A program made the translations under genes and the position numbers. The notes below the pieces were generated by a model. The model saw only the letters and a list, made by a program, of their open reading frames with translations, made no database searches and was not told the origin of the DNA. Below, piece by piece: positions 1 through 64,000 of a stretch of DNA of 64,000 nucleotides; positions within the stretch are counted from its first letter, which is position 1, and each line of letters begins with the position of its first letter. Source of the DNA: a bacterium EF100-94H03 bin56 (lineage in GTDB: Bacteria > Pseudomonadota > Alphaproteobacteria > SP197); assembly GCA_002238685.1 (NCBI GenBank), contig MPMV01000002.1:124001-188000 (forward strand), in the 5' to 3' direction.

Positions 1-884
1 CGGCGGCCGTCGATGGCCGCCTGATCGGTCGGACCCCAGGCCTCGAAGAACTTCAGGAGCTCCTTGCGCGCCGCCTCGTCATTCCAGTCGCGCTTGAGGA
101 CAATGATGGCGATCAGCTGATCGACCGCATCCTCGCGCCGGTCGATGGCGGCCAAGGCCCGCGCCAGCTCGAGCCGTGCCTCGAAATCCTTGCCGTCGGC
201 CGCGACTCTCGCCTCGAGAGCCGCCATGTCGCCGGTGGCGCTGCCCAGGAGTTCCATCTGGGCCCTGACACTCTTGATGCGCTCGTCGTCGGCAACGGCG
301 TCGTCAAAGCTGTCGAGAAGATCCGTCACTTCGCCTGTGCGTCCCAGGGCAATGAGTGAGCGGCACAGACCGGCGGCCGCATCGACATTGTCGGTGTCGC
401 GCGTCAGGACCTGGCGGTAGATGGCCGCCGCCTGCTCCGCAGAACCCCCTTCCAGGGCTTCGTCCGCCTGGGCGAGGGCCTGCTCCACGGCACTCGGTCC
501 GATGTCGCCGACCAGGCGCTCGACGAAGGCCTTGATCTGGCTCTCCGGCTGGACCCCGACGAAGCCGTCCACCGGCTGCCCCTGATCAAAGGCAAACACC
601 GCCGGAATCGACTGCACCCTCAGGGCCTGGGCGATCTGCGGCTCCTCGTCGATGTTGATCTTCACCAGGGTGACCTTGCCGGCAGCCGCCCGGACCACCT
701 TCTCGAGAATGGGGGCGATCTGCTTGCACGGCCCGCACCAGGGCGCCCACAGATCGACGACGACCGGCTTTTCGCGGGACGCCAGCAGGACATCCTGCTG
801 GAATGTCGCCGTGGTCACGTCCTTGACCTCGCCGCCGGTCTCTGCCGCAGCCTGTCCCTCTCCGCCCTGGATGATGAACGCCAT
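1..884 (-). CDS. ybbN: YbbN/CnoX-like thioredoxin with TPR-type C-terminus (3' end outside window)
   Basis: Cytoplasmic thioredoxin-fold co-chaperone (holdase/redox) of the YbbN/CnoX family. The protein begins MAFIIQGG and carries a thioredoxin domain at about residues 20-120 with an intact WCGPC redox motif, followed by helical repeat-like sequence rich in Ala and Leu. E. coli YbbN lacks the full CxxC, so this copy looks redox competent. The start at 884 follows AGGAAGG at a good distance. About 294 codons are visible and the C-terminus is cut off at base 1. The next gene leftward is unknown. Confidence 0.88.
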   Translation of the reverse strand, partial: MAFIIQGGEGQAAAETGGEVKDVTTATFQQDVLLASREKPVVVDLWAPWCGPCKQIAPILEKVVRAAAGKVTLVKINIDEEPQIAQALRVQSIPAVFAFDQGQPVDGFVGVQPESQIKAFVERLVGDIGPSAVEQALAQADEALEGGSAEQAAAIYRQVLTRDTDNVDAAAGLCRSLIALGRTGEVTDLLDSFDDAVADDERIKSVRAQMELLGSATGDMAALEARVAADGKDFEARLELARALAAIDRREDAVDQLIAIIVLKRDWNDEAARKELLKFFEAWGPTDQAAIDGR

Positions 885-964
885 GATCGCCGCCTTCCTG
901 GTCTCGTCTCTGGTGCTGGTCCGTTAGGTGGGACGGTTGTCGCCGAATCGCAAGGCCGGATCCC

Positions 965-2032
965 CTATTCAGCCGCCTTCACGAAGGCGCGTGAATTCGG
1001 AAACGCCGGCATCACCTCGTCGATGAACAGGCGCAACGAGGACTTCTGCAGTTCGAACGTCGGACCGGTCACGCGATAGAGGAACTTGTCGACGCCAAGG
1101 GCCTCGTAGCGGCGCAGCTTGGCAATCACCTCGTCGGGCGTGCCAAAGACGAGGTTGGTGCGCAGCATCTCGGGATCGTACTCGGCGACATTGTCGAGCG
1201 AGGCAAGATCGACCGCCTCGACGAAGCCGTTCTTCACCTCTCCGAGCTGCTTGAACAGGTTCTCGAACTGCACGCCGCCCCTCTGCACCGCCTCGACAAA
1301 GGGCCGCCAGCCATGTTCCTGGTCCTGGTAGACGGCAGCATGGCGCATCGTCAGGAATTGCGGCCGTGGAACGCCCGGGACCCTCGCCAGCGCATCCTCG
1401 AACTGCTGCCTGTACTTCTCGACCTCGCTGAAGGGGCGGGTCAGCGCCCAGGACATGATGTTGCACCCCTGGCTCAAGGCCCAGTCGTAGGTCGAGGGAT
1501 GGCGTGCCGCGATCCACAGGGGAGGATGGGGCTTCTGCAAGGGCTTGGGACAGGCGGTTGCCGAAGGAAAGGACCAGAATTCGCCGCGGTGCTCGTAGTC
1601 TCCGGCCCACAGGCCCTTGAGCACCGGCAGCATCTCCTGCATGTAGGCGACCCCCTTGTGCTGGTCCATGCCTCCCATCATGCGGTCGAATTCACGCTGA
1701 TAGGCGCCGCGGCCGATTCCGAACTCCACCCGTCCGCCCGACATGAGATCGAGCAGGCCGACTTCGCCGGCCACCTTGATCGGGTGCCAGTAGGGGGCCT
1801 GGACCACCGCGATGCCGAGGCGGATCTGGTCGGTGTTGGCGCCGAACCAGGCCAGAAGCTGGAAGGGATTGGGCGCGATCGTCATCTCGATCGCATGGTG
1901 TTCGGCCGCCCAGACAATCTCGAATCCCCCCGATTCGGCCATCTGCACCATGTCCATGGCGTGGCGTGCGACATCCCGCATGTCGACCGACGGGTTGTCG
2001 CGGGCGAGATCGATCGAAAGACTGAATTTCAT
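965..2032 (-). CDS. LLM-class (luciferase-like) flavin-dependent monooxygenase
   Basis: Bacterial-luciferase-like TIM barrel of about 355 residues, starting MKFSLSID. It shows the family landmarks AAEHH near residue 40, the VVQAPYWHP segment and GRVEFGIGRGAY near residue 100. Such enzymes use reduced flavin from a separate reductase to oxygenate organic substrates. The substrate cannot be read from sequence. The start at 2032 is preferred over one 24 bases upstream because GGGAGG lies just before it. It is the last gene of the leftward operon after the BKACE gene, 84 bases downstream of it. Confidence 0.85.
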   Translation of the reverse strand: MKFSLSIDLARDNPSVDMRDVARHAMDMVQMAESGGFEIVWAAEHHAIEMTIAPNPFQLLAWFGANTDQIRLGIAVVQAPYWHPIKVAGEVGLLDLMSGGRVEFGIGRGAYQREFDRMMGGMDQHKGVAYMQEMLPVLKGLWAGDYEHRGEFWSFPSATACPKPLQKPHPPLWIAARHPSTYDWALSQGCNIMSWALTRPFSEVEKYRQQFEDALARVPGVPRPQFLTMRHAAVYQDQEHGWRPFVEAVQRGGVQFENLFKQLGEVKNGFVEAVDLASLDNVAEYDPEMLRTNLVFGTPDEVIAKLRRYEALGVDKFLYRVTGPTFELQKSSLRLFIDEVMPAFPNSRAFVKAAE

Positions 2033-2116
2033 GGTGCCCTCCCATGTCGTTGACATCGAATACTACGCGAGGATCAATGCCGGTGATATCGCGGTGGCGA
2101 GGAGCTCCCCCAAGCC

Positions 2117-3001
2117 TCAGGCCGTGGCGAGACCGAGTTTCTGGCGCGCCTCGGCCGCGCCGACAACCCGCCCGCCCATCATCTCGATGATCCCGGCCGC
2201 CTTCTCGACGAGCTGGCCGTTGGTCGCCAGCACACCGCGCTTGAGATAGAGGTTGTCCTCGAGGCCGACCCGGGCATTGCCGCCCAGCAGCATTGCCTGG
2301 GCGACCATGGGCATCTGCATGCGGCTGATGCCGAACCCCGCCCAGTTGGCTCCATGCGGCAGGCAATCCGCCATGGTCATCATTGAGCGCGTGTCGGCCC
2401 CCGCACCCCAGGGAATGCCGAGACAGACCTGAAAGAGCGGCGGGTCCTCGATGAGGCCCTCGTTGTACATGGCGCCGGCGAGGCGGACCTGGCCGAGATC
2501 GAACACCTCGATCTCCGGCTTGACCCCCATCTCCCGGATGCGCGACGCCATGGTGCGGCACCAGGAAGCCGGGTTGACGTAAGTCTCGTTGCCGTCGCCG
2601 AAGTTGATGGTGCCGCAATCGAGAGAGCAGATCTCCGGGCGCAGGCGATCGACATGGCGCAGCCGTTCGAGCGGACCGACGATGTCACTGCCAGGGCCGG
2701 GGCGCGATGGATTGTCGTCATCGAGATTGAAGTCGCCGCCCATGCCCGCTGTCAGGTTGAGAATCACGTCCACGCCATCCTGCCTGATCAGATTGACGGT
2801 CTCCTCGAACAGGTCGGGATCCCGCGAGCCCTTGCCGGTCTCGGGATCACGCACATGGATGTGGGTGACCGCGGCGCCTGCATGGGCCGCCTCGATCGCC
2901 GCATCGGCGATCTGGCGCGGGGTCACCGGAACCTTGTCGCTCCGCGAAACCGTATCCCCGGCGCCGGTGACAGCACAGGTGATGATGACGTCCGTGTTCA
3001 T
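2117..3001 (-). CDS. BKACE family beta-keto acid cleavage enzyme, probable dehydrocarnitine:acetyl-CoA type
   Basis: Zn-dependent TIM-barrel enzyme of the 3-keto-5-aminohexanoate cleavage (BKACE) family, 294 aa. The metal-binding HIH (residues 47-49) and the LEDN segment near residue 230 are present. [11 protein letters not shown] at the N-terminus, [21 protein letters not shown] and LCLGIPWGA resemble, from memory, the dehydrocarnitine-cleaving (CdhC-like) subgroup, which turns 3-dehydrocarnitine plus acetyl-CoA into betainyl-CoA and acetoacetate. A carnitine-dehydrogenase-like gene lies directly upstream, which agrees. No betainyl-CoA thioesterase (CdhB) is visible nearby. Confidence 0.88.
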
Positions 3002-3036
3002 GGATGTTCCTCCAGGTCGATCAAGTGGCTGAATGG

Positions 3037-3990
3037 TTACAAACCGGCCGCGCGGCGGGCCTTGAGAATGCCGACAAGTCCCTCGTTCATCTTCGCCGAC
3101 AGCGTCCGGAAATCCTCTCCCGGGGCGGCCGCGTCACAACCGTCGATGAGGCGCCGTGCGAGATCGTCGGTGAGTTCGGGCGCATCGAGGCGGCTCCACG
3201 GAAACTTCAGTGCCGGACCGAACTGCTCCAGGCAATAGGCCATGCCGCCCTCGCCCCCACCGACATGGAACACCATGCACGGGCCCATGAGGGCCCAGCG
3301 AGGGCCCGGACCGTTGGTCACCGCCGTGTCGATCTGCTCCACTGTCGCCTCTCCGGCCGCGATCATGTGCAGGGCCTCGCGCCAGATCGCCTCCTGCAGC
3401 CGCGTGGCGATGAACCCGGGGACCTCGCGTTCCATGACAAGGGGGGCCTTGCCGACGTGGCGAAAGAACGCCGCCGTCCAGGCCACCACGTCCGGGGCCG
3501 TGCTGCGGCCGGCGACGATCTCGACCAGCGGCATGAGGTAGGGTGGATTGAAGGGGTGGCCGGTGACCGTGCGCTCCGGTGACGGACAGAGCGCCTGGAT
3601 GTCACTCATGGAAAGACCCGAGGTCGAGGAACACAGGACGACATCCGGTGGCGCCAGGCGGCCCAGATCGGCGTAGACCGCCTGTTTCACCTCGAGGACT
3701 TCCGGAACGCTCTCCTGCACGAAGTCGGCCCCGGCGACGGCAGCCGCGAGGTCCGTGGTGACATGCAACCGCCCGGGCGATGCGCCATCCGCGGTGCCGA
3801 GTTGCTCCAGGGCGCTCCAGGCCGTCTCCACCAGGGAGCGGAGTTTCTCCTCTTCTTTCGCCTCGAGAATCCAGGACGTGACGTCATGGCCCGTGGCCAG
3901 GAAAAACGCCGCCCAACCGGCGCCGATCGGTCCGGCGCCAAGGCAGGTGACGGTCGAGACGTCCTGTGGCTGTGGCCGGCCCATCGTCAT
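3037..3990 (-). CDS. 3-hydroxyacyl-CoA dehydrogenase family, probable L-carnitine dehydrogenase
   Basis: Single-domain NAD-dependent dehydrogenase of 317 aa. A Rossmann [13 protein letters not shown] motif lies at about residues 17-29, followed by the HFNPP-like [14 protein letters not shown] segment and the family's C-terminal helical domain. Length and the motif [15 protein letters not shown] match L-carnitine dehydrogenases (carnitine to 3-dehydrocarnitine), and the next gene encodes the expected dehydrocarnitine-cleaving enzyme. Its start overlaps the stop of the upstream hydratase by 4 bases (ATGA), so the two are translationally coupled. A different beta-hydroxy acid substrate remains possible. 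Confidence 0.82.
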
Positions 3991-4787
3991 CTGCCCAGGA
4001 AGACCGGCGAACGCCGTTCAACAAAGGCACTGATGCCTTCCCGGGCGTCATCGGAGGCCAGCATCCGTCGGTAGAGGGGGAGATCGGCGGAGCGCATGGC
4101 CCTGAAGGAGCCCTCGACGGTTTCTCCCTCGATGGCCCGCAGCACCTCCTTGACCGCTCCCATCGCGAGTGGCGCGCCAGCGGCGAGTCGTTCGCCCCAG
4201 TGGCGTGCCTTCGCCATGAGCTGGGCGGCAGGGACGACGGCGTTCACCAGGCCCAGCCGCAGTGCCTCGCCCGCCTTCATGCGGCGGCCGAGCAGCAGCA
4301 TTTCCATGGCGACGTTGGTCGGCAGGCGTCGTGGCAGGCGCTGCAGGGCCCCGGCATCCGGGACGATGCCAAGGGGCAGTTCGGGCAGGGCAAACTCCAC
4401 GTGGTCGGCAGCGATGACGAGATCGCAGGCGAGCGCAATCTCGAATCCACCACCGATGGCATGGCCGTTGAGGGCGGCGATCACCGGCTTGTCGAGATCC
4501 CACATCTCCGTGATGCCGGCGAAGCCGCCCAGCGAGGCATCTTCCGTTTCCCACCAGTTGTCGAGCTGCTGATCGCCACTCTCGAGGGCCTTGAGGTCCC
4601 AGCCAGCCGAGAACAGGCGGTCGCCGGACGCCGTGAGAATCGCCACCTTGAGGTCCGGATCATCACGAAAGGCGACGAAGGCCTCCCCCATGAGGCGGCT
4701 GGTGGCGCGGTCGATGGCGTTGACCCTTGGCCGGTCGATCGTGATTTCCAGCAACGCGCCGCGCCGCTCGACACCAATACCGCCCAT
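3987..4787 (-). CDS. Enoyl-CoA hydratase/isomerase family, CaiD-like (carnitinyl-CoA dehydratase type)
   Basis: Crotonase-fold protein of 266 aa, close in length to E. coli CaiD (261 aa). It shares the CaiD-like FSAGWDLKA oxyanion-hole segment near residue 60, the second loop GGGFEIALACD and LPELPLGIVPDAG containing the catalytic acidic region. CaiD hydrates crotonobetainyl-CoA to carnitinyl-CoA. No CaiB or CaiC partner is seen, so the substrate may be a related betaine or another acyl-CoA. It overlaps its neighbours by 4 bases on the downstream side and shares the stop/start ATGA with the HisA-like gene upstream. Confidence 0.82.
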   Translation of the reverse strand: MGGIGVERRGALLEITIDRPRVNAIDRATSRLMGEAFVAFRDDPDLKVAILTASGDRLFSAGWDLKALESGDQQLDNWWETEDASLGGFAGITEMWDLDKPVIAALNGHAIGGGFEIALACDLVIAADHVEFALPELPLGIVPDAGALQRLPRRLPTNVAMEMLLLGRRMKAGEALRLGLVNAVVPAAQLMAKARHWGERLAAGAPLAMGAVKEVLRAIEGETVEGSFRAMRSADLPLYRRMLASDDAREGISAFVERRSPVFLGR

Positions 4788-5545
4788 CAGATCAACCGCG
4801 CCGGCGTATAGGAGGCACGAGCGGTGCCAATGGCCTCGGCAAGATCGATGCGGCCAAGGAACAGTGCCCTGCCGATGATGCAGCCGCCGATATTCGGCAG
4901 GTATTTCAGCATCGAGACGTCGTCGATGCCGGTGATCGTGCCGCTCGAGACCACCGGCACATCGAGGACCTCACCCATGCGCATGGTCCGGGCCAGGCTG
5001 TTCTCCATTGGTTCCTTGTCGCGATCGAGATCGACAAAGACGATTTCCGAGATACCGGCCGCCGCCAGGCTCTTCGCCATCTCCGTCGCCGGGAAGGCGG
5101 TCTCCTCGCGCCACCCCTCGATGACCACCATGCCGTTACGCGCCGCCACCGTGGCAATGACGCGGTCCGGGTAGGCCGTGCAGGCATCGGTGACAAGATG
5201 CCGGTCCTTGACCGCTGCCGTCCCCAGACCGACGCGCCAGGCACCGTGCTCGAACCACCAGTGCACGGAACCGATGGAGCGGATGCCACCGGCAACCTGG
5301 ACCGGAATGGCCACGCTGTCGATGATCCGGCAGATCTGCTCGGCGTTGTGCCGGCCGCCCTGGAGTGTCCCGTCGACATCCACCACGTGAAGACAGTCCG
5401 CACCGGCGTCGGCGAACCGGCGGGCGGCATCCTCCGGGGAAAGGTCGAAGGGCTCGGGAGTTTGGTGACGGCCATCCACACGATTGACCGCCTTGCCTCC
5501 CATGATTTCGATGGTTGGGTAGATCTTCATGGTTTCGAACCGCAT
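4787..5545 (-). CDS. HisA-like (beta/alpha)8 barrel with altered catalytic residues
   Basis: Related to HisA (ProFAR isomerase): the two phosphate-binding loops GGIRS and GRALFLG and the overall length fit. Counting from MKIYPTIEI, the position of HisA Asp8 is Glu8, and the position of Asp127 (SLD in HisA) is Ala129 in TVAARNG. Both residues serve acid/base catalysis in HisA, so true ProFAR isomerase activity is doubtful. It sits in a catabolic operon, not a his operon. The start at 5545 (MRFETMKIYP) has GGAGA upstream; 5530 is the alternative. It probably binds a phosphorylated ligand. The reaction is unknown. Confidence 0.85.
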   Translation of the reverse strand: MRFETMKIYPTIEIMGGKAVNRVDGRHQTPEPFDLSPEDAARRFADAGADCLHVVDVDGTLQGGRHNAEQICRIIDSVAIPVQVAGGIRSIGSVHWWFEHGAWRVGLGTAAVKDRHLVTDACTAYPDRVIATVAARNGMVVIEGWREETAFPATEMAKSLAAAGISEIVFVDLDRDKEPMENSLARTMRMGEVLDVPVVSSGTITGIDDVSMLKYLPNIGGCIIGRALFLGRIDLAEAIGTARASYTPARLI

Positions 5546-5558
5546 CCGGCTGTCTCCA

Positions 5559-5990
5559 TCATAGGCGAGGATCGCCTCCCGGCGCGACTCGGGATGTCGC
5601 GTTCGGTGGCCTGAAGGCGATGACCTCGATCTCGACGCGAACGTCGACCAGCAACTCGGAGATGACCGCCGAGCGGACGGGCGGGTCGACCGGAAAGTAC
5701 TCCGCGTAGACGGCATTGAATCCGGGAAAATCGGCGCGCTCCGACAACCACACCATGGCCTTCACCACGTCGCCGAGATTGCAGCCGGCCTCCGCCAGGG
5801 TCTCGCGGATCGCCTCGATGACGACCCGGGTCTGCTCCTCGATGGTGCCATGGGTCATCGGCTTTCCGTCCTCAAGGGGCACCTGGCCGGTCAGGAACAC
5901 GAAATCCCCGGCCCGGATGGCGCGGGAGAGCGACAGGACCCGCCCGCCAATCGAGAGCGGCCCGCCGATCACCTGTTTCTTCGTCGTCAT
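5559..5990 (-). CDS. RidA/YjgF family protein
   Basis: Small trimeric RidA-fold protein of 143 aa. The family core is visible in FVFLTGQVPL, the middle segment EQTRVVIEAIRETLAEAG and the C-terminal RSAVISELLVDVRVEIEVIA, which contains the conserved Arg that binds carboxylates in active RidA members. RidA proteins hydrolyse reactive enamine/imine intermediates, so its place as first gene of a catabolic operon suggests that an imine or enamine arises in the pathway. The start at 5990 (MTTKKQV) has GGAAG just upstream. The HisA-like gene follows 13 bases downstream. Confidence 0.85.
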   Translation of the reverse strand: MTTKKQVIGGPLSIGGRVLSLSRAIRAGDFVFLTGQVPLEDGKPMTHGTIEEQTRVVIEAIRETLAEAGCNLGDVVKAMVWLSERADFPGFNAVYAEYFPVDPPVRSAVISELLVDVRVEIEVIAFRPPNATSRVAPGGDPRL

Positions 5991-6019
5991 CTTCCGGATC
6001 TTCCCAGTTGTGGCGGGTG

Positions 6020-6045
6020 ACACTGTGGGGAGTTGCGTTCAGTGT
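6020..6045. promoter_or_regulatory. Candidate operator in divergent RidA / ALDH promoter region
   Basis: The 101-base gap between the divergent starts at 5990 and 6092 contains the inverted repeat ACACTG-N14-CAGTGT, whose half-sites are centred 20 bases (two helical turns) apart. A smaller TTGC-N9-GCAA repeat overlaps it. No regulator gene lies nearby, so the binding protein is unknown. Confidence 0.35.
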
Positions 6046-6091
6046 GCAAGCCTGTGTTGAATGGCTGTTGTCAGGAACGGGACCGGGGATC

Positions 6092-7576
6092 ATGGAAGAA
6101 CTCAGGCACTACCGCATGCTGATCGACGGCGCATGGGTCGATTCCGGAGACGGCGGCACCTTCGACAGCATCAATCCGACGACCGGCAAGGCCTGGGCCA
6201 CGGTCGCCGCAGCCACCGGGGAAGATGTCGACCGGGCCGTCCAGGCGGCACATCGCGCCTTCACCAGCGGTCCCTGGGCGACCATGCTGCCGACACAGCG
6301 GGGCCGTTTGTTGCGCAATCTTGCCGGTCTGCTGGCCGAGCGGTCGGAGGATCTGGGCCGGACCGAGTGCATCGATACCGGAAAGATGTTCAAGGAGACG
6401 CGCTGGCAGGCGCGCTACATCGCCGAGTTCTTTCATTTCTATGCGGGCCTCGCCGACAAGGTGACCGGCGAGACCCTGCCCATCGACCGCCACGACATGC
6501 TCACCATCACCACACGCGAACCCCTGGGCGTGGTTGCCGCCGTCGTGCCGTGGAACAGCCAGCTCTTTCTCGTCGCGGTGAAGATCGGACCGGCCCTTGC
6601 AGCCGGCAACACCGTCGTCCTGAAGGCCAGCGAACACGCTTCGGCCGCCATGCTGGAGTTTGCCGAACTCGCCATGGAGGCCGGATTCCCGCCCGGCGTG
6701 ATCAACGTCGTCACCGGCCATGGCGAGCCCTGCGGACGCACCCTCACCACCCATCCCCTGGTGGCGCGCATCAGTTTCACGGGCGGACCGGCAACGGCCC
6801 GTCATGTCGTCAGGAACTCCGCCGACAATTTCGCCGAAGTCTCTCTCGAACTGGGAGGCAAGTCTCCCGTCATCGTGTTCGGCGATGCCGACATCGAGAG
6901 TGCGGTCAATGGTTCCCTTGCCGGCATCTTCGGCGCCAGCGGGCAGAGCTGTGTCGCCGGCAGCCGGATCTACCTCCACGAGTCGATCCACGATGCCTTC
7001 GTCGAACGCCTGGTGGCGCGGGCCGGCGACATCCGCATCGGCGATCCTCTGGCCGAAGAGACCCAGATGGGGCCGCTCTGCACCATTGCCCAGCTCGAGG
7101 GGTGCGAGCGCCAGGTGGCCCGTGCCGTGGAGGAAGGAGGCACCCTTCTCACCGGCGGCAAGCGTCCGGACCATCCCGATACAGGGTGGTTTTTCGAGCC
7201 GACAATCGTGTCCTGCCCTGACCAGGGAATGGAGATTGTCGATACCGAGATGTTCGGACCCGTGCTCTCGGTGCTGCGCTTCAGCGAAGAAGACGAGGTC
7301 GTGGCCCTCGCCAACGACACGCGCTACGGGTTGGCAGCCGGGGTCTTCACACGGGATCTTGCACGCGCCCTGCGTGTCCAGAAACGGATTCGCGCCGGTA
7401 TCGTGTGGGTCAACACCTATCGCGTGGTGTCGCCCATCGCCGAGTTTGGCGGCTTCAAGGACTCAGGCTATGGGCGCGAATCGGGCGCCCAGGCGATCTA
7501 CGACTATACCCGGCCCAAGACCGTTTGGATCAACACTTCGGATGAGCCGATGGACAACCCCTTCGTCATGCGATAG
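6092..7576 (+). CDS. NAD(P)-dependent aldehyde dehydrogenase
   Basis: Class 1/2-type aldehyde dehydrogenase of 494 aa. The catalytic residues are in place: Asn155 (PWNSQ), Glu253 (LELGGK) and Cys287 in GQSCVAG. The cofactor-binding KASEHAS and FTGGPATAR segments are also present. It oxidises an aldehyde to a carboxylate; the substrate cannot be deduced. The start at 6092 (MEELRHY) follows a GGGG-rich ribosome site; an in-frame ATG-less extension upstream looks non-coding. It is the first gene of the rightward operon, 11 bases ahead of the HAL-like gene and divergent from RidA. Confidence 0.9.
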   Translation: MEELRHYRMLIDGAWVDSGDGGTFDSINPTTGKAWATVAAATGEDVDRAVQAAHRAFTSGPWATMLPTQRGRLLRNLAGLLAERSEDLGRTECIDTGKMFKETRWQARYIAEFFHFYAGLADKVTGETLPIDRHDMLTITTREPLGVVAAVVPWNSQLFLVAVKIGPALAAGNTVVLKASEHASAAMLEFAELAMEAGFPPGVINVVTGHGEPCGRTLTTHPLVARISFTGGPATARHVVRNSADNFAEVSLELGGKSPVIVFGDADIESAVNGSLAGIFGASGQSCVAGSRIYLHESIHDAFVERLVARAGDIRIGDPLAEETQMGPLCTIAQLEGCERQVARAVEEGGTLLTGGKRPDHPDTGWFFEPTIVSCPDQGMEIVDTEMFGPVLSVLRFSEEDEVVALANDTRYGLAAGVFTRDLARALRVQKRIRAGIVWVNTYRVVSPIAEFGGFKDSGYGRESGAQAIYDYTRPKTVWINTSDEPMDNPFVMR

Positions 7577-7587
7577 GCGCGCATGTC

Positions 7588-9039
7588 ATGACCATCGTCA
7601 TCACCGGCCGCAGCGATCTCACTCTGGAAAACGCCCACCGTGTGGTCTGGGACCGGGAAGGCGTCGAGATCGGCGCCGAGGCCCTTTCCGCCATGCAGGC
7701 CGGCCGCAAGAGACTGATGCGCATCCTCGAGCATGACCCCGACATCACAATCTACGGGGTTACGACCGGCGCCGGCCAGATGGCGAGACAGAAGATCAGG
7801 CCGGAGGATCGCGGCCGCCATGCCCGCATGTCGCCGACCGGCGCCGCCGCATCGTGGGGCGATCCCCTGCCCGACCGGGTGGTGCGTCTCATCATCCTGG
7901 CGCGCCTGACCAATTTCATCGAGGGCCATGCGGCCGTCTCACCGGAGATTGCCCAGGGTGTCGCGGCGATGCTCTCGCAGGAAAGCGTGCCCGTGATCCC
8001 GGCGCGGGGTCAGGGTGGCGCCGGCGAAATTCTCTCGCTCAGCCACCTCTTTGCACCCCTCGTCGAATCGGTCGGCGCCGATGTCAAGGATGTCATGTGC
8101 CTCGTCAACGGTTCGCCATCGGCGACCGGTCTCGTCACCGATGCCGCATTGACGGCCGAAGCCCGTCTCGATCTCGCAGCCCGTGTCTTCGCGCTTTCGT
8201 TCGAGGCATTCAATGCGCCCCTCGGCCACCTCGCCGGGGCGCTCGAGGATTACTGGAACAATCCCTGCGACGCCTGGGCCCTCAAGACCATGCGAACACT
8301 CATCGACGGTGGCCATGGCGGCGGCCGCCGGCCCTACCAGGCACCGGTGAGCTTCCGAATCGCGCCACGCATGCTCGGTCAGGCCCGGCGTGCCGTCGAC
8401 CTGGTGCGCGACGTGGCCGGTGAATCCCTCCAGGCCGTGACCGACAATCCGGTGTGGATCGATGAATGCGACGAGGACCATCCCTTCGGACAGTTCGTGT
8501 CGACCGGTGGATACCACAATCCCCACGCGGTTCTTGCCATGGATGCCCTGACGGCGACATGCGCCAATCTCTGTGTCCTTGCCGAACGCCACGGCGCCAA
8601 ACTGCTTGACGGCCGTGTCTCCCTGCTGCCAGACCAGCTGATCGACCCAGGGCACGAAGGCGGCATCCGGCGGGGATACATGGGATGCCTGCCCATGGCG
8701 CAGACCGGTTACGAGGAAGAGGCGCGCTATCACGCCCAGGCCACCCTGCTGCCGGGCAGCGAATCGGGGGGATTCGGACAGAATGATGTGGCGAGCCCGG
8801 TGTTCCTCGCCTGGACCAAGCTGCAGCGCGCCAGCGAATGCCTCGATCTCGCGCTCGCCAGTCTCGCACCCATTGCCGTGAGAGCCCTGGATGTCACCGG
8901 GCGCCGGATCCCCGGACCGCTGCGCGGAATTGAAGAGACCGTGCGCAGCGTGTTCCCGGATCTCGAAGAACGGCGCGCCTTCGGCCCCCTGGTGGCCGAC
9001 GTCGCCACGGCGTTCCGTGCCACCATTCATCCTTCCTGA
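7588..9039 (+). CDS. Aromatic amino acid lyase (HAL/PAL) family protein lacking the MIO triad
   Basis: A 483-aa homologue of histidine ammonia-lyase. The loop YGVTTGAG holds Tyr56, equivalent to HAL Tyr53, and LVNGSPSAT follows the core. At the position of the cofactor-forming Ala-Ser-Gly (HAL 142-144) the sequence reads GGAGEILSLSH: residues 145-147 are Ala-Gly-Glu, with the serine absent. The MIO electrophile therefore cannot form in the usual way. The frame is intact through this site. Ergothionases, which eliminate trimethylamine rather than ammonia, are to my knowledge HAL-related. With carnitine-type neighbours, a betaine lyase is a reasonable guess but is unproven. Confidence 0.85.
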   Translation: MTIVITGRSDLTLENAHRVVWDREGVEIGAEALSAMQAGRKRLMRILEHDPDITIYGVTTGAGQMARQKIRPEDRGRHARMSPTGAAASWGDPLPDRVVRLIILARLTNFIEGHAAVSPEIAQGVAAMLSQESVPVIPARGQGGAGEILSLSHLFAPLVESVGADVKDVMCLVNGSPSATGLVTDAALTAEARLDLAARVFALSFEAFNAPLGHLAGALEDYWNNPCDAWALKTMRTLIDGGHGGGRRPYQAPVSFRIAPRMLGQARRAVDLVRDVAGESLQAVTDNPVWIDECDEDHPFGQFVSTGGYHNPHAVLAMDALTATCANLCVLAERHGAKLLDGRVSLLPDQLIDPGHEGGIRRGYMGCLPMAQTGYEEEARYHAQATLLPGSESGGFGQNDVASPVFLAWTKLQRASECLDLALASLAPIAVRALDVTGRRIPGPLRGIEETVRSVFPDLEERRAFGPLVADVATAFRATIHPS

Positions 9040-9051
9040 GTCCCTCCTGCA

Positions 9052-9066
9052 CGGGCGGAGCGCCCG
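9052..9066 (+). terminator. Possible hairpin terminator after the HAL-like gene
   Basis: A perfect stem CGGGCG / CGCCCG with a GAG loop begins 13 bases after the HAL-like stop codon. There is no T-run after it, so an intrinsic terminator is only a suggestion. Confidence 0.25.
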
Positions 9067-9132
9067 ACCCTCCCGGGGCCGACGCTGCCGTGACGGGGCC
9101 GGTTGGCGCACGTCTTGAATGACCTAGGCGGC

Positions 9133-9160
9133 CTTGAAGTGCGGGAATCGTGGCCTACAT
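9133..9160 (+). promoter_or_regulatory. Candidate heat-shock (RpoH) promoter of htpG
   Basis: CTTGAA at 9133-9138 and CCTACAT at 9154-9160 are separated by 15 bases, close to the alphaproteobacterial sigma-32 pattern (CTTG, 17 bases, CYTATNT). The htpG start lies 29 bases downstream. Heat-shock control of HtpG is well established in the family. Confidence 0.5.
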
Positions 9161-9189
9161 CAGGCCAAGGCTAGAGTGAGGCATCCAAC

Positions 9190-11088
9190 ATGGCCGAAAC
9201 GCAGACCGGCGCTCATCACGAGTTTCAGGCCGAGGTCAACCGCATTCTCGATATTGTCGTCAATTCGCTCTATTCGAAGCGCGAGGTGTTCCTGCGGGAG
9301 CTGATCTCCAATGCGTCGGATGCCTGCGACCGACTGCGTTACGAGGCCCAGCTCGACGATTCGCTGATGCGGAACGACCCCGACCTCTCCATCACCGTCT
9401 CGCTCGACGACAAGAAGTCGCGGATCACGGTCACCGACAACGGCATCGGCATGAGCCGGGACGAGCTGGTGGCCAATCTCGGCACCATCGCCGGGTCGGG
9501 AACCGCGAAATTCGCCCGGCAATTGGCCGAGGCCGAGAAGGAAAAGGCGAAGAAGGAACGCTCGGACATCAGCATGATTGGCCAGTTCGGCGTCGGGTTC
9601 TATGCCGTCTTCATGGTCGCCGGGTCGGTGACCGTGACGTCCAGGAAAGCCGGATCCGGGGAAGCCTGGACCTGGACATCGGACGGCCGGACGGGTTTCG
9701 ACGTGGCCGAAGCGCCGGCCGACACGCCGCGCGGCACCACCATCACCCTCGAGATGAAGAAGGACTCGAAGGAATTCGCCGACAAGCATCGTCTCGAAAC
9801 CATCATCGGAACCTATTCCGGGCATATCGGATTGCCGGTGTGGGTCTCTGCAGGAGGCGAATCGCGCCAAGTCAACGAGGCCGCGGCCCTGTGGACCCGG
9901 CCCAGGTCCGCCATCTCCGAGGACGAGTACACCGAGTTCTACCGCCATGTCAGCCACGGCTTCGACGAACCCTGGCTGACGCTTCACAACAGGGCAGAGG
10001 GTGTCATCGCCTACACGAACCTGCTGTTCATTCCGTCCTCGGCGCCCTACGACCTCTTCGATCCCAAACGCCAGCACGGCGTCAAGCTCTATGTCCGCAA
10101 GGTCTTCATCACCGATGAATGCGAGGGGCTGATTCCGCCGTGGCTGCGGTTCCTGCGCGGCATCGTCGATTCCGAGGACCTGCCCCTCAATGTCAGCCGC
10201 GAAGTCCTGCAGAACAATCCGGTGGTCGAGAGGATCTCGAGGGCGATCGTCAAGCGGGTGCTGTCCGAACTTGGCAAGAAGGCGAAGAAGGACACGGAAT
10301 CCTTTCACGCCTTCTGGGAGACCTTCGGCGCCGTCCTCAAGGAAGGCGTCTATGAGGATCACAAGCGTCGCGACACCCTCATGCCCCTGCTGCGCTTCCG
10401 CTCGACGACGCGGGACGGCTGGGTCAGCCTCGATGACTACATCGCCGCGATGAAGGAGGGCCAGGACTCCGTCTACCTGCTGATCGGGGACAGGCTCGAG
10501 ACCATGCGATCCAATCCCATGCTCGAGGCCTTCCGGGCGAAGGACGTCGAGGTGCTCCTTCTCGATCACCCGGTCGACGAGTTCTGGACCATGTCGGTCG
10601 ACGGGTATGAAGGAAAGTCGCTCGTCAATGTCGCTCGCGGCGACATCGATCTCGCGGCCATCCACGGAGACGACGCCGGGACCACCGGCAAGGAGGAGGA
10701 GACCGGCGACATCACGCCACTCATCGCCATGCTCAAACTCGCTCTCGAGAACAAGGTCACGGACGTGCGCGAATCGAAGCGCCTCACCGACTCGGCCTGC
10801 TGCCTGGTGGTGGACGAGGGCGAAATGAGCATGCGTCTGCAGAAGATCCTGCAGTCCAGCGGCCAGGACGCCATGTCCGGGAAGCGCATTCTCGAGATCA
10901 ACCCGGGCCATGCCCTGATCCGTTCGCTTGTCGAGCGAACGCGAAGCGAGGGTTCGAGCCACCAGATCGAGGACATGGCCCACCTGCTTCTGGACCAGGC
11001 GCTGATCCAGGAAGGCGAACTGCCTCAGGACCCGGCCCGCTTCGCCCAACGCATGAGCGACACGATGGCAAAGGCGGTGGCCCTCTGA
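9190..11088 (+). CDS. htpG: Molecular chaperone HtpG (bacterial Hsp90)
   Basis: Full-length Hsp90-type ATPase chaperone of 632 aa. The N-terminal GHKL ATP-binding domain has FLRELISNASDACD with the catalytic Glu, DNGIGM, GTIAGSGT and GQFGVGFYA. The middle domain carries the LPLNVSREVLQ segment with the ATP-contacting Arg. A C-terminal dimerisation domain follows. It acts in the cytoplasm in the folding and remodelling of client proteins. It appears to be transcribed alone, from a heat-shock-like promoter at 9133-9160. Confidence 0.97.
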   Translation: MAETQTGAHHEFQAEVNRILDIVVNSLYSKREVFLRELISNASDACDRLRYEAQLDDSLMRNDPDLSITVSLDDKKSRITVTDNGIGMSRDELVANLGTIAGSGTAKFARQLAEAEKEKAKKERSDISMIGQFGVGFYAVFMVAGSVTVTSRKAGSGEAWTWTSDGRTGFDVAEAPADTPRGTTITLEMKKDSKEFADKHRLETIIGTYSGHIGLPVWVSAGGESRQVNEAAALWTRPRSAISEDEYTEFYRHVSHGFDEPWLTLHNRAEGVIAYTNLLFIPSSAPYDLFDPKRQHGVKLYVRKVFITDECEGLIPPWLRFLRGIVDSEDLPLNVSREVLQNNPVVERISRAIVKRVLSELGKKAKKDTESFHAFWETFGAVLKEGVYEDHKRRDTLMPLLRFRSTTRDGWVSLDDYIAAMKEGQDSVYLLIGDRLETMRSNPMLEAFRAKDVEVLLLDHPVDEFWTMSVDGYEGKSLVNVARGDIDLAAIHGDDAGTTGKEEETGDITPLIAMLKLALENKVTDVRESKRLTDSACCLVVDEGEMSMRLQKILQSSGQDAMSGKRILEINPGHALIRSLVERTRSEGSSHQIEDMAHLLLDQALIQEGELPQDPARFAQRMSDTMAKAVAL

Positions 11089-11492
11089 ACGTCATCGACA
11101 TCAACGCCCGCTCCAGACCGCAGGAGGCGTCGATGAATGAACGCAGAGTTGCTTTTGACGGGCGGCAACACCGATCCCGAGGGGTGCTCCCGACCTGCAC
11201 GGTTCGACCCCGGTTCGTCAACCGTGCCCGGTGAAGGCGCAACGAACCTCATCGGCCGCTCCACGCAACGGACATGACCGAGGCCGTCGCGTTCGAAGCC
11301 CGCCGCTTCGTCAGGACGGAGCGTATTCCTGGCTGGCTCTGCGATCCCGGGTCATCACCAGCGCAGGATCCTGCCTGCAGCGCGCACTGAAGGGTGCGGC
11401 GCGAGCCACGGCAGCGGGCGGTCCGGCGAGAAGGCGCTGCGCACTCTGGTCCGGGGGAACTGCCGCGCGCGCCGGATTTCCCGCCGTCTGGT
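11089..11492. other. Gene-free spacer between convergent genes
   Basis: About 400 bases between the stops of htpG and the class II aldolase. Short open frames exist, such as a 33-codon frame at 11132, but none has a recognisable product or convincing ribosome site. No clear terminator was seen. Confidence 0.4.
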
Positions 11493-12209
11493 TCATGCGG
11501 CCTTCTTGCGTACCTTGCGCGGCGATCGCGCACCAGCGGCCTCCACGCGACCGGCGTCGTCCTGGACTCCGTATCCCGCAAAGGCCGCGAGGGTCTCCTC
11601 CACCTCGGCATCGCTCAGCAATGTCGGTCCGCCGATCTGCAGGCTGAGGTAGTACTGCCTCGCGATCGTCTCGAGTTCGACGGCCCGCCACATTGCCTTG
11701 GCGAGCGAGTCGCCGATCGTGATCATGCCGTGGTTGGCCAGCAGACAGGCGGTACGGTCTTCCAGGGCGGCGACAGCCAGCCGGGACAGTTCATCGGTCC
11801 CGAACCGCACATAGTCAGCGCAGCGTACGTTGTTCCCGCCGAAGCTGGCGACCATGTAGTGGCAGGCAGGGATCTCCTTGTGCGCGATGGCAAGGGTGGT
11901 GCAGTAGGCCGGATGTGCATGCACAACAGCGTTGGCGTCGGGACGTTCGCGCAGGATCCTGTGGTGAAAGGGCCACTCCGTCGACGGCTTGAGCGGACCT
12001 TCCCAGGCGCCGCTTTCGTCTTCCAGCGACATCGACGCGACCATCTCGGGCTCCATCGTGTCGTATGGAATCGCTGATGGCGATATCAGCATGCGGGTGC
12101 CGCAACGTACCGAAATGTTCCCGGACGTTCCCTGGTTGATGCCGCTCGCATTCAATTCGCGACAGCGTTCAACCAGATCACGGCGCAGGTCCTTTTCCAC
12201 CTTGTTCAT
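11493..12209 (-). CDS. Class II aldolase/adducin family protein (L-fuculose-phosphate-aldolase-like)
   Basis: Zn-dependent class II aldolase of 238 aa. The landmarks are GTSGNISVR near residue 30, the metal-binding HAHP (about residues 97-100), the catalytic region around EIPACHY, and LLANHGMI with a further His ligand. Relatives cleave ketose phosphates such as L-fuculose-1-phosphate or act as tetrose/erythrulose phosphate isomerases. It is the last gene of the leftward operon and its start overlaps the 73-aa gene by 4 bases. With the kinase and SorC regulator next door it fits polyol or rare-sugar breakdown. Confidence 0.85.
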   Translation of the reverse strand: MNKVEKDLRRDLVERCRELNASGINQGTSGNISVRCGTRMLISPSAIPYDTMEPEMVASMSLEDESGAWEGPLKPSTEWPFHHRILRERPDANAVVHAHPAYCTTLAIAHKEIPACHYMVASFGGNNVRCADYVRFGTDELSRLAVAALEDRTACLLANHGMITIGDSLAKAMWRAVELETIARQYYLSLQIGGPTLLSDAEVEETLAAFAGYGVQDDAGRVEAAGARSPRKVRKKAA

Positions 12210-12427
12210 CGTTCTCTCTTCTCCGGAAATTTGAAAATGCCAATTGTTTCACGTTCGCGCGGGATCGCGACAGCGATTTCCGCGATGTCCGCAGCGCCAC
12301 GCGACAAAGCGGCCAGCGCCTCGCGAAGTGGCTCAAGGGCCTGCGCCGGCAGACGGTCGTCGATGTCCGCAAAGACGACACCGGTCGCCACCGCGGTTTC
12401 AAGCGACGTGTCAGCCAGCGGGCGCAT
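12206..12427 (-). CDS. Small protein of unknown function (73 aa) in polyol operon
   Basis: A 73-residue frame locked between two known genes by two 4-base ATGA overlaps, at 12427 with the dehydrogenase stop and at 12206-12209 with the aldolase start. That arrangement argues strongly that it is translated. The sequence is acidic/Ala-rich in the first half (VFADIDDRLP) and basic at the end (FKFPEKRER). It has no signal peptide, no membrane segment, and no cysteine or histidine pattern. I do not recognise a family. It could be a small subunit or an assembly factor for either neighbour. A GTG at 12430 is an alternative start. Confidence 0.6.
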   Translation of the reverse strand: MRPLADTSLETAVATGVVFADIDDRLPAQALEPLREALAALSRGAADIAEIAVAIPRERETIGIFKFPEKRER

Positions 12428-13794
12428 CACGCCGCTTCCGCCGCAAAGTCGTCGAGGAGGCCGGCATCGCAGGCGATGTCTACGAAGGAGAACCGGTTTC
12501 TCATTTCGTGGGCGTGCCGCACGGCCTCGCGATAGAATGCCGCGTCAAGTCCGAGCTCGGCGGCGGTCGTCGCTCCGCCCGCCGCCGAAAGTCGCTCGCG
12601 CATGGTCTCGACCGGCACGCAGAGCGACAGACACTCCCTGCGCAGGGCAGGCCAGATCTCCTGGAGTTTACCGTTAAGCGTGGCGGCTCCGCACGCGTCG
12701 AGCGCCTTCCTCTTGTACTCTGCCGCACATTGCGCACCGACCTGCGGGCCCATGCGCCGTGCCATATCGTCCTCGTCGATCCGGGTCGGCTCCAGCATCG
12801 GGGGCTGAGGCCGCTCGAGCAGCCACTGCTGCAGCCGTGCCATCGTGATGCTCGCAACCCCGACCTGCTCGCCATGCAGCGTTCCCGGATGCCGCTCTTG
12901 CGCGAAGCAGTCGATGTAGTGCGAGATCTGGTGTTCGCTCATCGACCCGTGGTTCGAGACACCTGTGAACCCGACGCCCAGACCCGACAGGGTGAGGCTC
13001 CGCACCAGGTAGCCCACCGCCTCGGTGTCGCCGCGTCCGATGGCCGCGGCCCGGGCATTCATCTCGACATCGTTCTTTGCCGAAATGATGTAGGGCTCTT
13101 CCCGGAAGAACGTTTCGAGCAGACGATGCGACATCCACCAGTCGATCCGGGCAACCGACGAGCACAGACAGTCGCCGAATCCGGCGGCGGCCATGCGCGG
13201 GGGCGCCGCCGCGATGGTCTCGAGCTCAAGGAAGACGCCCTTCGGCGCATGGGCCTTGAGCGACACCCTGAGGCCGCCCGGCAGACGCATCGATGCCGTG
13301 GACGAGGTGTATCCGTCCATCGACGCGGCGGTGCCGAACACCGAGCAGGTCCGGCCGTCCTGCGCAGTAACGTACTTGCAAAGATCGTTGATCGTGCCGG
13401 AGCCGACTGCCACGAGGTGATCAACCCCCGTGACGCGGTCGCACAGCTTGGCCGCCATGGCGAGATTGGCGTGCGGCTCTTCGTCGAGGATCGTTGCCCT
13501 GACCGCCAGGCCTCCGGCAAGACAGGCGTCGTGCACCCGCCGGCCAAGAGCCTCCCAGGTGTTGGCGTCCGCGACGATCGCGACGGGCCCTCCTGAGATG
13601 CCGACAGAGCGCAGCAGAGAGACCTCCTCGCCGTCAAGCGTTTCAGCGATGACGATCTTCTCGGTGGCGCTTCGCGGCGACCTCTCGCCGGTCGCCGGGT
13701 TGACCCAGCGGCCCAGGTAGATGTCGTCAATCAACTCGGTCCAGCCGCCCGCCGGACTGTTCAGATCCGGGCAGCAGGGGGATTCTTCCAACAC
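12427..13794 (-). CDS. sn-Glycerol-1-phosphate dehydrogenase (AraM/EgsA) family, iron-alcohol-dehydrogenase fold
   Basis: Metal-dependent NAD(P)-linked dehydrogenase of about 455 aa, longer than the roughly 395-residue B. subtilis EgsA, mostly at the N-terminus. Cofactor motif GSGTINDLCKY and FGTAASMDGYTS are typical of AraM. The three metal ligands of EgsA have counterparts: Asp in AAAGFGDCL, His in SMSEHQISH and His in TLHGEQVG. Probable substrate is a phosphorylated polyol or ketose. The GTG start at 13794 is favoured over a TTG at 13812 because a candidate promoter places transcription start near 13817 and GGGG precedes the GTG. Confidence 0.82.
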   Translation of the reverse strand: MLEESPCCPDLNSPAGGWTELIDDIYLGRWVNPATGERSPRSATEKIVIAETLDGEEVSLLRSVGISGGPVAIVADANTWEALGRRVHDACLAGGLAVRATILDEEPHANLAMAAKLCDRVTGVDHLVAVGSGTINDLCKYVTAQDGRTCSVFGTAASMDGYTSSTASMRLPGGLRVSLKAHAPKGVFLELETIAAAPPRMAAAGFGDCLCSSVARIDWWMSHRLLETFFREEPYIISAKNDVEMNARAAAIGRGDTEAVGYLVRSLTLSGLGVGFTGVSNHGSMSEHQISHYIDCFAQERHPGTLHGEQVGVASITMARLQQWLLERPQPPMLEPTRIDEDDMARRMGPQVGAQCAAEYKRKALDACGAATLNGKLQEIWPALRRECLSLCVPVETMRERLSAAGGATTAAELGLDAAFYREAVRHAHEMRNRFSFVDIACDAGLLDDFAAEAA

Positions 13795-13818
13795 GTGCGC
13801 CCCAATACCCAATAATCT

Positions 13819-13884
13819 CTGACATATTTCAGGGTTATCTGACGATTGTCAATGACGTCTTCCATTTGTCCTTGACAACTGTCA
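13819..13884. promoter_or_regulatory. Three candidate SorC operator palindromes
   Basis: Within 66 bases there are CTGA-N6-TCAG (13819-13832), TGAC-N4-GTCA (13840-13851) and TGACA-N2-TGTCA (13873-13884). They lie between the divergent dehydrogenase and SorC genes and overlap a promoter box. Repeated TGAC/GTCA half-sites fit a multimeric regulator such as SorC proteins. Confidence 0.5.
13824..13852 (-). promoter_or_regulatory. Candidate sigma-70 promoter of the aldolase operon
   Basis: On the minus strand TTGACA (13847-13852) and AAATAT (13824-13829) are separated by exactly 17 bases, about 30 bases upstream of the chosen GTG start at 13794. The -35 box overlaps a TGAC/GTCA palindrome, suggesting repression or activation by the adjacent SorC regulator. 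Confidence 0.5.
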
Positions 13885-13905
13885 GCAGCGGCAGACTGTT
13901 CCGCC

Positions 13906-14883
13906 ATGAAAGAGACAAGGGCGCCGACGGAGTTCGGCGGCGATACGCTGATCTGGGCGGCTTGGATGTACTACGTGGACGCGCTCACCCAGAACGAAAT
14001 CGCGCAGGCTCTGGGCGTTTCGCGCGCCTCGGTCGCCAATTATCTCGCCGAGGCGCGTCGCCGGGGCCTGGTGAAGATCGACCTCGACCCGCAGCTCCTG
14101 GCCGCCGTGGGCCGCAGCCGGAAGCTGGCTCAACGGTTCGGGCTCGAGGGGGCATTCGTCGCGCCCGACGCTGGTGCACCGACAGCCGTCGAGGACGAGG
14201 TCGCGTTGAGGCGTCGCCTCGGAGCAGCGGCGGCACAGGTCCTCGCTCCGCACATGCGGCCCAACCGTATGATCGGAATGGCCTGGGGACGCACGATGCT
14301 CGAACTCGCCCGCGCCACACCGGAACAATCGCTTCCCGGACTGCAGGTGGTGCAGGTGTCGGGGAGTTCACTGGGGGACGCGGAGTCTTCGCCCGAGGCC
14401 TGTACGGCGCTGATCGCCGGCCGGCTTGGCGCCCGTTGCCGCAACCTCTATGCGCCGGCCGTCGTGACACGCCGGGACGTTCGCGACGCCCTGTTGGCCG
14501 AGCCGACACTGCAGCGGCATTTCGAGCGGCTGCGCGCCTGCGACATCGTGGTCTTCGGTGTCGGCGAGTTGACGCGCGACGTGACCTGGTCCGACGCCGA
14601 AATGTTGCCCGGATCGATTGTCGAGGCGTACATGGATCGCGGCGCCGTTGCCATCCTGATCGCACGCTTCATCGCTGCTGATGGACACGAGGTAAGAGGT
14701 CCGGTCAGCGAGCGGCATATCGGCATGGCCCTGGACGATCTTCTGTCGACGCCGGTGCGCTTCTGCGTCGCGGGCGGAGCCGCCAAGTACGAGGCCATCC
14801 GGGCGACGCTGGCCGGCGGATACGCCACGCATCTTGTGACCGATGCAGCAACGGCCCGGCGTTTGCTGGAGGAGGCGCCATGA
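13906..14883 (+). CDS. SorC/DeoR-type sugar-binding transcriptional regulator
   Basis: A 325-aa SorC-family regulator. The N-terminal helix-turn-helix (LTQNEIAQALGVSRASVANY, about residues 27-46) is followed by the NagB/RpiA-like effector domain with GMAWGRTMLELA, VVFGVGEL and the C-terminal GGAAKYEAIRA typical of phosphosugar-binding SorC proteins such as EryD. It likely responds to a phosphorylated intermediate made by the kinase downstream. Its stop overlaps the kinase start by 4 bases. It is divergent from the dehydrogenase-aldolase arm, so it probably controls both arms and itself through the palindromes at 13819-13884. Confidence 0.9.
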   Translation: MKETRAPTEFGGDTLIWAAWMYYVDALTQNEIAQALGVSRASVANYLAEARRRGLVKIDLDPQLLAAVGRSRKLAQRFGLEGAFVAPDAGAPTAVEDEVALRRRLGAAAAQVLAPHMRPNRMIGMAWGRTMLELARATPEQSLPGLQVVQVSGSSLGDAESSPEACTALIAGRLGARCRNLYAPAVVTRRDVRDALLAEPTLQRHFERLRACDIVVFGVGELTRDVTWSDAEMLPGSIVEAYMDRGAVAILIARFIAADGHEVRGPVSERHIGMALDDLLSTPVRFCVAGGAAKYEAIRATLAGGYATHLVTDAATARRLLEEAP

Positions 14884-16361
14884 GCGAACGCGGCGATCTC
14901 GTGATCGGCCTCGACAGTTCCACCCAGTCCACCAAGGCTATCGCGTGGACGCGCGAGGGCGAAGCAGTGGCCGAGGGACGGGCGCCGATTGCCATGTCGA
15001 CGCCGCGTGCCGGCCGGGCCGAGCAGGATGTCGAGGACTGGTGGTCTGCGGCCCTGGCGGCGCTGAAAGACGTCGCGGCAACGATCGATCCCGCCCGGAT
15101 CGCGGGTCTGGCGATTTCCAATCAGCGCGAGACGGTTGCGCTGGTCGATGACGCGTTGCGCGCGACACGTCCGGCGATCGTCTGGCTCGACGAGCGCGCC
15201 GTGGGCGAGGTCGGGCGCCTGACAAGCCAGTTTGGCGGCGAACGGCTGCACAGGGTCACCGGCAAGCCGCCCGACCTGACCCCGGTCGTCTATCGTCTGA
15301 GCTGGTTGCGTCACCACGCGCCGGACGAGCTCGACACGGCTGCAAGGATCCTGGACGTCCACGGATTCCTGACAGGCCGGCTGACCGGCAGGGCGGTGGC
15401 GAGCTGGACGAGCGCCGACCCATTCGGGGTCTTCGACATCGGCTCCAGGACCTGGTCCTCGCCGATCCTGACCCACCTGGGACTCGACTCCACCCGTTTT
15501 GCCGATCTCGAGCGGCCGGGCGCGCTGGTCGGTCTGCTCCTCGACGAGGTCGCGCAGGAGACCGGACTTGTTCCGGGCACGCCGGTCTTCGCCGCAGGCG
15601 GTGACGGCCAGTGCGCGGGGCTCGGCGTCAATGCCGTGCGCGAAGGCATCGTCTTCCTCAATCTCGGCACCGCGATCGTCACCGGCACCTGGTCTTCGAC
15701 CCCGCACATAAGCCGGTCCTGGCGAACCATGACCTCACCGGACGGCGAGGGGTACTTCCTGGAAGGCGTTCAGCGCGCCGGCGCCTTCCTCGTGAACTGG
15801 TTCATCGACACCTTCGCCGGCGGCCGTGACGACCCGGGCGTCTTCACTCGACTGGAGACCCAGGCGGCATCGCTGCCCATCGGGTCTGACGGCGTGTTGG
15901 TGTGTCCCTACCTTTCGGGATGCATGGACCCGCATTGGGATCCCGATGCCCGCGCTGCCTTTCTCGAACTGGCGCCGCATCACGGGTTGGCGCATCTCTA
16001 TCGGGCCAGCCTCGAGGCGCTCACCCTCGAATCGGCGCGTTGCATTGCCACGATGGCCGCGAACGGCCTGTCGTCCAGTCGCATTCTCGCTGTTGGCGGC
16101 GGCGCCAACAGCGAACTCTGGTCGCGGATGATCGCCGACGCCAGCGGCCTGCCGCTGACAAGAAGCGAAAGCCTTGAAGCGTCGTCACTGGGTGCCGCCA
16201 TGTCCGCCGCGGTCGGCGCAGGATGGTTCCCGCGCTTCAGCGACGCCGCGGCGGCGATGTCGAGAGAAGGCGCGACATTCTTGCCGGACCACGACCTTCG
16301 CCCGGCATGGGCGGCTCTTCTCGAACGCCAAGCGAAGGCCTATCGTCCCATCAGTCCTTGA
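14880..16361 (+). CDS. FGGY-family carbohydrate kinase
   Basis: ATP-dependent sugar/polyol kinase of 493 aa with an actin-like fold. The N-terminal phosphate loop is GLDSSTQSTKA, substrate-side residues include ISNQRETVALVD and VWLDERA, and the C-terminal ATP-binding signature is GGGANSELWSRMIAD. The mid-protein GGDGQCAGLG and LNLGTAIVTG segments are also diagnostic. Xylulose, ribulose, fuculose or a tetritol could be the substrate. It is translationally coupled to the SorC gene. Together with the dehydrogenase and class II aldolase it suggests phosphorylation, oxidation and cleavage of a polyol. Confidence 0.9.
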   Translation: MSERGDLVIGLDSSTQSTKAIAWTREGEAVAEGRAPIAMSTPRAGRAEQDVEDWWSAALAALKDVAATIDPARIAGLAISNQRETVALVDDALRATRPAIVWLDERAVGEVGRLTSQFGGERLHRVTGKPPDLTPVVYRLSWLRHHAPDELDTAARILDVHGFLTGRLTGRAVASWTSADPFGVFDIGSRTWSSPILTHLGLDSTRFADLERPGALVGLLLDEVAQETGLVPGTPVFAAGGDGQCAGLGVNAVREGIVFLNLGTAIVTGTWSSTPHISRSWRTMTSPDGEGYFLEGVQRAGAFLVNWFIDTFAGGRDDPGVFTRLETQAASLPIGSDGVLVCPYLSGCMDPHWDPDARAAFLELAPHHGLAHLYRASLEALTLESARCIATMAANGLSSSRILAVGGGANSELWSRMIADASGLPLTRSESLEASSLGAAMSAAVGAGWFPRFSDAAAAMSREGATFLPDHDLRPAWAALLERQAKAYRPISP

Positions 16362-16471
16362 CCCGGACTTGTGCCCGTTCGAGCATCAAGGAGGATCCGA
16401 TGCCGTTGCCCTCCGGACGATCGGCACCCGCACATGCAGGAACAGCGCCCTTGTGAGAGAGGTCCGCACCA

Positions 16472-16885
16472 TTGAACATCCGCCCGTGTACTCCTGGTGA
16501 CCGCGCCGGAATCATCGCGCTGTGGGAACGTGTGTTCCCCGATGACCCGCCGCACAATGCGCCGGCGAAGGTGTTCGACGCCAAGCTCCTGATGGGCGAT
16601 GACCTGCTTTTCGTAGCTGAGGACACGGAGTGCATCATCGGCACCGTGATGGCGGGATACGACGGCCATCGGGGTTGGTTGTACAAGGTCGCGGTCGCGC
16701 CCGGGTGCCGGCGGCGCGGTATCGGCACGAACCTTGTCCGCCACGCCGTCGACGCGTTGCGAGCCGTGGGCTGCATCAAGGTCAACCTCCAGATACGGGC
16801 GACAAACACTGCAGTCCGGGGGTTCTACGAGTCGCTCGGGTTCGAGGCGGAGGCACGCTTGAGCATGGGGCTGCACATTCGCTGA
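16472..16885 (+). CDS. GNAT acetyltransferase, YpeA-like
   Basis: A 137-aa GCN5-related N-acetyltransferase. The acetyl-CoA-binding motif A is visible in VAVAPGCRRRGIGTNLV, and VMAGYDGHRGWLYK and the C-terminal FYESLGFEAE match the YpeA group of GNAT proteins. Its physiological acceptor is unknown. The start is TTG at 16472, supported by GAGAGG eight bases upstream. It lies 110 bases after the kinase and may be transcribed separately. Confidence 0.82.
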   Translation: MNIRPCTPGDRAGIIALWERVFPDDPPHNAPAKVFDAKLLMGDDLLFVAEDTECIIGTVMAGYDGHRGWLYKVAVAPGCRRRGIGTNLVRHAVDALRAVGCIKVNLQIRATNTAVRGFYESLGFEAEARLSMGLHIR

Positions 16886-17764
16886 TCCGTCGGTCTCATG
16901 CTTATGTGGTTCGGGCTTCGACGCATCGGTGCAGCTGGCGCGGCCGTCCGAATGGATCGCGCCCTCGAGGTGGTGCAAGAGCCTGGTGTCGGATGCGGTA
17001 TCTGGCGTTTCGGAACAGTACATGTCGTCATCTGCCTGAATGCCAGAGAGTCCGGCGACGCCGGAATGGGTCATATCCTGGATTCAGTCTTGTGCCAGTG
17101 CACACCACCATCCCTGCTTGCTGCGTTCCGCTGGTACTCTTGAAGGGACTCGACCTGCGACTGCGCCAGGACTGTTCCCCGACCCGAGCTGGTACGATCC
17201 CGCCTCGACCGATTGTTCGCACAGTCCCTTCGCAGATGTTCCGCGACGCGGTGCAATGTCTTCGTGGTAACGTCCACCTCGTCAAGGTCCGGCCTGAGGC
17301 GGCGCCTGCAACCCCGTTTCCCGGCTCCCGATCCGATGCGGTGGTCGCCATCGTTGACCCAGTCGATCAGTGCCCGGGCCTCGGTCAGCGTGTCTCTCTC
17401 CCCATCGGCATTGTGGAGAGACACTGGCAGCCTGATACGTCATTTTCGGTCGCGTTCGATTGAAGATAATGGCACGCGATCGGAGGTGGGGCGCCCGGCC
17501 TGCATCGATTGCGCCGGCGCCGAGGGCTGCAGGAACACAGGGACCGGATACCGTAACATCGCCGGTGCGCTGGCGCACCATGGCGGGGACCCTCGTGCCA
17601 TCGTAGCGCGCATGTTCGACCTGCTCCCGGTGGTACGCGACGGCCACTACCGCCATGAGTTCCGCAGCGCGTTCTCCATCACGTGAGTCCTTCTGCCTCA
17701 CACAGTTGAACGAAGGAACAGGTGCCCCCTGCGGTCGCTGCCTTCTTCCAAGAGTGTCTCGTCC
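16886..17764. other. Long stretch without a supportable gene
   Basis: About 880 bases between the acetyltransferase and the Bcr/CflA transporter. Several frames stay open for 100-150 codons on both strands because of high GC, but none has a recognisable domain, a good ribosome site, or plausible composition (excess Arg and Ser). Decayed mobile DNA is possible, since an IS3 remnant lies 1.4 kb away, but I could not identify a family. Confidence 0.4.
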
Positions 17765-18982
17765 TCAGGCTCGTGCGGTCGTTCCTCTCTCGGCCCATCG
17801 CATGGCGGCAAAGGACGCGGCACCGAACACTGCGAAAGCAGCGATCTGGACGTGCACTGTGCCATCGAAGCTCTGTCCTACGAGCGTCCCGAGCGGGACC
17901 GATATGAGGGTGGCGAGCGAGGCGACCACCGCCGCGCCCACACCGGCGATGTGGCCCAGCGGCCCCATGGCGAGCACGTTGAGGTTGCCGAACAGGAGAC
18001 CGACGCAGAGGAAAATGAGGATCAGGTAGGCCATGAACAACCACAGCGGCGGAAGCCCTCCGGTGGCGAAGGCCGCCACCCATGCACCGACCGACACCAA
18101 AGTGACAGACGCCGCCGCCAACTTTGAGAGCCGACGCATCCCGTGCTTCATCACGAGGCGGCCATTGGCCAGCGAGGCGGTGCCGAAGGCCAACGCCAGC
18201 ACTCCGTAGTAGAGCGGAAACAGCGCGCCGGTCGCGTAAGCCTCCTGAAAGATCTGCTGGGCTGAGCTCAGGTAGGCTATGAGCGGCGCGAAGGCGCACC
18301 CGGTGGCCAGCGTGTATCCCAGTGCGACCCGGAGCCTGAGTACCTCCAGGACGGCGGCTCCAACGTACCGCGGCGAGAGCGGTCGCCGGCGCTCGACGGG
18401 AAGGGTCTCCGGTTGGCGCAGCGCGAGCCACACGAACGCGACCGCGGCTATGGTGAGGAAGACGGCGAAGATGGCGCGCCAGCTTCCCAGCAACAGGATC
18501 GCCTGACCCAGCGCCGGAGCGATGGTGGGAACGAGGATGAACACGGCCATTGCGAACGACATCAGCCGCGCCATCCGGCGTCCTTCGTACTGATCGCGCA
18601 CCAGGGCCATGACCACGATGCGCGGTCCCGCAGCCCCGAAGCCTTGCAGCACGCGACCCACGATCATCGTCTCGAAGGTAGGTGCGAAGATGCTCATCAG
18701 ACAGCCTGCCATGAACAGGGCGAGGCCAGCATGGATGGCGGGCTTGCGTCCGATGCTATCGGACAGCGGACCGAACACGATCTGGCCCGCGCCGAGACCG
18801 AGGAACAGGGCGGTGACGACGAACTGCACATCGTTGCGCCGCGCCGCCCCGAGTTCGTCGCCAATCGCGGGCAGCGCCGGCAGCATCGCGCTGGTCGCGA
18901 GCTGGACGACCGACATCAGAAGGGCGACCAGCACGATGAATTCACCGTGACGCAGGGCGGGTCTCGCAGCTTTCCGGTTCAT
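17765..18982 (-). CDS. MFS transporter, Bcr/CflA drug-resistance type
   Basis: Inner-membrane major facilitator of 405 aa with about 12 hydrophobic segments. The N-terminal LPALPAIGDEL and the loop FGPLSDSIGRKPAI match the MFS loop 2-3 signature of the Bcr/CflA subfamily, and GRVLQGFGAAGPRIVVMALVRD corresponds to motif C/D of that group. Such proteins are proton-coupled exporters of drugs or small metabolites such as bicyclomycin or cysteine. The start at 18982 follows GAGGAGG. It appears monocistronic. Confidence 0.88.
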   Translation of the reverse strand: MNRKAARPALRHGEFIVLVALLMSVVQLATSAMLPALPAIGDELGAARRNDVQFVVTALFLGLGAGQIVFGPLSDSIGRKPAIHAGLALFMAGCLMSIFAPTFETMIVGRVLQGFGAAGPRIVVMALVRDQYEGRRMARLMSFAMAVFILVPTIAPALGQAILLLGSWRAIFAVFLTIAAVAFVWLALRQPETLPVERRRPLSPRYVGAAVLEVLRLRVALGYTLATGCAFAPLIAYLSSAQQIFQEAYATGALFPLYYGVLALAFGTASLANGRLVMKHGMRRLSKLAAASVTLVSVGAWVAAFATGGLPPLWLFMAYLILIFLCVGLLFGNLNVLAMGPLGHIAGVGAAVVASLATLISVPLGTLVGQSFDGTVHVQIAAFAVFGAASFAAMRWAERGTTARA

Positions 18983-19149
18983 GGCCTCCTCGCTGCGGTG
19001 CAGCGCGCCTATCGATGTGTGAGAAATGGCGGAGCCGCAACTCTGCGGCCAGGATGCCAACGACACCTCCTGGTCCCCTTTGGGGGACCCGTCTGGCTTC
19101 AATGCGTGAAGTGGAGATTCATCCTGACACCGCGCTTATGGCCCGTAGC

Positions 19150-19445
19150 CGCTTCGGATGCAATGGCCCCGGCGCGCCGACCGCGGCGATTCATCGCCTG
19201 ACCACCTCGGCAACGAACTCCGGTCCGTTGTCGGAACGGATCCAGGCCGGGATGCCGCGCAGCAGGAACGGGTCGGTCAGCACGTCGATGACATCGGTCG
19301 AGGAGAGCTTCCGTCGAAGCCGGATCGCCAGGCTCTCGCGGGTGAATTCGTCCAACTCGTCGAGCATGCGGTAGGCCCTGGCCGTTCTTCTCTCGCCCGA
19401 TCTGGCGCCAAGAGCATATCGGGGCTGACTTGGCATGAGTGTGCG
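19150..19445 (-). pseudogene. IS3-family transposase (OrfB) remnant
   Basis: Minus-strand translation gives YRMLDELDEFTRESLAIRL and IRSDNGPEFVAEVVRR, the DDE integrase core of IS3-family OrfB. The frame ends in TGA at 19191 where active copies have Trp (RRWIAAVGA); IAAVGA follows directly after the stop before similarity is lost. Upstream, similarity (LLAPDRARE) moves to another frame just before YRML, so there is also a frameshift. Neither ends nor OrfA are recognisable. It is a dead fragment next to the Bcr/CflA gene. Confidence 0.75.
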
Positions 19446-19784
19446 AAGTTCCTCGAGCGCCCAGCCGCGTCTGCTCGTTCTCCAACAGCGGACTGGCCGG
19501 CCCTGGTCGCCGACTCGGTGTCGTTTGGTGGACCCCGATACCGAACGGTCGCATTTCGCGCCGAAAGGGACCCGAACGAGGTCTCGACCTGCCATTGGAA
19601 GAACCCGCGGAAGCAGCCAGCCCACGCGATTTCATGATGCAACCTGACGTCAGCGAGAGGGGTTCCGGTCGTCAAAGCGCCCCCACTCCGGCAAACCCTC
19701 TTCCGGAGTTGCAGGTCACCTGTTCCGTGCTGCCTTGACCCATCGGGGCGGCAGCGTCCGGAGATGGACCCACAACCGGAAAGT
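19446..19784. other. Intergenic region downstream of IS3 remnant
   Basis: About 340 bases between the transposase remnant and the DUF1223 gene. No coherent coding frame, repeat or hairpin was identified. It may contain further decayed insertion-sequence DNA. Confidence 0.3.
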
Positions 19785-20483
19785 TCAGGGCGCCGGCACC
19801 TCCAGGGCGCCGATTATCGCGCCCTGACCCGGCATCTGGACAAGGATGGCGTGATTGCTGGTGGGAGCGGCGGGGACGATGATGACCGCGGGCGAGCCGT
19901 CCCAGGTCCCGACGGTCTGCCACGTCTCGACGATGTTGGCGTGGCGCAGGGTGCGCCCGGCATTCTCGCCGGCTTCGACCTCGGTCTTCGCCTCGTCCGC
20001 AAAACGCACGACTTGAACCAGGAAGGGATTGTCCGCCAATCCCTCGCCAAGGGAGATCTCCAGGAGATCCTCGTCCCTCCAGGAGGCGCTGATGACGACA
20101 CCCCGCCTGCCGGTGGACCGTGCCTGGCGGATGGCGGCGTCGACCTCCCACTTCGCCGATCCGATCGCCTGGTGTGTTCCGGAGACCACCAGTTGGGGCG
20201 TGTAGACGGGGGTGCCGAGACGCCGGGCATAGACGCGCTGGCGGGCGCTGAATTCGGGATCGGCGAATCTGTCACGCCAGCCCAGCCAGTCCCAGTAGTC
20301 GACGTGCCAACCAAGGGCGAGGATGCCGTCGCGGCGGCGGAGTTCGAAGAGATGCTCATCGGCCGGCGGACATGAACTGCAGCCCTCGGACGTGAAGAGC
20401 TCGACCACGATCGGCGGCGTCGCTCCGGCGCACCCGCCGAAGGAAAGCGCCACGGCAAGGATGGCGGGAAACAGCCTCCTCAT
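19785..20483 (-). CDS. DUF1223 domain secreted/thioredoxin-like protein
   Basis: A 232-aa protein with an N-terminal signal peptide (basic MRR, hydrophobic stretch, then GCAG suggesting a lipoprotein or signal cleavage near residue 18). The DUF1223 core begins VVELFTSEGCSSCPPADEHL, with a CxxC-like pair in a thioredoxin-type fold, and continues with WHVDYWDWLGWRD. The function of this alphaproteobacterial family is unknown. Its start overlaps the upstream transporter's stop by 4 bases (ATGA), so the two are co-translated. Confidence 0.88.
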   Translation of the reverse strand: MRRLFPAILAVALSFGGCAGATPPIVVELFTSEGCSSCPPADEHLFELRRRDGILALGWHVDYWDWLGWRDRFADPEFSARQRVYARRLGTPVYTPQLVVSGTHQAIGSAKWEVDAAIRQARSTGRRGVVISASWRDEDLLEISLGEGLADNPFLVQVVRFADEAKTEVEAGENAGRTLRHANIVETWQTVGTWDGSPAVIIVPAAPTSNHAILVQMPGQGAIIGALEVPAP

Positions 20484-21670
20484 GGCTGGCCCAGCGTGGG
20501 TAGTGCCCTGTTCCTCCACCATTCCCGAGCAGCGAAGGGCACGAAGACGGCACAGAACACGACGAGGGCGACCGCCAGACCCGATGGTCCCAGGACACCG
20601 TTGATGATGCCGACAACAGGCGGGCCGGCAAGGCTCCCGAGACTCCACATCAGCGTGAAGATGGTGATCGCCGATGCCAGCGCCGCCCCGTGGTAGAAAC
20701 TGCCGATCATGGCCAATGCCACAACATAGAGGCCACTGGTAAGGCCTCCGATGAGGAAGAAGAAGAGGTAGTCGATCCACGGCAGGCGCACCACCAACTC
20801 GAGGCAGGCAAACCCGACAACCCCGACGAGGAGGAGCAGCAGGCCGACCAGACGCCGGTCGCCCCGGTCGACCAGCCAGCCAATCGGCAGCTGCAGGGCG
20901 ACCGCTCCGGCGGCACAGAAGGACAGCTGATGGTAGGACCGTTCGACACCGTAGTCAGTGTCGACGGCATAGACCGGAAGGAAGGTCCACAGAGCCATGA
21001 AGGTGAGGGCGTAGGAGAGATTGAGCAGCATGGGCAACGGCGTCTGCCGCATCGGTCTCAGCAGGGCACGGACCGAGGGCCGTGTTTGCTCTCCGGGCAT
21101 GGCCGGCGCCAGTCGCCGGGCGAGAATGACAGGCACGGTTGCCGCCGCCATGAGCAGGGCCGCGAGAACGAACGGCAGGTGTCCGGTATGCCCTGCCCAG
21201 ACGAGAATCGCCGGACCGATGGCCACGCCCAGACCGAAACAGGAATTGTAGATGGCGAGGATCCGTCCCCTGAAGGCATCGGGCGCGGCAGAGGTGATCC
21301 ATACCTCGCCCGCAACCCACGACGCCAGACCGACGGCTCCCATGATCAGGCGGATGGCGGTCCAGCCGGTGAACCCGGGAACCAGGATACAGGAAAGATA
21401 GAGCAGGCCCTCGAGGAGGCCGGCCGCGATCATGGCGCGTGCCAGACCCCAGCGCGCCAGGACCATTGCAGCCAGCGGCGCCATGAGGAAGGGGCCGACC
21501 GCGTTGGCGGCGGCATTGATGCCGATCAGCTCATCACTGTATCCCATGGCGTCGAGCCGCGTGGAGAAGAGCGGCGAATTGAACCCGGCGATCATGGCGA
21601 TGACGGTCATGCCGCTAATGATCGCGGTCAGGCTTGCCAGGGGGATGGCCTTGATGGCGTCCGAACTCAT
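20480..21670 (-). CDS. MFS transporter
   Basis: Inner-membrane major facilitator of 396 aa with about 12 hydrophobic segments. RGRILAIYNSCFGLGVAIGP after segment 4 and the loop LVDRGDRRLVG between segments 8 and 9 match sugar/drug efflux MFS proteins. The substrate is unknown. AAGG directly precedes the ATG at 21670. It is followed by the overlapping DUF1223 gene and divergent from the EamA transporter, with a 125-base shared regulatory gap. Confidence 0.88.
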   Translation of the reverse strand: MSSDAIKAIPLASLTAIISGMTVIAMIAGFNSPLFSTRLDAMGYSDELIGINAAANAVGPFLMAPLAAMVLARWGLARAMIAAGLLEGLLYLSCILVPGFTGWTAIRLIMGAVGLASWVAGEVWITSAAPDAFRGRILAIYNSCFGLGVAIGPAILVWAGHTGHLPFVLAALLMAAATVPVILARRLAPAMPGEQTRPSVRALLRPMRQTPLPMLLNLSYALTFMALWTFLPVYAVDTDYGVERSYHQLSFCAAGAVALQLPIGWLVDRGDRRLVGLLLLLVGVVGFACLELVVRLPWIDYLFFFLIGGLTSGLYVVALAMIGSFYHGAALASAITIFTLMWSLGSLAGPPVVGIINGVLGPSGLAVALVVFCAVFVPFAAREWWRNRALPTLGQP

Positions 21671-21795
21671 CCTTTACCCCGGGCAGCCTGGTTGTGTGCA
21701 AGCCCGCACACCTTTCGGGTGCGGAGAATGCACCCTATACCCCTGACGTGCCATGGCTCCATAGCACAGGACAGATCACCCCTTAGGAGAATGCA

Positions 21796-22656
21796 GTGAG
21801 CGAGCGTGCCAGGGGCCTGGCGATCACCACACTGGCCATGCTGGTGATCACACCCGATGTCCTGCTGATCCGGCTGGTCGACACCGACCCCTGGACACTC
21901 GCCTTCTGGCGCGGGCTCCTGTCTGCGGCCGGCCTCGTCATCGGACTCATCGCCATCTACCGGCGCCGGGCCCTGAAGGTCATGCTGGCGCCCGGTGTTC
22001 CCGGTCTCGTGATCGGCACCCTCTTCGGCATCGGCACCATCGCATTTGTCTGGGCCATCACCCATACTTCGGCCGCCAGCACACTGCTGATCATCGCCAC
22101 CGGCAGCATGTTCGGTGCGGCGTTCTCCTGGCTCCTCATGCGCGAAAGGCTGCCGGTCTACACCATCGTCGCGATGACCGGGACGTTTGCCGGGCTGCTG
22201 ATCATCGTCTCCGGGGAAGCCGGCACCAGCTCCTCGCTGGAGGGCGACCTTTCCGCCCTCGTCGTGGCCGTGCTCTCGGGTCTGACCTTTGCCCTCATCC
22301 GCAAACACAGGATGACGGACATGGTTCCGACCCTGGCCATCGGCGGTCTCGTCACGGCGGCCATCGCCCTGACTGTCTCCCTGCCGGCGGCGGTCGGCAC
22401 CGGAGACGCCCGCCTTATCGCCGTCATGGGGCTGGTGATGCTCCCCCTCGCCTTCTCCCTTCAGTTTGTCGGCGCCCGCTACATTCCGGCCCCGGAAGTC
22501 CTGCTGCTGTTCCTGCTCGAGGCCGTCCTTGCGCCCCTTCTCCTGTGGGCGGCAATCGGCGAAACGCCCACCGGGACCACGATCATCGGCGGCCTGGTCA
22601 TTCTCGCCACGCTCGCATCACACGCCGTCTGGAGCCTGCGCCATCAGACAGGATGA
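21796..22656 (+). CDS. EamA/DMT-family transporter
   Basis: Drug/metabolite transporter of 286 aa with ten hydrophobic segments arranged as two EamA repeats. The first ends near the RERLPVYTIVAM turn and the second contains ARYIPAPEVLLLFLLEAVLAP. Members export amino acids, metabolites or drugs. The start is GTG at 21796 with TTAGGAGAA upstream; the nearby ATG at 21791 is in another frame and hits a stop at once. It appears to be a single-gene unit. Confidence 0.88.
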   Translation: MSERARGLAITTLAMLVITPDVLLIRLVDTDPWTLAFWRGLLSAAGLVIGLIAIYRRRALKVMLAPGVPGLVIGTLFGIGTIAFVWAITHTSAASTLLIIATGSMFGAAFSWLLMRERLPVYTIVAMTGTFAGLLIIVSGEAGTSSSLEGDLSALVVAVLSGLTFALIRKHRMTDMVPTLAIGGLVTAAIALTVSLPAAVGTGDARLIAVMGLVMLPLAFSLQFVGARYIPAPEVLLLFLLEAVLAPLLLWAAIGETPTGTTIIGGLVILATLASHAVWSLRHQTG

Positions 22657-22700
22657 GAAGGCAAGGCTCGACGGTCGGACCGGGAACGGCTCACACAGGA

Positions 22701-23888
22701 TCAAAGCGGCACGGTCTTCGGTTCGAGGTGGAGGTGGTCATCCGTGTAGGGATGGGCACGGGCCACGTCCTCGTCGAGTTCGACGCCAATGCCAGGCGCT
22801 TCCGGCGGGATGACATGGCCTTCCTCCCAGCGCATCGGGGATTTGAGGATTCTGGCGTGGAAGCCGTCCCAGCGGCGGATGCTTTCGAGTATCAGGAAGT
22901 TGGGTGACGCGGTGGCGATCTGGACATTGGCCGCACCCTCGATCGGTCCACAGTAGAGATGGGGCGCGATCTGGGCGTAGTGCGCCTCTGCCATGCCGGC
23001 AATCTTCTTTGCTTCCAGGAGGCCACCCACCCTGCCGAGCGCCATTTGCAGAATCGATGCCGCGCCTGTTGAGAGTACGCGGGCGAACTCGTACTTCGTC
23101 GCCAACCTCTCGCCGGTGGCGATCGGAATGGTCGTCGCGCGGGCCACGCGTGCCATTTCCTCGGGCATTTCTGCGGCCACCGGTTCCTCGAACCAGAGCG
23201 GATCATAGGTTTCGAGCCGCCGGGCAAGACGAATGGCCCCCGACGGGGTGAACTGTCCATGGGTGCCGAAGAGCAGGTCGGCCTTCGTGCCCACGGCCTC
23301 GCGCAGCGCCCTCGCGAAGGCTTCCGAAAGCTCCATTCTCTCAAGGGAAGGCTGGCGCGGATCGAAGACGCTGTAAGGTCCGGCGGGGTCGAATTTCACC
23401 GCGGTAAACCCCTCGCGGACATAGGCGGCGGCCTGTTCGGCTGCGACATCCGGATCGGTGTAGACAGCCTCCTTTTCATCGCCGTCGGCCGGATAGAGGT
23501 AGGTATAGCTGCGCAACCGCTCGTGCACCTTGCCGCCAAGCAGCATGTAGACCGGCTTCGACGCAGCCTTGCCTATGATGTCCCAGCAGGCGATCTCGAG
23601 GCCCGACATGACCGCCAGCAAGGAAATCTCCGGGCGCATGCTGTAGCCGCCGCCGTACATCCGCCGCCACATGGTCTCGATGTTGAAGGGATTCTCGCCG
23701 ATGACATGACGCATGGCGATGTCCTCCACCATTGCCGCCACGACATGGGGGGAGAAACTGGCTGCGTAGACCTCCCCGTAGCCGACGATGCCATCGTCGG
23801 TGACCAGCTTGACGAAGACGAAGAAGCGGCCACCGAAATGCGGCGGCGGATTGCCCACAACGAATGTCTCGATCCCGGCGATCTTCAT
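22701..23888 (-). CDS. Mandelate racemase/muconate lactonizing enzyme family protein
   Basis: Enolase-superfamily sugar-acid dehydratase-type protein, 395 aa: an N-terminal capping domain, then a barrel with AVKFDPAG, FEEPVAAE, ATGERLATK and HLYCGPIEG. The last three carry the Glu metal ligands and the C-terminal catalytic His. The first ligand position, usually Asp before xH as in DFHGR of galactonate dehydratase, reads LLFGTHGQ, so Gly stands where Asp is expected. This may be a subfamily trait rather than a defect. The substrate is unknown. It is divergent from the first Rieske oxygenase, 73 bases away. Confidence 0.85.
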   Translation of the reverse strand: MKIAGIETFVVGNPPPHFGGRFFVFVKLVTDDGIVGYGEVYAASFSPHVVAAMVEDIAMRHVIGENPFNIETMWRRMYGGGYSMRPEISLLAVMSGLEIACWDIIGKAASKPVYMLLGGKVHERLRSYTYLYPADGDEKEAVYTDPDVAAEQAAAYVREGFTAVKFDPAGPYSVFDPRQPSLERMELSEAFARALREAVGTKADLLFGTHGQFTPSGAIRLARRLETYDPLWFEEPVAAEMPEEMARVARATTIPIATGERLATKYEFARVLSTGAASILQMALGRVGGLLEAKKIAGMAEAHYAQIAPHLYCGPIEGAANVQIATASPNFLILESIRRWDGFHARILKSPMRWEEGHVIPPEAPGIGVELDEDVARAHPYTDDHLHLEPKTVPL

Positions 23889-23961
23889 GGGTAACGTCCT
23901 CTCCCTGGCGATACCGCCATGATGCGGACACCGCCGGCCGACTCAAGGGAGGCAATCCGCA

Positions 23962-25101
23962 ATGATTGGTCCCCAATCCGCGATCATCGCCGACCTCCGG
24001 CGCGTGACGCCGCCTGCCAGCCGCTCGCCGACACTGCCTCCGGCGGTCTACACCGATCCGGATGTGTTCACGCTGGAACGCGACCGGCTGTTCCGCAGGG
24101 GCTGGGTGGGTTGCGGCCGCGGCGACCGATGGCCCTCTGCCGGCTCATGCGCACCGGTCGATATTGCCGGCATGCCGGTCCTGATCACCAGGGACAGGTC
24201 GGGCACACTCCATGCCTTCGCCAACTCCTGCCGCCACCGCGGTACCGAACTCGTTGGCGCGCCATGTCGTCTCGCCCGCATTGTCTGCCCCTTTCATGCC
24301 TGGGCCTACGCCCTCGACGGCCGTCTGGTGGCGGCACCCCGGATGGAGTCGGCTTGCGGCTTCGACATGGCGGAGCATGGCCTCCACGCCTACCACGTGG
24401 CGGAGCGCGCGGGATTCGTCTTCGTCAGCCTTGACGCGGCACCCTGTTCGATCGACGACTGGCTCGGTGACTTCGAAGCGGTCCACGAGCCCTGGCCCCT
24501 CGACCAACTCGTCACCACGCGCCGCCTGGAACGCGACATTCCCTGCAACTGGAAACTGTTCCTGGAGGTCTTCAACGAGTACTACCACCTGGGCAGTGTC
24601 CACCGGCGGACCTTTGGCGCCATCTACGATGAACCTGATCCGCCGGATGCGGCGGCCGGCAACTTCACATCCCAGTTCGGCACGACATCGGGAACCGGAG
24701 CCCTGAAATCCGGCGACCAGGCACACGCACTCGATTCGATGCCGGGACTCGGCGGGCGTCACCTCTCGGGCACGCGTTACACGTGGATCTATCCGAACAT
24801 GACCTTTGCTGCCGGCAGGGAAGCGATGTGGATGCTGGAAGCCTGGCCCCGGGCAGCGGACTCATGCCGTGCCGTCATGTCCGTGTGCTTTCCCGAAGAG
24901 ACACGCGTGGTCCCCGGGTTCGAACGCGCTTCCCGGCGTTACTATCAGCGCATGGACGAAGCCATGGATGAGGACATCAGTATCCTCGAAAGGCAACAAG
25001 GCGGCATGGCGTCACCTGACGCTGTTCCGGGCCGCTTCTCGGCGCTGGAACCGTCGTTGGCCAACTTTGCCTTCTGGTATGCAGCCCTGCTGGCTGCCTG
25101 A
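23962..25101 (+). CDS. Rieske non-haem iron oxygenase, alpha subunit
   Basis: A 379-aa Rieske oxygenase. The [2Fe-2S] ligands are Cys90/His92 (SCRHRG) and Cys109/His112 (CPFHAW). The catalytic iron site NEYYHLGSVH supplies His209 and His214, with Glu206 as probable bridging residue, as in oxygenases acting on quaternary amines such as carnitine or glycine betaine. It needs a reductase, which is not adjacent. It belongs broadly to the choline/betaine/carnitine monooxygenase group, but the exact substrate is inferred only from relatives. It is convergent with infA. Confidence 0.85.
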   Translation: MIGPQSAIIADLRRVTPPASRSPTLPPAVYTDPDVFTLERDRLFRRGWVGCGRGDRWPSAGSCAPVDIAGMPVLITRDRSGTLHAFANSCRHRGTELVGAPCRLARIVCPFHAWAYALDGRLVAAPRMESACGFDMAEHGLHAYHVAERAGFVFVSLDAAPCSIDDWLGDFEAVHEPWPLDQLVTTRRLERDIPCNWKLFLEVFNEYYHLGSVHRRTFGAIYDEPDPPDAAAGNFTSQFGTTSGTGALKSGDQAHALDSMPGLGGRHLSGTRYTWIYPNMTFAAGREAMWMLEAWPRAADSCRAVMSVCFPEETRVVPGFERASRRYYQRMDEAMDEDISILERQQGGMASPDAVPGRFSALEPSLANFAFWYAALLAA

Positions 25102-25116
25102 GCCGTCAGCGACGGC
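25102..25116. terminator. Hairpin between convergent Rieske and infA genes
   Basis: A perfect 6-bp stem GCCGTC / GACGGC with a 3-base loop lies in the 4-base gap between the two convergent stops and overlaps the infA stop codon. No T-run follows on either strand, so termination is only possible. Confidence 0.3.
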
Positions 25117-25390
25117 GATTGCGGGGAAACCTGCGGGGATTTGCCCCGGGCACGCGTGCCGTACTGCTCTCGTCCTTGTGACGAAAATTGATGCGCGCCT
25201 TCGTGAGATCGTAGGGCGTCATCTCGACCGTGACGCGATCACCCGTCAGCACACGGATCCTGGCCTTGCGCATGCGGCCTGACGTGTAAGCCATCACCTT
25301 GTGGCCATTGTCGAGCTCAACCCGGAAATGGGCGTCGGGAAGAACCTCCGTCACGACACCATCAGCTTCTATCAGATCCTCTTTCGACAT
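25106..25390 (-). CDS. infA: Translation initiation factor IF-1 with C-terminal extension
   Basis: S1/OB-fold IF-1 which binds the ribosomal A site during initiation. Residues 1-72 match the family ([53 protein letters not shown]). A basic tail of about 20 residues (ending RRFPRNRRR) extends beyond the usual 72-aa length. In many rhizobia-like genomes infA sits between the low-molecular-weight phosphatase and maf genes. Here those genes are at 57716-58750 without infA between them, so this copy has moved. Confidence 0.93.
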
Positions 25391-25781
25391 TCAGGACTCC
25401 CTTGCTTCTGCCACGCCCGCCCTTCCGGAGGCCCGTCCGGGCGGGTTGTCCCGTTCCATGTGGACCAAAGACCGGCGAAGTGCAAGCGCCGGGAGCCACA
25501 AGGCCGGATCCGGGACCGGCTGCCACCCCGCGCCGTCGCATGTCCGGAGCGTTCCGTTGCAAGGGGGTTCCGGGGATGGCGAACATCCGGTGGGCACCTG
25601 AAATCCTTGGCAAGGTCAAACTTTTTGCTTGTCTGTTGCAGAATTTGGTTCACCATGGAGTCAGTCCGCGGCAACCGGAGACCTTATCGCTTGCCTTCCG
25701 GAAGCCTGTCCTGCCCGATGAGGAGTCCCGTGATCACTAACAGAACGGGAGCGGACGCATTTCAACACTGGAAAAATACGC
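25391..25781. other. Regulatory gap between infA and the cold-shock gene
   Basis: About 390 bases between divergent starts. No coding frame is convincing. The part nearest the cold-shock gene (about 25600-25780) is relatively AT-rich and could be a long cold-shock-type 5' leader. A GC-rich inverted repeat (CCCGCCC / GGGCGGG) lies around 25417-25445. No promoter could be assigned with confidence. Confidence 0.35.
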
Positions 25782-26312
25782 ATGTCTGACGAGTATGAAT
25801 CGGGGTCCCCGGGCAGCCGTCTCAACGTCTCGGCCACTGTCAAGTGGTACAATTCGACGAAGGGATTCGGTTTCGTTCAGGTCAACCCCGACGAGCCTGA
25901 TGTTTTCATCCATGCCTCCGCCGTGACCCAGGCCGGGCTCAGTGATATCCCCAATGGTGCCACGATCGAGTGCGACATCATCCGCACGGAGCGGGGATTC
26001 CAGGTGTCCAATCTTCACAAGGTCGACGTGTCGACGGCGGAAGAAATGCCTTCCCAGGATCGAGGTCGGGGGCCTCGTGAATGGCAGGGCTCCTATGGTG
26101 ACGAACACGAAACCGACGGCACGGTGAAGTTCTTCGACACCAACAGGGGTTTCGGTTTCATCGTGCCCGACGACAGTGACCGTGACATCTTCCTTCCCGG
26201 ACGCATTCTCACGAGAGCCGGCATTCCGCTGCTGGAATCCAACCAGCGGGTGCGGGTCCGTTGGCGCGAAGGTGACCGCGGACCCCTGGCGACGTGGGTG
26301 GAGCCTGCCTGA
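25782..26312 (+). CDS. Double cold-shock-domain protein
   Basis: A 176-aa nucleic-acid-binding protein with two cold-shock domains, the arrangement typical of alphaproteobacteria. Domain 1 (about residues 15-80) has KWYNSTKGFGFVQV and DVFIHASAV; domain 2 (about 110-175) has KFFDTNRGFGFIVPDD and DIFLPGRIL. An acidic/Gly-rich linker joins them. The RNP1-like aromatic residues are intact in both, so RNA chaperone activity is expected. It stands alone behind a long upstream leader. Confidence 0.92.
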   Translation: MSDEYESGSPGSRLNVSATVKWYNSTKGFGFVQVNPDEPDVFIHASAVTQAGLSDIPNGATIECDIIRTERGFQVSNLHKVDVSTAEEMPSQDRGRGPREWQGSYGDEHETDGTVKFFDTNRGFGFIVPDDSDRDIFLPGRILTRAGIPLLESNQRVRVRWREGDRGPLATWVEPA

Positions 26313-26326
26313 AACGGCACCCCGGT

Positions 26327-26353
26327 CCTGAACGCACCTCCCGGTGGTTCAGG
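26327..26353. terminator. Bidirectional hairpin between cold-shock and Rieske genes
   Basis: CCTGAA and CACC pair with GGTG and TTCAGG around a TCCC loop, forming an interrupted 10-bp stem between convergent genes and overlapping the last codons of the Rieske gene at 26349. A U-tract is lacking. Confidence 0.4.
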
Positions 26354-27467
26354 GATCACCCATGGCGCTTAGCCACTTCGCCTGGAAATCGTGCACTGCG
26401 TGCTCGCTGTACTGGCTGCGCTCGGGGTCGACGATGAACCGACCCTGACGGTAGCCGAGAGAGTGCAGTCCCTGTTGCACGCTCTCGCACAACGGGATGT
26501 CCTCGAGGCGTACTTCGTGCACGAAATCGATGACCTCCTGTTCCTCGGCGGTCGGTGTCGATTGCGGGAAGTACCACTCGCAGCGCTGCACTGTTTCCTC
26601 GGGACCCAGAGGAACATGGTGGAACACGGTCAGGTTTCCGCCCGGATAGGCCTCGCACACCCAGTTGGGCCACAGGAGCCAGCTGGCGAAACTCTCCGGC
26701 TTCGCCGCTCCCCTTGTTACCGACCGGTAGCCCACGTTCTTCTCAACCGAATAGTGGGCGTGGTGATGGTCATGGGTGGCAATGCGGTAACTTTCCCAGT
26801 CGATCGCCTCCTCGATCAGCGAACGATGCTGATTCGGGCAATGGAAGCACTCGTCGTAGTTCTCCACCGAGTTCTTCCAGTTGGCCTTGAGATGGTACTC
26901 GCTGCGATCGGCGCACCTGAGTTCCGCCGCCATCGGCGAGAAGGACGCAATCTCGGCTTCGAGCTCTGCTGTCACCTGACCGAAGGGCGGTGCGTTGCCA
27001 TCGAGGTTGACGAAGAGAAACCCCAGCATCTCGCCGACAGGGACCTCCTCGAGGTGGTAGGCCGAGGCATCGAAGCCGGCCATGCGTTCACTGCCCCGCG
27101 CCGTGCGCAGGGCGCCGCTGTGGTCATATGCCCAGTTGTGATAGGGGCAGGTCACGATCGGACCGAGACGACCCTCACCCTCAAGCAGGCGGTGGGCGCG
27201 ATGCTGGCAGACGTTGAAGAAGACCTTGATCTCGCCCTTCGTGTCACGCAGCACGATCACGCTCTGATCGACGATGTCGCGAACAATGTAACTGCCGTTG
27301 TCGGGCACCATCGAGACATGCCCGGCATATTGCCAGGTGGCATGGAAGATCCTGCGCTTCTCACGCTCGTAGATCGCCGGATCGTGGTAGTGGGATGCCG
27401 ACATCGTCTGGGATCGTTCCGGATCGTTCTGGAAGCCGGTGACCGGAAGAGAAGTGACCACGGCCAT
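26349..27467 (-). CDS. Rieske oxygenase, CntA/GbcA-like (quaternary-amine type)
   Basis: A 372-aa Rieske oxygenase. [2Fe-2S] ligands are Cys87/His89 (NVCQHR) and Cys107/His110 (TCPYHNWAY). The iron site VENYDECFHCPNQH gives His209 and His214 with bridging Glu206, the Glu type of the carnitine monooxygenase CntA/YeaW. The C-terminus ESVQQGLHSLGYRQGR also resembles YeaW. Likely role: N-dealkylation or C-N cleavage of carnitine, glycine betaine or another betaine. A reductase partner is not adjacent. The start at 27467 follows GAGAG; a promoter and a palindrome lie upstream. Confidence 0.85.
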   Translation of the reverse strand: MAVVTSLPVTGFQNDPERSQTMSASHYHDPAIYEREKRRIFHATWQYAGHVSMVPDNGSYIVRDIVDQSVIVLRDTKGEIKVFFNVCQHRAHRLLEGEGRLGPIVTCPYHNWAYDHSGALRTARGSERMAGFDASAYHLEEVPVGEMLGFLFVNLDGNAPPFGQVTAELEAEIASFSPMAAELRCADRSEYHLKANWKNSVENYDECFHCPNQHRSLIEEAIDWESYRIATHDHHHAHYSVEKNVGYRSVTRGAAKPESFASWLLWPNWVCEAYPGGNLTVFHHVPLGPEETVQRCEWYFPQSTPTAEEQEVIDFVHEVRLEDIPLCESVQQGLHSLGYRQGRFIVDPERSQYSEHAVHDFQAKWLSAMGDP

Positions 27468-27487
27468 GACGTCTCTCGTGAAGGTTG

Positions 27488-27507
27488 TGTATCGTAAGAG
27501 ATATACA
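27488..27507. promoter_or_regulatory. Candidate GntR-type operator overlapping the -10 box
   Basis: TGTAT-N10-ATACA inverted repeat overlapping the -10 element, resembling TGTATACA-type half-sites used by GntR-family regulators. No GntR gene occurs in the window. Confidence 0.4.
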
Positions 27508-27527
27508 TCAACGGTGCCGCTGTTCAA
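27500..27527 (-). promoter_or_regulatory. Candidate promoter of the CntA/GbcA-like gene
   Basis: Minus-strand TTGAAC (27522-27527) and TATATC (27500-27505) are 16 bases apart, 33-60 bases upstream of the start at 27467. Confidence 0.4.
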
Positions 27528-27560
27528 TCTCCAGGACTTGCCTGTAGACTTCGACCCGCC

Positions 27561-27899
27561 ATGCACGACGCTGCCGGAATCGAACGCCTGCTCAGGAACC
27601 GGCTCACCCGGATTGAGGACGATCAGGCAGCCACGGCCAGCGAACGCGGGCCGGTCATGCTCGATCAGTCCCGGATCGGCCGGCTCTCCCGCATGGATGC
27701 CCTGCAGGTCCAGGCCATGGCCGAGGCTCAGGAACGGCGCAGGCGCGCCGAGCGCCAGCGGACCGAGGCTGCCCTCGAGCGCCTGGCCGACGGCACCTGG
27801 GGCCTGTGCACCGAGTGCGGCGAAGCGATTGCCGGGGCCCGTCTGGACTTCGACCCCACCGTCGCCCTGTGCATCCGTTGCGCCCGGGAGGCCGGATAA
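27561..27899 (+). CDS. TraR/DksA-family zinc-finger protein
   Basis: A 112-aa protein with a long N-terminal helix region (a coiled coil of Arg, Glu and Ala, about residues 40-75) and a C-terminal C4 zinc finger: CTECGE near residue 84 and CIRCAREAG at the end. This is the DksA/TraR layout, in which the coiled coil enters the RNA polymerase secondary channel. It is shorter than DksA (about 150 aa), as in small TraR-like members. The FAD oxidoreductase starts 7 bases after its stop, so both may share an mRNA. Confidence 0.85.
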   Translation: MHDAAGIERLLRNRLTRIEDDQAATASERGPVMLDQSRIGRLSRMDALQVQAMAEAQERRRRAERQRTEAALERLADGTWGLCTECGEAIAGARLDFDPTVALCIRCAREAG

Positions 27900-27905
27900 C
27901 TGCCC

Positions 27906-29237
27906 ATGCTCAGCCACCACAGTCCCGTGACATTCCGGGATCCACTCCCTGAACGCGTCGATGTCGTCGTCATCGGCGGCGGCATCGCCGGCATTGCCAG
28001 TGCCTGGTTCCTCGCCGAACGCGGCGACAGGGTCCTTGTGGTCGAGAAGGGCAGGATTGCCGGCGAACAGTCGAGCAGGAACTGGGGCTGGGTGCGCCAG
28101 CAGAGCCGCGATGCGGCGGAACTCCCGATCATGATGGAGTCGAACCGGATCTGGCGCGGTCTGGCAGCAGCCACCGGCAGCGGAGACCTCGCATTCACAC
28201 AGTCGGCGTGTGTCAAGCTGGTGGAGACCGAGGAGGCGGTCGCCGGCATGGAGACGTGGCATGCCATCGCCCGGGAACACCAGCTTGACACGGTCTTGCT
28301 CAGCGCCCGTGAGGTGGAGAATCGGTTTGCAGCCATGGGCGGCAACTTCGTCGGCGGCATGATGACCGCATCGGATGGCCGTGCCGAGCCCGAACGTGCG
28401 GTGCCGGCCTGGGCGCGCGCCCTTCAGGACCAGGGTGTGACTGTCATCGAGGAGTGCGCGGCACGGGTTCCCGACATCGAGGGAGGACGCATCACCGGCG
28501 TCGTCACCGAAAGGGGCCGTGTTGCCTGCGATCGCCTGCTCCTTGCCGGTGGCGCCTGGTCATCCGGATTTGCCGCCAACTGCGGCATCGACCTGGCCCA
28601 GCTCGTGGTGCGCTCCACAGCGGCGCGAACCTCTCCGTCGGACGATATCCTGCCACTCAACATGTCGGTTCCCGGGCTGGCGACCCGGCGGCGTGCTGAC
28701 GGTGGTTACACGGTCTCCACCGGCGACGTCGCCGAACACTACGTCGGACCGCCGTCCTTCCGGCACGCCATGCGGTTTGTTCCCCTGCTCCGCAAGTCCG
28801 CCCGCGACGTCAGGTTGCGCCCGGCTGCGCCCCCCGGCTATCCGGGAAACTGGGGTCTCGCCCGGCGCTGGTCGGCGGACGAGGAGTCTCCCTACGAACG
28901 CCAGCGCGTCCTCAATCCACCACCGTCGCCTCTCGTCATCCGCCGCCTCGAGGAGCGCCTGCCCCGGCGGGCGCCTGCCCTTGCACGGGCCGGACTCGCC
29001 GAGGCCTGGGCCGGCATGATCGATGTCACGCCCGACGCCGTACCCATTCTCGGGGAACTGCCGATACCGGGGCTCTTTGTGGCCACCGGCTTCAGCGGCC
29101 ACGGATTCGGCATTGGCCCTGCCATCGGACGCGTCATGGCCGATCTCGTCACGGGCCGCAGTCCCGGTCACGATCTGCAGCGCTTCCGCCCGGGACGGTT
29201 TGCCGACGGAACCAGGATCGTGCCTGGACCCTACTGA
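27906..29237 (+). CDS. FAD-dependent oxidoreductase (DadA/glycine oxidase family)
   Basis: A 443-aa DAO-fold flavoprotein. The dinucleotide-binding motif VVVIGGGIAGIASAWFLAE is at about residues 20-38, followed by VVEKG. The C-terminal FAD segment GLFVATGFSGHGFGIGPAIG is typical. Relatives oxidise D-amino acids, sarcosine or dimethylglycine. Beside a betaine-type Rieske oxygenase, oxidation of an N-methylated amine is an attractive role, but the sequence alone does not show it. It is followed 11 bases later by the sulfatase gene. Confidence 0.88.
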   Translation: MLSHHSPVTFRDPLPERVDVVVIGGGIAGIASAWFLAERGDRVLVVEKGRIAGEQSSRNWGWVRQQSRDAAELPIMMESNRIWRGLAAATGSGDLAFTQSACVKLVETEEAVAGMETWHAIAREHQLDTVLLSAREVENRFAAMGGNFVGGMMTASDGRAEPERAVPAWARALQDQGVTVIEECAARVPDIEGGRITGVVTERGRVACDRLLLAGGAWSSGFAANCGIDLAQLVVRSTAARTSPSDDILPLNMSVPGLATRRRADGGYTVSTGDVAEHYVGPPSFRHAMRFVPLLRKSARDVRLRPAAPPGYPGNWGLARRWSADEESPYERQRVLNPPPSPLVIRRLEERLPRRAPALARAGLAEAWAGMIDVTPDAVPILGELPIPGLFVATGFSGHGFGIGPAIGRVMADLVTGRSPGHDLQRFRPGRFADGTRIVPGPY

Positions 29238-29247
29238 GCCTGGACCG

Positions 29248-30714
29248 ATGCGTCCGAACATTCTTTTCCTGTGCACCGACCAGCAGCGTGCCGACAGTCT
29301 GGGATGCTATGGCCAGACCGCCGCATCCACCCCCCATCTCGATGCCCTGGCATCACGCGGCCTGCGTTTCGACAACCACCTGACTCCCAACCAGATATGC
29401 TGCCCGAGCCGCGGCACCATGGTCACGGGGCTCTATCCCCGGCACCACGGCATGACGACAAACGGACGCACTCTCAAGAATGGACTCCACGTCCTGCCAG
29501 CCCTTCTCGCGGGAGCCGGATACGACACCCACGCGGTGGGCAAGCTCCACCTGCAACCGATTCTCGCTCACAAGGATCGTGTCTATCCGGAATCGGTCGC
29601 TTTCTGGACATCGGACGACCACGCGGACTGGACCGGGCCCTACTTCGGCTACCGCACTGTGGATTTCGTGATCGGCGAATCCCTGCTCGTCACCCAGGGC
29701 GGCCACTACGCCGCCTGGCTGAAGAAGGAACATCCCCAGGCAGTGCCGCTCTTCCAACCCGCCGCCGCCCTCGAGGGCCCGCTCGATGATCTTGCCGAGG
29801 CCTGGGTATCGGCGGTGCCGGATGCGCTTCACTACAACACGTGGATCGCCGACAGGGCGATCGCCTTCCTCGAGCGCGCCCGTCCGCCTTTCATGATGTT
29901 CGTCTCGACGCCCGATCCCCATCATCCATTCAGTCCGCCACGGCCATGGGCGGACCTCCATGATTCCGGTCCCTTGCCCCGGCATGACCCGGGAGAACTC
30001 GAACGGATGCCGGACTACATCCGCCGGCACCTCCCGACCGACTGGATCGACAATGCGGCCGCGGCCGTGGAACAGGGAGGGATGACCCTCACTTCAGCAA
30101 CTTCGGATGCCAGCCTCGGCCGGGCGATCGGCCTGACGCGAGGCATGGAGTCCCAGGTGGATCACGCCTTCGGCCGGATCCTGGCCACACTCGCCAGCCT
30201 CGGCCTCGCCGATGACACGGTGCTCATCTTCACCTCCGACCACGGCGAGTTTCTCGGTCACCACGGATTGCTGCACAAGGGACCGCCACCCTGGCGCGAC
30301 CTCACCCGGGTGAGTTTCATCATGGCGGGGCCGGGAATTCCTGCAGACAGGACCACCACGGCGCCATCAAGCCACCTCGACATCATGCCGACACTGCTGG
30401 ACCTCGCCGGAACGTCCGCACCGGACGACCTGGACGGGATGTCGCTCAGGCCCCTCTTCGAAAACCGTTCCCTCGACCGCAAGGCACGCTTCCTCGAGTT
30501 CCATCCACGCGTCGATCCGCGCCTCTACAACCATTCCATCGTCACCGACAGCTGGCGCCTCACTCTCTATCCCCGGGGCAAGGCCGACTGGGGCGAACTC
30601 TTCGATCTCGAGGCCGATCCGGGCGAACACCACAATCTCTTCCACGCTCCGGCCCACCGCCCCCCCCCGGCCCGGCCCCCCGTCCCCGCCGGGATTCGCT
30701 TGCCGAAACCCTGA
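29248..30714 (+). CDS. Sulfatase family hydrolase (C-terminus shifted at a poly-C tract)
   Basis: Type I sulfatase of 488 aa as read. The N-terminal metal site NILFLCTDQQ, the formylglycine motif C51-C-P-S-R55 followed by GTMVTG, and TSDHGEFLGHHG near residue 335 are intact. It hydrolyses sulfate (or phosphonate/phosphate) esters; the substrate is unknown. The end is abnormal: after AHR at about 30660 there is a run of eight C and a Pro-rich tail. In the -1 frame the reading continues DSLAETLTASFPAAPDAG and ends IAKW at 30770, a better C-terminus. Confidence 0.85.
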   Translation: MRPNILFLCTDQQRADSLGCYGQTAASTPHLDALASRGLRFDNHLTPNQICCPSRGTMVTGLYPRHHGMTTNGRTLKNGLHVLPALLAGAGYDTHAVGKLHLQPILAHKDRVYPESVAFWTSDDHADWTGPYFGYRTVDFVIGESLLVTQGGHYAAWLKKEHPQAVPLFQPAAALEGPLDDLAEAWVSAVPDALHYNTWIADRAIAFLERARPPFMMFVSTPDPHHPFSPPRPWADLHDSGPLPRHDPGELERMPDYIRRHLPTDWIDNAAAAVEQGGMTLTSATSDASLGRAIGLTRGMESQVDHAFGRILATLASLGLADDTVLIFTSDHGEFLGHHGLLHKGPPPWRDLTRVSFIMAGPGIPADRTTTAPSSHLDIMPTLLDLAGTSAPDDLDGMSLRPLFENRSLDRKARFLEFHPRVDPRLYNHSIVTDSWRLTLYPRGKADWGELFDLEADPGEHHNLFHAPAHRPPPARPPVPAGIRLPKP

Positions 30715-30930
30715 CCGCATCCTTCCCGGCCGCCCCCGACGCCGGAACCCCGCTCATCGCCAAGTGGTAGGGCCGGCATGAACGATCCGACCATCGCAGG
30801 CCTGCAGGGCAGTGACCACTCTCGTGGAGGTCCCGGGCGCCAGCGACGAGCGATACCATCAATCCGGCGCAAGACCGCCCGGTCAGGCGTTCACGACCGA
30901 AGCCTCTGTCGGCGCAACAACGGGCGACAC

Positions 30931-32103
30931 TCAGGCGTGGGAAGCACCGGTGCGCGCATTCTTGCGAAAATCGGACGCAATGTCGGGAATTCCCGTGACG
31001 GGCAGCACCGTGACCTTCTCGTCCAGCCGATAGCAATCGGGGCCGGGGTAGACGATCCACAGGTGTTGCACCGGCAGGTCACGCAACACCGCATGCATGC
31101 TCCTCGTCATCGCGGGCGCATCCTGGTACTTGAACTCCATCCCCCACAGCGCTCCACGGGCCTGCCAGACCAGGTCAAGCTCCGCGCCGGTATGGGTTCG
31201 CCAGAAATGTGGACGGGACACGTCCATCAGGCGTATGGCCTGCTCCATGGCGAAACCCTCCCACGATGCACCGAGCTTCGGGTGGGACTCCAGCTGCAGG
31301 GGTGTGGCGATGGTGTGAAGGGCGTGTAGGAGGCCGCTGTCGCGAACATAGAGCTTGGGCGCCTTCACCAGCCGCTTGCCGATGTTCGCATACCAAGGGG
31401 GCAACAGCCGGATCATGTAGATCCCGCTCAGGATCTCAAGGTAGCGGCGGACCGTGTGGTCGGAGACGCCGAACGACCGGCCAAGCTCGGAGAGATTCAG
31501 CACCTGACCATGATAGTGGCTCAACATCACCCAGAATCGCCGCAGGGTTTCCGCCGGGACCAAGATGCCGAGGGCCGGAATGTCACGCTCCAGGAGACTG
31601 CGAATGAAGTCGTCCCGCCACAGGGCGGACTGCATGTCGTCGTTGGCCAGGTAGCTCCGGGGGAACCCGCCGCGGAGCCATAGCCGGCGCCATGTGCCAA
31701 CGCCGGTCTCGTCGACCGTCAACGGGCCAAGATCGTGATACGCAATCCGACCGGCAAGACTCTCGGAGACCTCCTTCACCAGGTTCGGCGAGGCGCTGCC
31801 AAGCAGCAGGTATCGCGCCACCTGGCGGCGGTCCGCAAGGACACGGAGCAGGGGAAAGAGATCCGGCTTGCGCTGCACCTCGTCGATCACGACCGTACCG
31901 GTCAACCCCTCCAGGGCTGTTTGCGGTTCGTCCAGCCGGACCAGGCTCCTCGGGTCCTCGAGGTCGAAGAAATGCTCCGCCCCCAGCTTCTGCGCCAGCG
32001 TCGTCTTGCCGCACTGGCGGGGCCCCAGAAGCGCCGTGACGGGCGCGCGGCGGAGGCCCGCCCTGACGGCCTCCAGTTCCCGGGGACGAGGAAGGTAGTG
32101 CAT
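30931..32103 (-). CDS. AAA ATPase with DUF4143 domain
   Basis: A 390-aa ATPase of the COG1373 group. The Walker A motif is GPRQCGKTTLAQ near residue 27, Walker B is TVVIDEVQRKPDLFP near residue 70, and LLLGSASPNLV gives sensor 1. The middle has a winged-helix-like LSELGRSFGVSDHTVRRYLE, and the C-terminal DUF4143 nuclease-like domain has WRTHTGAELDLVW and GMEFKYQ (a PD-(D/E)XK-like pattern). The physiological role is unknown; these genes are often mobile or toxin-like. A perfect 16-bp inverted repeat lies directly upstream. Confidence 0.88.
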   Translation of the reverse strand: MHYLPRPRELEAVRAGLRRAPVTALLGPRQCGKTTLAQKLGAEHFFDLEDPRSLVRLDEPQTALEGLTGTVVIDEVQRKPDLFPLLRVLADRRQVARYLLLGSASPNLVKEVSESLAGRIAYHDLGPLTVDETGVGTWRRLWLRGGFPRSYLANDDMQSALWRDDFIRSLLERDIPALGILVPAETLRRFWVMLSHYHGQVLNLSELGRSFGVSDHTVRRYLEILSGIYMIRLLPPWYANIGKRLVKAPKLYVRDSGLLHALHTIATPLQLESHPKLGASWEGFAMEQAIRLMDVSRPHFWRTHTGAELDLVWQARGALWGMEFKYQDAPAMTRSMHAVLRDLPVQHLWIVYPGPDCYRLDEKVTVLPVTGIPDIASDFRKNARTGASHA

Positions 32104-32122
32104 GAAAGAACTGTAACACAAG

Positions 32123-32163
32123 AACAGTGAAAATTCGAACCTGATGCTCGAATTTTCACTGTT
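32123..32163. repeat. Perfect 16-bp inverted repeat upstream of the DUF4143 ATPase
   Basis: AACAGTGAAAATTCGA (32123-32138) is repeated exactly inverted at 32148-32163 around a 9-base spacer. It is unusually AT-rich for this genome. It lies 20-60 bases upstream of the ATPase start and could be an operator, an mRNA hairpin or the end of a small mobile element. Confidence 0.8.
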
Positions 32164-32264
32164 GCAGTCGATGCTTGGAGGGGCCCGACCAGTCAGAAGC
32201 GATGCGGGTGACCAGGCCGAAAAAGGCGCCCTGCGGACCTGGACGACCGGCAGGGCGCACAATT

Positions 32265-32800
32265 TCAGGGCCAGACGAAGTGCTGGGTCTGCCAGATGTT
32301 GTAGCCGTGGGGTGTGATCACGGGCTCGAAACCCTCTCGGTACATGACCCCGTTGGGCGGGAACATGAGGAAGACATAGCCGCCGGTGTCTTCCATGCTC
32401 TCCTGCGTGCGGACGTAGATGTCGTGCTGCCTGGCCGTGTCCGTCTCGCAAAGACCTGCCTGGAAGGGCAGGTCGAACTCCTCATCCTTCCACCCGGAGA
32501 CCTTCATGCGCTTGAGCGAGTACTTGACGTCCTCGGCATTGAGCTCGCCGATCTCTTCGTGGCTGCTCCCGTCGCACCACATGATGCCCATCTTCGACTC
32601 GAAGGTGATCGTCTGCGCATCGGGCTGGTCCAGGGGCTTGACCAACTCGCCGGGCTCCCAGTCCCACGTGTCGCCGCTGTCGGTGTACTTGGCCGGACGG
32701 GCAAGGCACGCGTACTGCAGGACAATTTCGAAGCCGCCGATCATGTAGCCGGGTTCCGGCGACCCGATGACCCGATTGGCGGGCAGCCTTTGAGGGGCCT
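32265..32800 (-). pseudogene. Peptide-type ABC transporter substrate-binding protein remnant
   Basis: Minus-strand sequence resembles family 5 (oligopeptide-type) solute-binding proteins: NRVIGSPEPGYMIGG, an ELNAEDVKYSLKRM segment typical of the domain I hinge, and a C-terminal NIWQTQHFVWP. It amounts to about 170 residues compared with the usual 500 or more. The signal peptide is missing, and the text jumps from the N-terminal third (ending about SGWKDEEFDL) to the last 60 residues, so a large internal deletion has occurred. No permease or ATPase genes remain beside it. Confidence 0.7.
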
Positions 32801-32866
32801 GTCCGACTGCGCCCAGGCCGTGCCCGGATCAAGCAGTCCGTCCACGACCGGGGCGGACGGTCAAGA

Positions 32867-34891
32867 TCACACGCCATCACGCGGGATCGTGTCCTCCCAG
32901 CTCTTGGACCAGATGCGCTCGTCGCCGTCGTGGGCCTCCGCATGGGCCGACAGAAGAAAACTGTCGGCGGTGGCAGTAAGAACCATGCGGGTATCGACCC
33001 GTGTCTGCCAGTCGGGCTTCCTCGAAAGCGTGATGGCGTAGTCGACCCGGGCCCGCGCCGACAGGGGATCGCCATCCCTGATGACATAGGTCTCCCGTCC
33101 ACCACCGGAATACTCGGTGCCGGTTTCCTCTATGTGGATGTGGCCGCGGTCCTTCACCATGACGATACGGGTCTCGCCGGTGACGTAGTCGCGGGCCATC
33201 GTGCGGGACCGGTGGTAGGGCTTCATCGTCGTCACCTCCAGAGGCGGTGCGGTCGCACCCCGGCCCAGGGAGGGCAGCTTCCTGTCTGACGCGCGCCGCG
33301 GCCTCACCGGAAGCGTGAGCGTGCTTGTTGACGCGGCGACAACCGAGACGGCCGCGGGTGCCGGCGACGGCCACACCAGCGGCCACGAGCCCGTCTCGAT
33401 GGCAAGGCGGATGCGATGACCCGGGGCAAAGACATGACCGCAGTCGTTGAGCTGGACGCGGACCCTTGTCATGGCGCCGGGTTCCAGCGGCTCAGGCGCC
33501 TCGTGGCCATTTCGGTGCGAGAGGTTGAGAACCCCGTAGGTCACGCGTGTCGAGGCCCCGTCCGGCGCCACATCGCAGAGCCGCACATAGAGTTGCGCCT
33601 GTGGCGTATCGCAAGACAACTCGAGGTCGACGACCGGCGCCCCGAGAATCTCCATGCGCCGTCCCAGGGCAGGAGAGTCGAAGGCGAGGCTGCGACCGTC
33701 CTCCTCGCGCTGATCAGACGGCATTTCGGCATCGAAGCCATAAGGGCACCAGTCGCCGTGGGTGATGCCGGCGAGAACCTCCGAGGCGCACACAAGCGTT
33801 TCAGGTCGGCCCGGACGCGTCGACAGACCGTTTCGGGCGAGATGGAAGACCTTGCCGTCGATGGCGGGATCCGGCCAGGCGTCGGCCGCCACCCAGCGGC
33901 CCGGACGATGATCGTAGGATGTCTGAGGCGCCACCGGCTCCTGCATCCAGCAGCGCAGGCGCGGTTCGTCCATCATGCCGCTGTCGATACCCTTGAGCCA
34001 GTGATCCCACCAGCGGACAAGATCCTTCAGACCGTCGATCTCCGGACCGGGTTTTGCCTTCCAGGGGTAGGCGTGGGTCCACGGACCGACGAGTCCCCGG
34101 AACGGCGCCTTCAGGCCGGCCGCCACGCGAAAGATGGCATTGGTGTATCCGTCGGCCCAGCCGCCGACCATGTAGACGGCGGCCTCGATGGCATCGTAAT
34201 TCTCGATGACGGAGCCGTGCTTCCACTGCCCGTCCCGCCTCTGGTGGCGCAACCACTTCGCCACCAGGTTCGGCGCATTGTCGAGGCGGTCGAGCCAGAT
34301 ACGGCGCCAGTCGGAGCCAACGACAGCGGGGTCGGGCGGACGCATGGCGAAGGTCGTCATGGTCGTACCCCAGTTGAGGTTGTCGTTGAGAAGACAACCG
34401 CCCATGAAATGGATGTCGTCGGCATAGCGATCGTCCGTCGAGGCGGCGGAGTAGACGGCTTTCAGCGAAGGCGGTCTCAGGGCCGCCACCTGCAGGCAGT
34501 TGAAACCGCCCCAGCTGATTCCCATCATGCCCGTTGCGCCGGTGCACCAGGGCTGGGCGGCCAGCCATGCAAGAACATGGTATCCGTCATCGAGTTCCTG
34601 CGGTGAGTACTCGTCGTCGAAAAGGCCCTCCGAATCGCCGTTGCCCCGCAGGTCGCAACGCACCGCCGCGTAGCCGTGACCGGCCAGCCAGGGATGGTGG
34701 AGCGAGTCTCCGGCCGCCGTGAAGTCACGCCGTCGGTAGGGAATGAACTCGAGGACCGCCGGCACCGGATGCTCGTCGGCATCATCGGGGAGCCAGATGG
34801 TGGCAGCGAGCTTCACACCGTCCGGCATGGGGATCCACACGGTGTCACGCTTCGTCACCCGTTTCGGAAATCGTGAAACGATCCGCGTCAT
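32867..34891 (-). CDS. CocE/NonD family hydrolase (X-Pro dipeptidyl-peptidase-like)
   Basis: A 674-aa alpha/beta-hydrolase fused to a C-terminal beta-sandwich domain. Landmarks are FIPYRRRDFTA near residue 50, CDLRGNGDSEG, the nucleophile elbow GISWGGF with Ser126, LVGPWTHAYPW with the likely catalytic His, and the PepX_C jelly roll from about residue 330. Relatives hydrolyse esters (cocaine esterase, glutaryl-acylase type) or N-terminal dipeptides. A final 100-residue segment (TMKPYHRSRTM onward) may add a further domain. It follows the D-aminoacylase-like gene by translational coupling. An alternative start is GTG at 34897. Confidence 0.88.
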   Translation of the reverse strand: MTRIVSRFPKRVTKRDTVWIPMPDGVKLAATIWLPDDADEHPVPAVLEFIPYRRRDFTAAGDSLHHPWLAGHGYAAVRCDLRGNGDSEGLFDDEYSPQELDDGYHVLAWLAAQPWCTGATGMMGISWGGFNCLQVAALRPPSLKAVYSAASTDDRYADDIHFMGGCLLNDNLNWGTTMTTFAMRPPDPAVVGSDWRRIWLDRLDNAPNLVAKWLRHQRRDGQWKHGSVIENYDAIEAAVYMVGGWADGYTNAIFRVAAGLKAPFRGLVGPWTHAYPWKAKPGPEIDGLKDLVRWWDHWLKGIDSGMMDEPRLRCWMQEPVAPQTSYDHRPGRWVAADAWPDPAIDGKVFHLARNGLSTRPGRPETLVCASEVLAGITHGDWCPYGFDAEMPSDQREEDGRSLAFDSPALGRRMEILGAPVVDLELSCDTPQAQLYVRLCDVAPDGASTRVTYGVLNLSHRNGHEAPEPLEPGAMTRVRVQLNDCGHVFAPGHRIRLAIETGSWPLVWPSPAPAAVSVVAASTSTLTLPVRPRRASDRKLPSLGRGATAPPLEVTTMKPYHRSRTMARDYVTGETRIVMVKDRGHIHIEETGTEYSGGGRETYVIRDGDPLSARARVDYAITLSRKPDWQTRVDTRMVLTATADSFLLSAHAEAHDGDERIWSKSWEDTIPRDGV

Positions 34892-34893
34892 GG

Positions 34894-36348
34894 TCACTGT
34901 CCTCCATTCTTGCCACGGCCAACGATGCGTCCGGGACGCGCACCGGTGTGGCCATCACCATTCCACACCTCGACTCCGTTGACGAAGACATGCCCGATAC
35001 CGGCCGAGGGTTGCTCGGGGTCCATGTAGGTCGCCCGGGCTGCAATGGCGGCCGGGTCGAAGACCACGAGGTCTGCCCAGGCGCCGGCAGCCACGCGGCC
35101 ACGCCCCTCGAGACCGAACCATTCGGCCGAGGCGCCGGTCATGCGGTGAATGGCGGCCTCAAGGCCGGTCATGCCGAGTTCCCGGACATAGTGACCCAGG
35201 ACATGTGCAAAGGTGCCCCACAACCGTGGGTGGGGGTGTGGCGCGAGAGGGATGCCGTCCGAACCGATGAGAATGTCGGGATGGGCCATGAGGCGTTCGA
35301 CATTGCGCTCGTCGCGCCCGAAGTAGATCGCTCCACCCGGTGCAAGACGGCGTGCGGCGGTTAGCGCGTCGACGTCCCAGTCGTCTGCGATTTCGGCGAG
35401 ATAGCGTCCGCCCATGTCCGGGTAGGGCTTCGACCAGGTGACCAGCACCCGGGTACGGCGCTCGACGAACTCCGGCAGGATGGACGTGCTCGATGCCTCG
35501 TAGGGGTAGGCATCGGCAATGATCCGGACACCTTGCCTGCGGCTTCCTTCAAACCATGCGAGCGCTTCGCCCGCCAACCCCGGGTTGTCGGGCTCGTGAC
35601 AGTGAAAGTGCGAGACGATGACCGGGATGTCCGCTTTCCGGCCGATGTGAACGGCCTCGTCGAAAGCCTCCCGCGCGGCGTCGGCATAACTCCTCATGTG
35701 AGTTGCATAGACGCCACCGGCAGCCGCGGCCCTCGACGCGAGCTCGACCACCTCCGCAGTCTCGCAACAACGCGCCGGCGGATACTCGAGCCCCGTCGAG
35801 AGGCCGATGGCGCCAGCCGCCATCGCTTCATCGAGTGCCCCCTTCATGGTTTCGATTTCGGGACCGGTGGCGGGACGCAGGACATCATCCATGGCGGCAA
35901 GGCGCAGCGTCGCATGGCCGACCAGAAAGGCGGCATTGGAGGCCGGCGGTTTGCGTCGAAGCTCGTCCACGAGCGCCTGGAAGGTCGGATAGCGAAAGTC
36001 GCCCTCGAGACCGAGAAGATCGAAGGGTGACATGGGACGTTCACCGGCCACCAGGGGTGCCAGCGAGATACCGCAGTTGCCTGCAACCACCGTCGTCACG
36101 CCCTGACTCACCTTGGGCGTCATGTCGCCGGCATCGCGCAGCATGCGATCGTCGTGGGTATGGACATCGATAAACCCGGGAGCCACCACCTGGCCGGCAG
36201 CGTCGATATCGATGTCGGCCGTCACCCCGGAGAGATCGCCAAGAGCAGCGATACGGTCATCGTCAATGGCAACATCGGCATGGAAGCGGTCGCCGCCGCT
36301 GCCGTCAATGACCGTGCCACCACGAAGAATGATGCCGTGTCCGGTCAT
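34894..36348 (-). CDS. N-acyl-D-amino-acid deacylase family amidohydrolase
   Basis: A 484-aa metal-dependent amidohydrolase. The metal-binding HTHD (His63, His65) follows GQVVAPGFIDV, and VVAGNCGISLAPL, THMRSY, SHFHCHEPDNPG and IGSDGIPL are family signatures. D-aminoacylases release D-amino acids from N-acyl derivatives; related enzymes open cyclic amides. The next gene encodes a CocE-like acyl hydrolase, so the pair may process an N-acylated or esterified compound. It is divergent from the CoxL-like gene across 82 bases. Confidence 0.88.
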   Translation of the reverse strand: MTGHGIILRGGTVIDGSGGDRFHADVAIDDDRIAALGDLSGVTADIDIDAAGQVVAPGFIDVHTHDDRMLRDAGDMTPKVSQGVTTVVAGNCGISLAPLVAGERPMSPFDLLGLEGDFRYPTFQALVDELRRKPPASNAAFLVGHATLRLAAMDDVLRPATGPEIETMKGALDEAMAAGAIGLSTGLEYPPARCCETAEVVELASRAAAAGGVYATHMRSYADAAREAFDEAVHIGRKADIPVIVSHFHCHEPDNPGLAGEALAWFEGSRRQGVRIIADAYPYEASSTSILPEFVERRTRVLVTWSKPYPDMGGRYLAEIADDWDVDALTAARRLAPGGAIYFGRDERNVERLMAHPDILIGSDGIPLAPHPHPRLWGTFAHVLGHYVRELGMTGLEAAIHRMTGASAEWFGLEGRGRVAAGAWADLVVFDPAAIAARATYMDPEQPSAGIGHVFVNGVEVWNGDGHTGARPGRIVGRGKNGGQ

Positions 36349-36430
36349 GCATCCCTCCGCCTTTTCGCTTTATCGAGGGTAGGTCGATTCGGTTTCATTT
36401 GTCATCCCGCCGCTCTATACGGGGAAGGCC

Positions 36431-38803
36431 ATGACAAAGCAGTCGATCGGCGCTTCCTGTCTGCGCAAGGAAGACAGGCGATTTCTGACCGGCCGGGGCC
36501 GCTACACCGGTGACCACCGGCCAGCGGATGTTCTCACCGCAGTCTTCGTGCGCTCACCCCATGCACACGCGTCGTTCGCCATCACCGACAGGCGTGACGC
36601 CCTGGCCGTGCCTGGTGTCCTCGCCGTGCTGACGGCAGCCGAGATGGCGGCCGACGGCGTCACACCCCTGCCCGTCTCTTGGAACATCCCCAACGCTGAC
36701 GGCAGCGCGTCCTTCATTCCCCCCATGCATGCCCTGGCCGATGGGATGGTCCGCTACATCGGCCAGCCGTGCGCAATGGTGATTGCCACCAGCGATGCGG
36801 CGGCCCGGGATGGTGCGGAAAACGTTGCGATCGACTTCGGCGAGAAGGCGGCGGCCGCCACCCTCGACGAGGCCACGGCACCGGGAGCACCGCCCGTGTG
36901 GGACCAGTGCCCCTCCAACATCAGCCTGAACTGGTCGGTCGGCGATCCTGAGGCGGTGGAACGTGCCTTTGCCGGGGCCGCGCACCAGGTCAGCCTCGAT
37001 CTCGTCAACCAGCGTATCTCGGCGATGCCCATGGAGCCTCGGCTTGCCGTGGCATGCTACGACACCGGCAGCGACCGGCTGACCTGCCACGCCTCGAATC
37101 AGCTGCCCCATGAACTGCAGCGCTCCATCGCCGAAGCCCTTTCGATCCCGGAAACGCGGATCGACGTGGTGGCCCGGGATGTTGGAGGCGGTTTCGGCAT
37201 GAAGTCGTACGCCTATCCCGAGGACGTCGCTCTCGCCTGGGCGGCGCGCCGGTTGCGGCGCGACATCGCCTGGACCTCGGAAAGGAACGAGGCTTTCCAG
37301 GCCGATGCGGCGGCCCGCGATCATGTTGCGCATGCAAGGCTGGCACTCGACGCGGACTTGCGCTTCCTCGCACTCGACATCGCGATCACCGCCAACATGG
37401 GGGCCTACCTCAGCCAGCATGCCCTCGCGGTGCCGACGATCTATTGCACCTATTCCATTCCCGGTCCCTACCGGTTCGCGTCACTCGGTGTCCGCGTGCG
37501 CGCCGTACTGACCCATTCCGCGCCCGTCGACGCCTACCGGGGCGCTGGACGTTCGGAAGCCGTCTACATGACCGAGCGCATCATCGATCATGCGGCGCGC
37601 CAGCTCGGGGTCGACGCCGCGGAGCTGCGCCGCCGCAACCTCATTGAACCACGGCATATGCCCTTCACCACGGCACTTGGCATGACATTGCGCGATGCCG
37701 ATGCGCCACGGCTCCTGCAACATGCCCTCGAGACCGCTGATCATGGCGGGTTCGAGGGCCGACGTGAGGAGGCGCTGGACCGCGGCTCCCTGCGGGGCGT
37801 CGGCATGGCTCTTCATGCCGCAGCCTGTGGAGGTTGTTCCTCGGCCGCCAACCTTGCCGCGGGGGCAACCGTCGGCAACTGGGAAAGTGCTCGTCTTCAG
37901 GTTCATCCTTCAGGCGCGGCAACGCTCTATGTCGGATCCCACAACCATGGCCAGGGCCACGAGACAGCCTTCTCGCAACTGGTCGCCTGGCACACGGGCC
38001 TGCCGTTCGAGGCCATCGAGGTCGTCTTCGGTGACACCCGCCGTGTGCAGCGGGGCATGGGCACCTTCGCGTCGCGATCGGCAGTGGTCTGCGGCCCCGC
38101 CATCGGCCTTGCCTGCGACCGGGTGATGACAAAGGCAAGGGACATCGCCGCATGGCTGCTCGAGGCAGCGGCCGACGACATCGAGATGCGCGACGGCCGC
38201 TTCGCCATCGCCGGAACCGACCGCTCCCTCGCCTTCGGCGACGTCGCCCGCGCCGCCTACCGGTCGGCGGGATTCGGCGAGAATGACCGGGAGCCCGGTC
38301 TCGACGAGACGGGATTCCACGATCCGGAGGATTTCACGTGGCCTTTCGGCGCCCACGTCGCCGAAGTCGAGATCGATCAGGCAACGGGTGCGACAACTCT
38401 CGCCCGGTACGTCGCGGTGGACGATGTCGGCGTCGAGATCAACCCGCTGATCGTCGAGGGACAGATTCACGGCGGCATCGTCCAGGGCGCCGGCCAGGCG
38501 CTGATGGAGGCCATCCGCTACGACCCGGCCAGCGGCCAGTTGCTGACCGGCAGCTTCATGGATTACGCCATGCCGCGGGCGGACACCGTCCCCGACTTCG
38601 TCTGCGAACGCATCGCCTGCCGCGCGACAGTCAATTCCCTGGGCGCCAAGGGGGTCGGCGAGGTCGGCACCTTTGCCGCCCCCGCTGCCATCACCAACGC
38701 CGTCGTCGACGCCCTCGCCCGCGCCGGCATCACCACCTTCGACATGCCAGCCACACCCTTGCGAATCTGGCAGGCTCTCAACGCCGCCAAATGCCATCGA
38801 TGA
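36431..38803 (+). CDS. Xanthine dehydrogenase-family molybdopterin-binding subunit (CoxL form II-like), orphan
   Basis: A 790-aa large subunit of a molybdenum hydroxylase. It starts with SIGASCLRKEDRRFLTGRGRY and has the moco-binding GGGFGMKSY segment. The AYRGAGR loop marks form II CoxL-like proteins rather than true form I CO dehydrogenase (AYRCSFR). The catalytic Glu lies in GAKGVGE near the C-terminus. These enzymes hydroxylate aldehydes or N-heterocycles and need a FAD subunit and a 2Fe-2S subunit; neither gene is adjacent, so partners must lie elsewhere or this copy is solitary. Confidence 0.9.
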   Translation: MTKQSIGASCLRKEDRRFLTGRGRYTGDHRPADVLTAVFVRSPHAHASFAITDRRDALAVPGVLAVLTAAEMAADGVTPLPVSWNIPNADGSASFIPPMHALADGMVRYIGQPCAMVIATSDAAARDGAENVAIDFGEKAAAATLDEATAPGAPPVWDQCPSNISLNWSVGDPEAVERAFAGAAHQVSLDLVNQRISAMPMEPRLAVACYDTGSDRLTCHASNQLPHELQRSIAEALSIPETRIDVVARDVGGGFGMKSYAYPEDVALAWAARRLRRDIAWTSERNEAFQADAAARDHVAHARLALDADLRFLALDIAITANMGAYLSQHALAVPTIYCTYSIPGPYRFASLGVRVRAVLTHSAPVDAYRGAGRSEAVYMTERIIDHAARQLGVDAAELRRRNLIEPRHMPFTTALGMTLRDADAPRLLQHALETADHGGFEGRREEALDRGSLRGVGMALHAAACGGCSSAANLAAGATVGNWESARLQVHPSGAATLYVGSHNHGQGHETAFSQLVAWHTGLPFEAIEVVFGDTRRVQRGMGTFASRSAVVCGPAIGLACDRVMTKARDIAAWLLEAAADDIEMRDGRFAIAGTDRSLAFGDVARAAYRSAGFGENDREPGLDETGFHDPEDFTWPFGAHVAEVEIDQATGATTLARYVAVDDVGVEINPLIVEGQIHGGIVQGAGQALMEAIRYDPASGQLLTGSFMDYAMPRADTVPDFVCERIACRATVNSLGAKGVGEVGTFAAPAAITNAVVDALARAGITTFDMPATPLRIWQALNAAKCHR

Positions 38804-39204
38804 ACCAGCGCCCTGCTCTTGCAGGGATTTCCAGCGTGCTCCCCGGTTCCTCGCGGAGGAGTCCACCAGGCCCCTGTTCTTGAGCAGGGCGAGGCCATCG
38901 CGCACTCTCCGCCCGGTCTCCTCCACCTCATGGCAGCGCGGATGTCGCGAAGCACCATGAACGGCGAGGAAGTGGCAGGACTGCCATGTGTTGTTCCATC
39001 AGGTCGCCGTCTTCCGCGCGATGCGGCATGTCGTCTGCGCTCCGAAAACACAAGCGGCTGGTGCTGTGGAGCGAGGCCAGCCGGTCCTCGAGCCGTTCGT
39101 CAATGCTGCCCGAAGGCGCGATTCCGCTGGCCCAGGCGGACCCGTCGGACGGGCGACTCGGATGAAGGCCCCCGGACAAACCGAATAGCCGTCACGGCGG
39201 CCGA
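38804..39204. other. Spacer downstream of the CoxL-like gene
   Basis: About 400 bases with no convincing gene. Open frames on both strands are Arg/Ser-rich with no recognisable domain. The right-hand end merges with the toxin-antitoxin promoter at 39205. Confidence 0.35.
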
Positions 39205-39242
39205 TTGACGGGCGCTGAGATTGAACATACATTGTCGGGACA
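39205..39242 (+). promoter_or_regulatory. Promoter and operator of the DUF1778/GNAT operon
   Basis: TTGACG (39205-39210) and TACATT (39228-39233) are 17 bases apart. A TGTC-GG-GACA palindrome (39233-39242) overlaps the start region, fitting autorepression by a ribbon-helix-helix antitoxin. Confidence 0.55.
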
Positions 39243-39260
39243 AATAGAAGAGGTGCCATT

Positions 39261-39572
39261 GTGTTGAACTTCAGCGATGTCACGGCGTCCCCGGACGAGA
39301 GGGCGACCGACAACATCGAGATGCGGGTCAAGCCGAGCGACAAGGACCGCATTTCGCGGGCAGCCGAGTTGACCGGCGTCAAGCTCACGACATTCGTCCG
39401 GGCATCGGCGGCCAGAGAAGCCGAACGCATCCTGCGCGAGCATCAGACGACGACACTTTCGGAGCGCGACAGGCGGGCGCTGCTGGAGGCTCTCGACAAT
39501 CCGCCGACGCCGACGCGGGCGGCTCGGAATGCGATTCGCGACTACCGGTCCCGGATCGCCAATGCCTGGTGA
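39261..39572 (+). CDS. DUF1778 ribbon-helix-helix antitoxin
   Basis: A 103-aa antitoxin. The ribbon-helix-helix part is IEMRVKPSDKDRISRAAELTGVK (about residues 18-40, split here only for description), followed by TTFVRASAAREAERIL and a C-terminal toxin-binding tail. DUF1778 proteins neutralise GNAT toxins of the TacT/AtaT type and repress their own operon. The start is GTG at 39261 after AGAGG. Its stop lies 8 bases inside the toxin gene, so translation is coupled. Confidence 0.88.
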   Translation: MLNFSDVTASPDERATDNIEMRVKPSDKDRISRAAELTGVKLTTFVRASAAREAERILREHQTTTLSERDRRALLEALDNPPTPTRAARNAIRDYRSRIANAW

Positions 39573-40125
39573 GGACGAATGTCCGAACGCCCCCCAAGTC
39601 GTCATCGAGCCGTTCGATCCTGGCCGGCATGACCGGTCGGGCTTTTCCTGCGGGACCGATCGCCTGGACAACTTTTTGCGACTCAGCGCCAGAAAGCAGC
39701 AGAAGGACGACTTTACACGTGTATTCGTCGCGGTGACTGAAGGGTCGCCCAAATTTCTCGGCTACTATGCGCTGAACGCGCATGCGGTAGCGATGGAGGA
39801 ACTCGGGACGAACCGTCCCCCGCGAGTGCCCAGGACCGGAAGCATTCCGGCGCTCTACCTTTCGATGATCGCGGTGGACGGACGCCAGCAAGGCGCCGGC
39901 CTCGGTTCGGACCTTGCAGTCGACACACTGGGACGGGCGCTGAACGTCGCCGGCGAAGTCGGCCTGAAGCTGGTCGTCCTCGATGTCATTGGCGACGGCG
40001 GCAAGGAAGTCTTCGCGCGCCGAATGGAATTCTACCGGCGGCTGGGATTCCAAAGCCTTGAGGACCGCCCGAATCGGATGTTCATCACGATTGACACGAT
40101 ACGGGCGATGTTCAGCGAGAGATGA
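39562..40125 (+). CDS. GNAT-family toxin (TacT-like)
   Basis: A 187-aa acetyltransferase. The SFSCGTDRLD-like start (residues 20-30 read GFSCGTDRLDNFL), FVAVTEGSPKFLGYYAL, the acetyl-CoA loop VDGRQQGAGLGSDL and the end FYRRLGFQSLED match type II toxins that acetylate the amino group of charged tRNAs. The ATG at 39562 overlaps the antitoxin stop by 11 bases. The key residues of the fold are intact, so an active toxin is expected. Confidence 0.88.
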   Translation: MPGEDECPNAPQVVIEPFDPGRHDRSGFSCGTDRLDNFLRLSARKQQKDDFTRVFVAVTEGSPKFLGYYALNAHAVAMEELGTNRPPRVPRTGSIPALYLSMIAVDGRQQGAGLGSDLAVDTLGRALNVAGEVGLKLVVLDVIGDGGKEVFARRMEFYRRLGFQSLEDRPNRMFITIDTIRAMFSER

Positions 40126-40555
40126 CGGCAGTCGATCCAGTGCTGCGCGAATTCGACGGGAGCACGGAGTGCTGGCAGTGGATGTTCCAGGAGCCGATTT
40201 GGGTGGCTCGCACGAACAGCCGGATTGAGGGTCTTCCTGCGCTCCGCGACATGCGGCCTACCGAACTGCTTGCACTCTTGAGGTGAAGATCTTCGCGTTC
40301 CTGAAGACGGCTGATGACCTCGATCAGGTTCCGCGCTTGCGGATTCCCCGCGGGGCCGAATATGCGCATCAGGCTCTTGGGCGACTTCTCGGTCATGCCG
40401 CCCAACTCGTGAAAGCCGATGGTTGCATTGATACAGTCGCGCAGAACTGCCTTGCCGGTTTCCGCATCCCCCGACAACAGGCACTCGACTCCCTGCTTGA
40501 GAAGCTCTTCCCGGAAGGCAGGATCGCGGTCGATGCGCGCCTTGATCGTTTCCAT
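40112..40555 (-). CDS. HTH addiction-module antidote-like protein (possibly C-terminally altered)
   Basis: Residues 1-90 fit small HTH antidote proteins: METIKARIDRDPAFREELL, then GKAVLRDCINATIGFHELGG with KSLMRIFGPAGNPQARNL forming the DNA-binding part. Related proteins end shortly after LQEREDLHL, at about 95-100 aa. Here the frame runs on 50 further residues of atypical sequence and overlaps the convergent GNAT toxin end by 14 bases, suggesting a lost stop. The RelE/ParE-type toxin usually upstream is absent: only 91 bases separate it from the carboxylase gene. Confidence 0.65.
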   Translation of the reverse strand: METIKARIDRDPAFREELLKQGVECLLSGDAETGKAVLRDCINATIGFHELGGMTEKSPKSLMRIFGPAGNPQARNLIEVISRLQEREDLHLKSASSSVGRMSRSAGRPSIRLFVRATQIGSWNIHCQHSVLPSNSRSTGSTAVISR

Positions 40556-40646
40556 AAAGTCGCGTGTCGGACGCACGCGGGCATGGATTCCCCGGCAGAG
40601 AAACCGGACAGAATCCCTGCACGTTCGCATGAATGGCGCCCTACCT

Positions 40647-42605
40647 TCAGGCAGGGACGGGGCTGGCCGACGGGGCTGCGACCTTCACCAGTGTGGTGCC
40701 TTCCTCAACGCGGTCGCCGGGTTGAACGGTGACGGCCAGAGCGGTGCCGGCACCTTCGGCACGAATGGCAATCTCCACCTTCATCGCCTCCAGAACGACG
40801 AGAACATCGCCGCGACGGAACATGTCGCCTTCGACAATGCCGACGGCGGCCACGGTCCCCGGCAGGGGCGCCGTCACGTCGCCCAAAACCCCGGCCGCGG
40901 CGCCTGGCGTGGCCTGGTGGCGCTGCCGTTCGACGACATGGCCGCACCCCTGCCAAGCGACGTGAACGTCCTCGCCCGCCACCACGAGGTCGAGATGCAG
41001 GACCTGCGATCCGGCCTCCAGCGCGAGGGTGGCTCCGGTGCGTTCCAAGAGCCGGACGACGTCATCGCCGATGCGGCAGCACCCCTTGCCAAGGACCGTG
41101 ACGGCAACGTCATGCGCCATCCCGTCGACGACGAGTTCCATCATTCCGGAATCGTCGCCCCACAGGCGCCAGCCGGACAGGGACGTCCAGGGGGCGCCGG
41201 CAGGGTCCTGATCAAGGGCACCGCTGAAGTGCATGGCGGCAGCGGCGATGACCGCCACGGGCGGCGCTTGCGGCTGCTGGGCGAGCCGCTCGAGAATCCC
41301 GGTGTCGACCGCGCCTTCGCGGAACTCCGGGTCCTCGAGGACGCGCTTGAGAAACCCGGTGTTGGTGGCGACACCAAGAATGCTGACGGAACCCAGCGCC
41401 TCGCCCAGGCGGGAAATGGCCTCATCCCGGTCATCGCCGTGGGCAATGATCTTGGCCATGAGGGAATCGTAGTGACGGCTCACCGTGACACCGTCACGAA
41501 TGCCTGAATCGATCCTCAGGCGGGCCGACTCCCGGGGCATGCGTTGATGGTGGATGCGGCCGGTCGAGGGCAGGAAGTCCCGCGACGGGTCCTCGGCGCA
41601 CAGGCGCGCCTCAATGGCGTGACCATGACTGCAGATGGTGTCCTGGCGCCATGTCAGCGCCTCCCCGGCGGCAATTCTGAGCTGCCATTCCACGATATCG
41701 ACTCCTGTGATCATTTCGGTCACAGGGTGCTCCACCTGCAGGCGGGTGTTCATCTCAAGGAAAGAAAACGACCCGTTTGCGACGATGAACTCGACGGTTC
41801 CCGCACCCCGGTAGTCGACCGCACGGGCCGCAGCCACCGCCGCCTTCCCCATCGCTTCGCGCAGCTGCGCCGGAAGACCGGGCGCCGGGGATTCCTCGAT
41901 GATTTTCTGCCAGCGGCGCTGCACCGAGCAGTCGCGCTCGGGAAGATGGAGAACCGTGCCAGACGAATCCGCCAGCACCTGGACCTCCACATGGCGTGAC
42001 GAGGCCATGAAACGCTCGACCAGCATCCGCTCGTCGCCGAAGGCAGCCTGAGCCTCGCGACGCGCCGAGCGCAGTGCCTCGGGAAAATCCTCCCTGGTCT
42101 TCACCCGACGCAGTCCGCGCCCGCCACCACCGGCAACAGCCTTGATGATCACGGGAAAGCCAATGTCGAGGGCACGGTCGAGAAGACCGGTATCATCCGG
42201 CGACTCCTCCGCATGGCCCTCGGAGACCGGAACACCGGCGGCCGCCATGGCGGCCCTGGCGGAATCCTTGAGACCCATGATGCGCATGGCCCTGGCGGGA
42301 GGGCCGACGAAGACGATGCCCGCGTCCCCGCAGGCCTCGGCCAGCGCCGGATTCTCCGCAAGAAACCCGTACCCCGGGTGCAGTGCTCCGGCCCGCGAAT
42401 CGCGGGCAACGGCGATCAGCCGGTTGATGTCGAGATAGCCGTCCTTCCCGCCGATGCTCCAGGCTTCGTCAGCCTCTGCGACATGCCGGGCTTCCCGGTC
42501 CGGTTCTGTGTAGACGGCGATGGAATGAAGGCCGAGACGCCGTGCCGTCTTCATGATGCGGCAGGCGATCTCGCCGCGGTTGGCCACGAGGAGCCTGGTG
42601 AACAC
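40647..42605 (-). CDS. Biotin-dependent acyl-CoA carboxylase, biotin carboxylase/BCCP subunit (MccA/LiuD-like)
   Basis: A 652-aa fusion of biotin carboxylase (about residues 1-450) and biotin carboxyl carrier (last 75). VFTRLLVANRGEIACRI starts the protein; the ATP-grasp loop AGGGGRGLR, FLEMNTRLQVEHPVTE and the biotinyl Lys in EAMKVE are present. The latter differs slightly from EAMKM. With the carboxyltransferase and isovaleryl-CoA-dehydrogenase-like genes upstream it looks like 3-methylcrotonyl-CoA carboxylase of the leucine/isovalerate pathway. The start is GTG at 42605, following AGGGA. It is the last gene of the long operon. Confidence 0.9.
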   Translation of the reverse strand: MFTRLLVANRGEIACRIMKTARRLGLHSIAVYTEPDREARHVAEADEAWSIGGKDGYLDINRLIAVARDSRAGALHPGYGFLAENPALAEACGDAGIVFVGPPARAMRIMGLKDSARAAMAAAGVPVSEGHAEESPDDTGLLDRALDIGFPVIIKAVAGGGGRGLRRVKTREDFPEALRSARREAQAAFGDERMLVERFMASSRHVEVQVLADSSGTVLHLPERDCSVQRRWQKIIEESPAPGLPAQLREAMGKAAVAAARAVDYRGAGTVEFIVANGSFSFLEMNTRLQVEHPVTEMITGVDIVEWQLRIAAGEALTWRQDTICSHGHAIEARLCAEDPSRDFLPSTGRIHHQRMPRESARLRIDSGIRDGVTVSRHYDSLMAKIIAHGDDRDEAISRLGEALGSVSILGVATNTGFLKRVLEDPEFREGAVDTGILERLAQQPQAPPVAVIAAAAMHFSGALDQDPAGAPWTSLSGWRLWGDDSGMMELVVDGMAHDVAVTVLGKGCCRIGDDVVRLLERTGATLALEAGSQVLHLDLVVAGEDVHVAWQGCGHVVERQRHQATPGAAAGVLGDVTAPLPGTVAAVGIVEGDMFRRGDVLVVLEAMKVEIAIRAEGAGTALAVTVQPGDRVEEGTTLVKVAAPSASPVPA

Positions 42606-42615
42606 CGTACGGTCC

Positions 42616-44223
42616 CTACATGCGGAAGAGGCCGAAGCGGGTCTCGCCGATCGGCGCGTTGAGTGCCGCTGAAAGCGACAGGGCAAGAACCTCGCGGCTC
42701 TTCCTGGGATCGATGATGCCGTCGTCCCACAGGCGGGCGCTGGCGTAAAGCGGATGGCCCTCCGTTTCGAAGCGATCGGCGATCGTCTTTCTGTAGGCTT
42801 CCTCCTCCTCCGCCGGCCAGTCCTCGCCGCGTCGCGCCATGGAATCCCGGCGCACGGTGCCAAGAACGCTGGCAGCCTGTTCACCTCCCATCACGGATAT
42901 CCGTGCGTTGGGCCACATCCACAGGAACCGCGGCGAGAAGGCGCGCCCGCACATGCCGTAGTTCCCGGCGCCGAAGGAACCGCCGATGATCATGGTGATG
43001 CGCGGGACCGCGGCGGTGGCGACGGCCGTGACGAGCTTGGCCCCGTCCTTGGCAATTCCCCGGGCCTCGTATTTCCTGCCCACCATGAAGCCGGTGATGT
43101 TCTGCAGGAAAACGATGGGAACCTTCCGTCCGGCGCACAGTTCGATGAAATGAGCCCCCTTGAGGGACGATTCGCTGAACAGGATCCCGTTGTTGGCGAG
43201 GATGCCGACGGGAATACCCTCGATGTGGGCAAACCCGCACACCAGGGTGGTGCCGTAGAGGGCCTTGAACTCGTCGAATCGCGAGCCGTCGACGATGCGG
43301 GCAATGACGGCACGGATATCGAGTGGCTGGCGCAGATCCCCGGGGATGAGACCGGGAACTTCCTCCGGGTCGTAGAGCGGCGCTTCGGGACGGCGCCTGA
43401 CGGGACCGTCGCACGTCGGCTGGTTGAGAGTGGCAACAATGGCGCGCGCCTTCTCGAGAGCCTCCATGTCATCGCCCGCCTGGTGATCCACCACACCGGA
43501 GTGGCGGGTATGCAGGTCGGCCCCACCGAGATCCTCGGCGGAAACAGTCTCCCCGGTTGCCGCCTTGACCAGGGGCGGCCCTCCGAGAAAGACCGTGCCC
43601 TGGCCGGCGACGATGATGCTCTCGTCGGACATCGCCGGCACATAGGCGCCACCGGCCGTGCATGACCCCATGACCACGGCAATCTGCGGGATGCCGGCGG
43701 CCGACATGTTTGCCTGGTTGTAGAAGATGCGCCCGAAGTGGTCGCGGTCGGGGAAAACCTCGTCCTGGTTCGGCAGGTTGGCGCCACCGGAGTCCACCAG
43801 GTAGAGGCAGGGCAGGCGGTTCTCGCTGGCAATCTCCTGGGCCCTCAAGTGCTTCTTGACGGTGAGCGGGTAGTAGGTGCCGCCCTTCACCGTGGCGTCG
43901 TTGCAGATGACCATGCACCGCGTGCCCTCGACGAGGCCGATGCCGGCAATGATGCCTGCCGATGGAACTTGCGACTCGTAGAGGCCGTGGGCGGCAAAGA
44001 GACCGATCTCGAGAAATGGTGATCCTGGATCGAGGAGGCGCCGGACCCGCTCCCTGGGCAGCAGCTTGCCGCGCTCCAGATGGCGCCGCCGCGCGTGCGC
44101 CGGCCCTCCCTCCATGATGGTCACAGCGTGACGTTCCGTCGCGTCGATCAGACCCAGCATGCGCTCCCGGTTACGGCGATAGTCCGCGCCGGTGATATCA
44201 ACGGCAGACCCGAGAACACTCAC
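42616..44223 (-). CDS. Acyl-CoA carboxylase carboxyltransferase subunit (MccB/LiuB-like)
   Basis: A 535-aa crotonase-fold carboxyltransferase. [21 protein letters not shown] near residue 55, [36 protein letters not shown] and [18 protein letters not shown] are typical of methylcrotonyl-CoA/geranyl-CoA carboxylase beta subunits. It transfers CO2 from biotin to an unsaturated acyl-CoA. Its start overlaps the dehydrogenase stop by 4 bases and the alpha subunit begins 10 bases after its stop. 3-Methylcrotonyl-CoA is the likeliest substrate. Methylglutaconyl-CoA hydratase and HMG-CoA lyase genes are not in the window. Confidence 0.9.
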
Positions 44224-45386
44224 GGCGCGGTCCGGGCGAAGAGTTCTCGACCGATCAGCATGCGCCGGATCTCCGACGTTCCAGCGCCGATCTCGTAAAG
44301 CTTGGCGTCGCGCAGCAGCCGCGCCGCCGGAAACTCCTCGATGTAGCCATTGCCGCCGAGAAGCTGGATGGCATCAAGGGCCATCGCCGTCGCCCTTTCC
44401 GAGGCATAGAGAATGCAGCCGGCGGCATCTTCGCGGCTCGTTTCTCCACGGTCCGCTGCTGCCGCAACGGCATAGACGTAGGCTCTGCAGGCGCTCAGGG
44501 TCGTCAGCATGTCGGCGAGCTTCGCCTGGACGAGTTGGAACGTGCCGATCGGCCTGTCGAACTGCCGTCTCTGGTGAACGTAGGGGACCACGGTGTCGAG
44601 GCATGCGGCCATGATTCCCAAAGGGCCTCCGGCCAGCACGATCCGTTCGTAGTCGAGTCCCGACATGAGGACCGCAACACCTCCATTTTCCTCTCCGAGA
44701 ACGTTGTCGAAGGGTACCTTGCAATCATCGAAGACGAGCTCCGAGGTTCTCGATCCCCGCATGCCGAGCTTCTCGAGCGGAGGCCCGCTCGAGAAGCCTC
44801 TTAAGCCCCGTTCGACGATGAAGGCGGTGATGCCACGCGAGCCGGCTTGTGAATCGGTCTTTGCATAGACGACGAGACAGTCGGCATCGGGGCCGTTGGT
44901 GATCCACATCTTGGTGCCGTTGAGAACGTATCCGTCATTGCGCCTGCAGGCGGCGAGGCGCATCGAGACGACATCGGACCCGGCCCCGGTCTCGCTCATC
45001 GCAAGGGCACCGACGCTTTCTCCGGAGACGAGGCCCGGCAGGAAGCGCTCTTTTTGTTCCGGTGTGCCGTGCCGCCGGATCTGGTTGACACAGAGATTGG
45101 AGTGGGCGCCGTAGGAAAGCGCGACGGACGCCGAGGCCCGGGAGAGTTCCTCGAGGGCCACGACGTGGGCGAGGTATCCCATGGCGGCACCGCCCCAATC
45201 TTCCTCCACGGTGATTCCGAGCAGCCCGAGTTCGCCCATCTCACGCCAGAGGGTGCGGGGAAATCCCCCGTCGCTGTCAAAGACCGCGGCATCGGGCGCG
45301 ACGCGCTCGCGGGCAAAGCGTCCGACGGCTTCCCGGAGGCTCGCGATGTCATCGGACAGGCCGAAATTCAGTCCGGGTTCGTACAT
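44220..45386 (-). CDS. Acyl-CoA dehydrogenase, isovaleryl-CoA dehydrogenase-like (LiuA)
   Basis: A 388-aa acyl-CoA dehydrogenase that reduces FAD while making an alpha,beta-unsaturated acyl-Co[31 protein letters not shown] and [18 protein letters not shown] match isovaleryl-CoA dehydrogenases. The FAD/CoA segments [19 protein letters not shown] and [20 protein letters not shown] are intact. The position of the catalytic Glu of isovaleryl-CoA dehydrogenase (in [10 protein letters not shown]) is conserved as DYERIVL. It lies between acyl-CoA synthetase and the carboxylase, in pathway order. Confidence 0.92.
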
Positions 45387-45413
45387 GGACGTCCCATAGC
45401 TCCGTGACCGTCC

Positions 45414-47171
45414 TCAGTGCTCATCCACATAACCGTGCTCGATCATCCAGTCACGCATGACGAACTTCTGTGGCTTGCCGGTGACGGTCATCGGCAGGGT
45501 CTCGACGACGCGAACGTGGCGCGGCACCTTGAAATGCGCGATCTGGCCGGTGCAGAACTCGATCACGTCCTCGCCCCGAAGATCCGCATCCCGTTCGGGA
45601 ATCACCCACGCGCAGACCTGTTCGCCGTAGCGGGTGTCGGGAATTCCGAACACCTGGGCCTGGCTGATGGACGGATGGCGGTGGAGGAACTCCTCGATCT
45701 CGCGGGGATAGATGTTCTCGCCGCCGCGTATGATCATGTCCTTGACCCGCCCGACGATGGCGCAGAACCCCTCGTCATCGAGGGTGGCAAGATCTCCGGT
45801 GTGCATCCAGCCGTCGACAATGGCTTCACGCGTCCTGGCTTCGTCATTCCAGTAGCCTTTCATCACCGAATAGCCGCGGGTCAGAAGTTCCCCTCTTTGC
45901 CCCACGGCAACGGTCTCGCCGGCCTCATCGACAACTTTCGCCTCGACGTGAGGGTGAATGCGGCCGACGGTGGCGACACGCTTTTCCAGAGGATCGAAGA
46001 CATGGCTCTGGAATGACACCGGTGAGGTTTCGGTCATGCCGTAGCAGATCGTGATGTCGGGCATGTTCATCTCGTCGATCACACGACGCATGACCTCGAT
46101 GGGACAGGAAGCACCTGCCATGATCCCGGTACGCATGGAGGAAAGGTCGTAGGAGCCGCGTGCCAGTTCATCGAGCATGGCGATGAACATCGTGGGAACG
46201 CCATAGAGGGCCGTGCAGCGCTCGCGCGACACGGCCTCGAGCGTTTCGACGGCGTCGAACCCCTCTCCGGGAAACACCATGGCAGCTCCCTGGACGACAC
46301 AGCCGAGTACGCCCATCACCATGCCGAAGCAGTGATAGAGCGGTACCGGAATGCAGAGCCGGTCGTGTTCGGAGAACCTGATCCGGTCCGTGACGAAGCG
46401 TGCGTTGTTGATGATGTTGTCGTGGGTGAGCGTGGCGCCTTTCGGGGATCCCGTGGTCCCGGAGGTGAACTGGATGTTGATGGGATCGGAAGGCTCCAGC
46501 GACCGCGTCAGCCTGTCGAGGCGTAGCATTCCGGAAGGTTCCGCCCGATCGGGTATGTCGGCAAAACGCAGGATTCCCGGGCCGGGATCCTCGCTCATCG
46601 CGATGACAACCTTCAGGTGCGGCAGTTTCGCCGACACCAGACTCCCCGGTTCGCAGTGGACGAGCTCCGGAGCAAGGGTCCTCGTCATCGCAAGGTAATT
46701 GGATGACTTGAAACTCCCGGCCGTGATCAGAGCCTTGCATGCAACGTTGTTGAGCGCGTACTCGAGTTCCGAGAGGCGGTAGGCGGGATTGATGTTGACG
46801 AGGATGGCGCCAATTCGTGCCGTGGCGAACTGGGTGAGCACCCACTCGAGCCTGTTGGGCGACCAGATGCCGACGCGGTCACCCTTTCCAAGACCAAGAT
46901 CAAGCAGGCCGGCGGCCAACCTGTCGATCCGACGGGCAAACTCGCTGTAGGTCAGATGCCGGCGTTCGCGTGCCAGCACAACGGCATCGCGGGAGCCGTG
47001 ACGCATGACGACATCGGCCAACATGTCCGGAATGGTGGCGCGGCGCAGTGGCGGACGGCGCTCTCCCGCCACGATCGACAGGCCATCTCTCGGCACGGTC
47101 ATCGTTCCATCATCGTGACGCACGGGGAAACTGGCAAGTGCGGATGCCTGGCTTTCGTTCAGGATGGACAC
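45414..47171 (-). CDS. AMP-binding acyl-CoA synthetase
   Basis: A 585-aa ANL-superfamily acyl-CoA ligase. The P-loop [16 protein letters not shown], the adenine-binding YGMTETSP, the [12 protein letters not shown] hinge region and [16 protein letters not shown] are all intact, with a C-terminal catalytic Lys in TGKPQKFVM. It activates a medium/branched carboxylate. In this operon it would take the acid released by the amidase encoded 14 bases upstream and deliver the CoA ester to the dehydrogenase. The start is GTG at 47171 with AAGGAC directly upstream. Confidence 0.9.
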
Positions 47172-47185
47172 GTCCTTCTCCGTCG

Positions 47186-49513
47186 CTAGAGGAGTCTCCA
47201 GTCGGCATGTTGCTCGAACGCATGCGCCGCCCGGTAGATCGTTGCCTCGCGATGGGGAGCCGCAACCAGCATCATCCCGACGGGAAGGCCGTCAACGAGG
47301 CCGCAGGGAACCGACATCGCGGGAAGCCCTCCGTTGAACGGACAGGTGTTGCCCACCATCTCGAACGCCCGCCGGACAGTCAGTTCGAGCGGACAGTCGG
47401 CGGGGGGAATGGGTTGCGCCGTCATTGGCACTGTGGGCAGGAGCAGGAGATCAACGTCCTCCAATGCAGTCAGATAGCATTCCGTGACGCGTCTCATCAG
47501 GTTCTGCGCCTTGCCGTAGAAGCGACCGCGGTAGACCTCCTGGAAGTACTCTCCGAGAAACATGCAGACCTTGAGGGAATCGGACAATTCGTCGGCACGG
47601 TGGCGCCAGGCAGCGACCCGGTCGATCATTGACGGAAGGAAGAGTCCGCGGCAATTGGTCCCGAATGCGTTGCCATGCATCATCATGTCCTGGAGCCCCT
47701 CGACAACAATGGCGGTCCACAGGTCAGGCGCCACGAGGTGCTCCTCGATCGAGATTTCCCGGATGTTCGCGCCGAGCGAACCGAACCGTTCGGCTGCATC
47801 ACGAACTTTCCGGTCGACGTCAGGCTCGCTTTCCGGACGCTCGAACCCCTCGCCGAGAATGCCGATCGAAAGACCGGTGCAACCCTTGCCCAGTGCCTCC
47901 GTATAGGTCTCTCCGCCGACCCCGCACTGGCGGGAATCAAGGCCGTCGGGCCCGGCCAGGACCTCGAGAAAAAGAGCGTTGTCAGCGACGTTGCCCGTCA
48001 CCGGCCCGACATGATCGACGGTCCTTTCGATCGGCATGATCCCGGTATAAGGGACGAGACCGTGGGTCGGCTTCATGCCATAGACGCCACACATGGATGA
48101 AGGAATGCGAATCGATCCTCCCTGGTCGCAGGCGATTGCCATGTCGGCTTCGCCGGCCGCGACCAGCGCCGCGGATCCGCTCGATGAACCACCCGCCATG
48201 TACCCGTGTTTCCAGGGGTTGTGGACGGGCCCCTGGGCGCCGGTGTGCGAGCCCCCGGAGAGACAGAAATTCTCGCAGTGAGCCTTGCCGATGATGATTC
48301 CGCCGGCATCGAGAATGCGGGTGACCACCGTTGCATCGATTTCCGGCGTGTAACCTTCCATGATCGATGACCCGTTCATCATGGGCACCCCCGCCAGGCA
48401 GACATTGTCCTTGAGCACAATTCGCCTGTCGCGCAACGGGCCGTGAACGGCTCCACGGACGTCCGTCCTGTAGTACCAGGCGTTGAGGGGGTTTTCCGCC
48501 TGCGCGGGCCGGTGCCCGGGAGCGCGTGGATAGAGAACCTCGGGGAGATTGTCGGCCATCGCATCGAGTCTGCCGTAGGCCTTGAAATAGGGTTCCATGA
48601 CGTCGCGGAAGGCCAGAAGTTCGTCATCGTCCAGGCGCATGCGGAACCGGTCCGCCATGCTCCGCATCTGTGAGAGTACGGGCCGCTTGATGGTCATGAC
48701 ATCTTCCGGTGGTGGGTGGAACGCAGCGATTTCCGGGGAGGGTCCCTGCGCAGGACTCCTGTTCGCCGGGGGCCGGGACGGTGTCCCGGTTGGGCATCCG
48801 GCAGCCAGACCGAGGTGTTGGTTGATCCTGGAATGGTTGGCGAGGTCGCGGGGCGCGAGTTCGCCTTCGATCCGGCCCCGTTCGAGAACCACTGCGCGAT
48901 CGGCAAGGCGTGCGATGAAGTCGACATTCTGCTCGACCAGAAGGATCGAGAGATTCTGTTCCGTGCGGAGCGCACTGAGGACGTCCGCCAACTCGTCGAT
49001 TGTCGAAGGCTGGATACCCTCGGTCGGCTCATCGAGAAGCAGGAGTTCGGGTTGACCCATGAGACAACGGGCAATGGCCAGTTGCTGTTGTTCACCGCCC
49101 GAAAGCGTCTCGCCGTCCCTCTCGAGCAGATCCGCAATGCGGGGAAACGTGCCGAGAACGGAGCGCAATGTGGAGGCCTCGTCATCTGAGCTGTGGTCCT
49201 GCCAGCCGAAACGCAGGTTGTCGCGCACCGAGAGGCCCGGAACGATGCCGCGGCCCTGAGGCACGTAGCCGATACCGGTTTTCACCCGATCGCTTGTGTT
49301 CAGACGCGTGATGTCGGAATCGAAGAACCGGACAGTCCCCCCCGTTGCCGGCAGGGCGCCGATGAGCACCTTGAGAAGAGTCGATTTCCCCATGCCGTTG
49401 TGACCCAGGACACCGACAATCTCGGCTTCGTTGATTCCGAACGAGATCCCATGGAGAACCGTGATGCGTCCATAACCACCGGAAAGTCCGTCGACCTCTA
49501 GACAGCGCGGCAT
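47186..49513 (-). CDS. Fusion: Urt/LivF-type ABC ATPase joined in frame to an amidase
   Basis: One 775-residue open frame. Residues 1-237 are a branched-chain/urea-type ABC ATPase: Walker [10 protein letters not shown], signature [13 protein letters not shown], Walker [15 protein letters not shown] (UrtE-like). A Pro-rich linker (238-272) leads to an amidase-signature enzyme (273-775) with catalytic Lys in IVLKDN, cis-Ser in [11 protein letters not shown] and nucleophile Ser in [11 protein letters not shown]. No stop separates them. An internal ATG at 48697 preceded by GGAAG could also give free amidase of 503 aa. The ATPase part completes the importer encoded upstream. The amidase would hydrolyse the imported amide. 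Confidence 0.85.
48695..48710 (-). promoter_or_regulatory. Internal ribosome site and ATG for separate amidase translation
   Basis: Within the fused frame, GGAAG stands 5 bases before an ATG (48695-48697), where amidase homology starts (MTIKRPVL). Independent translation of the amidase from this site would decouple it from the ATPase. Confidence 0.45.
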
Positions 49514-49526
49514 CGCATCCGCTCCC

Positions 49527-50246
49527 TCACGCCGTCCGGCCGAGATAGACATCGCGCACCGTCGGATTGGACATCACGCGCTCCACGTCATCCTCCACGA
49601 GAACACGGCCCTGGTGAAAGACCGTGATCCGCGACGCAATCGAACGGATGAACTGCATGTCGTGTTCCACGATGATCATCGCGGCGGTGTCATTGAGCTC
49701 GCGAAGGATCTCGCTGATCCGCACCATATCCTCGGGAGACATGCCGGCAGCCGGTTCGTCCAGCAGGACGAGCCACGGATCGCCGGTCATCACCAGGCCG
49801 AACTCCACCTGCTGGCGTTCACCGTGAGCGAGGCGCCCAAGCAGGTTGTGTGAGATGGGACCGAGAGAGAGGCGGGCGATGATCTCATCTGTCCGGCGTT
49901 CCGCATGATCGGTCTGGCGATGGTGCCGGCTGGCTGAGAGCCAGATGTTCTCGCGAACGGTCAGCCCGTCCATGACACTGGGGACCTGGGTCTTGATACC
50001 GACGCCAAGCGACGCGATGCGGTGCACCGGCCAGCCGGTCGTTTCCTCGCCGCGCATGAAGATGTGTCCGTCACTTGGCCTGAGCAGACCCGTGAGGCAG
50101 TTGAAGAACGTGCTCTTTCCCGCACCGTTGGGTCCGATCAGACAGCGCAGTTCGCGTGCGCGAAGCGAGAAATCCACGTTGTCCAGGGCCGCAACACCGC
50201 CAAAGTGCCTGGACAGCCCCGAAGTCTCGAGAACGATGTCAGACAA
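49527..50246 (-). CDS. ABC transporter ATPase, UrtD/LivG-like
   Basis: A 239-aa ATPase. Walker A GPNGAGKSTFFNCLTGL, signature LAHGERQQVEFG and Walker B LVLLDEPAAGMSPED resemble urea/short-chain amide ATPases (UrtD, FmdF type). It works at the inner membrane with the permeases encoded just upstream. The start is TTG at 50246 with GGAGG eight bases before it, overlapping the permease stop by 8 bases. The second ATPase (fused to amidase) starts 13 bases after its stop. Confidence 0.9.
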   Translation of the reverse strand: MSDIVLETSGLSRHFGGVAALDNVDFSLRARELRCLIGPNGAGKSTFFNCLTGLLRPSDGHIFMRGEETTGWPVHRIASLGVGIKTQVPSVMDGLTVRENIWLSASRHHRQTDHAERRTDEIIARLSLGPISHNLLGRLAHGERQQVEFGLVMTGDPWLVLLDEPAAGMSPEDMVRISEILRELNDTAAMIIVEHDMQFIRSIASRITVFHQGRVLVEDDVERVMSNPTVRDVYLGRTA

Positions 50247-51258
50247 GGTCGCGCCTCCGCCGCTGCACTCGCCTGGCAGGCACGCGCTGCCATGCAGCAT
50301 CCCACAGACCTGCCAACGCCGGGACGAGGCCCCGGGGGAGGAAGAGGACAACAAGGATCAGGATGAGGCCCATCACCAGCGTGTTGTCGATGAGGGATTG
50401 CTGGCCGAGCAGGAACTTGAGGTAACCCATGGACGCTGCGCCCAGAACCGGTCCAAGGCGCGTACCGAACCCGCCAACGATGCACCAGATGATGATTTCT
50501 GCCGACTGGGTGAGCCCGAAGAGTCTGGGAGTCACGATTTCCCCCCAGTTCGCAAAGAGCGCTCCGGCCAGTGCAGCGACCGCCGCGCCGATCGTGAACA
50601 GGAGCGTCTTGCGCGCCCGGACGTCATAGCCAAGCAGCGACATGCGGGTTTCATTTTCACGAATGCCGACGGCAATCCGGCCGAAGCCCGAGCTCAGCAG
50701 GAGCTTCACAAGAATCAGGACGAGGACCAGAATCGCAGCGCAGAGGTAGTAGAGCGCATCGCCCCAGATGTAGGCGGACGGATCGCCCGGGACATGCAGT
50801 GTCGGAAACCCGGGGATGCCGTTGAAGCCGCCGAGGCGTGCCTTGCCGATGACATAGGCATCACCGGCGGTGGACGACATGAAGCGGTAGAGAATCAGGG
50901 TCACGACCAGGGTGATGATGGCAAGATAGACGTCGCCAAGGCGGCCGTAGAACATCATGGCGCCGAGGATGGCCGCAAAGGCGGCCGATGCCGCGACCGC
51001 AACGACCATGGCGATCGTGCTCTCGCCGATGTTGATGGCGCCGACCGCATAGCCGTAGGCGCCCAGCCCAAAGAATGCCGCCTGGCCGAAACACAGGATC
51101 CCCCCGTAACCCCAGACCAGTCCCAAGCTCAAAGCGAGCATCGCATAGATCGCGAGCACGGTGAGCGTGTAGGTGTCGATGACGTAGGGCAGGAGGAGTG
51201 CAATCGGGACCGCAGCCGCCGCCATCATGGCGACCTCCCGTCCGACAGTTCCCCTCAC
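50239..51258 (-). CDS. ABC transporter permease, UrtC/LivM-like
   Basis: A 339-aa inner-membrane permease with about nine hydrophobic segments. WGYGGILCFGQAAFFGLGAY near residue 50 and the cytoplasmic coupling loop GIRENETRMSLLGYDVRARK are typical of LivM/UrtC. The basic tail RRVQRRRRDLV is cytoplasmic. The start is GTG at 51258, overlapping the LivH-like stop (GTGA). Confidence 0.9.
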   Translation of the reverse strand: MRGTVGREVAMMAAAAVPIALLLPYVIDTYTLTVLAIYAMLALSLGLVWGYGGILCFGQAAFFGLGAYGYAVGAINIGESTIAMVVAVAASAAFAAILGAMMFYGRLGDVYLAIITLVVTLILYRFMSSTAGDAYVIGKARLGGFNGIPGFPTLHVPGDPSAYIWGDALYYLCAAILVLVLILVKLLLSSGFGRIAVGIRENETRMSLLGYDVRARKTLLFTIGAAVAALAGALFANWGEIVTPRLFGLTQSAEIIIWCIVGGFGTRLGPVLGAASMGYLKFLLGQQSLIDNTLVMGLILILVVLFLPRGLVPALAGLWDAAWQRVPARRVQRRRRDLV

Positions 51259-52124
51259 GACGATCGTTCTCTGAAGAAGCGTCCGGTGATTCCCCGGGGA
51301 AGCATCCGCAACAGGATCACCGCGGCCACAAGCAGGGCGACTTCGCCGATGACCGGCGAGATCGTGAAGGTGAACAGCTGGTTGACGACACCGAAGAACG
51401 TGGCGCTGCTCATCAGGCCGGCCAACAGCTGGGGTCCACCGGCGATGACCGTGATGAAGGCCTTGGCGATATAGGCCGCACCGGAACCGGGAACAAGGCC
51501 AACCAGGGGCGCCAGCACCGCCCCGGCCAGTCCGGACAGCGCCGAACCCACTGCGAACGTTGCCATGTAGATTCGCTCGGTCTCGTGGCCGAGCGCGGCA
51601 GCGATGTCGGGGCGGGCCATCGTGCCACGGGCGATCAGACCGAAGCGGGTGGTCCTCAGGATGACGGCCATGGCGGCAAGCAACAGGACTGCGACCAGGA
51701 TAATGAAGAAACTGTAACCGTTGATCCGGTAGTCACCGATCGCAAATCCCGGTATCGGTGTCGAGATTCCGGTCGTCGTGTTGCCGAAGATCACGGTCAC
51801 CAGCCCGATGAAGAAGAGGCTCAGCCCCCAGGTGGCAAGCATGGTGTCGACGAGGCGGCCGTAGAGGTGGCGAATGACGAGTCGCTCGACAACGACCCCG
51901 ATCAGAGCCACGGCGAGAGGTGCGATAATCACCATGGCAATGAAGACATTGACGCCAAGATTGACGGCGGTGATGGTGACGTAGCCGCCGAGAATCATGA
52001 ATTCGCCGTGCGCGAGGTTGATGACCCGCATCATGCCGAATACGACGGCGAGGCCGGCGCTGATCAGCACCAGCGACGCCACCGCGTAGAGAAACTCGAC
52101 AGCCATGACCGCGATCAGGTCCAC
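51255..52124 (-). CDS. ABC transporter permease, UrtB/LivH-like
   Basis: A 289-aa inner-membrane permease with eight or so hydrophobic segments. VFGMMRVINLAHGEFMILGGY near the N-terminus and the coupling region GLIARGTMARPDIAAALGHE match LivH/UrtB. The start is GTG at 52124 after GGAGGTGCT; an ATG at 52106 is the alternative. It pairs with the LivM-like permease to form the channel for the substrate delivered by the binding protein encoded 48 bases upstream. Confidence 0.9.
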   Translation of the reverse strand: MDLIAVMAVEFLYAVASLVLISAGLAVVFGMMRVINLAHGEFMILGGYVTITAVNLGVNVFIAMVIIAPLAVALIGVVVERLVIRHLYGRLVDTMLATWGLSLFFIGLVTVIFGNTTTGISTPIPGFAIGDYRINGYSFFIILVAVLLLAAMAVILRTTRFGLIARGTMARPDIAAALGHETERIYMATFAVGSALSGLAGAVLAPLVGLVPGSGAAYIAKAFITVIAGGPQLLAGLMSSATFFGVVNQLFTFTISPVIGEVALLVAAVILLRMLPRGITGRFFRERSS

Positions 52125-52172
52125 AGCACCTCCAGCCGGACGATGTCCAACGGTGTCGGGACCGACCCCGTT

Positions 52173-53387
52173 TCAGATCCGGATTTCGTACTGCGTGTTG
52201 TCGTCAGGATTGGCTCCGAGGTCGCAGACTGCCTGGGTGTCGACGGGCGGCCTTTGCGGCAACGTTTCGATGACCGTCATGCCCTGATTTTCGAGAATCA
52301 TGAGATGGACATCGAGCTTCGCGTGGTGGGTTTGCGGATCGATCGTGACGGTCCCCCCGGGACCTTCGATAGAAAGGCCCTCCTCCAGGGCGGCGATCAC
52401 GTCGTCACGGTTGGTGCTGCCGGCCCTGCGAACGGCCGCCGCCCAGGTCAGGACACCCTGGTAGTTCGAGACCGCAATCTCGTGGATCGCCGAGGTGTCG
52501 CCATAGGCTTGCGCCCAACGTGCCTTGAAGTCGTTGTTGGCAGGCGTATCGAGTTCCTGGGAGTAATGGTACGCTACCATGATTCCGTTGCCCTCGTCCG
52601 CCGTCAGCACCCTGTGCTCATTGCCCACACCCAGTGATGTCGACGCCAGGGGGATGCGCTCGTTCATCCCGGCCGCAGCCCATTGCCGGAAGAACGAAAG
52701 GTGAGCACCGCCAACCAGGGGGGCGATGACGAGATCGGGATCGATCGACTGGATCCTGGCGATCGTCGAACCGAATTCGGAAACCTCCAGAGGGAAGAAG
52801 TCCACGGCGACGGTTTCGCCACCATTGTCGGCAACGTACTTCTGGATCCACTTCGCGGTGATCTGCCCGTAGTTGTAGTCTGCGGCAAGCACATGAACTT
52901 TCTTTCCGGAGCGTCCCATCGCGAACGGCACCAGTGCTTCAACCTGCTGGGCAGGAGTCACGCCGTTGATGAAGATGTTGCGATCGCAGACACCGCCCTC
53001 GTAGAGCACGTTGTAGAAGTAGAGGATGCCGGCCTTGCGCAGGGTCTGCCGAATCGCCTCACGTGATGCCGAGAGGATGCCGCCATGGACGACGTCGACG
53101 TCGTCATTGCGAACCAGTTGCTGAGCATATTGGGAGTAAAGCGCCATGTCCGACTGGGTGTCGTAGCTGACGACCTCCACTTCCTTGCCATTGAGCCCGC
53201 CCGCGGCATTGATCTCGTTCACCGCGAGGCCCAGGGCCATGTCCATGGGTTTGCCGTAGGCATCGAATATCCCGGACGTGTCGAGGACCGAGCCAAGCCG
53301 GATCGTGTCCGACGCCCGGCCCGCGATCGGAAACAGGGTTGCGGCAGCTCCTGCCGCGGCGATGAAGTGGCGTCTGTTCATGATCAT
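52173..53387 (-). CDS. ABC transporter substrate-binding protein, urea/short-chain amide type
   Basis: A 404-aa periplasmic type I binding protein. The N-terminus MNRRHFIAAAGAAATL is Tat-like (two Arg before a hydrophobic stretch). The mature part has GSVLDTSGIFDAYGKP, NEINAAGG and YFYNVLYEGGVCDRNIF, the UrtA/FmdD (urea/amide-binding) pattern rather than that of amino acid binders. The start MIMNRRHF at 53387 follows AAGGAGA and overlaps the flotillin stop by 4 bases. An amide ligand is inferred from family and from the amidase in the operon. Confidence 0.9.
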   Translation of the reverse strand: MIMNRRHFIAAAGAAATLFPIAGRASDTIRLGSVLDTSGIFDAYGKPMDMALGLAVNEINAAGGLNGKEVEVVSYDTQSDMALYSQYAQQLVRNDDVDVVHGGILSASREAIRQTLRKAGILYFYNVLYEGGVCDRNIFINGVTPAQQVEALVPFAMGRSGKKVHVLAADYNYGQITAKWIQKYVADNGGETVAVDFFPLEVSEFGSTIARIQSIDPDLVIAPLVGGAHLSFFRQWAAAGMNERIPLASTSLGVGNEHRVLTADEGNGIMVAYHYSQELDTPANNDFKARWAQAYGDTSAIHEIAVSNYQGVLTWAAAVRRAGSTNRDDVIAALEEGLSIEGPGGTVTIDPQTHHAKLDVHLMILENQGMTVIETLPQRPPVDTQAVCDLGANPDDNTQYEIRI

Positions 53388-55042
53388 GACTTTCTCCTTC
53401 TTGAGGTGGCAGGTTGCGTGTCCTCGTCTCCGGTGCGCTGGCGCAGGCGACCGGCGTAGTCGGCGGTGCGCCCCGCCAGGTTGGCATCAAGATCGAGACC
53501 GATGTCCTCACCCATCTGTTTCATTGCCGGCAGGCGGACGGCCATGGACAGAATCTGGTCCATTGCGGCACCGAAAGCGCTGTCGATTCCACCGCCACCT
53601 GCTGACGGTGTCTGCGGAGTTCCGGCACCGGACAGCTGGTGGATTCGAATCGAATCGATCTTCTCGACGGGTTTCATCATCTGCTTCATGATGTCCGGCA
53701 GGCGATCGAGGCGGTGTTCCTCGATCCGCTTGGCGATCACCGCATCGCTCATTGTGTTGTCGGCGGCGACAAGCGCCGCACGCCCTTCGGCTTTCGCCAT
53801 GAGGCGTGTCTTTTCTGCCAGGGCCGCAACTTCGATGGCACTCGCCTCCGCCCTGGCCTTGGCGAGGAGGCTTTGCATCCGGGCATGGGTCAGCGCCTGC
53901 TCGACCGTTGCCTCCTTCTCGGCCCTGATCGTCGCAAGCCGCTTGTCCCGCTCGGCGACCGCCACTTCCCGGTCGGTCTGAACCGTTTCACTCGCGAGAA
54001 CGACCCTGGACCGGGATTGCTCTTCGCTGGCTCGCACATCCGCCTCTTCGGCGCGGCGGGCGGCGAGCTGCATCGCATGCTCGATCTTGGTCTCCTCAAG
54101 GGCGAGGATGGCCGCCATTTCCCGTGTGCGAAGGTCCTGGTCATTGCCGATTCTCGCAGCGGCTATGTCGCGGTCCTTCTCCAGGCCCGCAGATTCGGCC
54201 TTGCGGGACGATTCCGCCCTTGCCATCGCCGAAACGGCCTCCGCCTCCGCTTCGAGGCGGGCAAGGTGTTCGCGTTGGGCGATCGCCGCTTCCTTCTCCT
54301 CGCGTTCGACGGCGAGGCGTTTCTGGGTGCATTCAAGCCTGCTTTGCTGGACTGCAATCTCGGCCGCAGTCTCTATGCGGACCCTCTCCTTGCGATTCTC
54401 GGCAACGAGATTCGCGAGCCTGCGCAGGCCTTCAGCGTTGAAGGTGTTGTTGTCGTCGGCACTGACGAAACTGCCCTGATCGATGCGCAGGAAAGCAACG
54501 GAGATCAAAGTGAGTCCGAGTTGCTCGACATGCTGGCGGACCGCTTCGCCGACCTCGCGGGTGTAACCGTTCCGGTCCGCGTGCAATTCGGCGAGGGTAC
54601 GGGAGGCCGCTGCATCCTGCATGGCGTTGACGAGTTGGCCTGCGACAAGGGCCTCGACAGCTTGTCCACCGCGGGTGATGGCACGTCCGAGCGATTGTGC
54701 TGCGGTGGCCACGCCCTCGGGGGTTGGCATGACGCGCATCTCGAACTGCACCTCGACGTCGGCCCGCAGGAAATCTCCCGTCAGCAGGGCCTGCTCCCCG
54801 CGACATGACAGCGAGAGCGACAGGGCACTCATCGAGACCTTCTGGATCTGGTGGACGATGGGAAGCGCAAGGCATCCGCCGTCGATGATGACCTTTTGCC
54901 CGCCGAGTCCGGTGCGCACGAACGCGGTATCGCGATTGGCCTTGGCGTAATATCGGTGAAGGAACCAGATGACCGCGAGCGCGGCAGTCGTGAGGGCGAC
55001 AAGTGACAGGAACCAGACCAACCCATCCTCTCCCTGCTGCAA
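53384..55042 (-). CDS. Flotillin-like SPFH-domain protein
   Basis: A 552-aa flotillin. It has one N-terminal membrane segment (about residues 8-27), an SPFH domain to about 200, and a long Ala/Glu/Arg-rich coiled coil (about 210-430) ending with the conserved TRLMAKAEGRAALVAAD-like stretch. A Gly/Pro linker and short C-terminal domain follow. Flotillins scaffold membrane microdomains. Placement inside an amide-transport operon, sharing ATGA with the binding-protein gene, is unusual. The start is TTG at 55042 with AAGGGA upstream; no better in-frame start is evident. Confidence 0.88.
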   Translation of the reverse strand: MQQGEDGLVWFLSLVALTTAALAVIWFLHRYYAKANRDTAFVRTGLGGQKVIIDGGCLALPIVHQIQKVSMSALSLSLSCRGEQALLTGDFLRADVEVQFEMRVMPTPEGVATAAQSLGRAITRGGQAVEALVAGQLVNAMQDAAASRTLAELHADRNGYTREVGEAVRQHVEQLGLTLISVAFLRIDQGSFVSADDNNTFNAEGLRRLANLVAENRKERVRIETAAEIAVQQSRLECTQKRLAVEREEKEAAIAQREHLARLEAEAEAVSAMARAESSRKAESAGLEKDRDIAAARIGNDQDLRTREMAAILALEETKIEHAMQLAARRAEEADVRASEEQSRSRVVLASETVQTDREVAVAERDKRLATIRAEKEATVEQALTHARMQSLLAKARAEASAIEVAALAEKTRLMAKAEGRAALVAADNTMSDAVIAKRIEEHRLDRLPDIMKQMMKPVEKIDSIRIHQLSGAGTPQTPSAGGGGIDSAFGAAMDQILSMAVRLPAMKQMGEDIGLDLDANLAGRTADYAGRLRQRTGDEDTQPATSRRRKS

Positions 55043-55111
55043 GGAGCATCCCTTGCAGTCGATCAGACGATGGTCAGCTTACCGGACTATTATTTTCCAA
55101 ATCAAATAAAA
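55043..55111 (-). promoter_or_regulatory. AT-rich gap upstream of flotillin
   Basis: A 69-base gap with an AT-rich core (about 55083-55116) that stands out in this GC-rich genome. It could hold an internal promoter for the flotillin-transport-catabolism part of the operon; no clean -35/-10 pair was found. Confidence 0.3.
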
Positions 55112-56290
55112 TTATTGGGCGATTCTGCCGATCACATCGAACACCAGTCCGTCGGCGCGGGCGAGAAAGGTCGGTACCGGGTTGTGCCGATTGGACACAT
55201 AGCAGCCGTGCCTGGCACTGCGATAGGCCAGGGGTCTTCCCGCCTGCCCTCCGGGACGCCGCCACCGTTCGTCTCCCCCCTCCAGGAGACAGGCCAGAAA
55301 GTGCAGGCCTTCGTAGGTCGATTGTCCGAGTGCGTTCAGCATCGGGGCGCGGTGGCCGTGGAAACCATGATAGCGTTCGCGGAACCGGGCGTTGTTCTCG
55401 TTACCCAGAGAGCCGAAATAGGACGATGAACAATAGAGGCGCTTGAGGTTGCTGGCCCCGCTGGCCAGAAGCCCGTTCTCCTCGATCGCACAGGAAAGCC
55501 GGATCATTTTCCGGTCGAGTTCCATGGCACCGAAGATCCTGTTGAAGTCCACGGCATCCTGACCCACCAGCGATACCAGCACGGCGTCCGCGCCCGATCC
55601 CGCGACCATCTCGACGACCCGTGCGAGATTGCTCGAGGCAAAGGGAATGTAGTGCTCACAGGCCAGTTTCGCTCCAATGGCTGCCAGCCGTGCCTTGGCA
55701 TAGCGATGGGACGCCCGGGGCCATACATAGTCGTTGCCGATCAGCGCCCAGCTCTCAAGCCGTCTGCTTTCGTGAAGCCAGGTGATGGCCGGTCCAAGTT
55801 GCTGGGGAGGCGTATCGCCGATCGCGAACACGCCCACCCCGTTCTCGCCGCCTTCGTAGAGAGGCGTATAGACATAGGGAATCTGCCCTTTGACGACACC
55901 CGTCAGCCGTTGGCGCACGGAGCTGATGTGCATGCCGACGATGGCATCGAGTGCGTGATTCGCAATCATCACGTCAACGATGTGTTCGGCAGGGGTCGGG
56001 GCTTCTTCAGCCGAGTCGATGACGACAAGTTCGACTTCCTGCCTGCCGATTCCATCTTTCCTGTTGAGTTCGCTGACGGCGACCTCGGCACTGGCGATCG
56101 ATGACGGACCCCACAGTCCGGCCGCTCCGCATCGCGGCACCAGAAGTCCGACCCGGAAAGCCGGCGACGACCTGTAGAGGGGAGAGGTTTCCCACAACCA
56201 CTCCGGACCGGCACGCCGGGGCATCGTCATGTTTCCGGACGACAGGCCCCGACCTGCCATCGAATCCCGTCGGGGCGGAAACGATGTCAT
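55112..56290 (-). CDS. AmiC/UrtA-like ligand-binding protein without signal peptide
   Basis: A 392-aa periplasmic-binding-fold protein of the amide/urea group: RVGLLVPRCGAAGLWGPSS, VSELNRKDGIGRQEVELVVID, YVYTPLYEGGEN and FGSLGNENNARFRERY are visible. No hydrophobic signal sequence precedes it, so like AmiC it is probably cytoplasmic and senses the amide. It sits between MarR and flotillin. No AmiR-type antiterminator is present, so signalling may go through MarR or another partner. The start at 56290 is 2 bases after the MarR stop; ATG at 56233 is an alternative. Confidence 0.82.
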   Translation of the reverse strand: MTSFPPRRDSMAGRGLSSGNMTMPRRAGPEWLWETSPLYRSSPAFRVGLLVPRCGAAGLWGPSSIASAEVAVSELNRKDGIGRQEVELVVIDSAEEAPTPAEHIVDVMIANHALDAIVGMHISSVRQRLTGVVKGQIPYVYTPLYEGGENGVGVFAIGDTPPQQLGPAITWLHESRRLESWALIGNDYVWPRASHRYAKARLAAIGAKLACEHYIPFASSNLARVVEMVAGSGADAVLVSLVGQDAVDFNRIFGAMELDRKMIRLSCAIEENGLLASGASNLKRLYCSSSYFGSLGNENNARFRERYHGFHGHRAPMLNALGQSTYEGLHFLACLLEGGDERWRRPGGQAGRPLAYRSARHGCYVSNRHNPVPTFLARADGLVFDVIGRIAQ

Positions 56291-56292
56291 GA

Positions 56293-56718
56293 TCAGGCCA
56301 GGGAGCGAAGGGCTTCGCGCAGAACCTGCGCACTTTCCTCGCCCAGGCGTTCGACAATGTCCCGGTCCTGCTCCTCGGCATGGCGCCGGACTTTGGCCAC
56401 GAGGTCCGTACCCGCGTCGGTCAGGACCAGGTGGACACGTCTGTGGTCCTCTGCCGAGAGAGTTCGCTGCACCAGGCCGTTCGACACCATGCGATCGACG
56501 AGCTTGGTCAATGTCGGCGGATTCATCAGCACGATGTCTGCAAGATCCCCCATCGTGAATCCGTCGTGTGAACTCAGCGTTTCCAGGACCCGCCAGGATT
56601 CCACCTGCAATCCGAGGCATTTCAACCTGTCATTGAGTCGTGCGTGGAGCGTCCGGTGGGCTGCTGCAAGGTCGTGAAAAAGGTACTGGTTCATGGCAGA
56701 AGGTTTTCGACCGGCCAT
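56293..56718 (-). CDS. MarR-family transcriptional regulator
   Basis: A winged-helix MarR repressor of about 141 aa. Core segments are LQVESWRVLETLSSHDGFT, DLADIVLMNPPTLTKLVDRM (recognition helix) and RTLSAEDHRRVHLVLTDAG (wing). It is the first gene of the amide operon and probably its local regulator. The start at 56718 has GGAGG upstream; 56694 (MNQYLFHD) is possible. A TCATGT/ACATGA palindrome lies about 70 bases upstream. Confidence 0.85.
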   Translation of the reverse strand: MAGRKPSAMNQYLFHDLAAAHRTLHARLNDRLKCLGLQVESWRVLETLSSHDGFTMGDLADIVLMNPPTLTKLVDRMVSNGLVQRTLSAEDHRRVHLVLTDAGTDLVAKVRRHAEEQDRDIVERLGEESAQVLREALRSLA

Positions 56719-56785
56719 GCTGCGTGGTCCTCCGGCTGAGGTTGGACACGTGATGGGCTGCACTCGTTTCATCAGGTCGCAACTC

Positions 56786-56802
56786 TCATGTTCGGGACAT
56801 GA
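56786..56802. promoter_or_regulatory. Candidate MarR operator
   Basis: TCATGT-N5-ACATGA, a perfect 6-bp inverted repeat of the size bound by MarR dimers, 68-84 bases upstream of the marR start. Confidence 0.4.
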
Positions 56803-57219
56803 TGGATTGGCCTGTCCTCAAGGTCTACAGGTTACCCGCAAGGTCGGTGCCGACGCCATGGTGCACCCTTCTTGCCGAAAGGTCCCTGATGCACACACGC
56901 GTGCCGGGCCGGTGACGATGGTGTCGACCATCATGAGGCACGGCCACCGTGTCGCGTGAGGCACATCGCCGTGCCGTCTCGTGCAGCAGGGCCGGAAGGT
57001 CAAATGACGAAGCGGCGGATGAGTGTCACCCACCACATGGGACAAGGTTGTCCGCCACTGCCTGCATGGCATCACAATCGCGCGGCAATCCGGAACTTGC
57101 AAGCCGGGTGGACCGATTGAACCGGCGGCGGAACTGCCGGTAGTGTGAGCCATGATGGTGCATGACCGCGACATGCCAGGGACCCGGATGGCGCCGATGG
57201 CCTTTGCCCTGCTCCAGCC
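56803..57219. other. Intergenic region between divergent MarR and UPF0262 genes
   Basis: About 420 bases without a supportable gene on either strand. hisD, a frequent neighbour of UPF0262 genes in alphaproteobacteria, is not present here. No terminator, repeat or RNA structure was recognised. Confidence 0.4.
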
Positions 57220-57711
57220 ATGACGGCAGAGGATGTGGACATCCGTTTCCGGATCAGCGATATCCGGCTCGATGACCGGCTGGTGGTGCGACGCAGCGCC
57301 GAGGTCGAGCACGAGATGGCCGTGGCCATCTACGATCTCCTGGAATCCAATCACTTTGAACCGGAGGGCCTGCCGCCGGGGCCCTATCGCGTGTGCCTTG
57401 CGGTCAGGGACGGCCGCAGCCTGGTATTCGCAATTGGTGACGAGAAGGACCGGCCTCTTGGAGAAGTCACCATGCCGATCAAGTCCTTTCGCCGGATTGT
57501 GAAGGACTATTTCACGGTGTGCGAAAGCTACTTCGAGGCGATCAAGAATGCGCCTCCATCGCGTATCGAGGCGCTCGACATGGGGCGCCGCAGTCTCCAC
57601 GACGAGGGTGCGGCGCTGATGCGCGAGACTCTCGACAAACGCGTGAAGATCGACATCGAGACATCGAGACGGCTCTTTACCCTGCTCTGCGTCCTTCATA
57701 TCCGGAGCTGA
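57220..57711 (+). CDS. UPF0262 family protein
   Basis: A 163-aa conserved alphaproteobacterial protein of unknown function. VVRRSAEVEHEMAVAIYDLL, SFRRIVKDYFTVCESYFEAI and MGRRSLHDEGAALMRETL are the conserved blocks. It has no signal or membrane segment. It heads a conserved housekeeping cluster with the phosphatase gene 4 bases downstream. Confidence 0.93.
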   Translation: MTAEDVDIRFRISDIRLDDRLVVRRSAEVEHEMAVAIYDLLESNHFEPEGLPPGPYRVCLAVRDGRSLVFAIGDEKDRPLGEVTMPIKSFRRIVKDYFTVCESYFEAIKNAPPSRIEALDMGRRSLHDEGAALMRETLDKRVKIDIETSRRLFTLLCVLHIRS

Positions 57712-57715
57712 CGGC

Positions 57716-58168
57716 ATGGCCGATACCCCGGGTGCCGTGCTCTTCGCATGCAACTACAATGCCGTTCGGTCTCCCATGGCCGAAGGACTCATGAAGAGCC
57801 TCTATGGTCACAGCATCTTCATCGATTCGGTTGGCGTGCGCCCGACCGGGGACGCCAATCCCTTCATGATCGAGGTCATGGCGGAAATCGGCATCGACAT
57901 GTCCGGTCATCGGCCCAAGACCTTCGATGACATCGATGACGGCGCCGAGAGTTTCGACCTGGTGATCACCATGTCACCCGAGGCGCAGCACCGTGCCGTC
58001 GAACTCACTCGCTACGCCGCACTCGACGTGGAGTACTGGATGACGTTCGATCCCGTTGCCGTCGAGGGCAACAGGGACATGATCCTCGATGCCTTCCGGG
58101 GTGTTCGGGACCACATACGGCAGCGTATCGGCGAGCGATTTCCCTCGACCTCGCTGTCCGCCATCTGA
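57716..58168 (+). CDS. Low-molecular-weight protein tyrosine phosphatase family
   Basis: A 150-aa LMW phosphatase/arsenate-reductase-like protein. The P-loop C-N-Y-N-A-V-R-S matches C(X)5R(S), and the C-terminal acidic loop YWMTFDPVAVEGN includes the DP of the general acid. It probably dephosphorylates tyrosine or a small phosphorylated substrate in the cytoplasm. It lies between UPF0262 and maf; infA, often found at this point, is missing here. Confidence 0.88.
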   Translation: MADTPGAVLFACNYNAVRSPMAEGLMKSLYGHSIFIDSVGVRPTGDANPFMIEVMAEIGIDMSGHRPKTFDDIDDGAESFDLVITMSPEAQHRAVELTRYAALDVEYWMTFDPVAVEGNRDMILDAFRGVRDHIRQRIGERFPSTSLSAI

Positions 58169-58177
58169 GGACGTGAC

Positions 58178-58750
58178 ATGCACTTCATTCTGGCCTCGGC
58201 ATCGCCGCGCCGCCTGGAACTCCTGGCACAGATCGGCGTGGCTCCTTGCGAGACTGTCCCGGCCGATATCCCGGAAACACCGCGCAAGGGAGAACTGCCG
58301 CGGCAACTGGCGGCCCGCCTTTCCCGGGAGAAGGCTCTCTGGGTCGCCCGTTCCCGCCCTGGCGCCGCGATCCTCGCCGCGGATACGGTGGTGGCCTGCG
58401 GCCGGCGGATCCTGCCCAAGCCGGCGGACGTCGCCGAGGCACGGCGCTGCCTTGAGCGGCTTTCCGGGCGCAGTCACATGGTCTACGGCGGAATCTGCCT
58501 CCTTGTCCCCGGCGCCTCACGTTCGCGCCTTGTCGTCACCCGCGTCGCCTTCAAGCGTCTGTCGGCCGACGAAATCGATTCCTATCTCGCCAGTGGTGAA
58601 TGGCAGGGCAAGGCCGGAGCCTATGCCATTCAGGGAAAGGCAGCGGCTTTCGTGCGACGGCTGAACGGCTCCTACAGCAATGTCGTCGGGCTCGGTCTCT
58701 ACGAGACGGCGGGGCTGCTTGCCGGCCACGGCCTGGCAAGGTCGCCATGA
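58178..58750 (+). CDS. maf: Maf-like nucleoside triphosphate pyrophosphatase
   Basis: A 190-aa Maf/HAM1-fold protein. [16 protein letters not shown] is the N-terminal signature, [10 protein letters not shown] holds the metal Asp, and [16 protein letters not shown] and [13 protein letters not shown] are the family C-terminal blocks. Maf enzymes hydrolyse non-canonical or canonical NTPs to NMP and pyrophosphate and affect septation when overproduced. Its stop overlaps the yacG start by 4 bases. Confidence 0.94.
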
Positions 58751-58947
58751 CCGACCTGCGATGTCCCGTGTGCGCCAGGCCGACGGTCGCGCGCCATGCA
58801 CCGTTCTGCTCCCGGCGCTGCAGCATGAAGGATCTGGCGCACTGGGTCGGCGCTGCGCCGCCTTTCGTGATTGAAGGCGAGCCAGCAGACCCCCTGTCCG
58901 CTGACGCCGACGACGCTGAAACGCTTGAGGGAGACGGGTCAACGTGA
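58747..58947 (+). CDS. yacG: DNA gyrase inhibitor YacG
   Basis: A 66-aa zinc-binding protein. The C-x2-C-x11-C-x3-C pattern (CPVC ... CSRRC) matches YacG, followed by MKDLAHW and an acidic tail. In E. coli YacG binds GyrB and blocks DNA binding by gyrase. It starts at 58747, overlapping the maf stop by ATGA. tRNA-Phe follows 44 bases downstream. Confidence 0.92.
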
Positions 58948-58991
58948 TGGACAACGCCCGGCGAATTCTCTAAGAAGTCGCCCCCTAAGGT

Positions 58992-59067
58992 GCCCAGGTA
59001 GCTCAGTTGGTAGAGCACATGACTGAAAATCATGGTGTCGGTGGTTCGATTCCGCCCCTGGGCACCA
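58992..59067 (+). tRNA. tRNA-Phe (GAA)
   Basis: A 76-base cloverleaf: acceptor GCCCAGG pairs with CCTGGGC, D-arm GCTCAGTTGGTAGAGC, anticodon loop CTGAAAA with anticodon GAA, T-arm with GGTTCGATTCC, discriminator A and encoded CCA. Its position after yacG is a conserved alphaproteobacterial arrangement. Confidence 0.97.
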
Positions 59068-59076
59068 CCTGACCCG

Positions 59077-59967
59077 TCACCCCCTTGTCCGCGCGTGATG
59101 CGCCGTGAACCCGGCGATCATCGGGCCGAGTTCGCCTTCGAGATCATGACCCATGCCGGCGACCTCGATAAGGACGCAACCGGGAATGCTGGCCGCGGTA
59201 TCGCGTCCGTGTTCAATCGACAGCAGGGTATCATCGGTGCCGTGGATGACCAGACCGGGGACGCGAATCGTCCGCAGGCGCTCGACCCGCGAGCCGTCAT
59301 GGCGCACGGCGAGATACTGGCGCAGCACCCCCGAGGGCGCGTAGCAGCGGTCGAACGCCCGGCCGACGAGATCCGCTCTTTCGCTCTCGTCGAAGGGATA
59401 ACCCGGACTCCCCCAGACCCGGTCGCAGGCGAGCGTGAAGGCAATGACCGAGTCACGGTCATCGGGATCTTCGGGAGAAGCGAGCAGCAGGCGCTGCACC
59501 TCGGGCGCGCTTGAAGGGAGCTCCGGATTGCCGGATGACGACATGACCGAAGTCATGGTGATCACCCGCTCGGGGCGTGCAATGGCCATGGTCTGCACGA
59601 TCATGCCGCCCATGGAAACACCGAAGATGTGGGCACGGGCAATGCCGAAATGATCGAGGACACCGACATGATCGGCGACAATGTCCCCGATAGTGTAGGG
59701 CGCCTCGACCGGAACGCCCTCGGCCTCGCGGCGAAGGGCCTCGTGGGCAGGGATCGTCTCGAGGTCATCGAACTTCTGCGACAGTCCGGCGTCACGATTG
59801 TCAGGTGCAATGACGCGCATGCCGTGGTCCACGAAACAGCCGATCATCTCATCGGGCCAGTGAATGATCTGGGATCCAAGCCCCCTGACGAGCAGAATGG
59901 GCGGTCCGTCGGGATCGCCGTGACATTCGACGTAGATTCCGGTTCCATTGGCGTCGATGATCGGCAA
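59077..59967 (-). CDS. Alpha/beta-fold hydrolase
   Basis: A 296-aa hydrolase. Oxyanion region LLVRGLGSQIIHWP (RG in place of the usual HG), VIAPDNRDAGLS, nucleophile elbow GVSMGGM with Ser near residue 118, acid in IHGTDDTLL and a terminal His in GMGHDLEG. Such proteins are esterases or lactonases of unknown substrate. Its stop is 10 bases after the tRNA end, on the opposite strand. It is divergent from the GST gene with only 35 bases between starts. Confidence 0.88.
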   Translation of the reverse strand: MPIIDANGTGIYVECHGDPDGPPILLVRGLGSQIIHWPDEMIGCFVDHGMRVIAPDNRDAGLSQKFDDLETIPAHEALRREAEGVPVEAPYTIGDIVADHVGVLDHFGIARAHIFGVSMGGMIVQTMAIARPERVITMTSVMSSSGNPELPSSAPEVQRLLLASPEDPDDRDSVIAFTLACDRVWGSPGYPFDESERADLVGRAFDRCYAPSGVLRQYLAVRHDGSRVERLRTIRVPGLVIHGTDDTLLSIEHGRDTAASIPGCVLIEVAGMGHDLEGELGPMIAGFTAHHARTRG

Positions 59968-60002
59968 TGTCTGGGTCCTCCGGACGAACAGGAAATCTGA
60001 AC

Positions 60003-60740
60003 ATGTACCGCCTCTATGGAAAACCCTTCACGATGTCCATGGTCCCCGAAGGAACGCTCGACGAGATCGGTGTTCCCTTCGAGACGGTGACGCTTCCCGA
60101 TGGACGCTCAACGGATCCTGCGTATCTCGAACTCCGCCCTGACGGCCTGGTTCCGACGTTCGTCGACGGGGACCTCGTCGTCTACGAGGGCTCCGCCATC
60201 GCCATGCATCTTGCCGACAGGCACAAGGAGGCGGGACTTGCCCCGCTGCCCGGGAGCCGGGAACGGGCGTGGTGGTACCAGTGGATGGGCTGGCTTGGCT
60301 CGGGGGGTCACCCGGCGGGGGGCAACGGGGACCACGCCGAGCGGGACCCGCTGCCGGGGAGCCGGGAGCGGGCGTGGTGGTACCAGTGGATGGTCTGGCT
60401 TGGCTCGGTGGTTCACCCGACGGTGGCCAACGAGTACCACGCTGACTGGTACACGACGGCGCCTGACGGCATCGACGGCGTGCGCCAGGCAGCGCGGCGC
60501 AATGCCGATGACCTGTGGCGGCAGATCGATGCCAGCGTGGCCGGCCAGACATGGCTGGTCGGGGAACGTTTCTCGACGGCCGACATCCTTCTTCTCGTCC
60601 AGGCCTGCATGCACTGGGACTGTCATGCCATGATCGCCCGCGAGAGACACGTCGGGGCCATCGTCAGGCGCATCCGGGCGCGTCCGGCCATGGCGGAACT
60701 CCTCGAGCGTCACGGCGTCGAGCCCTTCGCGCCGACCTGA
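60003..60740 (+). CDS. Glutathione S-transferase family protein with internal 35-residue duplication
   Basis: A 245-aa GST: a thioredoxin-like N-terminal domain (MYRLYGKPFTM, LVPTFVDGDLVVYEGSAIA with the glutathione-binding segment) and an all-helical C-terminal domain (VGERFSTADILLLVQ). Two in-frame copies of a 35-residue block beginning PLPGSRERAWWYQWM occur at 60242-60346 and 60347-60451. The second reads naturally (VVHPTVANEYHADWY), the first is degraded toward G (GGHPAGGNGDHAERD). Normal GSTs have one copy (about 210 aa), so the first is probably an assembly or sequencing artefact. Confidence 0.85.
   Translation: MYRLYGKPFTMSMVPEGTLDEIGVPFETVTLPDGRSTDPAYLELRPDGLVPTFVDGDLVVYEGSAIAMHLADRHKEAGLAPLPGSRERAWWYQWMGWLGSGGHPAGGNGDHAERDPLPGSRERAWWYQWMVWLGSVVHPTVANEYHADWYTTAPDGIDGVRQAARRNADDLWRQIDASVAGQTWLVGERFSTADILLLVQACMHWDCHAMIARERHVGAIVRRIRARPAMAELLERHGVEPFAPT
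60242..60451 (+). repeat. 105-bp direct tandem duplication inside the GST gene
   Basis: Units 60242-60346 and 60347-60451. The first 60 bases are nearly identical. In the rest, copy 1 differs from copy 2 mainly by changes to G (for example CGGTGG versus CGGGGG). The one-sided bias argues for a low-quality read rather than evolution. Confidence 0.8.
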
Positions 60741-60763
60741 TCTCCCGAGTCCGGCGCCGCGGC

Positions 60764-61699
60764 TCACCGGGGAACGAGATCGCGTATAGCCTGGACGTGA
60801 TCGGGCGTGGTGGCGCAGCAGCCGCCGACGATGCGCGCACCGGCGTCAAGCCAGCCCTGCGCATGGGCGGCAAGGCGTCCGGGGGAGCAACTGGTGGTAT
60901 CGAGGCTGTGAAAGTGGCCACCCGCGGCGATGTCCTCATCGGAAAAGTCATAGCCGATATTGGGATAGGCTCCGACAGGACCGTCGAACGCCGCCAGCAA
61001 ACCGGGCAGACAGGCATCGATCTCTTCGGGCAACGAACACATGAGCAGGATCGCGCAGACATCGCGGTTGCCGAGTTCCGCGACGAGATCGGCAAAGCTC
61101 TCGCCATGCTGCATGGTGCCGTCCATGGTCACGTGACGCAGGCCCAGCATCACCGGCAGTCCGGTGCTGCTGACAGCATCCACGGCATTGACGCAGTCCT
61201 CGATCCAGCCGACATACTCGACAAGGATCAGGTCCACACCGGCGGCGGCAAGATGGCGTGCCTGCATGGCGAATTCCCGGGGCAGGTCATCGCGGTCAAC
61301 CGGAACCTGGGGCATGCCGCCATGGGGAGGGGCCATGCCGCCGGCGACCCAGGCGCCGGGTTGCAGCCGGTCCCGCGCTTCCACCGCGATATCGCCGGCG
61401 AGGCGCGTATAGCCTTCCGCCTGGTCCCCGAGGCCCACCAGTCCCAGCTTGACGGTGTTCGTCCAGAAGCTGTTCGTGGTGATGATGTCGCATCCGATAC
61501 GCAGATAGTCCTCGTGCACGGCACGCACGATGCCGGGCGCGTCCCGCATGGCCGTTGCCGACCATGAACCGAGCACCCCGGAGCTGCTGACCCCGTGCGA
61601 GAGATAGACGCCGCGGCGCTGGAGTTCCGAGCCCGTTGCTCCATCCATCACCAGGGGAGGCCCGTCAAGGAGCCTCGAAGCGATGGGCCGGCGGTTCAC
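60764..61699 (-). CDS. Homocysteine S-methyltransferase family protein
   Basis: A 311-aa Zn-dependent methyltransferase barrel. MDGATGSELQRRG near residue 18 is the family start motif; zinc ligands are the Cys in AILLMCSLPEE and the pair in VGGCCATTPDH. Members move a methyl group from a betaine or S-methylmethionine to homocysteine. With other betaine-type genes in the window, a quaternary-amine methyl donor is plausible but unproved. It is convergent with the GST gene, 23 bases apart. Confidence 0.88.
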   Translation of the reverse strand: MNRRPIASRLLDGPPLVMDGATGSELQRRGVYLSHGVSSSGVLGSWSATAMRDAPGIVRAVHEDYLRIGCDIITTNSFWTNTVKLGLVGLGDQAEGYTRLAGDIAVEARDRLQPGAWVAGGMAPPHGGMPQVPVDRDDLPREFAMQARHLAAAGVDLILVEYVGWIEDCVNAVDAVSSTGLPVMLGLRHVTMDGTMQHGESFADLVAELGNRDVCAILLMCSLPEEIDACLPGLLAAFDGPVGAYPNIGYDFSDEDIAAGGHFHSLDTTSCSPGRLAAHAQGWLDAGARIVGGCCATTPDHVQAIRDLVPR

Positions 61700-61719
61700 T
61701 GCGGTGGTTTCGCTCAGGA

Positions 61720-63489
61720 TCAGGACTCCTTGTCATCCTCCTTGATGTCCTCCTCGGCTTCGGTGCCGGCATCGCGGGCCGACAGGGCCGCACCAAGGAT
61801 ATCACCCAGGGTGGCGCCGCTGTCCGTTGAACCGTACGCCTCCATCGCCTTCTTTTCTTCCTCGATCTCCAGGGACTTGACGGAAAGCGACACGCGGCGG
61901 GACGCCCTGTCGATGTTCGTCACCTTGGCATCCAGCCTGTCTCCGGGAGCAAAGCGGTCCGGCCGCTGATCGCTGCGGTCGCGGGCCAGTTCGGTCTTGC
62001 GGACCATGCCCGGAACAATTCCGTTGATCAGCACCTCGACACCACCGTCAACAACCCTGGCCACCGTGCAGGTGACGACGGACCCCCTCGAAATGCCATC
62101 CATGGCATCGGCATAGGGGTCAGGTTCAAGCTGCTTGATCCCGAGACTGATGCGTTCCTTTTCGACATCGACGTCGAGGACTTTCGCTTTGACCTGATCG
62201 CCCTTGTGGTACTTCCCGATCTCCTCGTCGGCGTTCTGCTGCCAGGAGAGATCGGACATGTGGACCATGCCGTCGAGGTCGCCACCAATGTTGATGAAGA
62301 GTCCGAACTCGGTGATGTTCCGCACCTCGCCCTCGACTTCGCTGCCGACCGGGTGTTCGATCAGGAAGATCTCCCACGGGTTGCTCTGGGTCTGCTTGAT
62401 TCCAAGGCTGATGCGGCGCTTGCCGGCATCCACATCAAGGATCTCGACCTCGACCTCCTGGCTGGTCGAGGCGATCTTGCCAGGGTGAACGTTCTTGCGG
62501 GTCCAGCTCATTTCCGAGACGTGGACGAGACCCTCGACACCGGGTTCGAGTTCCACGAAGGCGCCGTAGTCGGTAATGTTGGTGATACGCCCCGTGAACC
62601 GGGTGCCGACCGGGTACTTGGCGCCCACGCCCTCCCAGGGATCCGTCTCGAGCTGCTTCATGCCCAGTGATATGCGCTGGTTTTCCGGGTTGAAGCGAAC
62701 CACCTGGACACGCACCGTCTGACCGATGGAAACGGCCTCGGTGGGGTGATTGATGCGCCGCCATGACATGTCCGTCACGTGAAGCAGTCCGTCAAGTCCC
62801 CCGAGATCGACGAATGCGCCGTAGTCGGTGATGTTCTTGACCACACCATCGAGCACCTGGCCTTCGGCGAGACCGGCGATCAGTTCGGCACGCTGGTCGG
62901 CACGCTCATCCTCGAGAACCGAACGCCGGGACACCACGATGTTGCTGCGACGGCGGTCCATCTTGAGAATGCGGAACTCGTGCTCCTCGCCCATGAGCGG
63001 TGTCACGTCGCGAACCGGACGGATGTCGATCTGGCTGCCGGGGAGAAAGGCGAAGGCGCCGCCGAGATTGATGGTGAAGCCGCCCTTGACCCGCTGGTAG
63101 ATGTATCCCTTGACGCGGTCACCGGTTGCAAAGGCCGCCTCGAGTTGGTTCCAGACTTCCTCGCGCTGGGCCTTTTCCCGGGAAAGGACCGTTTCGCCCT
63201 GGTTGTTCTCCAGCCGCTCGACAAAGACCTCGACCCTGTCGCCGACGGCCACGGACGGTTCGCCTCCGGCCGTGTTGAACTCGCGAAGCGGCACCCTTCC
63301 CTCGGCCTTGAGTCCGACATCGATCAACACCAGGTCACCCTGGATGTCGAGGACGGTTCCGCTCGTTACCGCTCCTTCAACAATGTTGACGCGTTCAAGG
63401 AACTCGTTGAAGAGATCCGCAAAGTTTTCTTCCCCTGGGGGCGTGGTGGAGGCAGGCGCATCCTGCGCCGCGCCCGTGTCGTTCGTCAT
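61720..63489 (-). CDS. rpsA: 30S ribosomal protein S1
   Basis: A 589-aa S1 with six S1/OB repeats, each with the ITDYGAFVDLGG- or FGLFINIGG-type core (for example VKNITDYGAFVDLGGLDGLL and RNITEFGLFINIGG). The acidic C-terminus is AEEDIKEDDKES. It binds mRNA on the 30S subunit to help initiation. The start at 63489 (MTNDTGAAQ) is chosen over an upstream in-frame ATG at 63639, which lies in the promoter region; AAGGA lies upstream. The cmk-rpsA order is conserved. Confidence 0.96.
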   Translation of the reverse strand: MTNDTGAAQDAPASTTPPGEENFADLFNEFLERVNIVEGAVTSGTVLDIQGDLVLIDVGLKAEGRVPLREFNTAGGEPSVAVGDRVEVFVERLENNQGETVLSREKAQREEVWNQLEAAFATGDRVKGYIYQRVKGGFTINLGGAFAFLPGSQIDIRPVRDVTPLMGEEHEFRILKMDRRRSNIVVSRRSVLEDERADQRAELIAGLAEGQVLDGVVKNITDYGAFVDLGGLDGLLHVTDMSWRRINHPTEAVSIGQTVRVQVVRFNPENQRISLGMKQLETDPWEGVGAKYPVGTRFTGRITNITDYGAFVELEPGVEGLVHVSEMSWTRKNVHPGKIASTSQEVEVEILDVDAGKRRISLGIKQTQSNPWEIFLIEHPVGSEVEGEVRNITEFGLFINIGGDLDGMVHMSDLSWQQNADEEIGKYHKGDQVKAKVLDVDVEKERISLGIKQLEPDPYADAMDGISRGSVVTCTVARVVDGGVEVLINGIVPGMVRKTELARDRSDQRPDRFAPGDRLDAKVTNIDRASRRVSLSVKSLEIEEEKKAMEAYGSTDSGATLGDILGAALSARDAGTEAEEDIKEDDKES

Positions 63490-63610
63490 GGTGCTTGTTT
63501 CCTTGGATAACCGGAAGCTGATGGGTGTGCTTCCAGTGCCTCCGCTTTGGGATTTCGCCGGGGGCGAGACGGAGGCCGCCACAGCCGGTCGTTCCGTATG
63601 TGGCGGCGCC

Positions 63611-63639
63611 CATATAGCGCCAGCCGGGAATATCTTCAA
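63611..63639 (-). promoter_or_regulatory. Candidate sigma-70 promoter of rpsA
   Basis: Minus-strand TTGAAG (63634-63639) and TATATG (63611-63616) with exactly 17 bases between. The -35 box overlaps the cmk stop codon, and the leader to the rpsA start is about 115 bases, long enough for S1 autoregulation. Confidence 0.6.
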
Positions 63640-64000
63640 CTCAAAACGCTTGCGGCACCGAGGCGCTGGCGGACAATGTCGAGCGCCTTTTCTGCAACCG
63701 CCCGGGCATCAAGTGCGGTCGTGTCGATGACAACGGCGTCGTCAGCCTGGCGCAACGGCGCCCAGGTCCGTTCACTGTCGCGACGGTCCCTTTCGGAGAT
63801 TTCATGCAACACGCTGTGGAAGTCGATCGTCTCGCCCCTGGAGACCAGTTCCCGGTGACGTCTCTCGGCTCGCGCCCGGACATGGGCAGTGACGAAGAAC
63901 TTCAAATCGGCATCCGGGAAGACAACGGTACCGATGTCGCGTCCGTCGATGACCGCGCCCGGCGGCGTCGCGCCAAAGCGGCGCTGGAACTCCACGAGAG
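63636..64000 (-). CDS. cmk: Cytidylate kinase, C-terminal part (5' end outside window)
   Basis: The last 121 codons of CMP/dCMP kinase. VIDGRDIGTVVFPDADLKFF carries the conserved Gly-Arg-Asp of the CMP-binding domain, and RAERRHREL and DRRDSERTWAPLRQADDAVV are typical C-terminal blocks with Arg residues contacting nucleotide. The N-terminal P-loop lies beyond base 64000. The stop at 63636 overlaps the rpsA promoter. Confidence 0.93.
   Translation of the reverse strand, partial: LVEFQRRFGATPPGAVIDGRDIGTVVFPDADLKFFVTAHVRARAERRHRELVSRGETIDFHSVLHEISERDRRDSERTWAPLRQADDAVVIDTTALDARAVAEKALDIVRQRLGAASVLS

Follow-up and report, generated by a model that had tools for sequence, protein, structure and literature searches.

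The window, the entire stretch of 64,000 nucleotides that we analysed, comes from an alphaproteobacterial genome (G000, 98% complete) and contains, on the plus strand, an open ORF (7588..9039, ATG to TGA) that encodes a 483-residue protein, hereafter P0001. The open reading frame, the Pfam match, the family alignment and an AlphaFold2 (AF2) model together identify P0001 as a lyase of the histidine ammonia-lyase (HAL) fold that lacks the MIO triad. The protein matches the Pfam domain Lyase_aromatic (PF00221) with 216.6 bits (cut-off 27.3), and its score against the HutH equivalog TIGR01225, 156 bits, is below the cut-off of 539.

The gene for an aldehyde dehydrogenase of the betaine-aldehyde dehydrogenase type (6092..7576, plus strand; 513 bits to TIGR01804, cut-off 669) ends 11 bp upstream of the lyase gene, and the two are likely cotranscribed. 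We placed the start of this gene, by inference, at the ATG at 6092, whereas the mechanical ORF begins at 6008. A divergent cluster of five genes, identified by profile matches, occupies 965..5716 of the minus strand: a luciferase-like monooxygenase (965-2056), BKACE (2117-3001), a carnitine-dehydrogenase-like gene (3037-3990), a crotonobetainyl-CoA-hydratase-like gene (3987-4787) and a HisA-like gene (4787-5716; 180 bits, cut-off 243). The latter, the last gene of the carnitine-type cluster, scores below the equivalog level and possibly does not function in histidine biosynthesis.

The proximity of the aldehyde dehydrogenase and of the divergent BKACE, carnitine-dehydrogenase-like and crotonobetainyl-CoA-hydratase-like genes would fit an activity of P0001 on a compound of the carnitine pathway, and an earlier note on this DNA took the carnitine-type genes as support for a betaine substrate. 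However, every score of these genes and of the aldehyde dehydrogenase is below the curated NCBIfam cut-off, and their linkage to the lyase is restricted to the clade in which the lyase is 93-94% identical, being absent at about 27 other orthologue loci. Being lineage-specific and below the cut-offs, the carnitine-type neighbours were discarded as a basis for the choice of substrate, and the divergent cluster is probably dispensable for the function of the lyase. Furthermore, carnitine is not an alpha-amino-acid betaine, the kind of compound that the conserved Arg257/Tyr56 arrangement of the fold suits, so that a carnitine-pathway substrate is very unlikely; the betaine part of the argument stands, via the neighbours of the orthologues described below. 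Beside P0001 itself, there are no hut, betaine-transporter or trimethylamine-monooxygenase genes, and neither thiourocanate hydratase nor thiohydantoin desulfurase is encoded around it. The genome carries an ordinary HutH, and a search of it yielded no trimethylamine-monooxygenase match and no thiohydantoin desulfurase above the cut-off (best score, 116 bits).

Loss of the MIO triad

The loop codons for residues 141-153 of P0001 (8008..8046, plus strand) encode GQGGAGEILSLSH in place of GSVGASGDLAPLAH in HAL. In an alignment anchored on the following helix, one triad residue is deleted and Ser143 is gone, so that the loop (GQGGAGEI) is one residue shorter than that of HAL, and Gly146-Glu147 of P0001 correspond to Gly144-Asp145 of HAL. 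Thus, the loss of Ala-Ser-Gly proposed in the earlier note is borne out, although the register given there, with Ala145-Gly146-Glu147 at HAL positions 142-144, was off by one. No Ala-Ser-Gly is present anywhere else in the complete 483-residue translation, and, as that note held, MIO could not form in the known way; the cofactor is almost certainly absent from P0001. Contrary to the same note, the overall length of the protein is not retained: P0001 has 483 residues compared to about 509 in HAL, having lost, apart from the loop residue, some 23 residues directly after the loop.

Across 82 aligned family members, Gly146, Glu147 and Asp400 (codon 8785..8787, plus strand; HAL Asp415) are invariant. 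Four more active-site residues are 99% conserved: Tyr56 (7753..7755, plus; HAL Tyr53, the presumed catalytic base, correctly noted as retained), Asn174 (8107..8109, plus; HAL Asn195), Gln251 (HAL Gln277) and Arg257 (8356..8358, plus; HAL Arg283, which binds the carboxylate in HAL). By contrast, Ser143, His83, Tyr280 and Glu414 of HAL are replaced or lost in the family; Asp400 of P0001 is preceded by Asn399, where HAL has Glu414 and ergothionase has Glu411. Given that Gly146, Glu147 and Asp400 are the same in all 82 members, the loss of the triad reflects neither chance, nor an assembly error, nor decay. The loss of the cofactor along with several substrate-binding residues could indicate a degenerate or non-enzymatic HAL homologue, but the other active-site residues are strictly conserved in the 82 sequences, metabolic gene contexts recur and the paralogues have expanded greatly, which makes this the least credible of the explanations considered here.

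Phylogeny, fold and distribution of the family

In a tree of 50 sequences, from which the loop columns were left out, the P0001 family forms a single branch (support 100/100) apart from HutH, and the ergothionases, together with two related groups in which the triad is not intact, form a separate branch (99/96). The placement of P0001 inside HutH, raised in the earlier note as the outcome that would count against its reading, was not obtained: grouping of the family with the HutH core was rejected by the AU test (p = 0.01). A joint clade of the family with the ergothionases was not rejected (p = 0.12), although the best tree separates the two. Given the latter result, MIO may have been lost either once, in a common MIO-less ancestor with the ergothionases, or several times.

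The AF2 model of P0001 (pLDDT 90) has the full-length HAL fold. The best PDB match of this model (Foldseek, VIA) is the ergothionase 6s7j (Z 37.4), which is tied with a tyrosine aminomutase (Z 37.0), whereas HAL scores about one unit lower (36.3); in the VIA comparisons with HAL/TAM, Z values were 36-37 over approximately 463 residues. Modelling, a check called for at the outset, gives a HAL-type fold, with the top match shared between ergothionase and MIO enzymes. A short-fragment search of the PDB returned no match.

Members of the family, where measured, are 34-94% identical to P0001 and come from alphaproteobacterial metagenome bins, rhizobia and two Granulosicoccaceae bins; the close relatives of the P0001 genome are metagenome-assembled Rhodospirillales-type and unclassified alphaproteobacteria. 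In a survey of Alphaproteobacteria, the family was present in 17 of the 385 genomes. Viral contigs searched for relatives of the lyase contained none.

A large expansion was found in a 2.7 Mb alphaproteobacterial genome (G100) that encodes about 24 divergent family members, some arranged in tandem, with runs of five and of six genes, and others scattered (L115, L116, L193-L201); the 11 paralogues that were compared are 39-62% identical. One of these (L200) contains a literal Ala-Ser-Gly within the shortened loop (GQDASGE), so that, judging from the sequence, MIO might conceivably form in this protein alone among the G100 paralogues. A GMGMDGE-type loop is present in two more lyases of the same genome (L198).

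Gene neighbourhoods of the close orthologues

Many of the neighbouring ORFs in an initial clustering matched nothing in Pfam and probably represent shadow ORFs antisense to GC-rich genes; the neighbours were therefore re-checked by homology and codon-position GC. Among the orthologues with 67-74% identity, a HutU homologue lies directly upstream of the lyase at L042, L055, L056, L066 and L118, which amount to four independent loci because L055 and L118 (G756 and G377) are the same, with identical coordinates. The three HutU proteins that were scored reach 944-946 bits (cut-off 375), compared to 701-719 bits with two thiourocanate-hydratase models. HutU is preceded by a HutC-like gene (273 bits in L055, cut-off 220), and L066 additionally encodes HutI (468 bits, cut-off 298) and an N-formylglutamate amidohydrolase. 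No other, MIO-type Lyase_aromatic gene was found in G377 (98% complete), G755, G757 or G758; G755 and G758 encode HutI, which was not found in G377 or G757.

A second type of neighbourhood is represented by L049, L052 and L058, where an OpuAC glycine-betaine-type binding protein is encoded just upstream of the lyase on the same strand, with a divergent transporter ATPase and, in L049 and L052, a permease beyond it. In L052 and L058, a gene that converges on the lyase from downstream matches, with 769 bits, the flavin monooxygenase 5ipy, a trimethylamine monooxygenase of Roseovarius; a further match, 6kbw, carries the PDB name trimethylamine monooxygenase. No single relative or locus combines the hut, betaine-transporter and trimethylamine-monooxygenase genes. 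The lyase-bearing genomes G301 (99% complete) and G762 encode neither HutU nor HutI, so that urocanate cannot feed the Hut pathway there. At most orthologue loci, the neighbours are variable and uninformative; the Flp-pilus, ATP-grasp and TauE genes that are common to some of these were judged to be unrelated.

The occupation of the HutH position in hut loci, in genomes without an MIO-type HutH, is what would be expected of an MIO-independent histidine ammonia-lyase that replaced HutH. Without MIO, however, ammonia is a poor leaving group, and the histidine-binding residues of HAL are lost; other orthologues adjoin betaine transporters and trimethylamine monooxygenase, G377 and G757 lack HutI, and P0001 coexists with a normal HutH in its own genome. 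Such a replacement is accordingly improbable.

Distant members and other MIO-less lyases

Two distant members of the family hold the lyase slot of ergothioneine-type clusters. In R. jaguaris (L087), the lyase gene is located between UbiX/UbiD/ErtE/ErtD and an OpuC-type betaine transporter, with ErtD (760 bits) and ErtE (576 bits) both scoring above the cut-offs. In G100 (L115), the run of five lyases follows genes for an S-methyl-thiourocanate hydratase (891 bits, cut-off 880) and a homologue of S-methyl-thiohydantoin desulfurase (409 bits, below the cut-off of 450); L115 is the only family locus at which linked genes of these two types were encountered.

These two clusters are compatible with P0001 being a functional ergothionase that converts ergothioneine (or an S-methyl or sulfonate form) to trimethylamine and a thiourocanate, as are the best structural match, the ergothionase loop that is likewise one residue shorter than that of HAL, and the AU test, which keeps the joint clade (p = 0.12). 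Against this, P0001 is only 17-20% identical to ergothionases; His83, Lys383 and Glu411 of the T. denticola ergothionase correspond to Ala86, Met370 and Asn399; the partner hydratase in the P0001 clade scores as HutU rather than as thiourocanate hydratase; and the P0001 genome lacks a thiohydantoin desulfurase above the cut-off. Ergothionase activity of P0001 is therefore unlikely, if somewhat less so than the replacement of HutH, and P0001 seems to belong not to the ergothionases, which had been invoked as a precedent, but to a separate clade of HAL-fold lyases that lack MIO.

A UbiD decarboxylase is encoded beside MIO-less lyases at nine loci (L069-L073, L077, L087, L088 and L110), in some cases with UbiX, and a UbiD gene is also present within the ergothioneine-type cluster of Thalassospira marina (L158). 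In one genome (G259; L203, L204), there are at least five ergothionase-like paralogues, about 600 residues long, whose loops are of the GEGD/GEAD type. The P0001 genome itself encodes a third HAL-fold protein (G000:C92:145155-146621; L084, L152) with the loop GSIGASDLAL, in which Gly144 is missing; it groups beside the ergothionases in the tree and may be another MIO-less lyase.

Proposed reaction and substrate

From the results computed on the triad loss, the conserved residues, the clade, the fold and the gene contexts of the relatives, we propose, with a slight preference over all other readings combined, that P0001 removes trimethylamine from an alpha-trimethylammonium amino acid by a 1,2-elimination that needs no electrophilic cofactor, the likeliest substrate being hercynine (N,N,N-trimethylhistidine), with urocanate as the product. 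Arg257 would hold the carboxylate of the substrate; Tyr56, together with Glu147 and/or Asp400, would take the beta-proton; and the N(CH3)3+ group would depart as trimethylamine. Because this leaving group is permanently charged, the activation of the amine by MIO, as in HAL, would not be needed. In P0001 and its orthologues of about 70% identity, the urocanate produced from hercynine would be passed to HutU.

What speaks for a betaine is the presence, beside the orthologues, of hut genes and of genes for betaine transporters and trimethylamine monooxygenase, not the carnitine-type genes. One set of loci combines an importer, the lyase and trimethylamine oxidation, and another contains urocanate hydratase, which together point to the conversion of hercynine to urocanate and trimethylamine. 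The elimination of a trimethylammonium group suggested in the earlier note is, accordingly, the best-supported chemistry given the gene contexts of the relatives, and trimethylamine is probably the leaving group; the chances that the substrate is hercynine appear about even. The activating thione of ergothioneine is missing from hercynine, which makes a cofactor-free elimination chemically harder. With the imidazole-binding His83 and Glu414 of HAL lost, the ring would need to be bound differently. The absence of the supporting genes beside P0001, the ordinary HutH and the lack of a trimethylamine-monooxygenase match in its genome, and the genomes G301 and G762 also speak against the proposal.

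More tentatively, the clade might have radiated into HAL-fold lyases that need no cofactor and act on many different amino-acid betaines, as the roughly 24 divergent copies in G100 would suggest; in some genomes, a member would replace HutH, and the hut loci would run on hercynine, with trimethylamine rather than ammonia being released, a scenario that we regard as possible but doubtful.

Our literature search found no described hercynine lyase, nor any described enzyme for the proposed reaction. If the proposal is correct, P0001 would be a first candidate enzyme for the direct breakdown of hercynine and would represent a second HAL-fold route without a self-made cofactor, besides ergothionase; it would also reveal a new way in which microbes in sponge and marine settings release trimethylamine. 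Where a hut-like locus lacks a canonical HutH, it might then not serve plain histidine, and several lineages labelled histidine ammonia-lyase would be unable to make MIO.

Comparison with known enzymes

Ergothionase (ergothioneine trimethylamine-lyase; T. denticola, 6s7j/6s7q, ErtA-type) resembles P0001 in having the HAL fold without MIO and, in the T. denticola enzyme, a loop that, as read from the alignment, is SSIGEGDITTLSH, one residue shorter than in HAL; the equivalents of its Tyr53 and Arg280 are kept in P0001. The two nevertheless fall into separate clades; the ergothionase residues His83, Lys383 and Glu411, which are common to the three ergothionase-type sequences compared, have no conserved counterparts in the P0001 family, and some 23 residues after the loop are missing in P0001. 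Moreover, the hydratase linked to the close orthologues of P0001 is HutU and not thiourocanate hydratase.

HutH (P. putida, 1b8f/1gkm) shares with P0001 the fold and the residues Tyr53, Asn195, Gln277 and Arg283, and its position beside HutU is taken by the lyase in four relatives of P0001. The identity between the two is, however, only about 22%, and P0001 lacks Ala-Ser-Gly, and apparently MIO, as well as His83, Tyr280 and Glu414.

A third point of comparison is the lyase encoded on pAt of A. tumefaciens Ach5 (WP_038497112; L156:25230-26723), located in an ergothioneine-type cluster with neighbouring genes for urocanate hydratase, DUF917 and a glycine-betaine transporter. This gene is annotated as hutH, likely a misannotation, and has lost the ASG-D stretch. 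Like P0001, the protein has the HAL fold without the MIO triad, but it belongs to another lineage, with a different loop (GSVGY---LTH) and 20% identity to P0001.
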